A program made the position numbers and the translations under genes. 64,000 nt of DNA, taken from assembly GCA_949152475.1 (NCBI GenBank), contig OX424563.1, forward strand, positions 531,001 through 595,000, in the 5' to 3' direction. Numbering within the stretch: position 1 is the stretch's first letter; each line of letters opens with the position of its first letter. This document shows positions 1 to 64,000 of the stretch, one piece after another. The notes under the pieces are model-generated. The model had not been told where the DNA came from. It saw only the letters and a list, made by a program, of their open reading frames with translations, and did not search any database. This DNA is from Terebella lapidaria (taxonomy: Eukaryota > Annelida > Polychaeta > Terebellida > Terebellidae).

Positions 1-214
1 AATACGGTGATGGGCTGGGGTAGGTGATAGGGTAGGCTAGCATGGTTATTCTCGGCAAGATTTGATCAGTACTTGTACATTAGTTAATGCGATTAAATAA
101 GAAACTTGGAGGAAAATCACAACAATGAACAAGTTGGAAAGGGTTAAGAACTTTGAATCACCGCTGTCAGATTCTCAATTCACCTACATGTAGTTAGGTA
201 TCTCAATTATATCA
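1..214. other. Left edge, no gene seen
   Basis: AT-rich non-coding sequence. I see no exon, RNA gene or repeat here. It may be intronic or intergenic DNA of the ZIP13-like locus, whose remaining exons should lie further left. Confidence 0.5.
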
Positions 215-748
215 CATCTACAGTACTGATTTCGCAAAACCTCACCAAAATGCCAGCATGGGACACCTGGCATTTAGCACGTGTTCGCCCAACTTCGCCT
301 GACGTAGCATCATGCGATTTGATGCTAGCATTGTGTATGCGAGCATCCCTCGATGCTAGCATTGCTTCTTGGCACTGTGGTGCACTAAAAGCATTTCGCA
401 TTTCGCATTTTTTGTGAAGGCCATTATATGCTCGCACATGCTCGCAAACACATGGTCGAGTGGTTTATAAACAGTCTGTATCATGTAGATCGTATGGGAA
501 AATGCAGTGTTTCATTTCAGTTCATATTAAAGTCAGTATTTGCATCCGAAATAAAGGATGCGCGCATCTGTGCGAGACAATGCTCGCCTGTTCAACTAAG
601 ATGGCCGCCTGATGCGATGGCATCGCGCCCACTGGTCGCACCATGCGATTTGATGCTAGCATCAAGTCGCACGTAATCGCATGGCCTAGCATTTAGCATG
701 TAGCATTCGCATGGCTAGTGAGGTTTTGCGAAATCAGTACTGTAGATG
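215..748. mobile_element. MITE-like element with 31-bp terminal inverted repeats
   Basis: Bases 215-245 (starting CATCTACAGTACTG) reappear as a reverse complement at 718-748, apparently without mismatch, enclosing about 530 bp. The interior holds many short GATGCTAGCAT-type words, including a direct repeat of about 20 bp at about 311 and 641. There is no convincing ORF and no clear target-site duplication. This fits a non-autonomous DNA transposon whose superfamily I cannot name. Confidence 0.65.
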
Positions 749-2124
749 CAATAGGCATGCAATATTATCATTTTATTTCAGACACAAAGTCCAAGACCTC
801 CTTCAGGCATGCAATGTACATGATGTGAGATATTATACATGTACTGCTCATATCAGTGAGATGTAAACTAATATCCAATGATTCCATTTACAAAGATGAA
901 GATTATCAGCCTCTGGTCAGACTCAGACCCTCCATAGAACAAGCCTAAGCCATTAATTCTGTACAGCTGAGCCTAGTATAGATCTATTGGGGTTATTGGC
1001 CAGTGCTTATCTAGCTTATTGAGGGCTATTGGCAGAACACAACAGCCAGGTACCGAGAGAGATTACATTTGTGCTGAGGACGGTAATTGTCTGATATTAC
1101 TGTACCAACCAGCAGCAGATATGGAGCCATTCAACAATAACTCCCGGCTCTGATAGATATGTCCAGAAAAACTTCAAAAGCTACTTCGATTCCATGCTAA
1201 GTGGTGTGGAAATTATTGGGAACTTCCAAGTACAGCAGAAGCTACATGCTCCAGCCAAAAATCAAGCTAACATAATGTACCAGTATTACTATTACATTTC
1301 TGTTCAGTTTCATTGTTTTTAGATTGGACTGAATCAAATTACATTATTCTGCAGAACTTCTTAGTAAAGCATTTTCAAACAGATAAATCAAGAAATGTCT
1401 ATTTCAATGAACAGATGACTTTATCTAATTGTTCAAATGTGTGTGAATGGTGAAAAACAATTTTTTTTTTCAATCTGTAAAAATGTTTTCCAGAATATCT
1501 TGAATACATACTTGTACGGTACAAGACATTTTGCATAATAGCTGCCGTGTGAGGTAATATTTATACAAGGCTTTAGAACGGCTCCGACCATGGATCCCAA
1601 AGTTGCCCTCACAGAGCTTTCACCTCATCCCTACATGTTCAACCTGTGTTTTTGTAAGATTCCTGCTCTGTTCAACCAATAAAACACAAAGGCTGTTTCC
1701 CTAGACAGCTTGTAGAGTAAATGTTTACCAACCAATAAACACTTTTTATCATACTTGGCCTGCACAAATTGACTGCAGAAGGAAGGGGAGCTTTGTACTA
1801 CACCGGAAAGTAACTGTTCATCATACGCCGGCCCAGAGTAAGGAATGCATGTAGACTATAACAGTTGGACATGGGGGGGGGGGGGGGGGGGAATAACTAC
1901 ATGATAACCATAAACAAGATAACCATAAAGCTAATTAAGTGTCAGGTCACATCAAATAGTTAATCCATGTGACAAGAGTCAAGCCATGATACCTCACGGA
2001 CACGTTCACCATCAAACGTGCTTCAGTATTGTTGTATCGACAGCACATTGCTACAATGTTACCATGGTTACCCATATTGGAGAGTTGCTAGGGATGTTTT
2101 CCTGTCGTGTGAACAGCCACTGAC
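749..2124. other. Non-coding, G19 tract, no gene seen
   Basis: Presumed intron 3 of the ZIP13-like gene. It holds a run of 19 G at 1873-1891 and otherwise nothing I can assign. I looked on the minus strand for the conserved transmembrane 4/5 ZIP exons and did not find them. Confidence 0.5.
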
Positions 2125-2261
2125 CTGTCTCGCTGCCTCCTCTTCAATCTCATCCTCCTCGTCACTGTCATCCTCCGGGAAAACTTTCTCCACAATCAGG
2201 AAGCAGAAGATCCCCGCGATGATCCAGATCCCAATCCACAGGTGACCCTCATGGTCGTGTC
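2125..2261 (-). CDS. SLC39A13: ZIP13-like coding exon 3
   Basis: Encodes residues 151-196: a His-rich GHDHEGH start, TM3, then a Glu/Asp-rich loop. The acceptor is CTTTCAG|GACACG and the donor is GAGACAG|GTCAGT, ending in phase 0. The next exon is outside the window. Confidence 0.85.
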
Positions 2262-5200
2262 CTGAAAGGTCAAGGTCAAAATCTGAAAGGTCAGATCTCG
2301 TAAAGTCAGAGCCTAGTCAAAAGGCGAAAGCTTGGAAGGTCAACGTCAAAACACATACAGGTGTACATGTAAGTATGTCATTATTGATGGGACGATCATC
2401 GACTCTAGTCGAAAGTTAGTCGTTTGCTATGAAAATTCAAGCGCTCAATTATATTTAGAGCTCGATTTTCATCAATGCGCTAAAGTACAATAGTTGCTTT
2501 TTGATCTATTTCGTACCCATCTGCCGGGTGCTGTGCATTTCGTACCAACAATTATTTGGATCCACGCATGTACTTAACGAAGGGCGAATGTTATGATTTG
2601 GATCGAATTGAACGGGAGTGCGAAGTGTTTGGTTGTGAGCACTGGGTGGGTACGATTAATTAACTGTGTAACAAAACCATGCAACTGCCGCGCTGAAACG
2701 TTCGTTAGGAACGGTCACGTGATCTACAAAGTCCACTTGCGAAGACACCGTTCGCGGAAGAACCGTTCGCGGAAGCACGATTGCGGAAGCATCATCAGCG
2801 GAAGCATCGTTCGCGGAAGAACCGTTCGCGGAAGCACGATTGCGGAAGCATCGTCAGCGGAAGCATCAGTCGCGGAAGCACCGTTCGCGGAAGAGGAGCC
2901 TTCGCGGAAGAACCGTTCGCGGACGCAGTCTTCACCACGTGGAGAAGAGTGCGGAAGATACGTTCGCGGACGAAGATGCGCGCGCAGCCACCCTGGCTAT
3001 ATAAGGGAGAGCGGACGGCCGCTCTGAGAGCACTGCAACAGCGACATCGACCGTGGGGAGATCGTCACCGCCACAGCCAAGGGACTCGACGAACTCCGTG
3101 CGGACGACTCCTTCTTCAGGGCCTTAGAGTCAACCGGGATTTAGACCGACTACCTGGAGAAACCATTCGACTAAGCGGGACGGGAAACTTCAACGGGAAG
3201 GGACAGAGAGACGCCGCCGGCTAAGAACTCTTTTTAGTTGTGCCCTCGTGCACTATTTATTTTTGAAATGTGATCATACAGTGCTCCATGTCTGAACTTC
3301 ATATTTGTACGTCACGTGGGTGACCAGCCATACAATTGTAAGTTGATTTGATGTATATAAATCTTCAATTTATTTACATCTGAGTTGCTTCTTGCCTAAG
3401 TGAAGCCGGTGAGCTACGGAGTGATGATACACCAGCGTTGGGGGACACCAATTTAGTGACGGCTCTCGAATCACAACGAGCGGGAGTTACATAAAGTCTA
3501 TACGATCAGAGAAACCAGGTTTTTTGGGCCACACCGAAAACAAGTCATTACCAAACGTCACAACTTGGTGCACGTGACCAGGATCCCCGAGGGTCTACTG
3601 CCAGGGAACGAACCTCAGCATCACTCATGTCCGGCGAAAACGACGAAACTGCCCCAGGGAAGACAGGAGGTGAAGAGGAAGACTCTTCGCGGACGGCCTC
3701 ACTTGCGGACGAGGAAGACAGCGGTTCGCGGAAGCCGACCTTTGCGGAAGAGGGAGACGACCGTTCGCGGAAGACGTTCGCGGAAGACGACCGTTCGCGG
3801 AAGACGTTCGCGGACGACAACCGTTCGCGGAAGACGACCTTGGCGGAAGAGGCCGACGACCGTTCGCGGAAGACAACGTTCGCGGAAGACGACCGTTCGC
3901 GGAAGAGCAGCTTCACAGCCAGGGGTAGACGGGACGTTTCGACGAGTGAGGAGCAACCAGGGAGGTCGAGACCTTCCATGGGCCAGTCGACTAGTCAACA
4001 GAGACCCCGGAGCCAGACACCCGACAACCGTTTTCTTTTCAGACACGACTCTGGGTGGCAGCACGATCGAGACAGGGAGAGGTCAACCTACCTTGAGAGC
4101 GTTAGGAGGGGCCCCGAGTTCCGACGAGTGCTGGGACCGGAGTACGTCAATCTGGACGGGGAGGACGGCGAAATCTGGGCGAGGAGGGATCGGCTACAGC
4201 TACCGGAGCAGAGTCCAAGTGTGGCACCTCCAGAGAATGCAGCATTGAGACGGCTTTGGGACCAGTCCCAGCAGCAGTCTGGTGCAACAGAGCAGCAGTC
4301 TGGTGCAACAGGGCAGCGGTCGGGTGTGACGAGTCGACAAACGGGAGTGACTGGAGGACGGGTTACTTGGGCTCCGACCCAAGAGAGCAGCTCGAGAGGG
4401 AGAGGACTTTTCGCGGAAGAGAACATTCGCGGACGAGAGGCATTCTTCGGCGACAGGGACGCTTGCAGCCGGGGATCCTTCGTGGATGAACGGGCTCGTG
4501 GGCGAGGGGGAGTCTTTGGTGACGAGGACGCTTGTGACCGGGGAGGGCCCTTCGCGGACGACCACGTTCGCGGACGAGGACGACTCGCGGAAGAGAGTGT
4601 TCGCGGAAGAGAGGAGTCTTCACCCAGACGGCGGCTCGACGAAAGGAGTGATCCAGGCGACCAATCTTCCTTTCCAGTTTTTCAGAATAGACGGGGAAGA
4701 CCATTCGCGGATGAGCCGGTTCGCGGAAGACTCGCGGAAGATGGCGTTCGCGGACGTGCATCTTTTGTGGAGGGACGTCTCCGAGACATCTTGGCGGACG
4801 AGCCCGTTCGCGGAAGACTCGCGGAAGACGGCGTTCGCGGAAGAGGCCTGTTCGCGGAAGAACTTCTTCGGGAGCTGTTGGCGGAAGAGTCCGTTCGCGG
4901 AAGGTTCGCGGAAGACAGTGTTCGCGGAGGGTTCGCGGAAGACAGCGTTCGCGGAAGAGGGAGGTCTTCACCCAGTCGACAACCGAGACAGCCAGCCTCC
5001 TGGAGAAATCCAGCTTCTATTTCAGTCACCCAGGGAGGCCGGAGACAGCACCCTTTCTCATCATCGGGCGATGAGGGGCCTTCATCTGATGGAGGGACCG
5101 ACAGCAGCCATGGTTACCCAGGACGGGGGAGGAGACCACCGAGGCGGGGACCGCCGCTGCACCGACGAAGCCCTAGGCCGAGACGGAGGCAGGAGGACTC

Positions 5201-8200
5201 GTCGTCCGAGGACAGCACAGTCTGGAATCAGAACGGCAGAAGGAACCGGAAGATGCTGACCCCTGACAAGTTCGATGGGACTTCCATAGAGTGGCCGGTG
5301 TACCGGGCCCACTTTGACGTCATCGCAGAGGTCAACGGATGGAGCAAGCGGGAACAGGGCGTCTACTTAGCCGGGAGCTTGACAGGAGAGGCGCGACGAA
5401 TGCTGACCAGCCTGAGTCCTGCAGACCGGAGGGACATCGACGTTCTGACCGACAAGCTGACCCTACGATTCGACCCTGACTGTCAGGAGGAGTCCTACAA
5501 GGCGACCTTGGGACAGAGAACCCGCAGGAAGGCAGAGACACCCCAGCAGTACGGCTATGAGTTGCAGCGACTGGCCGGCCGTGGTTATCCGGATCTGAAC
5601 TCCGCAGCTCAGGAGGCTATCGCCTTAGACCACTTCTGGAAGGGCCATCCAGATGGGGACATGAAGGTGATGGCGCTCATGAGGAAGATGAAGACCATGG
5701 AGGAGGCCATAGCGTTCGTGACCCAGTACGAATGTGTCAAACCCAAGCCTGGGAAGCCGGTGATGTCCATAGAGTCGGAGGACTCCGAGCCAGCTCTAGG
5801 ACGGGTCCTACAGCTGTTGAAGAACCAGCAGGGAGGCGAGATTACCACCAGTGGGCAGCAGAGCAACCAGCCGAACGTAGCGGGTCTACCCAGACTTCCC
5901 TACTTCAAGGGGCTCTTTGAGAGCCAAGACAGGAAGCTGGATCGACTAATCGAGCTGTGTGAGCAGGTGCTATCCATCAAGCCGAGGGCCGCCACTGCTG
6001 AGAACAAGGGACCAAGCGCTAGGCCGGGACCAGATGACTGTTGGTACTGTGGGAAGCCGGGTCATCGGAAGTACCAGTGTCCAGATCGGCCGCCACCTCG
6101 GACCAAGGAGGAGCGCTTGAGTCGACTAATCGAGGAGATTGGTGAGCGGAACAGTTTGACAGACGAGGTGTCGGAAAACCAGTAGGGCTCATACCAGCCC
6201 CCAACCGTATGGGCCATTGGCAGGTGTGTGCACGGCTTCACAGGCGAGAAGCTCGACGAAGACGTGAAGAACACATTGCCAGGGGGGAATTTTTAGTTTC
6301 ACAGATTTTTAATAGGTTTTTCCGGTGTGCATCCGAAGTAACTGGATGGGCGCAGGAGGAGCTCGAGGATCGAATTCTCGACTATTTGGAGGGCAAGCCT
6401 GTCAACACAGACGGGAGTGCCAATGTACAGCAAACCGATGGAGCCGTGGAGCGTCTAATGCCCCGCGGAGACGTCAAGGAAATGCAGACCGATGGAGCCG
6501 TGGAGCGTCTAATGACCCGCGGAGACGTCGACGAAATGCAGACCGATGGAGCCGTGGAGCGTCTGGGGACCCACGGAGACATCAACGAGGTTTCTGCTAG
6601 CAGCAAGGAGAACCAACAGGTTACAACCTTGAGGCTGGAGGCTGCGAAACAGCAGGGACCCCCCTATGCAACTGAACCACAAGCGGCCGTGAAAGAGGAG
6701 ACGGAGGGCCGGTGGAGCGGAATGACCAAGGGGCCAGCGCAGCAGCTATTGCTGGTGGACGACTCATTACTTATCCGGAGCGGCGGTTCCGAGGGGAGTG
6801 ATTCCCTTAAGACTGACAGAGAGGACCAGGGTGGTGCATCACTGTGGGTGGACGACTCAGTACTTATCCAGGGCGGCGTCCCTGAGGAGAGTGGCAGCTC
6901 TCTTAAGATTGACAGAAATGGCCAGGTGGTGTCGCTGTCAGCCGGTGCCCGAGGCACATTGGCGTGGTATGCGGCGTGCCACGTTATGGGGAAGGCGACT
7001 CGTATGTTGGTGGACACGGGTGCCTCTTCCACCGTTCTGGACGAGTGTCTCTTCGACCAAATGGATGACGAACATAAAGCAATGATAAGGCAGACGAGAA
7101 TAAGGTTACGGGCAGCAACCGGAGACTACTTACAGGTTCAAGGAGAGATGACAGTTCAACTTCTACTGGGCACACGACTCGTGTCGGCAGATGTACTGGT
7201 AGCCAAACTAGGGATCCCGGGAGTGTTGGGGCTTGATGTACTTCAACAGATTGGGGGACAGCTGGATCTGCGTAAGGGCGAGTGGCAGGTGGGCGACACT
7301 ACCGTAGTGATGAGCTCGGGCCACGAGGGCGCCGTCTACACACTGGTGACGGAGGAGACGGTCGTCTTGCCACCCTTTTCAGAGATGATGGTGGACCTCA
7401 AGCTGACAGGAAGTGAGGGAGGAGTTCCGAAGGCCGGCCTCGTGCAGTCCGCAAGAGAGCCGTTGGAGGACGACCCCCTCGTAGTGGGACGAGCCCTGGT
7501 ACGACCCCGAGGACGCCTGGTACCGGTGGTACTTCTGAACGCCGGCGCTGGAGCTTGCACTGTGCTGATGGGGACCATCCTAGCCGAGCTTCACGGAATA
7601 GAGGCCGTGATCGACCTGGGATTTCGTCCCGATGGAGGGAAAACAACCCAGAATGAACCTAAAAGGGAACAGTGGTACCGGGAGGAGAGCGGGAGGGAGC
7701 ATGAGCCCCTTACACCAAACTCCACCAAGTGGCGGAACCGGACGCCTGAGCAGCCCGAAACCAGAGTGCACGCCATGCACGCAGAATCGTCGACGAAGAC
7801 ACCAGAGTGCCCGGAGCATTTAGAACCGCTCCTGGAGGGAATGCATCCGAACTTGACGGAAAAGGAGGTGGAGGTCGTCAGCGATCTCCTTCGACGCCAC
7901 CAGCAGGTCTTTATGGGACCAGATGGGAGGTTGGGCCGGACGTCCCTGGCGAAACACGTCATCGACACGGGAGATCACCCCCCGATCAAGCAGCCTCTGA
8001 GGAGAGCCCCGTACTACCAACAAGAGCTGATCGAGGACGAGGTCGACAAGATGTTGAAAGCTGACGTTGTGGAGCCAAGTGACAGTCCATGGTCGTCTCC
8101 CATCGTGCTAGTGAAAAAGAAGGATGGTGCACTGAGATTTTGCGTCGACTACCGCCGTCTAAATGATGTCACCCGGAAGGATGCGTACCCCCTGCCTCGA

Positions 8201-11200
8201 GTCGACGAGAGTTTTGATACCTTGTCAGGAGGACGATATTTTTCGACGCTAGACTTGGCTAGTGGTTACTGGCAGGTCGAGATGGACGACAGGGACAAGG
8301 AGAAGACGGCGTTCACTACCCGTAGTGGACTCTATCAATTTAAAGTGATGCCGTTTGGATTGGCGACGGCCCCGGCTACTTTTGAACGTCTAATGGAGCT
8401 GGCACTGAGGGGACTCCAATGGAAGCGTTGTCTAATTTATTTGGACGATGTCGTCTGTCTTGGAAAGACTTTCCAAGAAGCCGTGGACAACCTCGAGGAC
8501 GTGTTCCGGAGACTGCAGGCTGCCGGGCTGAAGCTGAAACCCGCCAAGTGTGAGCTGTTTCGACAACAGGTCAACTTCCTGGGCCATGTCGTGTCCGACC
8601 GAGGCATCCAGTGCGACCCTGCCAAGGTCGAAGCTGTAACAAAAATGGTTCCTCCGACCACCTTGACAGAACTAAGGAGCTTCCTTGGGTTCGTGGGGTA
8701 CTACCGCAGATTCATCCCTGACTTTGCCACCCGAGCGGGACCCCTCAACCACCTGTTAAAGAAGGAAGTCAACTACCATTGGAGCGAGGCTCATCAGCAG
8801 GCGTTCGAGGCGCTGCGTCAACCCCTGACCGAGCACCCCCTGCTGGTGTACCCTGACATGGACCAAGAATTTATTTTAGATACTGATGCTAGCGGCTACG
8901 GAGTGGGAGGCGTCTTATCCCAAGTGCAGGACGGACGAGAGCGGGTGATCGCCTATGCTTCCAGAACCCTGAGGGACACCCAGCGGAATTACTGCACCAC
9001 CAAGCGGGAGCTCCTGGCCGTCGTCGGTATGATACACCATTTCAGACATTTCTTGTGGGGGAGAGCGTTCTTACTACGAACCGACCACGCCTCTCTCAAG
9101 TGGCTACTGAACTTTCGGGATGCGGAAGGAATGATCGCTAGATGGGCAGCTCGCATCGCCAGCTACGCCTTCAGGTGTGAGGTCCGACCGGGAGTACAAC
9201 ACGGGAATGCAGACGGGATGTCCAGATGCCGACAGTGCCGGAGACCGGATTGTCCCGCCCCTCGCCACACCACAAGACCCGAAGGAGAAGAGGAGGCCTG
9301 TCCGACTCAGGAGGAGTGTCCCCTACCCCTGGAGGACCTCTCTGACGAGGATCTGCTTCCACCGATCAGCGGAGAAGGATGGAGCCCCGGAGGACCTCAA
9401 GTTAACATCTTGCGGGAGGTCCCTGTGGAGCCCTGGACGGAGGACTACTATTGCGGAGATGGAGTCGGGATATTCCAGATCTGGGAGGTGCGCTGCCAGG
9501 AGGACCCGAGGACGACTACCCAGCCGACCGAGGAATGCCTGCCTGACCGGAGCCCCCCACAGACGGAGGAAGGAGCCAGGAGCGTCTGCAGAACCCTGCA
9601 TCAGCTCCGCCCCTCTGCCTGGGTTTGGTTTCTCCTGATGATGCTCCTCGCACTGCATGGTTTGGGACCGGAGGTTGTGGCCGGAGCAGCGATCGGCGCG
9701 ACGGCCGACGTGTGGATGCGCTGCCGAGAGGAGCCCTTCCTGGACCCATGCCCCAACCCTGTGCTCCGAGATCCAGACAAACAAATGCTAGCTGTCACGC
9801 GGGCTATGGCTACGGGAGGACGCCGGAATCCGATGGAGGGAGCCCCGGAGGCCCAGGTCCTGAATGGTTATTCCCAGGAGGACCTAGTGACCCTTCAACG
9901 AGCCGACCCTGAAGTTGGAGGCATCCTCGGGTGGAAGAATATTTTCACTGAGAGACCTGCATGGCCCGAAGTCAGAACAAAAAGTCAGCAAATGAAGACT
10001 CTGTGGCAACAGTGGGACCAGCTGGAGCTACGTGATGGGCTTCTGTACCGGCGGTACCAAGCGGCTTGCCAGAACGCACCAATCCATCAACTGGTCGTTC
10101 CACAGGTCCTGAGACGCGCCGTCATGAAGGAGGTCCACACCGGCAAGCTGATGAGTCACCAGGGAGTCACCAAAACAGTCCACCGACTAAAAGCGAGAAT
10201 GTACTGGCCGGGTATGACGAAGGACGTGGAGCGTTGGTGCCGGGAGTGCCTGAAGTGTAGTGGGAGAAAGCCGCGACCGGGGCCCAAGTACCACCCCATG
10301 GGAAATCTACCGGTAGGCGATCGGCTAGAAAGGGTGGCCATGGACATTTTGGAGCCTGGAACGATCACCAATTCTGGGAACCGGTATATACTGGTCGTGG
10401 GTGATTATTTCACCAAGTGGACTGAGGCCTACGCTCTACCCAACCATGAGGCTCAGACGGTGGCGGACGTCTTTGTGACTGAGTTCGTGTGCCGCCTGGG
10501 AATGCCAGCCAAGATACACACCGACCAGGGACGAGAGTTCGAGAGTAAGCTTTTCCTTGAGATGATCAAGATCCTAGGAGGGGAGAAGACTCGGACGACC
10601 CCTTATCACGCCAAATCAGACGGGATGGTCGAGCGATTCAACCGGACCCTGCTGAACCTTCTGGCCGTGGTCGTGGACGAGAACCATGACGACTGGGACG
10701 ACCATCTGCCCTACGTGATGGCGACTTATAGAACCTCAGTACACGAAAGCACCGGGTGTACACCATTTCGAATGATGATGGGACGGGAGGCAACCACCCC
10801 ATTGGACCTGAGGTACCGGACGAAACCGGACGATTTGGGAGGACCAGTCCCCGAGTGTGCGTCCGAATACGTCGAATGGGTGAAGGAAGCCACCATACAA
10901 GCTCACGAGACTGCCCGAGAGTGCCTGAAGACGGCTACGGTGCGACAAAAGCGCCATCATGACATAAAATCAGCCGCTCGACATTTTCCGGTGGGCACCT
11001 GGGTGATGTATTGGTACCCTCCAAAGGCTAGACCAAAACTAGGACTAGGGTGGACGGGACCTTATCTCGTTGTGAAGTCTCATCTCGGATGGATGGTGTC
11101 CATACAAGATCGACCCGGTGGCAAGATTAAAGATGTCCACATTGACAATATAAAAAGGTGCTGGTTCACCCCTGAAACCGACGCCTGGATACCCAATCCG

Positions 11201-14200
11201 GACGATGTGACCCCAGTCCGGACCCCCAGTGATGACGAGGGACGAGTGGAAAACAGCGGGAATGCAGTCCAAACGATGTAAACGATGACGGGAGCGTTCG
11301 CGGAAGAACCGTTCGCGGAAGCAGCGTTCGCGGAAGCAGCGTTCGCGGAAGTACCGTTCGCGGAAGCACGTTCGCGGAAGCAGCGTTCGCGGAAGAACCG
11401 TTCGCGGAAGCAAGCGAAAAACGTTATTTCGTTCCACGACAATGCTTTTTCCCCCAGATCCCTGATCCGCGCCTTTTCTATATAAGCAGGCCGGCCTACG
11501 ATTCCGTCATCACTTCAACCATGAACACACCAACTCTGCAGATCATTGAGATACCCGCATTTGCAGACGAAGATTTCGGGGACGTTCCAGATTTCGACTT
11601 GGCTGACTTTCTGCCCCTTGAAGTCGACAAGATGAGCGACCCACCTACCAAGCCTGACCGAAAGCGGGAGCGCTCGAGGAGCCGGGAGCGTCGTGAGGAG
11701 CCCCGAGGAGGTCGACGGTCCCCTGCCCGGAAGTTGTCCACCGAGAGAGGGCGACGCTGGTGCAGCCCCTGCCGGATCCACGTGACGGCATCCAACTTTA
11801 GCCGACACGTGGCGACCAAACACACGCAGAAGGAGGGGCGGCACCTCTGCAAGATGTGCAGCCAGCGATTCGCCCGCCGAGCTGACAGAGACCGGCATGA
11901 GACGTCGCATGCCAGCGGCAACACCCTCAAGCCAGGACGGAGGAGGACGACGACCGACACGCCCGTGTCCGACCCCCGAGATGGTCCGACTACTGTGTCT
12001 GCCCCTGAGCTGAAGACTGTCAGCTTTGCGGCCAGCGGGACGACCAGCTCCACGCCGTCAAGCCCCCGGGAGGACGCCCCCAGGTCAGAGGACGCCCCAG
12101 ACCCCGAGGACGACCCCCCGAATAGCGAAGAGGAACCGGAGTCTCAGCAGGAGCGGAGAGAGGCGGAATCCCCGGAGGCCCCCACCCCCGAGGACGACGG
12201 ACCCCCCGTTCCCAGAGACTCGGCCCCTACCTACAAGCCCCTAGACCTGAGTTGGTACCTCAAGCCCGTTCCGGAGGAGGAGGACCAACTGCGACCGTAT
12301 GTGGAGGGCCTGGGCAGAGCGGTCACTGCCGGAGAGAAGGCCCTGGAGGACCTGGCATCCACGATAGCCATGGGACGACGCCACCTCACCCAAGCGGAGG
12401 CTCGGCTCCAAGCCAAGGAGGAGCAGAGACAGCTCGAGGCCGAGGTGCTGCAGCTGCGAGGGGAGGCCTCTCAACGAGAGAAGAGCCACCGGAAGGAGCT
12501 GCGAGCCCACGTCCGAGAGACCAAGCTGCTCCGGGAACAGCTCCGAGCATATACAGACACTCGAGACAGGCTGGCGGAGACGTCCGAAAGCGAGGTGGAT
12601 CGCCAGTGAAGTGGAGGGAGAGAGCCCTGTAAACAACAGACAGGCAGGAAAAGACGAAGAAGGAGGAAGAAGAGAAAAGAAGAGAGAGAAAGGATCAACG
12701 GGGACGTTGATCTCCAGAAAGGGTGGAGTTGTAACAAAACCATGCAACTGCCGCGCTGAAACGTTCGTTAGGAACGGTCACGTGATCTACAAAGTCCACT
12801 TGCGAAGACACCGTTCGCGGAAGAACCGTTCGCGGAAGCACGATTGCGGAAGCATCATCAGCGGAAGCATCGTTCGCGGAAGAACCGTTCGCGGAAGCAC
12901 GATTGCGGAAGCATCGTCAGCGGAAGCATCAGTCGCGGAAGCACCGTTCGCGGAAGAGGAGCCTTCGCGGAAGAACCGTTCGCGGACGCAGTCTTCACCA
13001 CGTGGAGAAGAGTGCGGAAGATACGTTCGCGGACGAAGATGCGCGCGCAGCCACCCTGGCTATATAAGGGAGAGCGGACGGCCGCTCTGAGAGCACTGCA
13101 ACAGCGACATCGACCGTGGGGAGATCGTCACCGCCACAGCCAAGGGACTCGACGAACTCCGTGCGGACGACTCCTTCTTCAGGGCCTTAGAGTCAACCGG
13201 GATTTAGACCGACTACCTGGAGAAACCATTCGACTAAGCGGGACGGGAAACTTCAACGGGAAGGGACAGAGAGACGCCGCCGGCTAAGAACTCTTTTTAG
13301 TTGTGCCCTCGTGCACTATTTATTTTTGAAATGTGATCATACAGTGCTCCATGTCTGAACTTCATATTTGTACGTCACGTGGGTGACCAGCCATACAATT
13401 GTAAGTTGATTTGATGTATATAAATCTTCAATTTATTTACATCTGAGTTGCTTCTTGCCTAAGTGAAGCCGGTGAGCTACGGAGTGATGATACACCAGCG
13501 TTGGGGGACACCAATTTAGTGACGGCTCTCGAATCACAACGAGCGGGAGTTACATAAAGTCTATACGATCAGAGAAACCAGGTTTTTTGGGCCACACCGA
13601 AAACAAGTCATTACCAAACGTCACAACTGGAAAAAAGATGTCAGAGAGCGTGAACTAAACTACATAATATATCCTACTAATTGACATTATCTAAACCGAT
13701 TATTAATCGATCATCGGTTACTTTCATCAAACCGATGATCGATTATGAAATCTAAACTGACTCCCATCACTAGCAGAAACTTATTTCTCTCAAGTGTGTG
13801 TCTGAGCCGAGTAATTTATTTAAATGTTAATATTTACACATCATCAACTTCAAAACACGGTCAGCAGCAAAATAAGCTACTGTTAAAGGTTATTCAGGAC
13901 ACAATGTTTATGGGTAGATGCAGAATTCAGAACTGTACCCGACACAAAACCTGAGTGAACTCACAACACGAACCGATCTACATGAAGAGTGATACTAGAA
14001 AGTATCCTTCAGAATCAACGGTAACTTTCTGTGGAAAGCGCTCAGCGATTCAGTGTTCCACCTTGAAACTGGAGGCAAACACTCCGGCTTGGGTAGCCTG
14101 ATTGAGGGCTTCCTTTCCAAAAAGAATTTGGTTTTTATTTTTTCTCATTTCTCAAACCTCACATGCTGTATCATGCGCTTACGAGACCTCAACAGTAGAC

Positions 14201-17200
14201 ATATTGGGGAAACAACTTCTACATTTTACAGATAACTATGGCTTGGTATGTTTCCTCGATAGAATTTACACACATGAATGCTGTTCAGCCCCGATTGTTT
14301 TGATGGTAGATTTACCTGAACTATGCCAGATATGAGCTGGGAGCTACAAATCATCAGCAGCGGGAACATGTAAACTTGTGGGAATTCCTGTGATAAAGCT
14401 CGAGGCAGATATCTCAGGCAGTTCTTGACCATGACAAATGGGTTGGTGAATCAAAAGGTCACATCACACAAATCTATCTGGCAAAGAACGATAGCCGCCA
14501 AACAGACGTCTCATCATTTCATCAAGAGTTCATAACTTCCTAACGCTAATAAAGATCTACAGCCACACATTCCCTGATGGAAGCTGAGCGAGATATCAAC
14601 ACTGCACGTTACAAGTATCCTCAGATAAATAGACATGTACTAGTTCTGTAGTGGTGACTCTCAACCATAGCTAGGCTCCGTGATATCGCACATGCAGGTG
14701 TCTGTATGCTTCCAACATTGAACAAATCAAGATTGACACACACAAACAAAACTTGATCCAGATCAACTTCAATATTAAAGTTGGAATCAATTTTAAAATC
14801 AGCCAAATTTAGCATTCTTGTTTGTCTCGCAAACTTGAAAGTACATCTCGAGAGAGTCGGGGATATACAGGAAATATGCACAGTTTGACAACAGATACTT
14901 AGAAAATTGCCGTTAATCGTGCATGAAAACAGTGGATAGAGAATGATCGGCCTGCCTGCATTGCCGGTTGCCACAGTATCTAGACAAATACCAATGACGT
15001 CATCAGACTGTGTATAGAACTCGCCCTCAAGGCAGGCCGCTTTGAGGAGAAATTGATGCGAGATTGACTGGCCCGAATTCGAATCTTGATTTGGAAACTC
15101 GATTTAGGCACGTAATACATGTTTTCAGACCCAAATTTGTACGATTTCTATCGCAGAATGAATAAATTTGGTCAATTCTAAAAGTGATTATAGCTTTAAG
15201 TTATGGTCCAGCCCAAACCATAACTTGTTACTACTGAACAACCTACATTTGTATATCAAGTGTAAGCTGTTGCCTAAATCCTGATCAAGATGAATCCTAT
15301 GGTATCATTTCAATCCAGATAGCCTATGTACCATGTGTACATGATGTAATTACCTTGATCCAGATGGCCTATGTTATGTCTTGATCCAGATGGCCTGTTA
15401 TGACATTGATTCAGATGGCCTATCTTATGACATTGATTCAGATGGCCTATCTTATGACATTGATTCAGATGGCCTATCTTATGACATTGATTCAGATGGC
15501 CTATCTTATGACATTGATTCAAATGGCCTATCTTATGACATTGATTCAGATGGCCTATCTTATGACATTGATTCAGATGGCCTATCTTATGACATTGATT
15601 CAGATGGCCTATGTTATGTCTTGATCAAGATGGCCTATGTTATTACCTTCGTCGAGATGGTCTTTGTTATTACCTCGGTCCAGATCTGCTATATTATCCC
15701 TCGATCTGGATAGCCTATGTTTTACCTTGATCCAGTCTATGTTTTTACCTCAATCCAGATGGCATAGCCTGTTCCATACGGACCTTAGATGTTGCTACCA
15801 CAGTCCATGCATGTATTTACCTTGGTCCAGATGGCATACCTTGTTCCATACTGACCTTAGATGTTGCTACCACAGTCCATGCATGTATTTACCTTGGTCC
15901 AGATGGGCCCAAGCTTCAGGCAGCAGATGGAGAAAGACGTCACCTAACAATCCTCCCACCGCAAAACTCAGCAGCAGCTTCAGTCGCGCGGCCGGGGCTG
16001 AAAATACACAATGTCACGCTGTCAGTCAGGTGTCAGGTCAGCATGGTCAGGTGAAAGTCAAACGACAATAGATGCTTTGCAAGAGACGTCATAATGTATT
16101 TATTCTCTTATACTAGTATTTATGATGCCATACTGGACGGCAAAATTCCCAGTGAAAGCACAGCAAAGCATCTATAGAGAATATTGTGAATAGAGTACAG
16201 TGGTGGGTATGTAACAGTATTGTAAAGAGCTGGAGTACATGTACCTGTTTTGGGGGGAACTTCTTGCAATGGTATCTTTAGTGGAATGTACACACAATAG
16301 ACAAGATACATCGTACAGGTAACAGGTTGATAGGACCCAGTATCATGAGTATTACCAAGTAAGTAGATGAACTGATGTAACAAATAATTACGGGTGATAA
16401 GTCACACCTGACAATTCACTCAGTACATCGTGTGATCCTAGTACTAGGCTAGTAGGTAAGAGTATTTGGATAAGTATACACTAGACTGTTCTGTATTCCA
16501 CTCAGAAGTGTTGCCCGTTACATACATTTTAGTACCTATATACAACATGTCATCTCAGTCCATACTATAGTACCAGACTACTGACTTCAGCCATACAAAT
16601 AGTTACATGGGGAATTTATAAATACACATACCACAAGTTCTACTTTATTGGTAGATTGCTAATTACTTAGGACAGCATAGTGATAGTTATCATGTCTAAT
16701 GTCGACTGAGCAGATTTTGATGGACAAGAGCCACTTCCCTGAAGGCATCTAAGATTCAACACATGCTCACAGTCTGCCATGGAGCTTGTTGTAGATATTT
16801 AACAATCATCAATTAAAGTTCTTCCATTTCGTCCAACCAATCAATTAAATGTGTAACCATGGTAACACTGAATTCCAGAGAAAAACCACAGGTGCTGTCA
16901 AGCTTTACAGTGCTCCTGGAGTTAATTATCCCGGACTTGCTGGTGTGTATCAAATCAACATCCCACATGCAGAATCTCAGTCCGCTTTTGTTTACATCGC
17001 CAAGGTCAATACACAAAGGTCAAGGTCATAATGTGGGACAAGGAGCTGGAAGCGTCCGGGAAGTGTGGGGGCAGGGTAGGGAAGGGGAAGGGAAGGCACG
17101 GGTCTCTTAGGAAAACACAGGTTCTCCTCCCTAGGAACTAGTGTTAGTGAGATATGAGTGAGGACTTGAGGCTTGGATTCGTGTACAACATGCAGCAAAC

Positions 17201-17574
17201 TTTGCAAAGGTCATGGGTCTGAGACTGGGCTAAACAAAGGGACGGGTTCTGGGAGCTGGCAGATTGGCTGGGTCAGTGTGTGAACAGATGACTATACACA
17301 CACACACCTACACACACTGACAGAGCATGTGCGGAGTAAACAACATAGTCAACAGTGTGGTCAATTGTGGCGAGTAGCCTTGACACAGGACTTTGTGTTA
17401 TCATGAGTCCATACTTTTATTTTCAGAGGTCGGCATGACAACCACGTGAGAATTTATCCCCACACGAGTGATGGGTGTCGGTGAGATTATTAGGCATTAT
17501 TACCAGGCAATGATGACTTAAATATAGAGTTAATATTTCAAAACTTTTTCTCATATACCAAAAACTAGGATTTC

Positions 17575-17635
<61 letters not shown>

Positions 17636-20600
17636 TCTGGATGTAATACATATCCGATACTGTATTTATCAATATATCTAATAAATGACAAACAACTAAG
17701 AAGAAATAATTTTTCCTTTCATGTGTCTCACTGCAAACTTGTATATTTCAGGTTAACACTTCAGTTTATAAATAAATTAACACGACTGACATGGGATCTG
17801 TGTAACCACCATAGGTCACATGTATCATTAGAAAACAGTTTCCAAAAGCATTTTGTACTGATACAAACGTTTGAACAGCAGTGAAATCTTCTCCATCAGT
17901 AAGACATTTGTGTGTCCATTAATTCTACTGTATATAGAAAATGAATTTACCCCCAAAATGTGTTATTTTATGAGATGCTCACCATGTTAATGGAGATATC
18001 ATTTTGATGATCTATTGTAATAATTTGAGGATACATTATTATGTGATGTGCTGCGTTACATTATGATAAACTTACTGCATACTGCAAATGCTGGGTTGCA
18101 TTATGATGGACTTACTGCATATTACAAGTGCTGGTTTACATGATGATGAACTGCCACAATGTACAGCAAGTGCTGGGTTCCATTATGATTTCAACTCTGC
18201 ACTGTTTATTGAAAACAATGTCCAGAAAATTCCCTCAGGGTCAAAACAGTGATAAGCTAGTTTTTTGTGTGCCATCACCACCCCCTCCCCAACCCTGCCC
18301 CCCAAAACTTTATTTTACCAAAATGTTCAGGTTTCACAATGAAGTTATCTACTCAATCAGCCCAAAAGTCACACAACCAGAAGTACACGGTAATGAGCAT
18401 CCACACCTGATCACCACGACCAGGCCCACTCCCTAGCTCTCGGGGTAACCTGGTCATCTGGCTCCAGGCCCACTCCCTAGCTCTCTGGCTAACCCGATCA
18501 TCTGGCTCCAGGCCCACTCCCTAGCTCTCTGGCTAACCCGATCATCTGGCTCCAGGCCCACTCCCTAGCTCTCTGGCTAACCCGGTCATCTGGCTCCACG
18601 CCCACTCCCTAGCTCTCTGGCTGACCTGGTCATCTGGCTCCAGGCCCACTCCCTAGCTCTCTGGCTAACCCGGTTATCTGGCTCCAGGCTGACTCCCTAG
18701 CTCTCTGGCTAACCTGGTCATCTGGCTCCAGGCCCATTCCTTAGCTCTCTGGCTAACCTGGTCATCTGGCTCCACGCCCACTCCCTAGCTCTCTAGCTAA
18801 CCCGGTCATCTGGCTCCAGGCTCACTCCCTAGCTCTCTCGCTAACCCGGTCATCTGGCTCCAGGCCCACTCCCTAGCTCTCTGGCTAACCTGGTCATCTG
18901 GCTCCAGGCCCACTCCCTAGCTCTCTGGCTAACCTGGTCATCTGGCTCCAGGCCCACTCCCTAGCTCTCTAGCTAACCCGGTCATCTGGCTCCAGGCCCA
19001 CTCCCTACCTCTCTGGCTAACCCGGTCATCTGGCTCCAGGCATACAGCTTGGACCTGGGTCTGATGATAGGCAGCATTTTAGTATGTCAACACACCGTGG
19101 TGTACCTCACATAGACAGAACATGTTACATGTATCTGAGGCGGGCAGAAAGTAGAGGATGTTTACTTACATACTGCTGACTTGCCACATCCTGGTTTAGG
19201 GTTTGTCGAGTGTGATGATCTATCCCAGAACACGCTATTTACGACACAGAACAAACAGCAACTAGGCACTTAGCAATGAGGCCAACATCACAAGTATTAA
19301 TATCCCGGTAAATTGTCTGAGCACTGTTTTCTGGATGGGAGACCTGTCAATGTTTTGTCTTGGTTTGCCAGGATGTCCGAGGACCGAGGGGAGATCCAGA
19401 TGATTGGGGCAGGGGGTGGGCGGTAGGGGGGGGGGGGGGGGAGCTGGAGGGGGGGGGGGGTTGTTGGAGGGGGGGGGGGAGGAGTAAGGGAAGGGTGAGG
19501 AAACTGTCAAGTCACTGGGATCCTTGCCAACTGGATAGGACCATAGGACAAAAATAAAAGTTATGGAAGTCCAGAAAACCCAGTATGTTTCTCTCTGGCA
19601 GCCTCAGTCCCAGAGGAAGCTGTTTATTACATTACAGGATTTCCCGCTATGTTTAGGTCTGTTTAGTTTTCTTCTTTCTGATAACTAAACGTCCTGGTAC
19701 TAATCCAGAGTGACCCCCACCCCCATTCCCCCAACCCCCAGGGGTGAATGGGAGACGGAGCCAGAACTAAACTTGTCCCTATCTCCGCACTTTGCTCTGT
19801 TTGCCGGGAGTCAGTCCACAGTTACTCTGCCAAAATAATAAAGCAACAAAAAGCAGGCATGAAATGAGTCTGATCCTCAGCGTGCAGATCGGCACACAGG
19901 GCCCTAGCTGTGTAGTGGGCTGCTCTGGGTATATCTGGGGATGACAGGCTAATGGTATCAGGATATACACACAGCTAACTGTTGAGAAACCGTGGCAACA
20001 ACAGTCCAGTAGCAGCGGCCGCTGGGAACACACTGTCCTAGAGGATAACAGGGAGTCAGAGGACAGTCAACAGTGCTCTAGATAGGTCTGTCCACCCGAG
20101 GATACCAGACAAACACGGAAGACTGACACGGTTTGACTGACAGTTCAGCCATGGCGGAGCGGGTATGTATGGTATCCCAGACTGGGGGAGTGTCTGCATG
20201 TCCTTGTGTAGGTCTCGCTCTGTGTGAGGTCACTGCTGACTGACTACGCGACAGGCTACAGGGCGGTCACAGGCAGTAGTCAGTGAGCTCTTGTGTTGGC
20301 AGTTCTATGCATGGTTCTTCTGTGTAGTTCAATGTGCTCTCTTGGTGTATTGGGGTGTTCTGAGGTTTTCATGGTGATGATATGCTTTCAAAGTCACAAG
20401 TTTGCTTCAAGTTTTTCTGCACATCACAAACAAATGCAATCTTCCACATATACACTTTCTCTGTTCTAAGCTGTCAATGTTGATCACTTTCATCAGAAAC
20501 CCATAATGGGTTTCTGCTTTCATGGGTATAGCAGATTCAAACGTTCACTTCATGTTTCTCTAGACCATGTACACATAACCTTTAATTCCTGACAGAGGAG

Positions 20601-23600
20601 TTCTTTTTATTCATATACTTGTTGCACTCTCAAGAACATTTCCTTGATGGTATAAATATAAATATCATTCAAACAACTTTTTTCCACACAAATAATGTTA
20701 CCAAATGGTGCCTTACAACACAACATGGTGCCTAATGAGCAAACATTGGTTGTACAAGATTTCTGATTGATGTGAGACTCGAGCACCTGCCAGCGCGTCC
20801 CTTTCCCCTGCCGCGGCCTATGACCACTGGATCCCAGCAGGCATTATACCAAGTACCTGGTGTACTGAGGTGTACTGAGGGAGCCAAACACCATGGGAGC
20901 CAAACACCATGGTAAAGGTCAACCCATTGTCCAAATTAGTCATGGGATCATTCCCTGCTCCAATTGTGTGCCCCTCAAACCCTGACAACGACTGACCATG
21001 TTTGTGTCTGTTACATTGCTGAGACATCAATATTTTTAAGTACAAAAACGGCAAATTTCATACTATGTTTGTATTACTAATACATTATAATAATTGCAAA
21101 AAAACGGCAAATTTCATACTATGTTTGTATTACTAATACATTAGAATAATTGTTAAAATTTATGACTGGGAGGAGCGAGAAAAGTCATCGAAGAGTTCAA
21201 CAGTCACCTGTCACTATGGTGACCAGTCCACTGGGAAACGTCATCAGAGAGTTCAACAGTCACCTGTCACTATGGTGACCAGTCTACCGGGAAACGTCAT
21301 CAGAGAGTTCAACAGTCACCTGTCACTATGGTGACCAGTCTACCGGGAAACATCATCAGAGAGTTCAACAGTCACCTGTCACTATGGTGACCAGTCTACC
21401 GGGAAACGTCATCAGAATGTTCAACAGTCACCTGTCACTATGGTGACCAGTCTACCGGGAAACGTCATCAGAAAGTTTAACAGTCACCTGTCACTATGGT
21501 GACCAGTCTACCGGGAAACGTCATCAGAAAGTTCAACAGTCACCTGTCACTATGGTGACCAGTCTACCGGGAAACGTCATCAGAATGTTCAACAGTCACC
21601 TGTCACTATGGTGACCAGTCTACCGGGAAACGTCATCAGAATGTTCAACAGTCACCTGTCACTATGGTGACCAGTCTACCGGGAAACGTCATCAGAAAGT
21701 TCAACAGTCACCTGTCACTATGGTGACCAGTCTACCGGGAAACGTCATCAGAAAGTTCAACAATCACCCGTCACTATGGTGACCAGTCTACCGGGAAACA
21801 TCATCAGAGAGTTCAACAGTCACCTGTCACTATGGTGACCAGTCTACCGGGAAACGTCATCAGAAAGTTCAACAATCACCCGTGACTATGGTGACCAGTC
21901 TACCGGGAAACGTCATCAGAAAGTTCAACAGTCACCTGTCACTATGGTGACCAGTCTACCGGGAAACGTCATCAGAAAGTTCAACAATCACCCGTCACTA
22001 TGGTGACCAGTCTACCGGGAAACGTCATCAGAAAGTTCAACAGTCACCTGTCACTATGGTGACCAGTCTACCGGGAAACGTCATCAGAAAGTTCAACAAT
22101 CACCCGTCACTATGGTGACCAGTCTACCGGGAAACATCATCAGAAAGTTCAACAGTCACCTGTCACTATGGTGACCAGTCTACCGGGAAACATCATCAGA
22201 GAGTTCAACAGTCACCTGTCACTATGGTGACCAGTCTACCGGGAAACGTCATCAGAATGTTCAACAGTCACCTGTCACTATGGTGACCAGTCTACCGGGA
22301 AACGTCATCAGAAAGTTTAACAGTCACCTGTCACTATGGTGACCAGTCTACCGGGAAACGTCATCAGAAAGTTCAACAGTCACCTGTCACTATGGTGACC
22401 AGTCTACCGGGAAACGTCATCAGAATGTTCAACAGTCACCTGTCACTATGGTGACCAGTCTACCGGGAAACGTCATCAGAATGTTCAACAGTCACCTGTC
22501 ACTATGGTGACCAGTCTACCGGGAAACGTCATCAGAAAGTTCAACAATCACCCGTCACTATGGTGACCAGTCTACAGACTACAAAGAACAAAGGTCAAAT
22601 GAACAAAGGTCTGGGAGCAGGTTGTACATCGGTACACTGAGCTTGACGACAGGTGCTCTGGACAACAAAGGGGCAGCTTGTAGCATACTTCCAATTGTTG
22701 TCAGCCAATCCCACCTCTATCAAGTCAGGCTGTGCACTGATAGTCAGATGTGTCTCCAAAAGGTGTCCCCTGATCTTTACTATTTCACAGTCCCATACAA
22801 GAACCGCTTATCACAGAATTCCTTATATTCAAATTAAATTGAACCGACCTCAATACGTATATATATTTCTGAGCTTTTGTTCGGCCAATGTCGAAGTGAA
22901 CATGGTGAACATGTCATCATGATGCACATTAAATATAGAACATGTGCACATGATGTATGTCTAACACTGTGATACAGTGACAGGGATTGTTCTGCTACAA
23001 TTTATTAATGAGCAGGATGACATTTCCATTGTTTCCATTGTTCACAATGTAGTCCATTATAAATTCTCTGTATACAAAGTGAAAGCTTCACACGAAACTA
23101 TGTGATGTATTCAAATATCCAACCATCCTACACTGGTCATTTACATAGACAATACATAAAATACACAATATAAAACATCAATGATGAAGGCATGCTGCTG
23201 ATGGCATGTTCTTGTCAAATATAATTGCATGAATCAACAGACAGAGCACGGGATGATTTAATGTGTACAAATATCAGACCAATCCTTCCAACAGATGCAT
23301 GCATGTAGTTAGCTAGGATATTTGCCAATCAGAAGTTGCGTCAAAAGTATGATTGTTTACTCTGAGTACTAGTATCCATGGCAACATAAAACTACCTTTA
23401 GTAGTGTCCAGTAGTTTTTGTTCGGTAGTTTCCTAATATTTCATTTAGTGAGAGTAGACTTGGTAGAGTATAACAATCATATTTAAGTCATGTTGATGAA
23501 GTTTTCTTCAAGTTTATTAATGAATTACATGTATTAGTAGTTCATCACAATTTATAAATAAAACTGGTCTCAATATAATTTTGTCTTGAGTTGAATCACT

Positions 23601-26600
23601 ATGTACAAATTTTATTCAACATCACGTCTACAGTTAATATATATTATTTATTTTTAAACAATATGACTTGAATGTACTATACTCTGTTATATCCAATACA
23701 TTACTCTGGAAGACTGCCATGTTTCAGGTCGGCATGAGTCTAGCGAGTGTTGTACACTCGATCAAAGTGATAAAAGCATTCAAAGCTAGACTACGGGAGA
23801 AAGCAGTAAGTGTAATTCTTACATACAAGTCCAGGCTCAGCCAAATCAAAATTAATATATCGTTATGCAAAATTTCTGGTCAATAATGGTCTGCAAATCT
23901 GATTTTCTGTGTATCAATGAAACACACCGTTGTAAATAGTACACTACTAGCAGTAAGGGAAACTCCATGGACCGAAACGTCATCATTGTATGTGCTAACT
24001 GCACCTTGACATACTAATACTGGTACTACCGTACTGAGAGAATGAGGTACAAGACACAATGTAGCAGTATTGACATTTCCCCCGTACAGCTCTGCAACAA
24101 CTAACATGATTAAATTGTACATTTCTGTCAGCTTTCGACAACTGAATGGACATTCAATTGAAGTGCAAACAATGAAGTACTGTAGCCAATCGTCTTAAAT
24201 CCACCACATCCCTCAATTCATCACGTAATCACACGAATGTGACATGATAAACATATCAACTAATGAGAATATGGTTGTGAACAGATCTGCAGTTTTGGGT
24301 TTTTAATAAATGTTTTCAGGGTATAATAAATGTTTTCGGGGTATTTGCTAAGTTTCTTGAGAGTTCCTGGTCGGGCTGGCTATCAGTACAAATACTGTAA
24401 ACCCAGAAAGTATTAGCGTCCATTTATTTAGCATTTTTAGTGTTTTGAACAAATTCGCTAATATTTATGGACGCTAAATCATAAAATACGGATTTGCTCC
24501 CAATAGTGGCACATGCCCTAATAGTAGCATGCCCCCTTCTCTCCAAAAATCAACTTACCGGATGGAAGCTTGATAAGAAAAATAGCATAATTTCAAACTA
24601 TCAATTTCTTACTTCCATATCCATAATCGTTTTTTACTCGTGTATTGATATAAAATACCTATAATATTCGATATTCTAAAAGAGTACACAGTTAGGCACT
24701 CCATGCCATTGACACAAACCAACAAAAATTGACCATTAATTCTACATGTTAGCCCTGAATAATAAGTAGTCACTGTTGTGTTGATAACCATGATAATCAC
24801 CTAAAGTCAACTTCATTTATCAGTGAAACCCGCTTTTTGGCTATAGTTTTGTTTTGGATCATCGTATCAAGCTGAAATTTGGTGTATCTTAATCATGTAT
24901 CATGCCGTAATTTATCCCCAAATTTCAGAATTTTATCTAAAAGATTGAAGAAGTTGGCAATCTACCCCAATGTTAAATTTCAGCCTCTACATGGAATTTC
25001 AGAGACGGCATAAAAACCCAACTTTTTTTCGATGTACGAGTTATATAATTTTTCAAAATAAACATATCTAACTTAATATCAACTACGCATTCAGACTCAA
25101 AAATCAGCGCAATAGGTTCATTCCATAGACATAGAAGAGAGATGGACTGCCAACTCCGATATCACTCTCTCTGTTTCTTACGGAAGCGTAGAAGGGCCAC
25201 CCTGGAAAATTATTTTTTTTTAAATTCCCGACTTAGTATCTCGATAATATCGACTTAGTATCTCGATAATATCGACTTAAGAGTGCACCAGGCACAGGAA
25301 GATTTATTTTTTTCAAATTCCCGAGTTAGTAAGTCGATAATATCGAGTTAGTATCTCGATAATATCGAGTTAGTAACTCGATAATATCGACTTAGTAACT
25401 CGATAATATCGACTTAGTAACTCGATAATATCGACTTAGTATCTCGATAATATCGACTTAGTATGTCGACTTAAATCACAGCACATGACGTATAGTCTGC
25501 CTGTGCATATACATAATGAGAAAACATATAAACAGTACTGATTTTATATGAGAGTCAAATACTGTTATAACTCTAATATGTAATTAATGTAATTGATATT
25601 CACATCAGAGGGGAAAGTTTTCATTTAGATATCATTTATTTCAATGTTCACACAGGGACATTTGAGACAGTCGTTATTGGTTACCCACGTACATTTTACA
25701 TACATGTACACATGGGCCGGACAACCCTGATATATTAAGTCGATATTATCGAGTTACTAACTCGATATTATCGAGATACTAACTCGATATTATCGAGATA
25801 CTAAGTCGATATTATCGAGTTACTAACTCGGGAATTCAAAGAAATAAATCTCCTAACTGTGCCTGTTCCACGTTTAGGTCGATATTATCGAGATACTAAC
25901 TCGATATTATCGAGTTATAAGTCGATATCATCGAGATACTAAGTCGATATTATCGAGTTACTAACTCGGGAATTTAAAAAAATAATTTACCTGGGTGGCC
26001 CTTCTACGCTTCCGTAGTTTCTAGTCATTGAGCTTGAGGTCACAAATGGTCAGAGGAAGATGGTAGTTACACTTCCGTTGTCAACGTATAACGTCCTATT
26101 GCCATTGTTCATTCCTGACGACCCTGAGCGTGTTGACGTCACGTACGGTATTCAACGTATTTTAACAATTCAATTTTCCCATGAAATTTCAAACCGGAAA
26201 TAAAGTACCCATGTTCCTCTGGTCAAAAGCTCAAGGTCACTGAGGTCAAGTTGGCAGTCCATCTCTCTTCTATGTCTATGGTTCATTCTGTACGGGCATA
26301 AACACGATTAAAGCCCTGAATTTGTTGGAATTTATTTGATCCTATTTGGACTGAAATTTAAGATTGGGGTAGATTGCCAACTTTTTCATTTTTTTGAGAT
26401 AGAATTCTGAAATTTGGTGCAAAATTACGGAATGATACCCAATGAAGACACATCAAATTTCAAGTTGATCTGAATATCCAAAACAAAACTACGGCCAAAA
26501 AGCGTGTTTCACTGATAGATGAACTTGAGTTTAGGTACCATTGCTCATTGCTCAGCACGTGAGCATCATATTGAACAAGCCTTAACGACAAAACCTGACA

Positions 26601-27258
26601 GGGTCTTGACAAATTAGAGAATGTACGAGCTATCCCTCCTACTATTTGGCTGCATCCCTAAATTTGCCAACAGTCTTTTAGTCTCGATAAAATCTGTTTT
26701 ATTGTGTCAACATTGATACTGATAAAAAATTAAGCATTGGTGCACTTATCCGTGATTTGAGTTTCGGTGGTCTGGGAACAACCAGCAAAATCGTTGGTTC
26801 GCGAATGAAGGGATGCGGCGAATTTGGGATTGCCTTCAAATTAGGATGGATTAATCTTAAATATAGATTCCATAGATCCACAGCTCATAATGTGACAAAA
26901 GAATACACTTACCGCCACTCTTCAAAGCCTTTCCAGCTTCTAAAGGTATGACCAGAAGCGGAAATATTCCGCTGAGTCCAACCAACATAGCTGACACGAT
27001 GGCATAAATCCATGTTTCCCTCGAGTGACCAATCAGGAAATCGTCTTCCGAGCCTTCATCCGTGTTTGTCGCGCGTAGGACCGTCGCTTCATTGTCGAAG
27101 TCGGAGAAAGCGGCAGGTGGGAATCTGGGCAATGTGCGAGAACCGTTTGTTGTTTTCGACAAGGGTTTGGCTCGGTGAATTTGACAGAAGCATTGTGAAA
27201 TCAGCACCAGAGTTAACAAACTCTGGAGCCAAATTTTACTTCCCCCTGTCTTGTGCAT
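2125..27258 (-). CDS. SLC39A13: ZIP13-like zinc transporter, first three coding exons (partial gene)
   Basis: Coding exons on the minus strand are 26913-27258, 15893-15997 and 2125-2261. Phases join perfectly (1/2, 1/2, 0) to give 196 residues. Residues 8-26 form a hydrophobic signal-like segment. TM1 (about 83-105) carries the GLSGIFPLLVIPLE block, TM2 (122-141) ends in HLLPEAW, and TM3 (158-178) contains IIAGIFCFLIVEK followed by an acidic loop. The TM1 and HLLPEAW blocks point to ZIP13 (SLC39A13) rather than ZIP7. Family members move zinc out of the secretory pathway into the cytosol. The metal-binding TM4/TM5 exons are not in the window. Intron 1 is about 10.9 kb. Intron 2 is 13.6 kb, mostly because of an antisense LTR retrotransposon insertion. 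Confidence 0.85.
2262..2666. other. ZIP13 intron 2, left flank of the retrotransposon
   Basis: Non-coding. No feature other than short GGTCAAGGTC-type words next to the exon. It ends in the putative target duplication (a)actg before the LTR. Confidence 0.6.
2667..3562 (+). repeat. 5' LTR
   Basis: 896 bp, TGTAAC...GTCACA. The U3 part (about 2740-2970) is an array of TTCGCGGAAG and degenerate copies: six exact, plus forms ending in GGACG or starting ATTGCGG or CAGCGG. This leads into a TATATAAG box at 2998-3005. R and U5 then run to the LTR end. Confidence 0.95.
2998..3005 (+). promoter_or_regulatory. LTR TATA box (TATATAAG)
   Basis: A canonical TATATAAG lies directly downstream of the TTCGCGGAAG array. 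Transcription of the genomic RNA would start about 25-30 bp further on (inferred). The identical octamer precedes the third ORF at 11479-11486. Confidence 0.75.
3566..3583 (+). other. Putative primer-binding site
   Basis: TGGTGCACGTGACC begins three bases after the LTR end, where a tRNA 3'-CCA complement is expected. It resembles a tRNA-His complement with one extra base, but I cannot confirm the primer. Confidence 0.45.
3627..6185 (+). CDS. gag: Gag polyprotein with motif-repeat N terminus
   Basis: 852 aa. The N-terminal ~540 residues are low complexity, rich in FAEE/FAED, RSRK and VRGR units. These are simply the three reading frames of the TTCGCGGAAG motif found in the LTR promoter: about eight exact DNA copies at 3720-3910 and about ten at 4405-4965. 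The capsid-like domain spans roughly residues 543-720, with the FDG-W-Y-F and RF/Y-G patterns typical of retrotransposon Gag. A single CCHC zinc knuckle (C805-x2-C-x4-H-x4-C818) would bind genomic RNA. The ATG is the first in this frame and lies 65 bp after the LTR. Two Gln/Thr-rich repeats (EQQSGATGQ type) lie near residue 215. Gag forms the particle shell in which reverse transcription occurs. The length is large for a Gypsy Gag because of the repeat region. Confidence 0.9.
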   Translation: MSGENDETAPGKTGGEEEDSSRTASLADEEDSGSRKPTFAEEGDDRSRKTFAEDDRSRKTFADDNRSRKTTLAEEADDRSRKTTFAEDDRSRKSSFTARGRRDVSTSEEQPGRSRPSMGQSTSQQRPRSQTPDNRFLFRHDSGWQHDRDRERSTYLESVRRGPEFRRVLGPEYVNLDGEDGEIWARRDRLQLPEQSPSVAPPENAALRRLWDQSQQQSGATEQQSGATGQRSGVTSRQTGVTGGRVTWAPTQESSSRGRGLFAEENIRGREAFFGDRDACSRGSFVDERARGRGGVFGDEDACDRGGPFADDHVRGRGRLAEESVRGREESSPRRRLDERSDPGDQSSFPVFQNRRGRPFADEPVRGRLAEDGVRGRASFVEGRLRDILADEPVRGRLAEDGVRGRGLFAEELLRELLAEESVRGRFAEDSVRGGFAEDSVRGRGRSSPSRQPRQPASWRNPASISVTQGGRRQHPFSSSGDEGPSSDGGTDSSHGYPGRGRRPPRRGPPLHRRSPRPRRRQEDSSSEDSTVWNQNGRRNRKMLTPDKFDGTSIEWPVYRAHFDVIAEVNGWSKREQGVYLAGSLTGEARRMLTSLSPADRRDIDVLTDKLTLRFDPDCQEESYKATLGQRTRRKAETPQQYGYELQRLAGRGYPDLNSAAQEAIALDHFWKGHPDGDMKVMALMRKMKTMEEAIAFVTQYECVKPKPGKPVMSIESEDSEPALGRVLQLLKNQQGGEITTSGQQSNQPNVAGLPRLPYFKGLFESQDRKLDRLIELCEQVLSIKPRAATAENKGPSARPGPDDCWYCGKPGHRKYQCPDRPPPRTKEERLSRLIEEIGERNSLTDEVSENQ
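6209..11281 (+). CDS. pol: Pol polyprotein: protease, reverse transcriptase, RNase H, integrase
   Basis: 1690 aa. Residues 70-135 hold three near-identical QTDGAVERL-type repeats of about 18 aa. The aspartic protease motif LVDTGAS has its catalytic Asp at 269. Reverse transcriptase spans about 600-760, with FCVDYRRLN and the YLDD box at 744-747. RNase H begins near D891 (DTDASGYG). A ~200-residue linker follows, with a hydrophobic stretch at about 1136-1165. Integrase has an HHCC finger (about 1310-1350) and the triad D1379, D1439, E1475 (exact D35E), then a GPY module near 1614. The frame is -1 relative to gag and open from 6146, so it overlaps gag by 40 nt. Its first ATG is 23 nt after the gag stop. 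Expression could therefore be by -1 frameshift or by reinitiation. No disabling change is seen. Confidence 0.95.
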   Translation: MGHWQVCARLHRREARRRREEHIARGEFLVSQIFNRFFRCASEVTGWAQEELEDRILDYLEGKPVNTDGSANVQQTDGAVERLMPRGDVKEMQTDGAVERLMTRGDVDEMQTDGAVERLGTHGDINEVSASSKENQQVTTLRLEAAKQQGPPYATEPQAAVKEETEGRWSGMTKGPAQQLLLVDDSLLIRSGGSEGSDSLKTDREDQGGASLWVDDSVLIQGGVPEESGSSLKIDRNGQVVSLSAGARGTLAWYAACHVMGKATRMLVDTGASSTVLDECLFDQMDDEHKAMIRQTRIRLRAATGDYLQVQGEMTVQLLLGTRLVSADVLVAKLGIPGVLGLDVLQQIGGQLDLRKGEWQVGDTTVVMSSGHEGAVYTLVTEETVVLPPFSEMMVDLKLTGSEGGVPKAGLVQSAREPLEDDPLVVGRALVRPRGRLVPVVLLNAGAGACTVLMGTILAELHGIEAVIDLGFRPDGGKTTQNEPKREQWYREESGREHEPLTPNSTKWRNRTPEQPETRVHAMHAESSTKTPECPEHLEPLLEGMHPNLTEKEVEVVSDLLRRHQQVFMGPDGRLGRTSLAKHVIDTGDHPPIKQPLRRAPYYQQELIEDEVDKMLKADVVEPSDSPWSSPIVLVKKKDGALRFCVDYRRLNDVTRKDAYPLPRVDESFDTLSGGRYFSTLDLASGYWQVEMDDRDKEKTAFTTRSGLYQFKVMPFGLATAPATFERLMELALRGLQWKRCLIYLDDVVCLGKTFQEAVDNLEDVFRRLQAAGLKLKPAKCELFRQQVNFLGHVVSDRGIQCDPAKVEAVTKMVPPTTLTELRSFLGFVGYYRRFIPDFATRAGPLNHLLKKEVNYHWSEAHQQAFEALRQPLTEHPLLVYPDMDQEFILDTDASGYGVGGVLSQVQDGRERVIAYASRTLRDTQRNYCTTKRELLAVVGMIHHFRHFLWGRAFLLRTDHASLKWLLNFRDAEGMIARWAARIASYAFRCEVRPGVQHGNADGMSRCRQCRRPDCPAPRHTTRPEGEEEACPTQEECPLPLEDLSDEDLLPPISGEGWSPGGPQVNILREVPVEPWTEDYYCGDGVGIFQIWEVRCQEDPRTTTQPTEECLPDRSPPQTEEGARSVCRTLHQLRPSAWVWFLLMMLLALHGLGPEVVAGAAIGATADVWMRCREEPFLDPCPNPVLRDPDKQMLAVTRAMATGGRRNPMEGAPEAQVLNGYSQEDLVTLQRADPEVGGILGWKNIFTERPAWPEVRTKSQQMKTLWQQWDQLELRDGLLYRRYQAACQNAPIHQLVVPQVLRRAVMKEVHTGKLMSHQGVTKTVHRLKARMYWPGMTKDVERWCRECLKCSGRKPRPGPKYHPMGNLPVGDRLERVAMDILEPGTITNSGNRYILVVGDYFTKWTEAYALPNHEAQTVADVFVTEFVCRLGMPAKIHTDQGREFESKLFLEMIKILGGEKTRTTPYHAKSDGMVERFNRTLLNLLAVVVDENHDDWDDHLPYVMATYRTSVHESTGCTPFRMMMGREATTPLDLRYRTKPDDLGGPVPECASEYVEWVKEATIQAHETARECLKTATVRQKRHHDIKSAARHFPVGTWVMYWYPPKARPKLGLGWTGPYLVVKSHLGWMVSIQDRPGGKIKDVHIDNIKRCWFTPETDAWIPNPDDVTPVRTPSDDEGRVENSGNAVQTM
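11294..11412 (+). promoter_or_regulatory. Internal array of eight TTCGCGGAAG motifs
   Basis: Eight exact copies start 13 bp after the pol stop. Seven of the spacings are 15 bp and one is 14 bp, with variable 4-5 bp linkers. The core fits the palindrome TTC-N3-GAA. The array is cleaner than the LTR version and ends about 65 bp before a TATA box, so it looks like an upstream activating sequence for the third ORF (inference). Confidence 0.7.
11479..11486 (+). promoter_or_regulatory. Internal TATA box (TATATAAG) for the third ORF
   Basis: The same octamer as in the LTR lies 35 bp before the ATG at 11521. A start about 30 bp downstream would leave a 5' leader of only about 10 nt. Together with the motif array this forms a second promoter inside the element. 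Confidence 0.65.
11521..12609 (+). CDS. Third ORF: zinc-finger, coiled-coil protein, putative transactivator
   Basis: 362 aa. Residues 1-45 are acidic and hydrophobic (DFGDVPDFDLADFLPLE), like acidic activation domains. Residues 48-78 are Arg/Ser/Lys-rich, suitable for nuclear import. Two zinc-finger-like units follow: C81-x2-C84-x11-H96-x4-H101 (atypical spacing) and C110-x2-C113-x12-H126-x3-H130 (canonical C2H2). Residues 140-245 are a Pro/Glu/Asp-rich linker, and about 265-355 form a strongly charged heptad-type coiled coil likely to dimerise. There is no signal peptide or membrane segment, so it is not an envelope. It has its own TATA box and upstream motif array. A DNA-binding activator of the element's promoters is the simplest reading, but it is inferred from layout and domains. 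An RNA-binding or chaperone role is possible. Confidence 0.75.
   Translation: MNTPTLQIIEIPAFADEDFGDVPDFDLADFLPLEVDKMSDPPTKPDRKRERSRSRERREEPRGGRRSPARKLSTERGRRWCSPCRIHVTASNFSRHVATKHTQKEGRHLCKMCSQRFARRADRDRHETSHASGNTLKPGRRRTTTDTPVSDPRDGPTTVSAPELKTVSFAASGTTSSTPSSPREDAPRSEDAPDPEDDPPNSEEEPESQQERREAESPEAPTPEDDGPPVPRDSAPTYKPLDLSWYLKPVPEEEDQLRPYVEGLGRAVTAGEKALEDLASTIAMGRRHLTQAEARLQAKEEQRQLEAEVLQLRGEASQREKSHRKELRAHVRETKLLREQLRAYTDTRDRLAETSESEVDRQ
12714..12729 (+). other. Polypurine tract before the 3' LTR
   Basis: The purine-rich AGAAAGGGTGGAGT directly abuts the 3' LTR at 12730, the position where plus-strand DNA synthesis is primed in LTR elements. A longer A/G stretch lies at about 12655-12692. Confidence 0.6.
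12730..13625 (+). repeat. 3' LTR
   Basis: 896 bp, the same length as the 5' LTR and matching it throughout by eye, including the degenerate copies of the U3 motif and the TATATAAG box. It is followed by actgg, matching the 5' flank. Confidence 0.95.
13626..15290. other. ZIP13 intron 2, no gene seen
   Basis: AT-rich. A short hairpin of about 17-bp arms lies near 13705-13745 (ATCGATCATCGGTT and its complement). No exon or RNA gene was recognised. Confidence 0.5.
15300..15892. repeat. Tandem array derived from the ZIP13 exon 2 donor
   Basis: At 15398-15612 a 27-bp unit (core GATTCAGATGGCCTATC) repeats about eight times. Flanking units of about 70 bp (15763-15892) copy the exon 2 end and its 5' splice site. 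On the minus strand the units read CATCTGGACCAAGGTAAAT, the same as the real junction at 15893. The array therefore appears to have grown from the exon/intron boundary into the intron. Confidence 0.85.
15893..15997 (-). CDS. SLC39A13: ZIP13-like coding exon 2
   Basis: Encodes residues 116-150, including TM2 with GGLLGDVFLHLLPEAW. The acceptor is TTTTCAG|CCCCGG and the donor is ACCAAG|GTAAAT. The exon end and donor are duplicated in the tandem array immediately downstream in the transcript (15300-15892). Confidence 0.88.
15998..17575. other. ZIP13 intron 1, no gene seen
   Basis: Unremarkable AT-rich sequence next to exon 2. No ORF, RNA gene or repeat that I can support. Confidence 0.5.
17576..17635. 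repeat. (TTA)n microsatellite, about 20 copies
   Basis: An uninterrupted trinucleotide run in ZIP13 intron 1. Confidence 0.95.
18040..18195. repeat. Degenerate ~55-bp tandem repeat, three copies
   Basis: Three diverged units share words such as CATTATGAT, CTTACTGCAT and AAGTGCTGG. Confidence 0.6.
18421..19040. repeat. 44-bp minisatellite, about 14 copies
   Basis: The unit contains CACTCCCTAGCTCTCTGGC and GTCATCTGGCTCCA, with a few substitutions per copy. It lies in ZIP13 intron 1, upstream of the proposed first exon of the F-box gene. Confidence 0.95.
19420..19482. repeat. G-rich tract
   Basis: Four runs of 8-12 G separated by short linkers on the plus strand, a strong candidate for G-quadruplex formation. 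Confidence 0.8.
19490..20150. other. Candidate promoter/leader of the F-box gene; otherwise no gene seen
   Basis: Mixed-composition sequence immediately before the proposed first ATG. No clear TATA box. It is assigned only because the following ATG and donor look real. Confidence 0.3.
20151..20162 (+). CDS. Proposed F-box gene exon 1 (four codons)
   Basis: ATGGCGGAGCGG followed by GTATGT, with an excellent start context (cagccATGg), encodes MAER in phase 0. It is very short. The link to exon 2 rests only on phase and orientation. Confidence 0.4.
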
Positions 27259-30200
27259 GCTGGGGTTGTTGCCAGTCAACCGCTAGGCATGATTTGGTAA
27301 TGAAATTCTACATTTTTCGCTGTCAGGAAGTGAATCGTGACTCCATTTTGTTGGGTTAAAAACAGAGTTAGCCACAAATTTGACAAATCTAGCCGCAGTT
27401 TCGTACAACAAGTGTCTACTCACTTTTCCCCAGTAATAATGCTAATTTAATAAGTAGTATTCGTATTCATATAAGCACAGATTTATAAAGGCGAAATCCC
27501 TCCACCTTGGCCATCTTGAATGTGAAAGAACGCCAGGAATGTATATTCATTCGAAACTAAAAGCAATGATCCAGATGTAGGCTAGCTCCGCGATACGGAG
27601 GATCCAGTTTCCGGAATCTTGTCTGGTGCTATTTTTGGAGAAAGAAGGGCGTCTGGATGTCAAGCATACGATATAATTCGTGTCTTTAGATGACATAAAT
27701 AAGGACAATGGAGCACTTGTTTGAAGTGACGAAGGTGGCGCAGCACCAGGAAGGCATGCACGGCCAGAAGCCGCGCGGGAGTGTGTCTGGTCACCTGCCT
27801 GGCCTGCCAGGACCTGGACTTATCACTGACGTGGTCAGAATTCATCTATCACTCATCACTGGGCTAATTATGCATTCAGAGCCACTGAGAACAAAGCACT
27901 TGAATTGATATTGCTTATAATTATGCACATAGATGTGCATGTATCAGTGTAAATGTAATAATGTATTGTAATTTGTAGGCCAAGGTATATCAGGCTCAAT
28001 TTATTAGGCCTATATCACGTTGATCAGTAGATCTGACAGGGTCATGAATTTCAGCATATATACTGCAAACTGTCAAAATTAAAAAGAAAATCCTACAATT
28101 AAGTTGCGCACAGTGACTCTGATACAAATCAGTTTGTAAAAGAAAGTTATTACATTAGGCTACAATATAAATTCAATCCCAATAATATATCCAAATAACA
28201 TAATATAACATAAATCATGTAGATAACTATGTTCCAACTTACTTTTAATAAATAATTGTACATATCATTTATCATCATATAAACATTCATATTAAGAACA
28301 TGCTCAAAGTGAATGCTGCAATAAAAAATAAATATTCACATCTGAATTTTACTTACAAATTCAATCTGACTTGCATATTTTATTATTCCAACAAACAATG
28401 CAATCGTTGTATCCCAGTAGGCCTATGTATTGTACATTTATTCCAATAAAAGGAGACTGGACTCGTGTGTGGAGTCATATCTAAATCCCAATCGTTTCTA
28501 ATTGTAATTCAATTCTTCAGCACTTCTGCGATTGTCTGCACGTGTTACAACTGTCAGCATAGAAAAAAATTAATGTATTTGCTACATGCAATTCAAAACT
28601 GCTCATATGTAAAATTATTCAAGAGCGAACCAGCTAAAGTGCAAATAATCAATAAATGGATTTTTTGTCTCGGGAGGTTCTGGTAATGAGGCGAAAGGTT
28701 TCGTTGACACAGGTGGCTGAAACATCTTCACATGTCTTAGATTTTGTGAAATTGCTACATTGTCCAATATTGACTTGGCATGCTTGTATCAGGCAACCTC
28801 ACAGATTAATTATTATGTAAATATAATAAATGTTTTATTTAAAGGATTTTAAATCATATAGCTGCAATCTATTGGATCTGATAATAGATCTGATAAAGAA
28901 ATATAGCTATTGATTTATGTGTATTACTAGTATTAATATGTCATTCTCATGACCAGCATCAATTATACTGCATCAATTATATAACTTTGTCGTTTACATC
29001 TCTTCATTTAGCACTGATCAGGATTCATGACAAACTTATTGAAAGGACCAATTATGATTCATAATATTGATTGCATACCTTGTCAACAGCTTTTATAGCC
29101 TGACTCTTTGTGTAGATCTGAGTTACTGCTTTTGGATATTCTGAATATTCACATGGTACATGTAATCAGTAATCAGGCATAAGGAAAATCGAACAATATT
29201 CGTAAAAGTCAATTTCTACATACATAACACCAGTATGTTTATGACTATTTTATTGTAAAATAATAATCTTTTGCCCAGTGAAAACAGCTGTTCCCTGGTT
29301 CATGTTGTTGGATTTCTACAAATTACATCCAGATTCATTGCTTCGTCTTGAAGACATCTGTTTCACCAATGACATGAAGATTCAAGTATGAAAAGCATAA
29401 AATGAGAAATTTGACTCAGCAGCAGTGACACCTGCGTCCATTCACTGACTTACGCAGGTCTGATGTCATTAGTTTGCATTGTGAGGTCGTTAGTCATATT
29501 ACAGAAAGTAATCACAAGAAATAGAGAATGAAAATTTTCTGCCCAAAACTTCCCACTTACTTCCAATCGATTAATCAGAAATATTGCTAGGAAATGCTAG
29601 GAAACCGGCCTCTGTAGCACAGTGGTTAAACTGCAGGATTCAAAGCCAGGAGGTCGTGAGTTCGAATCCTGATCCCCACCCAGGATGGGTGTGCTGTGGG
29701 CTCAATGGATAGGCTGACCACTCAGCCGTGAGTTACTCACCTACGAGTACGATATTGGGGGACTTCCTGTTGGTATGACTAAGGAAAGGGGTCCGCAGGT
29801 GCTATGTTCACCAGGCCTGGTTGACACCAGGATAGCTTCATGGTCTGGTAGGGACACCCCCATGCCAGGTCCATGAACGGTATGTTAGGAAGCATGTGAC
29901 ATAGCCCTGTCATGCAGTTCCAAACTGGAATGGAACTCCACAGTTGTAAATATATCAAACCCCATAATTAAGTTGCACTGCATATACACAAAAATGGGTT
30001 CGCCCAACAAAAATATTTTTTAAAAAGATAGAAAAAAAAATAAATTGCTAGGAAATGTAATTAAACTTCATCCTAGTTTGGAACGAACCCCGGAAAATGA
30101 CCTCGCATTTTACTGATAGCGATCTGCCTGTCACTTGATCACTGTCCGCTTCATAGTAAAAATGCCTGGGATATGTTTAGTTAGTCACAATTGTGTGAGC

Positions 30201-33200
30201 TTTGTGCCACCTCTCTGTCAGAATATTAAAAAGTGCCTGCCTCCGTCAGGATGTTATAAAATGCCCTTCTTTGTCAGGATATTATAAAGTGCCTGCCTCT
30301 GTCAGGATATTATCCTCTGTCCGGATATTAAAAAGTGCCCCTGTCTGTCAAGATATTATAGAATGCAAGTTTTTGATTACTCCAGTTTGTAATGGATTAC
30401 AATATGTAGTCGAATCATAATCAATCCACATAACCCACACCATACTAAATCTCAGAAACAGAAATCTCAGAAACAGAAATTACTGGTATGATAACCTAAG
30501 GCACAAGCTAATATATATTGATGATATTATAAAGATGACATGCAGTTTTGTGAAATTAGACTTAAGTTTGATCACTGAATCATCTACAATCCAGGTGCAT
30601 TCAAAATAGTATTTTTGACATTCTGTGGCTGTCTCATTCTAAAATGATTCAAACAATGTACAATTAATGCATCACAAGAAAAAATTAGTCATATCACTGT
30701 CATGTCTCAGGTGTATGCCTGGTGCTCTCTGATATCAGAAAGTAATCAAGTTGTCACAGGTGTATTCCTGTTCTCTCTGATATCAGAAAGTAATCAAGTT
30801 GTCACAGGTGTATTCCTGGTGCTCTCTGATGTCAGAAAGTAGTCAAGTTGTCACAGGTGTATTCCTGGTGCTCTCTGATGTCAGAAAGTAATCTTGTCTC
30901 AGGTGTATTCCTGGTGCTCTCTGATGTCAGAAAGTAATCAAGTTGTCACAGGTGTATGCCTGGTGCTCTCTGATATCAGAAAGTAATCTTGTCACAGGTG
31001 TATGCCTGGTGCTCTCTGATATCAGAAAGTAATCTTGTCACAGGTGTATGCCTGGTGCTCTCTGATATCAGAAAGTAATCAAGTTGTCACAGGTGTATTC
31101 CTGGTGCTCTCTGATGTCAGAAAGTAGTCAAGTTGTCACAGGTGTATTCCTGGTGCTCTCTGATGTCAGAAAGTAATCAAGTTGTCACAGGTGTATTCCT
31201 GGTGCTCTCTGATGTCAGAAAGTAATCTTGTCTCAGGTGTATTCCTGGTGCTCTCTGATGTCAGAAAGTAATCAAGTTGTCACAGGTGTATGCCTGGTGC
31301 TCTCTGATATCAGAAAGTAATCTTGTCACAGGTGTATGCCTGGTGCTCTCTGATATCAGAAAGTAATCTTGTCTCAGGTGTATTCCTGGTGCTCTCTGAT
31401 GTCAGAAAGTAATCAAGTTGTCACAGGTGTATGCCTGGTGCTCTCTGATATCAGAAAGTAATCTTGTCTCAGGTGTATTCCTGGTGCTCTCTGATGTCAG
31501 AAAGTAACCAAGTTGTCACAGGTGATGCCTGGTGCTCTCTGATGTCAGAAAGTAGTCAAGTTGTCACAGGTGTATTCACAGGTGTATTCCTGGTGCTCTC
31601 TGATATCAGAAAGTAATCAAGTTGTCTCAGGTGTATTCCTGGTGCTCTCTGATATCAGAAAGTAATCAAGTTGTCTCAGGTGTATTCCTGTTCTCTCTGA
31701 TATCAGAAAGTAATCAAGTTGTCTCAGGTGTATTCCTGATGCTCTCTGATATCAGAAAGTAATCAATTTGTCTCAGGTGTATTCCTGTTCTCTCTGATAT
31801 CAGAAAGTAATCAAGTTGTCTCAGGTGTATTCCTGGTGCTCTCTGATGTCAGAAAGTAGTCAAGTTGTCACAGGTGTATGCCTGGTGCTCTCTGATGTTA
31901 GTTGTTTGTTTCTTGCAGAGGTCAATAAATCACCTGCCGGACAAGATTTTGATGCACATCTTCTCGTACATGCGTCACCGTGAGCTGTGTGTCCTCGCGC
32001 GCGTCTGCAAGAAGTGGCGTGTCGTTGCCTACGACAGCCGACTCTGGACAAAAGTGTCGCTGCGACCGGAATATGGTGGGCTACATGTGAGTTTCCATGG
32101 TAACAGTGTCTACATCTCGTTGATGCAAAAATGACAAAACATCTCACAAAAGTATATGAGATACATGTAGATCTGTGCCTGCCTGCGTGTTGACAGGTGA
32201 CGAACGTTGACGCGCTGCTGGGCCTGATCGGGATGCGGTTTGGAGGCACGCTGCGCTACATTGAGCTGGGCTGTGAGCTGACGACGGCTCCTGTCTTGCA
32301 TGACATCGCAAACAAGTGTCCCAATCTAAAGTACCTGACCCTCGACTTCTCCAATGCTATGCAGCTCCATGACTTCAACGACCTGAACGCCTTCCCCTGC
32401 AACCTGCGCAGCCTCACAATTTGTCTGTCAGAGGTCATTTTCATGGAGGGCTTCATGCGCAAAGTGTATCAGAGCCTTTCTTCACTCGAGGTGCTCCACC
32501 TCATAGGTCAGTGTCACCATGGTAACTAAGATACTTCACCTCATAGGTCAGTGTCACCATGGTAACTAAGGTACTCCACCTCGTAGGTCAGTGTCACCAT
32601 GGTAACTAAGGTACTCCAGCGCATAGGTCAGTGTCACCATGGTAACTATGGTACTCCACCTCGTAGGTCAGTGTCACCATGGTAACTAAGGTACTCCAGT
32701 GCATAGGTCAGTGTCACCATGGTAACTAAGGTACTCCACCTCGTAGGTCAGTGTCACCATGGTAACTAAGATACTTCACCTCATAGGTCAGTGTCACCAT
32801 GGTAACAAGAGTGGTCCAACTCATAGGTCAGTGTCACCATGGTAACATGAGTGATCACCCTCATAGGTCAGTGTCACCATGGTAACAGGAATGTTTCACC
32901 TCCTAGGTCAGTATCACCATGGTGACAAGCATGTTCCACCTCATAGGTCAGTGTCACCATGTTAACAGGAGTGCTCCACCTCATAGGTCAGTTTCACCAT
33001 GGTAACAAGGGTGTTCACCTCGTAGGTCAGTGTCACCATGGTAACAAGGGTGTTCCACCTCATAGGTCACCATGGTAATGGAAGCATCATATTGTTTAGC
33101 TTGGTATACTCTTTGGAACATCCTTAGTGTGTGTGTGTCATGGAAGCACATTGGTGAGATGACACAAAAAAAATTGCAATTCGCCTTGGTGAACTACCAA

Positions 33201-36200
33201 ATCGGCAAAATAGTAATTCGCCACGGCAAAATAGCAATACGCCATGACACAAGAAAATACCAATTCACCACGTAGTTTAATACGTTAAAGGTCTGCTAAA
33301 TCGCCTTTGCGAACTACCGGTACTAAATCGCCTTGGCAAACTATTAATTCGCCTTGGCAAACTACTAATTCGCTGTGGTGAATTGCAATTTCGCCGTGGC
33401 GAATTGGTAGTACGCTGTGGCGAATTATTTTTTTTTGTGTGTTTTGTCACCAATACACTTCCGTAGTGTGTGACTTGGGAGTTAGGAAGACCTACTTTGC
33501 TGTTGCCAGGAACTTTCGAGTTGGGCGATGAGGAGGAGGAGGAAATATATGAAGTCATCAATATCAGCAAAATCAAAGCTCACACACCAAATCTGAAGGT
33601 ATGGATATGTCATTGTACAATGTTCTTCTTAAGTCCTAGTGTTCGTTAGACGATACATTAACTGAAGTTTATAAACTATCCATGATCTCAGACTCATTGA
33701 TTACACATAATGTATTGAATCCTGTAATGTTCTGCAGGTTGTGAACCTTTACGGGATTAGTTTCGTGGATGACTCCCACGTCGAGCTCTTGTCAAGCAAC
33801 TGCATTCACCTCGAGTGTCTGGCTCTCAACTTCTGTCTGCGAGTGAAAGGCAGCACCCTCAAAATCCTGATCCAGCGCTGCAAGAAACTCCAGTGTCTGC
33901 TTCTCCAACACTGCGGTGTGTTTACATGGTTACACGTACTGCGATATGTTGCCATGTTGTCTGACTCCTGCTTGCCATAGTTATCAGCCATGTATCTGAC
34001 CCCTGGTCAGTATGGTTACCAGCCCTGTATCACCTCTGGTTGCCATAGTTACCAGTCTTGTATCTGACCCCTGGTCACCATGGTTACCACACCTGTACAC
34101 ATATCACCTCAGGTATCCATAGTTACAGCTCTGTATCTGTTCATGGTTGCGATAATTAACAGACCTGTATATGACTTCTGGTTACAGGCCTGGAGGATCG
34201 CCACATGCGGGAGGTTGAGTGGGAGAACTCCCGGATCCACGAGTTGGACCTGACATCCACCGAGCTGTCAGCAGAGTGCCTGATGGACATCTTGTGTCGC
34301 ATGCCCGGCTTCACCTTCCTGGGGCTCGGCTACTGCGAGTTCTTCACAGACAAGGTACATGCTCGATTACAGCTATAATATAGTGTTTTGTCAATATCTT
34401 AGTTTTAAATCAACTTCGTCATTGCACTCTGCTGAACCCGCAGATACTGGATGAGTTGACCAAGCGTGGAAAGCTGGACCGACTTCGTGCAATTGACCTG
34501 AACCATACTGTCGGTCTCAACGAAAACGCTATCTACCAGTTCATTAAGATCCACGGCTCGCATCTCGAGGGTCTCATGGTTGCCGGGAAACCAAAGCTGG
34601 CTGAGCAGTTCTTCCTAAACGTGATTCCTCTGATGAAACGAATCAGGTACCCGTCAACATCGTACTGGCTCATGCATAACTGGCGTGTTACATTCTGCCT
34701 TCTGTTGTAGGCTGATTCTGCATGAACACATACAATGAACATTCCATACACGTATCATGTTGTACTCTTTAAGCAATGCCTTACATGTCCACGATTTCCC
34801 GCCAGGATCCTGGTCTGTGGCACGGCTAACGGCTGGTTTCTCAAGATGAGCACACGTGTACACATTGACCAGATCATGATCTGCCTGGCTCAGAACTGCG
34901 ACGTGTTGGAACGACTAGAGGTGGAGTGGGACCCAGACACCATCCGCTACTCTGACAACAGCAGCAAGTTCATCGACCAGCTCAGGTAACCATAGATACT
35001 CCCTCACAAACTACTCAGCTGAGGAAACCATAGTTACTCCCTCACAAACTATTCAGCCGAGGTAACCATAGTTACTCCCTCACGAACTACTCAGCTGAGG
35101 TAACCATAGTTACTCCCTCACGAACTACTCAGCTGAGGTAACCATAGTTACTCCCTCACAAACTACTCAGCTAAGGAAACCAGTTACTCCCTCACAAACT
35201 GTTCAGCTGAGGTAACCGTAGTTACTCCCTAACAAACTACTCAGCTGAGGAAACCATAGTTACTCCCTCACGAACTACTCAGCTGAGGTAACTATAGTTA
35301 CTCCCTCACAAACTACTCAGCTGAGGTAACCATAGTTACTCCCTCACAAACTGTTCAGCTGAGGTAACCATAGTTACTCCCTCACAAACTACTCAGCTGA
35401 GGTAACCATAGTTACTCCCTCACAAACTTCTTAGCTGAGGAAACTATAGTTACTCCCTCACAAACTACTCAGCTGAGGAAACCATAGTTACTCCCTCAGA
35501 AACTACTCAGCTGAGGTAACCATAGTTACTCCCTAACAAACTACTCAGCTGAAGAAACCATAGTTACTCCCTCACGAACTACTCAGCTGAGGTAACTATA
35601 GTTACTCCCTCACAAACTACTCAGCTGAGGTATCCATAGTTACTCCCTCACAAACTGTTCAGCTGAGGTAACCATAGTTACTCCCTCACAAACTACTCAG
35701 CTGAGGTAACCATAGTTACTCCCTCACAAACTTCTTAGCTGAGGAAACTATAGTTACTCCCTCACAAACTACTCAGCTGAGGTAACCATAGTTACTCCCT
35801 CACAAACTACTCAGCTGAGGTAACCGTAGTTACTCCCTAACAAACTACTCAGCTGAGGAAACCATAGTTCCTCCCTCACAAACTACTCAGCGGAGGTAAC
35901 CATAGTTACTCCCTAACAAACTACTCAGCTGAGGAAACCATAGTTACTCCCTTACAAACTACTCAGCTGAGGAAACCATAGTTACTCCCTCACAAACTAC
36001 TCAGCTGAGGAAACCATAGTTACTCCCTCACAAACTACTCAGCTGAGGAAACCATAGTTACTCCCTCACAAACTACTCAGCTGAGGAAACCATAGTTACT
36101 CCCTCACAAACTACTCAGCTGAGGTAACCATAGTTACTCTCTCACAAACTGTTCAGCTGAGGTAACCATAGTTACTCCCTCACAAACTACTCAGCTGAGG

Positions 36201-36791
36201 TAACCATAGTTACTCCCTAACAAACTACTCAGCTGAGGAAACCATAGTTACTCCCTCACAAACTACTCAGCTGAGGTAACCATAGTTACTCCCTCACAAA
36301 CTACTCAGCTGAGGTAACCATAGTTACTCCCTCACGAACTACTCAGCTGAGGTAAACATAGTTACTCCCTCATGAACTACTGTGAAAACTTTTGAGAATT
36401 AGTGAGGTAGAATTCATAGTTTCATCCAAGGCATATTTTGAAAGACCTTGATATCCCGTTACTACTGCATGTTAGATAATGCTAGAGGCGGGGAGTGAGA
36501 CATGCCAGCCAGATGGATGTATTGGTTGACTTATTGATTTATAAGTGGAATGCAAAGTCCTAGAGATCATGAAGCCAAAAACATGTGTTTAAAACAATTG
36601 TGATGCTGTATTTGTGCAGACTGAAGTGTCCGGGGATTCGCTCGATGACTCTGAGTGATGGCGAATATTACGAGATGGTCAAGTCTAACTTTGAACGCGC
36701 AGACCGAATGACGATTGTACGCACCACGACAAACTATACAACAAGTCTGGTCAGCCTTCTATCCCGCTACAAGGATCTTCTCTTCAACTGA
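20151..36791 (+). CDS. F-box/leucine-rich-repeat protein, ten-exon model
   Basis: Coding exons: 20151-20162, 23728-23805, 31919-32086, 32197-32506, 33510-33598, 33738-33915, 34188-34354, 34444-34646, 34806-34985, 36620-36791. They splice in frame to 518 aa. The F-box lies at about residues 34-75 (NHLPDKILMHIFSY, CKKWRVVAYDSRLW). It is followed by irregular leucine-rich repeats to about 480, with LxxLxLxxC-type units, and a short C-terminal tail. F-box proteins join substrates to Skp1-Cul1 ubiquitin ligases; the LRRs would bind the substrate. I cannot assign the vertebrate FBXL number. Exons 3-10 are secure. Exons 1 and 2 are inferred from splice sites, phase and the strong start context, and they would interleave with the opposite-strand ZIP13 gene. 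Confidence 0.85.
21045..21155. repeat. 57-bp direct duplication
   Basis: Two adjacent copies sharing ACGGCAAATTTCATACTATG and the following bases, in F-box intron 1. Confidence 0.8.
21183..22573. repeat. 56-bp minisatellite, about 25 copies
   Basis: Each unit carries GTCACTATGGTGAC, an imperfect dyad, then CAGTCTACCGGGAAACGTC. A higher-order pattern of variants (CAATCACCCGTC alternating with CAGTCACCTGTC) recurs, which suggests block duplications. Confidence 0.95.
22578..23727. other. Intronic sequence, no feature seen
   Basis: AT-rich. No ORF or repeat that I can support before the proposed exon at 23728. Confidence 0.5.
23728..23805 (+). CDS. Proposed F-box gene exon 2
   Basis: A 78-bp open segment between TTTCAG and GCA|GTAAGTG encodes 26 residues (VGMSLASVVHSIKVIKAFKA...). 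It is a likely amphipathic helix that runs in frame into the RSINHLPDK start of exon 3. An internal Met could also serve as the start. Confidence 0.5.
24799..26536. mobile_element. 1.7-kb foldback (long inverted repeat) element
   Basis: The left arm (24799 to about 25465) and right arm (about 25738 to 26536) are imperfect reverse complements. Both outer ends start ACCTAAA/TTTAGGT, and matching blocks include GATGGACTGCCAACT, GTAGAAGGGCCACC and GGCAATCTACCCCAAT. Each arm's inner part is a tandem array of TCGATAATATCGA, itself a palindrome. The centre (about 25466-25737) is unique. No ORF. The target duplication is not evident. Confidence 0.85.
26913..27258 (-). CDS. SLC39A13: ZIP13-like coding exon 1
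   Basis: Encodes residues 1-115: signal-like N terminus, a low-complexity luminal segment and TM1. The ATG (27258-27256) is the first after an in-frame TAG a few codons upstream. The donor is GGCG|GTAAGT, phase 1. Confidence 0.85.
27259..27707. promoter_or_regulatory. Upstream region of the ZIP13-like gene
   Basis: About 450 bp separate the ZIP13 start codon from a short open segment on the other strand. It is the expected promoter position for ZIP13; no specific element was identified. Confidence 0.35.
27708..27908 (+). other. Short open segment with a good start context, uncertain
   Basis: ATG at 27708 (acaATGg) opens 66 codons rich in Gly/Pro/His, divergent from ZIP13. It could be an alternative first exon of the F-box gene or of an unannotated transcript. 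No donor is in a clearly suitable phase, and I recognise no family. Confidence 0.2.
27909..29582. other. Intronic/intergenic, nothing seen
   Basis: Very AT-rich. No coding, RNA or repeat signal that I can support. Confidence 0.5.
29597..30043 (+). mobile_element. tRNA-derived SINE with target-site duplication
   Basis: The 5' end carries a pol III A box (TAGCACAGTGG, 29615-29625) and a B box (GAGTTCGAATCC, 29658-29669). A unique body and an A-rich tail follow. It is flanked by perfect 14-bp direct repeats ATTGCTAGGAAATG at 29583-29596 and 30044-30057. Full length, about 447 bp. It lies in intron 2 of the F-box model. Confidence 0.9.
30214..30365. repeat. Degenerate ~28-bp tandem repeat
   Basis: About five units share GTCAGGATATTATAAA and GTGCCTGCCTC variants. 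Confidence 0.7.
30703..31905. repeat. 49-bp minisatellite ending at the F-box exon 3 acceptor
   Basis: About 24 units (46-49 bp variants) built around GGTGCTCTCTGATGTCAG and AAGTTGTCACAGGTGTAT. The last unit diverges into the TTGTTTGTTTCTTGCAG acceptor tract of exon 3. Confidence 0.95.
31919..32086 (+). CDS. F-box gene exon 3 (F-box domain)
   Basis: Encodes 56 residues with the core F-box: LPDKILMHIFSYM, CVLARVCKKW and RLWTKV. The acceptor is TTCTTGCAG|AGGTCA and the donor is CTACAT|GTGAGT. A 49-bp minisatellite ends a few bases before the acceptor. Confidence 0.9.
32197..32506 (+). CDS. F-box gene exon 4 (LRR)
   Basis: 103 residues of leucine-rich sequence (CPNLKYLTLDF, LRSLTICLSE, LEVLHLIG). 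Donor CTCATAG|GTCAGT. This junction is the seed of the following 40-bp array. Confidence 0.92.
32490..33066. repeat. 40-bp minisatellite seeded on the F-box exon 4 donor
   Basis: About 14 units. Each repeats the end of exon 4 and its splice donor (CTCCACCTCATAG|GTCAGT), then GTCACCATGGTAAC. The true junction (32506/32507) is the first unit, so the intron holds over a dozen decoy donors. Confidence 0.93.
33170..33425. repeat. Degenerate ~20-bp repeat
   Basis: Units of the AATTCGCCTTGGCAAACTA type, some in inverted orientation, in F-box intron 4. Confidence 0.7.
33510..33598 (+). CDS. F-box gene exon 5
   Basis: Encodes TFELGDEEEEEIYEV and on to HTPNLK, an acidic loop between repeats. Acceptor TTGCCAG|GAACTT, donor CTGAAG|GTATGG. 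Confidence 0.9.
33738..33915 (+). CDS. F-box gene exon 6 (LRR)
   Basis: Encodes VVNLYGISF, LECLALNFC and LQCLLLQHC, two to three LRR units. Acceptor TTCTGCAG|GTTGTG, donor CACTGCG|GTGTGT. Confidence 0.92.
33950..34187. repeat. Degenerate repeat ending at the F-box exon 7 acceptor
   Basis: Intron 6 is mostly units of about 45 bp with TGGTTACCAGCCCTGTAT. The true acceptor TGGTTACAG|GCCTG looks like the last unit. Confidence 0.65.
34188..34354 (+). CDS. F-box gene exon 7 (LRR)
   Basis: Encodes LEDRHMREVEWENSRIHEL through FLGLGYCEFFTDK. Acceptor GGTTACAG|GCCTGG, donor GACAAG|GTACAT. Intron 6 upstream is made of degenerate copies of the acceptor region. Confidence 0.9.
34444..34646 (+). CDS. F-box gene exon 8 (LRR)
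   Basis: Encodes ILDELTKRGKLDRLRAIDL through VIPLMKRI. Acceptor ACCCGCAG|ATACTG, donor CGAATCAG|GTACCC. Confidence 0.9.
34806..34985 (+). CDS. F-box gene exon 9
   Basis: Encodes ILVCGTANGWFLKMST through SSKFIDQL. Acceptor CCGCCAG|GATCCT, donor CAGCTCAG|GTAACC. The junction is amplified in the 38-bp array that follows. Confidence 0.9.
34986..36378. repeat. 38-bp minisatellite seeded on the F-box exon 9 donor
   Basis: About 36 units, each carrying CAGCTGAGGTAACC, nearly the real exon 9 junction CAGCTCAG|GTAACC, and CATAGTTACTCCCTC. Many copies have GAAACC in place of GTAACC, which removes the GT. Confidence 0.93.
36620..36791 (+). CDS. F-box gene exon 10 (last coding exon)
   Basis: Encodes LKCPGIRSMTLSDGEYY through the C-terminal YKDLLFN and stop TGA (36789-36791). 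Acceptor TTTGTGCAG|ACTGAA. Confidence 0.9.
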
Positions 36792-38516
36792 CCCCTCGTA
36801 CACAGTCAAAGTGTCAAGTGTTATACTGTGATCTGGAACCGTCTGCTGCCACCGCTCACTGATTAGCAAAGTGCGTCTGAAGTTCGTCTCTAATGTGTAT
36901 ATCTGGTGTGTACATACATCATATAACTTATTCTTCATTGTATCGCGTGCAATATTCTGACAAACTGTGGGGAACGTCAGCCACTCCACTTTCATGGGTG
37001 CGATTTTATTTGTATGCTTTATGTCCTCTGTACGCGTACCCATGTCATTGTGGGGACGGACGGATTAGGTGTTCTGCTGCAGAATTATTCTCAGAAAATC
37101 ATGCGATGGGATGATCATGTTTTGATACAGACTTACCATGTTGTGAAAACTTTTATAGTTCATCAGTGTTAGTGAATTCAAAATCATAGTTGCATATTGA
37201 GTAAACATAAATTGTTTTTATGACTGGAGTTTGAACTAGATTCAGTTCTGTCAGTATTGTACACTTGTGTCATGCGTGGGGTGCTATTACATTACTGTAA
37301 AAACTGTACAAAGTATTAAAGTTTTAGGGTAATAATCTTGCCACTTACCGAATATTCATGTGACAAAGCGTGATATTCTGGGATGGCTGGTCAGTATTTG
37401 ATGGAAATATTCAAGTCCCTTTACAGTGACTCCAGTATGCCTATAGTGTACATTATTTTGTGTCCATGTTTTATATGATGCAGATACTGTAAAAAAACTA
37501 AGTTTGACCGGCCGGCAATTTGCTGATATGCCGTTCAGGAAGAAACTGCCAATTTAAATCTTGTATCAGATTGAATAGATAGGTAGATCTATGTTACGAA
37601 AAATTGTGGTTCTGAAACTGCCAGATCAAATCTCCTCAAAACAATGTGGAGGTCACAACTGTCAAATTTGATAACCTTCAATATAATTCTTCTTTCAGTA
37701 TTGAGTTCACACACGTCTCGACCTCCCAAATATATTGTATTACACGTACGTCAAGTTGATGAATCATGTGTTCCTGATGATCTGAGCTTTATTACCATGG
37801 TTACACTTAAGATTGATATTACAAAATTGTTTTCATTGGAATTGTTCACCATCAATGTCTTGTTAATAAACTCATGTGTCAATTGCTGTTCTCACTGTTT
37901 CAACAACAAGTTTATTGTCCATTCTTAGAATAATCCATGAACCATTCAGAACTGACACTGCACTAATTCATACATAAATCATATTGACAATACCATGCAT
38001 GATTTGTGTGATACAAATATTTACCGGCCTCTCCTGCTGGTGACCACAATCACAATATAAGTAAAGTAATCGTTAGATCCACCAGGCCTTACCTCCAGCT
38101 TATACTGACAATACCAACATGATAAAACATAGGTTCAATAGAACCTGTCAGATGGTACAATATATCAAATAATGACAACAAAACGAAATTTTCTACCAAT
38201 AAAACGTGTATATTTATCAACATTTATCATGCTTATATGGTGAAGTTATCTGAATGTTGCAGTTTACTACATTCTCATAATTAAATATTATCTCTCTGAT
38301 AGTATTTTTGGTTTCGTAATAAAAAAAGTCACCTCATCAAAATTATCTTAACAAATATACATCACCAACACGGTAAAGAAATACTGAAAATGATTTCATA
38401 GGAATATAATTATATACATAGCAAAACTTCTAACAAGCGAAGAAATTTTCCTAAAGGATAGACATATAATCATGTAGAAATCCTACAAGCCAGGGCACAA
38501 GCATTCGACCTTTGTT
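36792..38516. other. Shared 3' region of the convergent F-box and GOT1 genes
   Basis: Contains the F-box 3' UTR. Candidate polyadenylation signals on the plus strand are ATTAAA at 37315-37320 and AATAAA at 37865-37870. GOT1 would terminate here from the other side. No gene lies between. Confidence 0.5.
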
Positions 38517-52700
<14,184 letters not shown>

Positions 52701-52847
52701 CCTATCAGACCAGCTGTCAAATGGTCAAGGTCACGGAAGTCGCTTCACCGCACAAAACAGTTTCGATGCCTCTCAAACTTCCTGCGCAAATAGCATTTTC
52801 ATATCGTCATACTACGGCAGCCTATTAGGACCATACGACTTCTTTTT

Positions 52848-54337
52848 TAGGTTACCGTACCTTTGGTCCGATAACCTATTGGCATGGCGTTGCGTCCGTC
52901 GTCCGTCCGTCCGTCCGGCGTTAACATTTTTATCTTTAAAGTTAGCGATCAAATCTTTCTGAAATTTTGCACAAAAATGCCTAAAAATATTTTGAGAAGG
53001 AGGTATTTTTTTGTTTTTTGATTTTCGCATTTTTTTTCAAAATGGCGGCCGTTTTTGTCGAAAAACGCTCAATTTTGGACTTTGACGGCCATTTTCTCAA
53101 AAACTGTCTGATCAGTTTTGAGTTTTTGGTTTCAAAAGATTCCCCTCATATACCTCTGTGATATGTATAAGTTTGGTTGCCCTAAATTCGCCGGTTTCCG
53201 TGTGGCGGCCATTTTGAATTTTTGTCGGGTCGGCGAAAAAAAAATTTTTCGCCCCAAATCGCATTACTATCCATTTTGGGCCATTTCTAGGGCAAAAAAT
53301 TTTTTTCACCCTTTGAAAAAAATTTTGGACTTGGGAAAATTTTTGGCACTTTTTTCCTTCATAATGGGAGCTGTCCGGACTGTACTCATAGAACGCTTGA
53401 AGATAGAGCTTAGAAATTGGCACTTTCAAATGGAAAGTCATATATGGCGACTTGTGTGGTGACCTTGAATTTGACCTTGGATGACCTTGAAAGGTCAAAA
53501 CAGCCATTTTTGGGTCGAAAAATGCTCAAATTTGCACCTGGTCTGTATTTTCTCAAAAACTGTCTGATCAGTTTTGAGATTTTTGCTTAAAAAGATTCCT
53601 CTTATATACCTCTGTGACACGTATAAGTTTTGTTGCCCTTGAAACGCCGATCTCTGTGTGGCGGCCATTTTGAATTTTTGACGAGTCGGCGAAAACAAAT
53701 TTTTTCGCCCCAAATAGCATTACTATCCATTTTGGGCCATTTCTAGGCAAAAAAAAATTTTCACCCTTTGAAAAAAATTTTTGACTTAGAAAATACTGGC
53801 ACTTTTTCCCTTCATAATGGGAGCTGTCAGGACTGTACTCATAGAACGCTTGAAGATAGAGCTCAGAAATTGGCATTTTCAAATGGGAAGTCATATATGG
53901 CGACTTGTGTGGTGACCTTGAATTTGACCTTCGATGACCTTGAAAGGATAAAACAGCCATTTTGGGGTCCAAAAAATGCCCAGATTGGCCTCTATAGATG
54001 AAATGCTTGCAGATAGAGCTCATGTTTGCATTATGAACATATAGGAAGACAAATATGGCACAACTAATGATGACCTTGAACTTGACGTCAGATGACCTTG
54101 AGTGCCAAATGTCTGACTTGAAATGTGTAAATTGACCTGAGCGGCTTAAACGATTCCACCCAACATATAGAATATCAAATCCCGCACACATACATGTTAT
54201 GGTATCATCGAAGTTCATATGGATGACCTTGATTGGTAAATCCCAAGGTCATATGTTTACACTGCGAACCTTGATTGGTAAAAGCTCTGTTACCTGCCAA
54301 TGCTGCCATGGCCAAACCAAAATTGTCCGGTAACCTA
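52848..54337. mobile_element. Inner element related to 44550-46726, inverted
   Basis: Ends TAGGTTACCG and CCGGTAACCTA. Next to the left end is a CGTCCGTCCGTCC microsatellite. The body holds two tandem units whose reverse complement matches those in GOT1 intron 4 (TCCCATTATGAAGG, TCAAATTCAAGGTCA). Confidence 0.75.
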
Positions 54338-54360
54338 TCTTAGCCTTTGGGCTAATTTTC

Positions 54361-54850
54361 TAACTTGAATTCAAGATGTCAAGTTGAATATTCTAGACGT
54401 CAAGTTGAATATTCTAGACGTCAAGTTGAATATTCAAGATAACAAGTTGAATATTCAAGATAGCAAGTTGAATATTCAAATTAACAAGTTGAATATTCCA
54501 GATGACAACTTGAATATTCAAGATTATAAGTTGAATACTCAAGATGTGTAACTTGAATATTCAAGATGTCAAGTTGAATATTCACGATTATAAGTTGAAT
54601 ATTCAAGATGTGTAACTTGAATATTCAAGATGTCAAGTTGAATATTCAAGATGTGTAACTTGAATATTCAAGATGACAAGTTGAATATTCAAGATGACAA
54701 GTTGAATGATCAAGTTAACAAGTTGAATATTCAAGATGACAACTTGAATATTCAAGATAGCAACTTGAATATTCAACTTGACATCTTGAATATTCAAGAT
54801 GACAACTTGAATATTCAAGATGGTAAGTTGAATATTCAAGAAGACGTAAG
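54361..54850. repeat. AAGTTGAATATTCAAGATG array
   Basis: About 24 units of 19-24 bp built on the palindrome TTGAATATTCAA. A shorter set of the same family stands inverted at 55325-55545, so the two could pair as a long hairpin. Confidence 0.9.
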
Positions 54851-55760
54851 CCATATATGATCCATCTTTTGGTGACCTTGACCCACAATGACCTTGATTG
54901 CTCAAACTCAAGGCTATGTCCACCACATAATGTATTTAAATTGTTCTTGGGAAACAAAACTCTTGAAGATAGAATTAAGATGTGCTATGAACAAGTGAGA
55001 ATCATTAATCCGGTGCATTTCCTGGTGACCTTGAGTGATCGAACTCAATATAACTATATGAGAATGTGATAATTCATTTAACAAGATATATGTTATTACA
55101 GTATCTATATGTATTTATGACTTTGTGACACACACATTACTAAGTGCTACATTATACATTGATGAAGGCATAAGAATACATTATTATGTGTACGATTGCT
55201 AAAATGTATCAATTAATCGCTGGTATAGCTACAGGGCCATTGGTCCTATGTTATTAACTTCCAGTTTGACATCACGAGTTTTAAAATTGTTCTTCAACAT
55301 GTCATCATGAACATTTCAATCACAACATCTTGAATATTCAAGTTATTTTCTTGAATATTCAACTTGATAATATATCTTGAATATTCAACTTGCTATCTTG
55401 AATATTCAACTTATTATCTTGAATATTCAAGTTGCATCATTTTGAATTTTCAACTTGTCATCTTGAATATTCAACTTGACATCTTGAATATTCAACTTGT
55501 CATCTTGAATATTCAACTTGTCATCTTGAATATTCAAGTTGAAAAAAAAAGAAGTTGTATGGCCCTAATAGGCTGCCGTATCATACGGCACTGATCATAT
55601 GTCGCTGATCAGAAACTGAGTGTGACACGAAAATTGCGCATTCAATAATAGTAACATTTATACAAATATGAAATTAATATACCTGAAAAACCGCAGCCAA
55701 CCGCGAGACTTGACATTAGAGATCTAGACTATCGCAAAGATTTTCTACATGTATACCATT

Positions 55761-55989
55761 AAGATAGTCCACTCAGGCCAAAACGAAGCGAAAAATCCCC
55801 CTGGCGGCCAGACTGAGGAATTACTACATTTGCGTTTTTATGAATGAATATTCATGACCGAAACGTCACTTTATGCATGAAAACCGCCGTCACTATTGGA
55901 AATACTCCAACTTTCAGTGTCACCAGGTCACCGCAAGGATCGACACTGTTCGAATTTTCGCATCTGTTTTGGCCTGAGTGGACTATCTT
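55761..55989. mobile_element. 229-bp MITE-like element
   Basis: The terminal inverted repeats start AAGATAGTCCACTCAGGCC and run about 35 bp. The interior includes a short CpG-rich stretch. No ORF. Confidence 0.75.
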
Positions 55990-56610
55990 CCCAGATAGCA
56001 TGCTTACATTGGCCCAACAGTGGACCAACGTATACATGAACATTGGCCCAACGTTGGCACACAATATCGAGCCTACATCGTGGTACTCATTGGGCCAACG
56101 TTGGTCCACATTTCATCGGCCCAACATTATAAAAAACATCGGCCCAACATTGGCCCAATGGTGGAACAATAAAATGTGAAATTTTAGAATTGACTCCTTG
56201 TGCAAGAATAATAGTAAAAAAAAAAAAAATCACTTTATCGTGTATCTTTGAGAAATACTTCCATATAATTGACGCCCCTCGTCAACTCCAATATTTCACC
56301 ATATTCGAATATTTCTTTTACAAAATGGCGGAATTTGTTGGATCTTGGTTGTATCTATACGTTGGTCCAACGTTGGTGAACAACGTCGGTCAGACATTGG
56401 CAACGTAACATTGGCCCTTCAGTGGATAAACAGGCGATAACAACGTCGAATTTCCAACAGACTGCCAATGTTGGCCCAACGTGGTTTTATCAATGCGATC
56501 GCGATGATGGCAGCACTTCGCTGGCCTTCTGTTGGACCAACGTTGTATTACTAATGCCGACCTCCCCAACCAATCGCCAACGTTGGCCCAACGTAACCAT
56601 GCTATCTGGG
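55990..56610. mobile_element. 621-bp MITE-like element with GGCCCAACGTTGG repeats
   Basis: Ends CCCAGATAGCATG and its complement CATGCTATCTGGG. The interior is full of imperfect copies of TTGGCCCAACGTTGG, which is self-complementary. It abuts the preceding MITE without a gap. Confidence 0.75.
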
Positions 56611-59600
56611 TTGGTATGGAAAATCTTTGACTATAGGCCTAGACCATTAGATCTAGGCATGGCCATAAAATCAGACAATTTTCTTTAAACAAACACACAT
56701 TAATGCAACATTATAACGTTTTTGTATGTATATGGCACAGTAGACCGTTTCTATGGTTTATCTATACCCGAATTACATGGTGGCGATCCTGGTGGCAAAC
56801 AGGAACCTCATTACTTAAACTATGACCAGGTACTAGTCCGCCAGACGGGTCCAGCCTGATACATTATGTCAGACATTACATCCTCATGGGAGCCGCGATG
56901 GAGCAATGGGAGTGGCATCCCTGAACAAGACCATATGGGCGTGTTGCTGGCCGGCCTCCCTGATGGTCCACCACGGAGATAGGGAGATAGAACCCCGGAT
57001 AGCCCGACGGCGAGAGACTACTAATCCAGGTGTGTGAACACTACACCGGATCCAAGTAGCCCTCACTCCTGGGCCCTCCATTGGAATTGCCCCCAGGGTC
57101 CTCCTTAGCCAGAATATGGGGACAAGGAGAAAATGGCTGCGCTCACCGTCGTCCTCTCGCATCGACAGCTCTGAGACAACTCAAGATGGGTTGCCAGCCA
57201 TGTAGCTGCCAGCGCACGAGACCGAGGGTGTGACATCACAATCATTGAAACAGTGTTTTGGATTGATAAAAGACAATGCATCACCAGGGAGACGCACGAG
57301 CTTTGAACGTGAAGCAGCCAAAACGTATATGGTGCACGGAAAAGGCCAAATACCTACCGCGATCTTTGGGCAAAATCGCCACTTGTGTCTGTCTGTGATA
57401 TTATGGCTAAAAATATGTCAATTTTACTTGTATACACGTATACTAGTATCGGATATATAATAATGGGCAATGTACAACAACAATCTGCACATTGCACTGA
57501 CACGTACAGAAGTTTCAATGGATCACGTCAAGGTTTCAAAGTTGTACCAGAAATCCTGGCATAGCAAAAATACGATTGACTATACCTTCCAACCAAAACC
57601 ATGTAATGTGGGTAACAGTTAGAGGAGGCAAATTTTGTCAATCCATACTTTGGCAGCTCCTCATTCAAAGTGAAAGTTACGTTACACATATCACACCAAT
57701 TGAATTGTCCTGGGCCATTACAGAGTGAACTGGGTCCATAATGATCTGGTATCTATTAAGCCCCCACTCCAGATGTTCTATACTGTTTATAAAATATAGC
57801 AGTGTTATCCAGGATAGTCTCGAAAAGCAGATCGACATGTACCCAACATGCTTCAAGGATGATATGTTTTGGGTTCATGTTGCTCCATGGGCTGGTACGT
57901 GGCCCTACTACGCTGATCCAGGTTCATCCATTTTAACATTTTATATGTTGGGTGGAATGGGGACATCCAGCTTCAGTATGTAGCACTGCCGTGGTGGTCT
58001 GAACAATCCCTGTTGGCTCTGGGTTCATCCATAGTGCAGCTATATTGAGTCCAGGATGGTGAACATGAATTATGAAGGTTTTCGATTTAGTATTGGTCGA
58101 CCGTCGATGTATGCATTCTCGGCTGAAAGACCTCAGATGCCCATGGTCCATGGCCCATTATTTCCATGGATGGTTGGAGGTGATCCATTGAGAATCTGAT
58201 GTTGAAATGTCATCATGACATCACTGTCATCACCAGCATCAAGAATAACTCATAGATTACTGTGGGTGACCACGGAAGTAACATAATGCTACTACAGTTT
58301 CAGCACACAGTTGTCACTCTGTAATGTGGATGCACGTTCTCGGTGTCACTGTAATGTTCAGCACTGCCCCCCAGATATTCACCACGCAGAAAGAATAGAA
58401 ATTACCCCACCAATATTATCCAAAGTATACTTAATCAAAGTGATCAGTGATATTCTTCAGGTGTTCTTGTCAGATGTGCAACTTTTTATTTGTCTCATGG
58501 TACAAACTAAGGCATCTTCAAGCCAATAAAGTGATATTGGGAGAAAGTTATGGATTTCGCCATACATTTCCGACCGAACAAAGAAAACAATAGTTACAGA
58601 TCTGCACTTGTATATGCCCAAACAGTTGCCCCTTTTTCGTTGATTTCATTTTTTTCGCGAGTTTCTGGTGGGCATAGTTTGAGTATGTTGACATCACGGT
58701 CATTTTCTTTGCTTCGTATCCATTGAGGCAATGCGATTCCAGCTTACTTGTATATTTTCGAGTCAGGCATATTTGTAGTTGATTTGGAGCAAATAATTTT
58801 TCTGCCAATATCACTTTAAAATCTTTCCAAAAACTATACAATATAGCACATTATCTGTATTCACAAAAAAACTTTCCTAGTTAACTGAAACGATGATAAT
58901 TTGGCCACTGCATGTGAAATACAGCTGATGTAGCAAATATAAGCATTTAACTGACTTTATGTAAGAATCAATCTAGTACCACCAATACATTCAGATTCTG
59001 ATGATGCCAAACGTAAAATCCAACATTTTGAAATAGGAACAAAGCCCGACCAAATAGTTTATGCAAAGACACACTTGTGTCATCAGGGGCAGACCGTGTG
59101 TTAATTGTAGTTGTTTTTACTGTACACCTGATGGAATTAGTATACAACTGACCAACAATCTATGAAAATAATCTTAAAATCCGAAACAAACCCTATGGAA
59201 TAGATATATGACAAATACATTAATCACAAGCCAGAAGGCTACTCTAGTTGACGGTATCCTGGGAACAGGTTTAACGTCCACCAGCGTGACACCGGCTCAG
59301 TGGTATTAATGTAAGTATCAATCTATTACCACTAGTAGAGTCCGATTTTGATGATACCAATTACAAACGTAAAATACATTGTGAAAACAAAAATACATAT
59401 GCTAATTATACATTATCTTATAATTTAATTAATATTTCAAGACAAACCTCAATGAATATTGAATATTATAATCAGAAACAGCGCCTCAGATAAATGTTTG
59501 CATTTTTAGATTGCGCTACATCAAATAAAAAGTTTAAAGTTTAAACGAACTTCCTAGATAACTGAAACAATGACCCATGGTGTTATGTTTGCGGTTTTTT

Positions 59601-60100
59601 GTTAAGTTGTGCACTTGTTCAGCTCTAAAACATAGTGATCCTAAAAAATATTCTGTCTTGTTTCCCTGTAGCAAACGGGGACAGCTTGCACCACTTCAAG
59701 TTCCATCTAGCGACCAGTTGGGACCAACATGGGCATATTATGGTGACCATCAGATGCTAGCCCCAGAGCCCCCCTCCCTTGTACATATTGACATAATTGT
59801 AAATACGTTCCAAAACAGTTACCGCGGTAACATTTTTACAACGGCCCAGTAATGATCTCTTGAAGAGAAAAGGAGTTCGAAACTGACCGATAAATTCACT
59901 TGACAACGAATGCCTGTTCTGTGTGAATGCTTCATGTCCACTGCCAAATACTGATACATGTAGATGGAATATCGCGGTTTTGCACACAAAAAAAACAGTT
60001 CAGCATGGTTTCATTCGGTGTAAATGTTCGGCGTCTGTACGGAAATTGCCGAGAACCGAACAAACAGGCAAAAACCAGTTTATTCCAGTTCTGCTGGTCG
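56611..60100. other. Intergenic, mostly unassigned
   Basis: No gene recognised. Two diverged copies of a ~70-bp sequence occur at about 58963 and 59311 (shared AGTATCAATCTATTACCAC-like words), probably remnants of an interspersed repeat. A GC-richer block at 56880-57230 may be an old retroposon, but I cannot classify it. Confidence 0.4.
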
Positions 60101-60379
60101 ACCAATTCTGCGTTCTGATTGGTGGAGAGCGGCAGACATCTTGGAAGAGTACAACAGAGGAAAGGGACTGCGAAATATCTCCGATATAATCACGAATATT
60201 TGTGAAATATAACATTGTTTTGCTCTAAATAATATAGAAGAACAACAAATAACTGCTGCTGAACAATTTGGTGTTATTTTTTTACGGATAAATACATTCA
60301 ACAATAGTATATTATGAGATAAGGCGGTGGCCTCATCCTCGTCGTTTCGCAAGTCTGACTCACTGATTGACGTCGAAAA
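60101..60379 (+). promoter_or_regulatory. Candidate OGA promoter and 5' leader
   Basis: An inverted CCAAT box (CTGATTGG at about 60115-60122) is followed by GGCAGACATCTTGG, about 250 bp before the OGA ATG. No TATA box at a suitable distance. The exact start is unknown. Confidence 0.4.
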
Positions 60380-60446
60380 ATGTTGATTCGGGAAGATGAC
60401 GAAGGCCCTTCGGCCAGGGCCAATTTCATGTGTGGTGTTGTTGAAG
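60380..60446 (+). CDS. OGA: OGA exon 1
   Basis: Residues 1-22, [15 protein letters not shown] then FMCGVVE. Donor TTGAAG|GTACTT, phase 1. The start context aaaaATGt has A at -3. Confidence 0.85.
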
Positions 60447-63380
60447 GTACTTGGTTCAGTTTTGTTTTGTGATGGGTCCGATGGGTGATACTAAAAGTCG
60501 TTAACATCTCGTAAACATTCGTGAACATATCCAAAATATCTTGATTGTAAAATTTTTTCATTCACTGATTCAGTTCCGTGGATTTATAATCACAATTCTG
60601 TTGGCTGTTTTTCAGGTTTTTACGGCAGACCTTGGACTTTTGAACAACGCAAGAGACTTTTTCAGAGGTTAGTTAAATTGATTTTTATTTTAGGACAGAA
60701 GGAAAGTTACATGTATTATATGAGCAATTCCATTCATGCCCCGATGTAAATTTATCTCCTGTAAATCTAATCGCAAATGTTTATGTACTTTCACTAAGTC
60801 ATCAACATCTCTTGGAAGGTGCAAGAGTTACTGAATTGTTGCTAAATTTAAAGTTATTTGGTAATGGAAACCATACTTCTGTTCTGCAACATGACCTGAA
60901 TTTTTGTCTCATTCCAGGATGAACAGAATGGGTATGGACACATATCTGTATGCTCCCAAGGATGACTGCAAACACAGAATGTACTGGAGAGATCTCTATA
61001 CTGTGGAAGAAAGTGGTACGATTTATCAATGTTCATGAATAATATACTTGCAATATTGAGACAAACACCTGCTATTTTCTTGAACAAAACCGCACACATT
61101 GAAATAGCCTTTATTAAAGGATTGAAAAATATTGTTGCAGAACAAAGAAGCAACTTGTGATAACAAAGTTTTCTCCCTTGTAGAACACCTGACAAACCTA
61201 GTGAGTGCGGCTGAGGAAGAAGACATAACGTTTGTGTATGCGTTGTCCCCTGGCCTCGATATGACTTACTCTAGTGCTAAGGAGGTCACCAGTCTCAAAC
61301 GCAAACTGGAGCAGGTGAATATCAAGTGGATGAGTAGCTTGCTGTGCATATACATTTTGTTTGTAAACAATAAAAGTTATATGTATGTTCAATGTAAAGC
61401 TGATTTCCCTGAATGCACCTGGCCACTGTACCGAAATCTGATAGCCAGTGTTGTAATTTGCCCTGAATTGTACAAATTGATTTGGTTTTTTTTTTGGCTG
61501 CAGGTGTCAAGTTTTGGGTGCAAGGCGTTTGCTCTCCTTTTTGATGACATTGACATCGAAATGTGTGAGGCCGACAAAGAAATATTCCAGTCGTTTGCTC
61601 AAGCACAAGTGTCCGTGACTAATGAGGTCTACCAACATCTGAACCAACCCGAGAAGTTCTTGTTTTGCCCTACTGGTTCGTATCCAGTCAAGTACTGCAT
61701 GTGATTGCATTTGATGTCACATGATGAGGATGGTTCTAGTTGGCTTTGTTTAGTGACTGTAATTCCCCTGCAGTTTTCAATATTGTGATATGATTGTTTG
61801 ATCTCCAGAGTATTGTGCTACACGAGCCGTACCGAATGTTGGCAACTCAGAATATCTGAGCACGATAGGCTCTAAGCTGCTTGCTGGGATCGACATCATG
61901 TGGACAGGACCAAAGGTCGTCTCAAAGAAAATATCCATTAAGTCAATCGAGGAGCTGGCAGAAGTGCTGCGGCGACCACCCGTTATCTGGGACAACATTC
62001 ATGCCAACGATTACGACCAGCGCAGACTGTTCCTGGGTCCATACGAGGGAAGGTCGTCGGAACTGATCCCGTACCTGCGAGGTGTCCTAACTAACCCAAA
62101 CTGTGAATTCGAGGCCAACTTTATAGCTATGCACACACTGGCACAGTGGAGTAAATCAAACACAAGTGGGACCAAGAAAGACTTCATAATCAGTAAGTTG
62201 CATTTTGCTCATGACTGAAAACAAAGTGTCAGTATGACTTATTTCTTAAGATGCGAAGTTGTAAGTTCTGTATGTTTCCTGTGTTTCATTCTGTTTTCAA
62301 TTGCTGTTACAGGTGAAAGCCCGGTCAGTGCCGATATCAAGCTGGAAACAGAAGGAGAGTATTCCACAGATGAGGATACACCTATCCATTGTCTGTCCTC
62401 ATACCGACCCAAAGTCGCACTTCACGACGCTGTCCGTGAGTGGAAGTCCATCTTCTATGATGAGTACAGTCCGAGCATCAAGAACATGAAGCTGGTGGCC
62501 GCTCCGGTAAACCTGTCTACGCTCCCGACTCAGGAGTCTGCGACAATGACCTCATCGCTCCAGGATGGCATTAACTCCGTGGTGAATGACTCGTACCTCC
62601 AACCCACCAGTGGCGAGCCCGTCAACAGTCTTTTAGATCCCGGAGAGGAGACTGACGATGAGTCTGGCTTCGGGACTCTGCCTGAGCCCATGGACTGTGC
62701 TGCATCGTCCAGTGGAATCAGCATCTGCAGTGGTCTCTCAACCGAATATACAGAGTCTCTGGACTCGTTTGGGGAGGACAAGGCATCTTTCTCAGGGAGC
62801 TCCAATCTTCCGTCTAGTGCCAGCAATTGCCAATGTGAGAAAAGTGAAGGTGTTGAGACTATGCAGGTGGATATTGACAGTAGTGGCCTCAATGGTTTCA
62901 ACCCCAAACTACTCAATCCTGCAGAAACTCATGGTAAAAGTCAGTCAGCCAGCATTCCAACATTGTGTTCATCTGTCGTTGACAGCGTCGGCTCCACGTC
63001 CATTGAGCCTCTACCCCTGGACAGTGTGACACGTCTCACAGAAGAGGAGTTGCATTTCTTCGTGCAACTCTTTTACATGCCATTCGAGCATGGTTCCAAA
63101 AGTGTAGAACTGTTGAATGAATTCCACTGGCTCAAGATATCCGCGGTGTGCCTCTCCAGTTCCCCGAATAACGACGATCTTGCCTCGGCAGAACAACAAA
63201 CCGCCATCGAAGAGTGGAAGTCTCGAGCCACGGCATTCTGCTCCAACCTGCAACAGATGTTTGACGTTTTCAAGAAGCTGTGCTCAATTCCAAACAAGGC
63301 ACTGCTCTACGACTTGTTCCCATATGTTTGGGACATCTCTCTGGTGCTGAACCAGATTCATACATTCGTCAGTTGGCTAG
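60380..63380 (+). CDS. OGA: Protein O-GlcNAcase, first seven coding exons (partial gene)
   Basis: Exons: 60380-60446, 60616-60667, 60918-61015, 61184-61314, 61504-61675, 61809-62192, 62313-63380, spliced in frame to 657 residues and continuing past the right edge. It is a nucleocytoplasmic GH84 enzyme that removes O-GlcNAc from Ser/Thr. The catalytic domain starts at [14 protein letters not shown]; the catalytic Asp pair is D130-D131 in [17 protein letters not shown] and [10 protein letters not shown] complete the active-site wall. Exon 7 holds a Ser/acidic disordered linker, then the helical stalk starting LTEEELHFF and ending VSWLG. The ATG follows an in-frame TGA 12 nt upstream. The N terminus before the domain is only about 15 residues, shorter than in vertebrates. 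The C-terminal acetyltransferase-like domain should lie beyond the window. Confidence 0.95.
60616..60667 (+). CDS. OGA: OGA exon 2
   Basis: [16 protein letters not shown]. Acceptor TTTTTCAG|GTTTTT, donor CAGAG|GTTAGT. Confidence 0.92.
60918..61015 (+). CDS. OGA: OGA exon 3
   Basis: [16 protein letters not shown] through LYTVEES. This is the YAPKDD segment conserved in GH84. Acceptor ATTCCAG|GATGAA, donor GAAAGTG|GTACGA. Confidence 0.93.
61184..61314 (+). CDS. OGA: OGA exon 4
   Basis: [13 protein letters not shown] through [11 protein letters not shown] and LKRKLEQ. Acceptor CCCTTGTAG|AACACC, chosen over the upstream TTGCAG at 61140 because it restores the conserved frame. Confidence 0.92.
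61504..61675 (+). CDS. OGA: OGA exon 5 (catalytic aspartates)
   Basis: [19 protein letters not shown] through KFLFCPT. Acceptor GGCTGCAG|GTGTCA, donor CCTACTG|GTTCGT. Confidence 0.94.
61809..62192 (+). CDS. OGA: OGA exon 6
   Basis: [12 protein letters not shown] through [13 protein letters not shown] and [11 protein letters not shown] to KKDFII. Acceptor ATCTCCAG|AGTATT, donor TAATCA|GTAAGT. Confidence 0.94.
62313..63380 (+). CDS. OGA: OGA exon 7 (linker and stalk)
   Basis: Residues 302-657. A long unstructured Ser/Glu/Pro linker, then stalk helices with [19 protein letters not shown] and [13 protein letters not shown]. Acceptor CTGTTACAG|GTGAAA, donor GGCTAG|GTATGC, phase 1. Confidence 0.93.
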
Positions 63381-64000
63381 GTATGCGTCCTACCGATGGC
63401 CATGTTTTCCCCACAACAGCTGTCGACCAACACCTTGAACCTTGTCTTAACTCCCCAAGATCTGGCATGGCCACAGTAATTCAGTGGTCAAGATTCTTTG
63501 ATAATTTTTGTAAAAAGTGATCTAATGGCAGGGAAGGTCAATTTGTCAGTGGAGCCTATCAAACTAGCATAATCTCTGGGATCAGTTGATCCAGTCTGGC
63601 GGTTGGCAGAATGAAACGCAATGTCATGTTGGAGGCAACTATTGGGTTTTTGTTCTAAACAGTAGTGCTTGTTTATTCAACTTGCTCATCACTGTGATTT
63701 AGGAACACGTGGTGAAAGATCTAATCTTAGTATGCCTGTTTTCCCACAATCTTTGTATCACTTCCAAGAAAATTTACGGAAAGTGTAAACCTTCAGAAAA
63801 TCAGTATATCTTTCCATTGCAATTCAAGTTGATTCAACAATCAGTATTCACTAAATTGAACAAAAACCCATGGGCCATATGTGAACTTTCAGAGAGAGCT
63901 AGAAACTGAGGATTTTTTCAGTTAATATCACTGATGCCTTGCTTGAATGGAGACTACTTGGTGAAAATTTATGAGGAGATTATTTTTCAAATGATGCACA
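63381..64000. other. OGA intron 7, no further exon seen
   Basis: The reading frame stays open to a stop at 63518-63520, but similarity to OGA ends at 63380 and a good donor lies there. The next exon was not found before the window edge. Confidence 0.6.

Follow-up and report, generated by a model that had tools for sequence, protein, structure and literature searches.

A Ty3/Gypsy-Type LTR Retrotransposon With Dense GCGGA Motif Arrays and a Putative Self-Encoded Two-Finger Transcription Factor

Structure of the Element

The 64-kb window contains an LTR retrotransposon on its + strand, with gag, pol, and a third open reading frame (ORF3) between pol and the 3′ LTR (Table 1). The pol product carries the Pfam domains gag-asp_proteas, RVT_1, RT_RNaseH, Integrase_H2C2, and rve in this order, all above cut-off, and the zf-CCHC match in gag (20.2 bits) falls just below the Pfam cut-off of 20.8. 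The TG...CA ends of the LTRs and the 4-base duplication ACTG fit the Ty3/Gypsy criterion (a duplication of 4–6 bp), and the element is assigned to the Ty3/Gypsy type by its domain order, LTR ends, and target duplication. Identity between the two LTRs, together with the ACTG on either side, suggests that the element was probably inserted recently. It looks complete and intact, with gag, pol, and ORF3 all open.

Some minor features accompany this structure. The pol frame is open from position 6146 and thus shares 40 bases (6146–6185) with the end of gag, in the −1 frame. Inspection by eye revealed no classical slippery heptamer at this overlap, and an ATG for pol itself is present at 6209. A hydrophobic segment in pol (9623–9679; 19-residue hydropathy 1.78) lies between RNase H and integrase. 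A hairpin (12693–12712) with 8 base pairs and a GGGA loop immediately precedes the purine-rich stretch at the 3′ LTR, and the 61-base region around it has a folding energy of −14.8 kcal/mol (z −3.07), with equal stability in 2 of 200 shuffles. Each LTR holds a second TATA-like stretch, TATATAAA (3354–3361 and 13417–13424). AATAAA is absent from positions 2600–13700, and the LTR TATAAA may therefore serve as a poly(A) signal.

Table 1. Positions of the features of the element within the window.
Feature	Position	Strand	Basis or remark
Whole LTR retrotransposon	2667..13625	+	899-base identity of repeats with flanks; TG...CA ends
Target site duplication ACTG	2663–2666 and 13626–13629		Read from sequence
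5′ LTR	2667..3562	+	Repeat comparison
U3 array: 14 near copies (6 exact) of the motif, each containing GCGGA	2751..2972	+	Spacing mostly 14–15 bases
LTR TATATAAG	2998..3005	+	3′ LTR copy starts at 13061
Candidate splice donor CCG/GTGAGC in 5′ LTR	3408..3409	+	Last exon base 3408; rank 2 of 472
gag, with CCHC knuckle	3627..6185	+	ORF list; zf-CCHC match
Motif copies within gag: 18 exact, 38 with at most 3 mismatches	3686..4957	+	All three reading frames
pol: protease, reverse transcriptase, RNase H, integrase	6209..11281	+	ORF list; Pfam
Internal array: eight exact TTCGCGGAAG	11297..11410	+	Motif count
Candidate splice acceptor CCCCCAG/A	11457..11458	+	Last intron base 11457
Internal TATATAAG	11479..11486	+	Initiator-like A at 11512
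Second candidate splice acceptor	11489	+	Overlaps TATA stretch
ORF3, 362 aa, putative transcription factor	11521..12609	+	Between pol and 3′ LTR
Acidic, F/L-rich ORF3 N terminus	11521..11640	+	Residues 1–40, net −10
Two C2H2 fingers	11761..11910	+	Residues 81–101 and 110–130; pattern match and predicted fold
Predicted long helix, possible coiled coil	12280..12603	+	Residues 254–361
3′ LTR	12730..13625	+	Identical to 5′ LTR

The Repeated Motif and Its Arrays

Exact copies of the motif TTCGCGGAAG number 38 across the window; every one lies on the + strand and falls within the element (six in each U3, 18 in gag, and eight before ORF3), against a chance level of 0.02 per window on average (100 shuffles). 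The eight copies that the original prediction had placed between pol and the 3′ LTR are indeed exact and follow one another at intervals of 15, 15, 15, 15, 14, 15, and 15 bases. Its further claim that the LTR promoter combines the same motif with the same TATA octamer also holds, as the U3 array stands upstream of TATATAAG.

When up to three mismatches are allowed, 60 near copies are found (14 in one U3, 38 in the N-terminal half of gag, and eight in the internal array), a count that makes no demand for GCGG, which four of them lack; a profile demanding GCGG has 57. Among the 60, the final G and every base of GCGGA except the C are invariant and the C is kept in 56, whereas the leading TTC is more variable than the core; the three-mismatch limit favors fixed positions, but does not pick which positions these are. 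The base between GCGGA and the final G is A in 46 copies, C in 10, G in two, and T in two. GCGGA is strongly biased to the + strand in the LTR (16 vs. 0), in the N-terminal part of gag (34 vs. 0), and in the gap between pol and ORF3 (8 vs. 1), and outside the arrays it is near or below expectation (pol, 9 with 7.9 expected; far flank, 8 with 13.0 expected). Expectation-maximization (EM) motif search recovers TTCGCGGAAG from U3 plus the internal array, or from gag; from U3 alone it returns the degenerate motif CnGnnGAAGCAT (26.6 sites) and not TTCGCGGAAG.

The sense orientation of all exact copies and the presence of other tandem repeats in the window would suit a signal acting in RNA (for packaging or for binding by Gag) or a minisatellite that has spread without a DNA-binding partner. 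We hold this explanation to be quite improbable: the regular 14–15-base intervals ahead of both TATA boxes are in keeping with DNA sites, the core does not vary, unlike the 5′ third of the motif and the flanks, and no Rfam family matches positions 2600–13700.

Motif Copies Within gag

The copies in gag are additional to the eight-copy array and the LTR copies of the original prediction, and according to frame they encode the peptides SRK, FAE/LAE, or VRGR. SRK is written TCG CGG AAG in all six cases, the alanine of F/L-A-E/D is GCG in 17 of 17, and V/I-R-G-R uses CGC GGA in 9 of 9, with codon-family shares in the C-terminal part of gag (gag-C) plus pol of 12% for TCG, 21% for GCG, and 10% for CGC; codon tables built on exact motif copies are circular, and the recoding controls are based on the peptide. 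In these controls, TTCGCGGANG, observed 26 times in the N-terminal part of gag, was seen 1.25 times on average (maximum 6) after recoding of the same peptide with gag-C/pol codon usage, and 4.1 times on average (maximum 9) after shuffling of the part's own synonymous codons (2000 trials each).

The gag copies are not independent, because in-frame tandem duplication spread them, and this duplication explains part of their identity. The invariance of the core amid varying neighbors, together with the presence of one 10-mer in three frames, makes a constraint at the level of nucleic acid likely. Conservation of the gag motif as DNA rather than as peptide is what the recoding controls point to.

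ORF3 and Its Predicted Protein

An ATG-initiated reading frame of at least 362 aa was obtained in none of 500 dinucleotide shuffles of positions 11290–12620 (longest, 322 aa). By a gag-C/pol codon-usage score, ORF3's own frame (+0.13) is the sole positive one of six, the others ranging from −0.25 to −0.55, in a measure that is blunt (true frame of the N-terminal part of gag, −0.02; flank control, −0.39). Judged by length and codon usage, ORF3 looks like a real gene.

The acidic N terminus, basic stretch (residues 41–77, net +9), and two C2H2 fingers that the original prediction had read in this 362-aa frame are all present. The fingers fit the C2H2 type by the pattern C-X2-C...H-X3-5-H and by a strand–strand–helix fold predicted with moderate confidence, and finger 1 has a Cys-to-His gap of 11 residues instead of 12. 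A single-sequence AlphaFold model of ORF3 (mean pLDDT 64) places strand–strand–helix units at about residues 78–98 and 101–130, with moderate confidence, and the same elements appear when the finger piece is modeled alone (mean pLDDT 63). Of the coiled coil that had also been proposed, the long C-terminal helix is predicted well, with pLDDT of 86–97 across the ten-residue blocks from 261 to 360; in its best heptad register, 45% of a/d positions are large hydrophobic residues, vs. 21% overall, and the coiled coil itself is possible. At curated cut-offs, no Pfam family matches ORF3 (best, zf-H2C2_2 at 16.5 bits vs. 40), NCBIfam gave nothing relevant, and structure searches with the whole ORF3 model or the finger model returned no significant match, a result that carries little weight at such model quality.

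An acid–hydrophobic rule of our own (net acidity of at least 8 plus at least eight of W, F, Y, L, and M) was applied to 2759 30-aa tiles cut from gag, pieces of pol, and ORF3; nine satisfy it, and all nine lie in ORF3 residues 4–43. By composition, the N terminus thus looks like an acidic activation domain. A second in-frame ATG is found at 11632–11634 (Met38, with A at −3); translation from this codon would omit the greater part of the acidic N terminus, and the shorter product could lack the activation domain. As claimed previously, ORF3 has no membrane segment by a crude test (maximum 19-residue hydropathy, 0.52), and an envelope-like or errantivirus-type identity was rejected on this ground.

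Finger Contact Residues and the Motif

Counted backward from the first zinc histidine, the contact positions −1, 2, 3, and 6 are T/S/N/R in finger 1 and R/A/D/R in finger 2. Zinc fingers bind DNA in antiparallel order. The predicted site GCG-GAT agrees in five of six bases with the observed core, GCG-GA followed by A or C; the lone mismatch is the one freely varying base, and the commonest real site is GCGGAA. A fit of at least five of six bases would arise by chance in 4.4% of all hexamers and, by exact count, in 17 of 256 (6.6%) hexamers of the form GNNGNN. SNFxRH is common to finger 1 and to finger 1 of Tramtrack, which reads GAT.

The sequence neighbors of the finger piece are ZNF524 (E = 5e-5), then Tramtrack (E = 0.0014) and R/A/D/R Zif268 peptides (E = 0.005); because the Zif268 peptides align over their fingers 2–3 and not over the changed finger 1, the R/A/D/R identity rests on the contact residues. 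RSDDLVR is tabulated for GCG and QSSNLVR for GAA (PMC5260015), and TSGNLVR is a GAT module when the helix row of the table is taken in reverse of the target row, the sole reading that makes twice-used modules agree (PMC9705829). The T, N, and R of finger 1 match TSGNLVR at −1, 3, and 6. The binding constants listed for a Zif268 variant finger with R/A/D/R are 0.035 nM for GCGT, 0.068 nM for GCAC, and 9.3 nM for GACC (PMC3002361); its tight binding to GCG speaks for the predicted site, and its near-equal binding to GCAC counts against it. The fit between fingers and motif is thus suggestive: it supports the reading of GCGGA by ORF3 and falls short of proof. The view in the original prediction that the ORF3 product binds DNA and regulates the element that encodes it is strengthened by the match of GCG-GAT to GCGGA(A/C) and by the acidic N terminus, with the binding itself at the level of prediction.

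LTR retrotransposons are usually considered to depend on host factors for transcription. The motif might be the site of a host transcription factor, with ORF3 doing something else: host zinc-finger proteins that bind arrays in retrotransposons are known, and GCGGAAG resembles an ETS-type core and TTCGCGGAA a STAT-type palindrome. However, GCGGAC, found in 10 of the 60 near copies, should be disallowed by the ETS core GGA(A/T), five degenerate U3 copies of three types lack the TTC half that a STAT site would need, and the fingers of ORF3 themselves predict five of the six core bases. A host factor in place of the ORF3 protein is, on balance, unlikely.

Expression of ORF3

The TATA octamer TATATAAG occurs five times in the window, compared with a shuffle mean of 1.47 (2 of 100 shuffles reach five), and arithmetic from these shuffles gives an expectation of about 0.003 for the + strand of the gap between pol and ORF3. 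The copy in this gap starts 69 bases after the end of the internal array. The initiator-like A lies 33 bases past the TATA start and nine bases before the start codon of ORF3. This codon has A at −3, and no other ATG would precede it in a transcript begun at 11512. No match to the initiator consensus was found at the LTR TATA in the same distance range. The array and CTATATAAG are found before ORF3 as in U3. Derivation of the internal promoter from a duplicated piece of U3 was rejected, since besides the motif only CTATATAAG is common to both; an alignment of the two core promoters at CTATATAAG scores 18, against a mean of 15.1 and a maximum of 23 in 200 shuffles. Base composition also sets both arrays apart from the flank, with CpG observed/expected ratios of 1.76 (U3 array) and 2.1 (internal array) vs. 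0.59.

Env and other ORF3s are usually made from spliced mRNA. ORF3 could likewise be translated from a message initiated in the 5′ LTR and then spliced, with no internal promoter and with the TATA stretch forming part of a 3′ splice site. The high rank of the donor in Table 1 (among GT sites in 2990–12730) and of the acceptors at 11457 and 11489 (fourth and fifth of 857 AG sites in the element) speaks for such a message, as does the fact that the sole ATG between 11458 and ORF3 is ORF3's own, although the ranks come from a simple matrix, by which the top-scoring acceptors and one better donor sit inside gag and pol. The ORF3s of bdelloid rotifer elements are reported to be expressed typically from spliced messages (PMC5408684). 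Splicing would leave the eight-copy array and the TATA before ORF3 unexplained, and an LTR start near 3030 would put ATGs at 3268, 3288, and 3351 into the first exon. We regard this route as a serious possibility with the weight of probability against it; even so, the arrays may be bound by the ORF3 protein.

An internal promoter before ORF3 is plausible from the array, the TATA octamer, and the initiator-like A. The original prediction of such a promoter is thereby strengthened in part, set against the strong splice acceptors in the same gap and the donor in the 5′ LTR. Splicing and an internal start may both operate.

Comparison With Known Systems

Tas (Bel-1) of foamy viruses is a DNA-binding transactivator that binds the LTR and an internal promoter and feeds back on its own expression (PMC3185757). 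The likeness to the present element lies in an accessory gene 3′ of pol with a promoter, here a candidate one, upstream of the gene in addition to that of the LTR. The foamy virus promoter lies within env, whereas no env-like ORF was found between pol and the 3′ LTR here; in addition, the protein here is of the C2H2 type with a long helix, and both promoters share one obvious repeated motif. Tas is not known to be a C2H2 protein. The foamy-virus resemblance that had been pointed out therefore stands for the layout (a gene 3′ of pol and a candidate internal promoter) and fails for env, which the element lacks. As to homology with Tas, ORF3 matched no Pfam family above cut-off and gave no significant viral structure match.

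VANC proteins of Arabidopsis VANDAL transposons are encoded by elements that also carry a short motif arrayed densely in one orientation, and they have demonstrated anti-silencing activity (PMC5735166). The element described here likewise combines an encoded protein with dense motifs of a single orientation. In contrast, VANDAL elements are MULE-type DNA transposons with motifs mainly in non-coding DNA (PMC5735166), whereas the present one is an LTR element whose motifs also lie in gag. ORF3 might by analogy be mainly an anti-silencing protein that coats the element through its motifs and removes repressive marks, an idea with which the elevated CpG ratios of both arrays are in keeping. Against it are the position of the arrays directly upstream of both TATA boxes, the likeness of the N terminus to an activation domain, and the mainly non-coding location of VANC motifs, and we consider it rather unlikely as the main role.

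Having no env and not being a VANDAL transposon, the element is placed with neither foamy viruses nor VANC. The best reading, by analogy, is that ORF3 works like Tas or VANC and is a homologue of neither as far as the comparison reached.

In plants, the Ty3/Gypsy elements Grande and Retand are already known to carry an accessory gene between pol and the 3′ LTR, with a promoter of its own or with tandem arrays nearby (PMC7264820, PMC11963269). Gene23 of Grande lies at this position, has its own promoter, and encodes a nuclear product (PMC7264820); for TRP28 of Retand DNA binding is predicted, and tandem arrays occur in this region in about half of the elements (PMC11963269). These genes are antisense, TRP28 has a domain of unknown function, and the accessible portions of both papers claim no link between array and protein (PMC7264820, PMC11963269). 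Here, by contrast, the gene is sense and of the C2H2 type, and its predicted site partly fits the array. LTR elements of bdelloid rotifers carry diverse non-envelope sense ORF3s after pol, which encode esterase, exonuclease, coiled-coil, or membrane proteins, and the words "zinc" and "promoter" are absent from the accessible text (PMC5408684).

No animal LTR element with a zinc-finger activator appeared among the papers listed by literature searches that covered few subscription papers or Repbase reports, which is weak evidence of absence. Searches of viral contigs for relatives gave 14 pattern stretches for ORF3 and nine for a piece of reverse transcriptase, none of which was confirmed. Paired-motif scans hit one viral contig and 56 bacterial or archaeal contigs, which were taken as chance from their titles.

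Proposed Mechanism

The explanation that we favor starts from what is established, namely the anatomy of the element, the motif counts, a gag motif conserved beyond the demands of the peptide, and a predicted site that partly fits the observed one. The element would encode its own sequence-specific transcription factor acting on its arrays, an explanation that, taken as a whole, we consider evenly poised between right and wrong. The ORF3 protein would enter the nucleus via its basic stretch and dimerize through the long helix. Its fingers would bind sites with a GCGGA core, finger 2 contacting GCG and finger 1 contacting GA and one further base that it reads loosely, and the acidic F/L-rich N terminus would recruit the transcription machinery and activate. 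With sites in arrays upstream of the LTR TATA, upstream of the TATA before ORF3, and also within gag, the protein would raise both genomic RNA and its own mRNA, the latter from an internal start and in the positive loop over both promoters that the original prediction had proposed. The many sites may also keep the chromatin of the element open; the copies deep in gag hint at a further role in chromatin or in anti-silencing.

A stronger version is offered tentatively, as somewhat short of an even prospect: a private circuit in which a self-encoded two-finger activator serves dozens of GCGGA sites in the LTRs, before ORF3, and in gag, where they override codon choice in three frames, the element having arrived independently at the strategy used by foamy viruses and VANDAL transposons. 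If true, this would be an animal element with its own activator, dense cognate sites, and a readable match between fingers and motif, and co-evolution between element and silencing would become directly testable; contact residues and motif should then change together between related families. The motif copies in three frames of gag would also show clearly how regulatory sites can constrain a protein.

Other Features of the Window

The window also contains exons of an O-GlcNAcase gene at 61132–63520, with matches to the NAGidase domain (E = 7.8e-17) and the O-GlcNAcase stalk region (E = 4.8e-26), and by these exons the host is taken to be an animal. Tandem repeats lie at 15344–15667 (27-base period) and 18288–19159 (44-base period). 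A minisatellite at 46886–48900 is open in three overlapping frames of 603–659 aa on one strand, which reflects the repeat and is not evidence of a gene.
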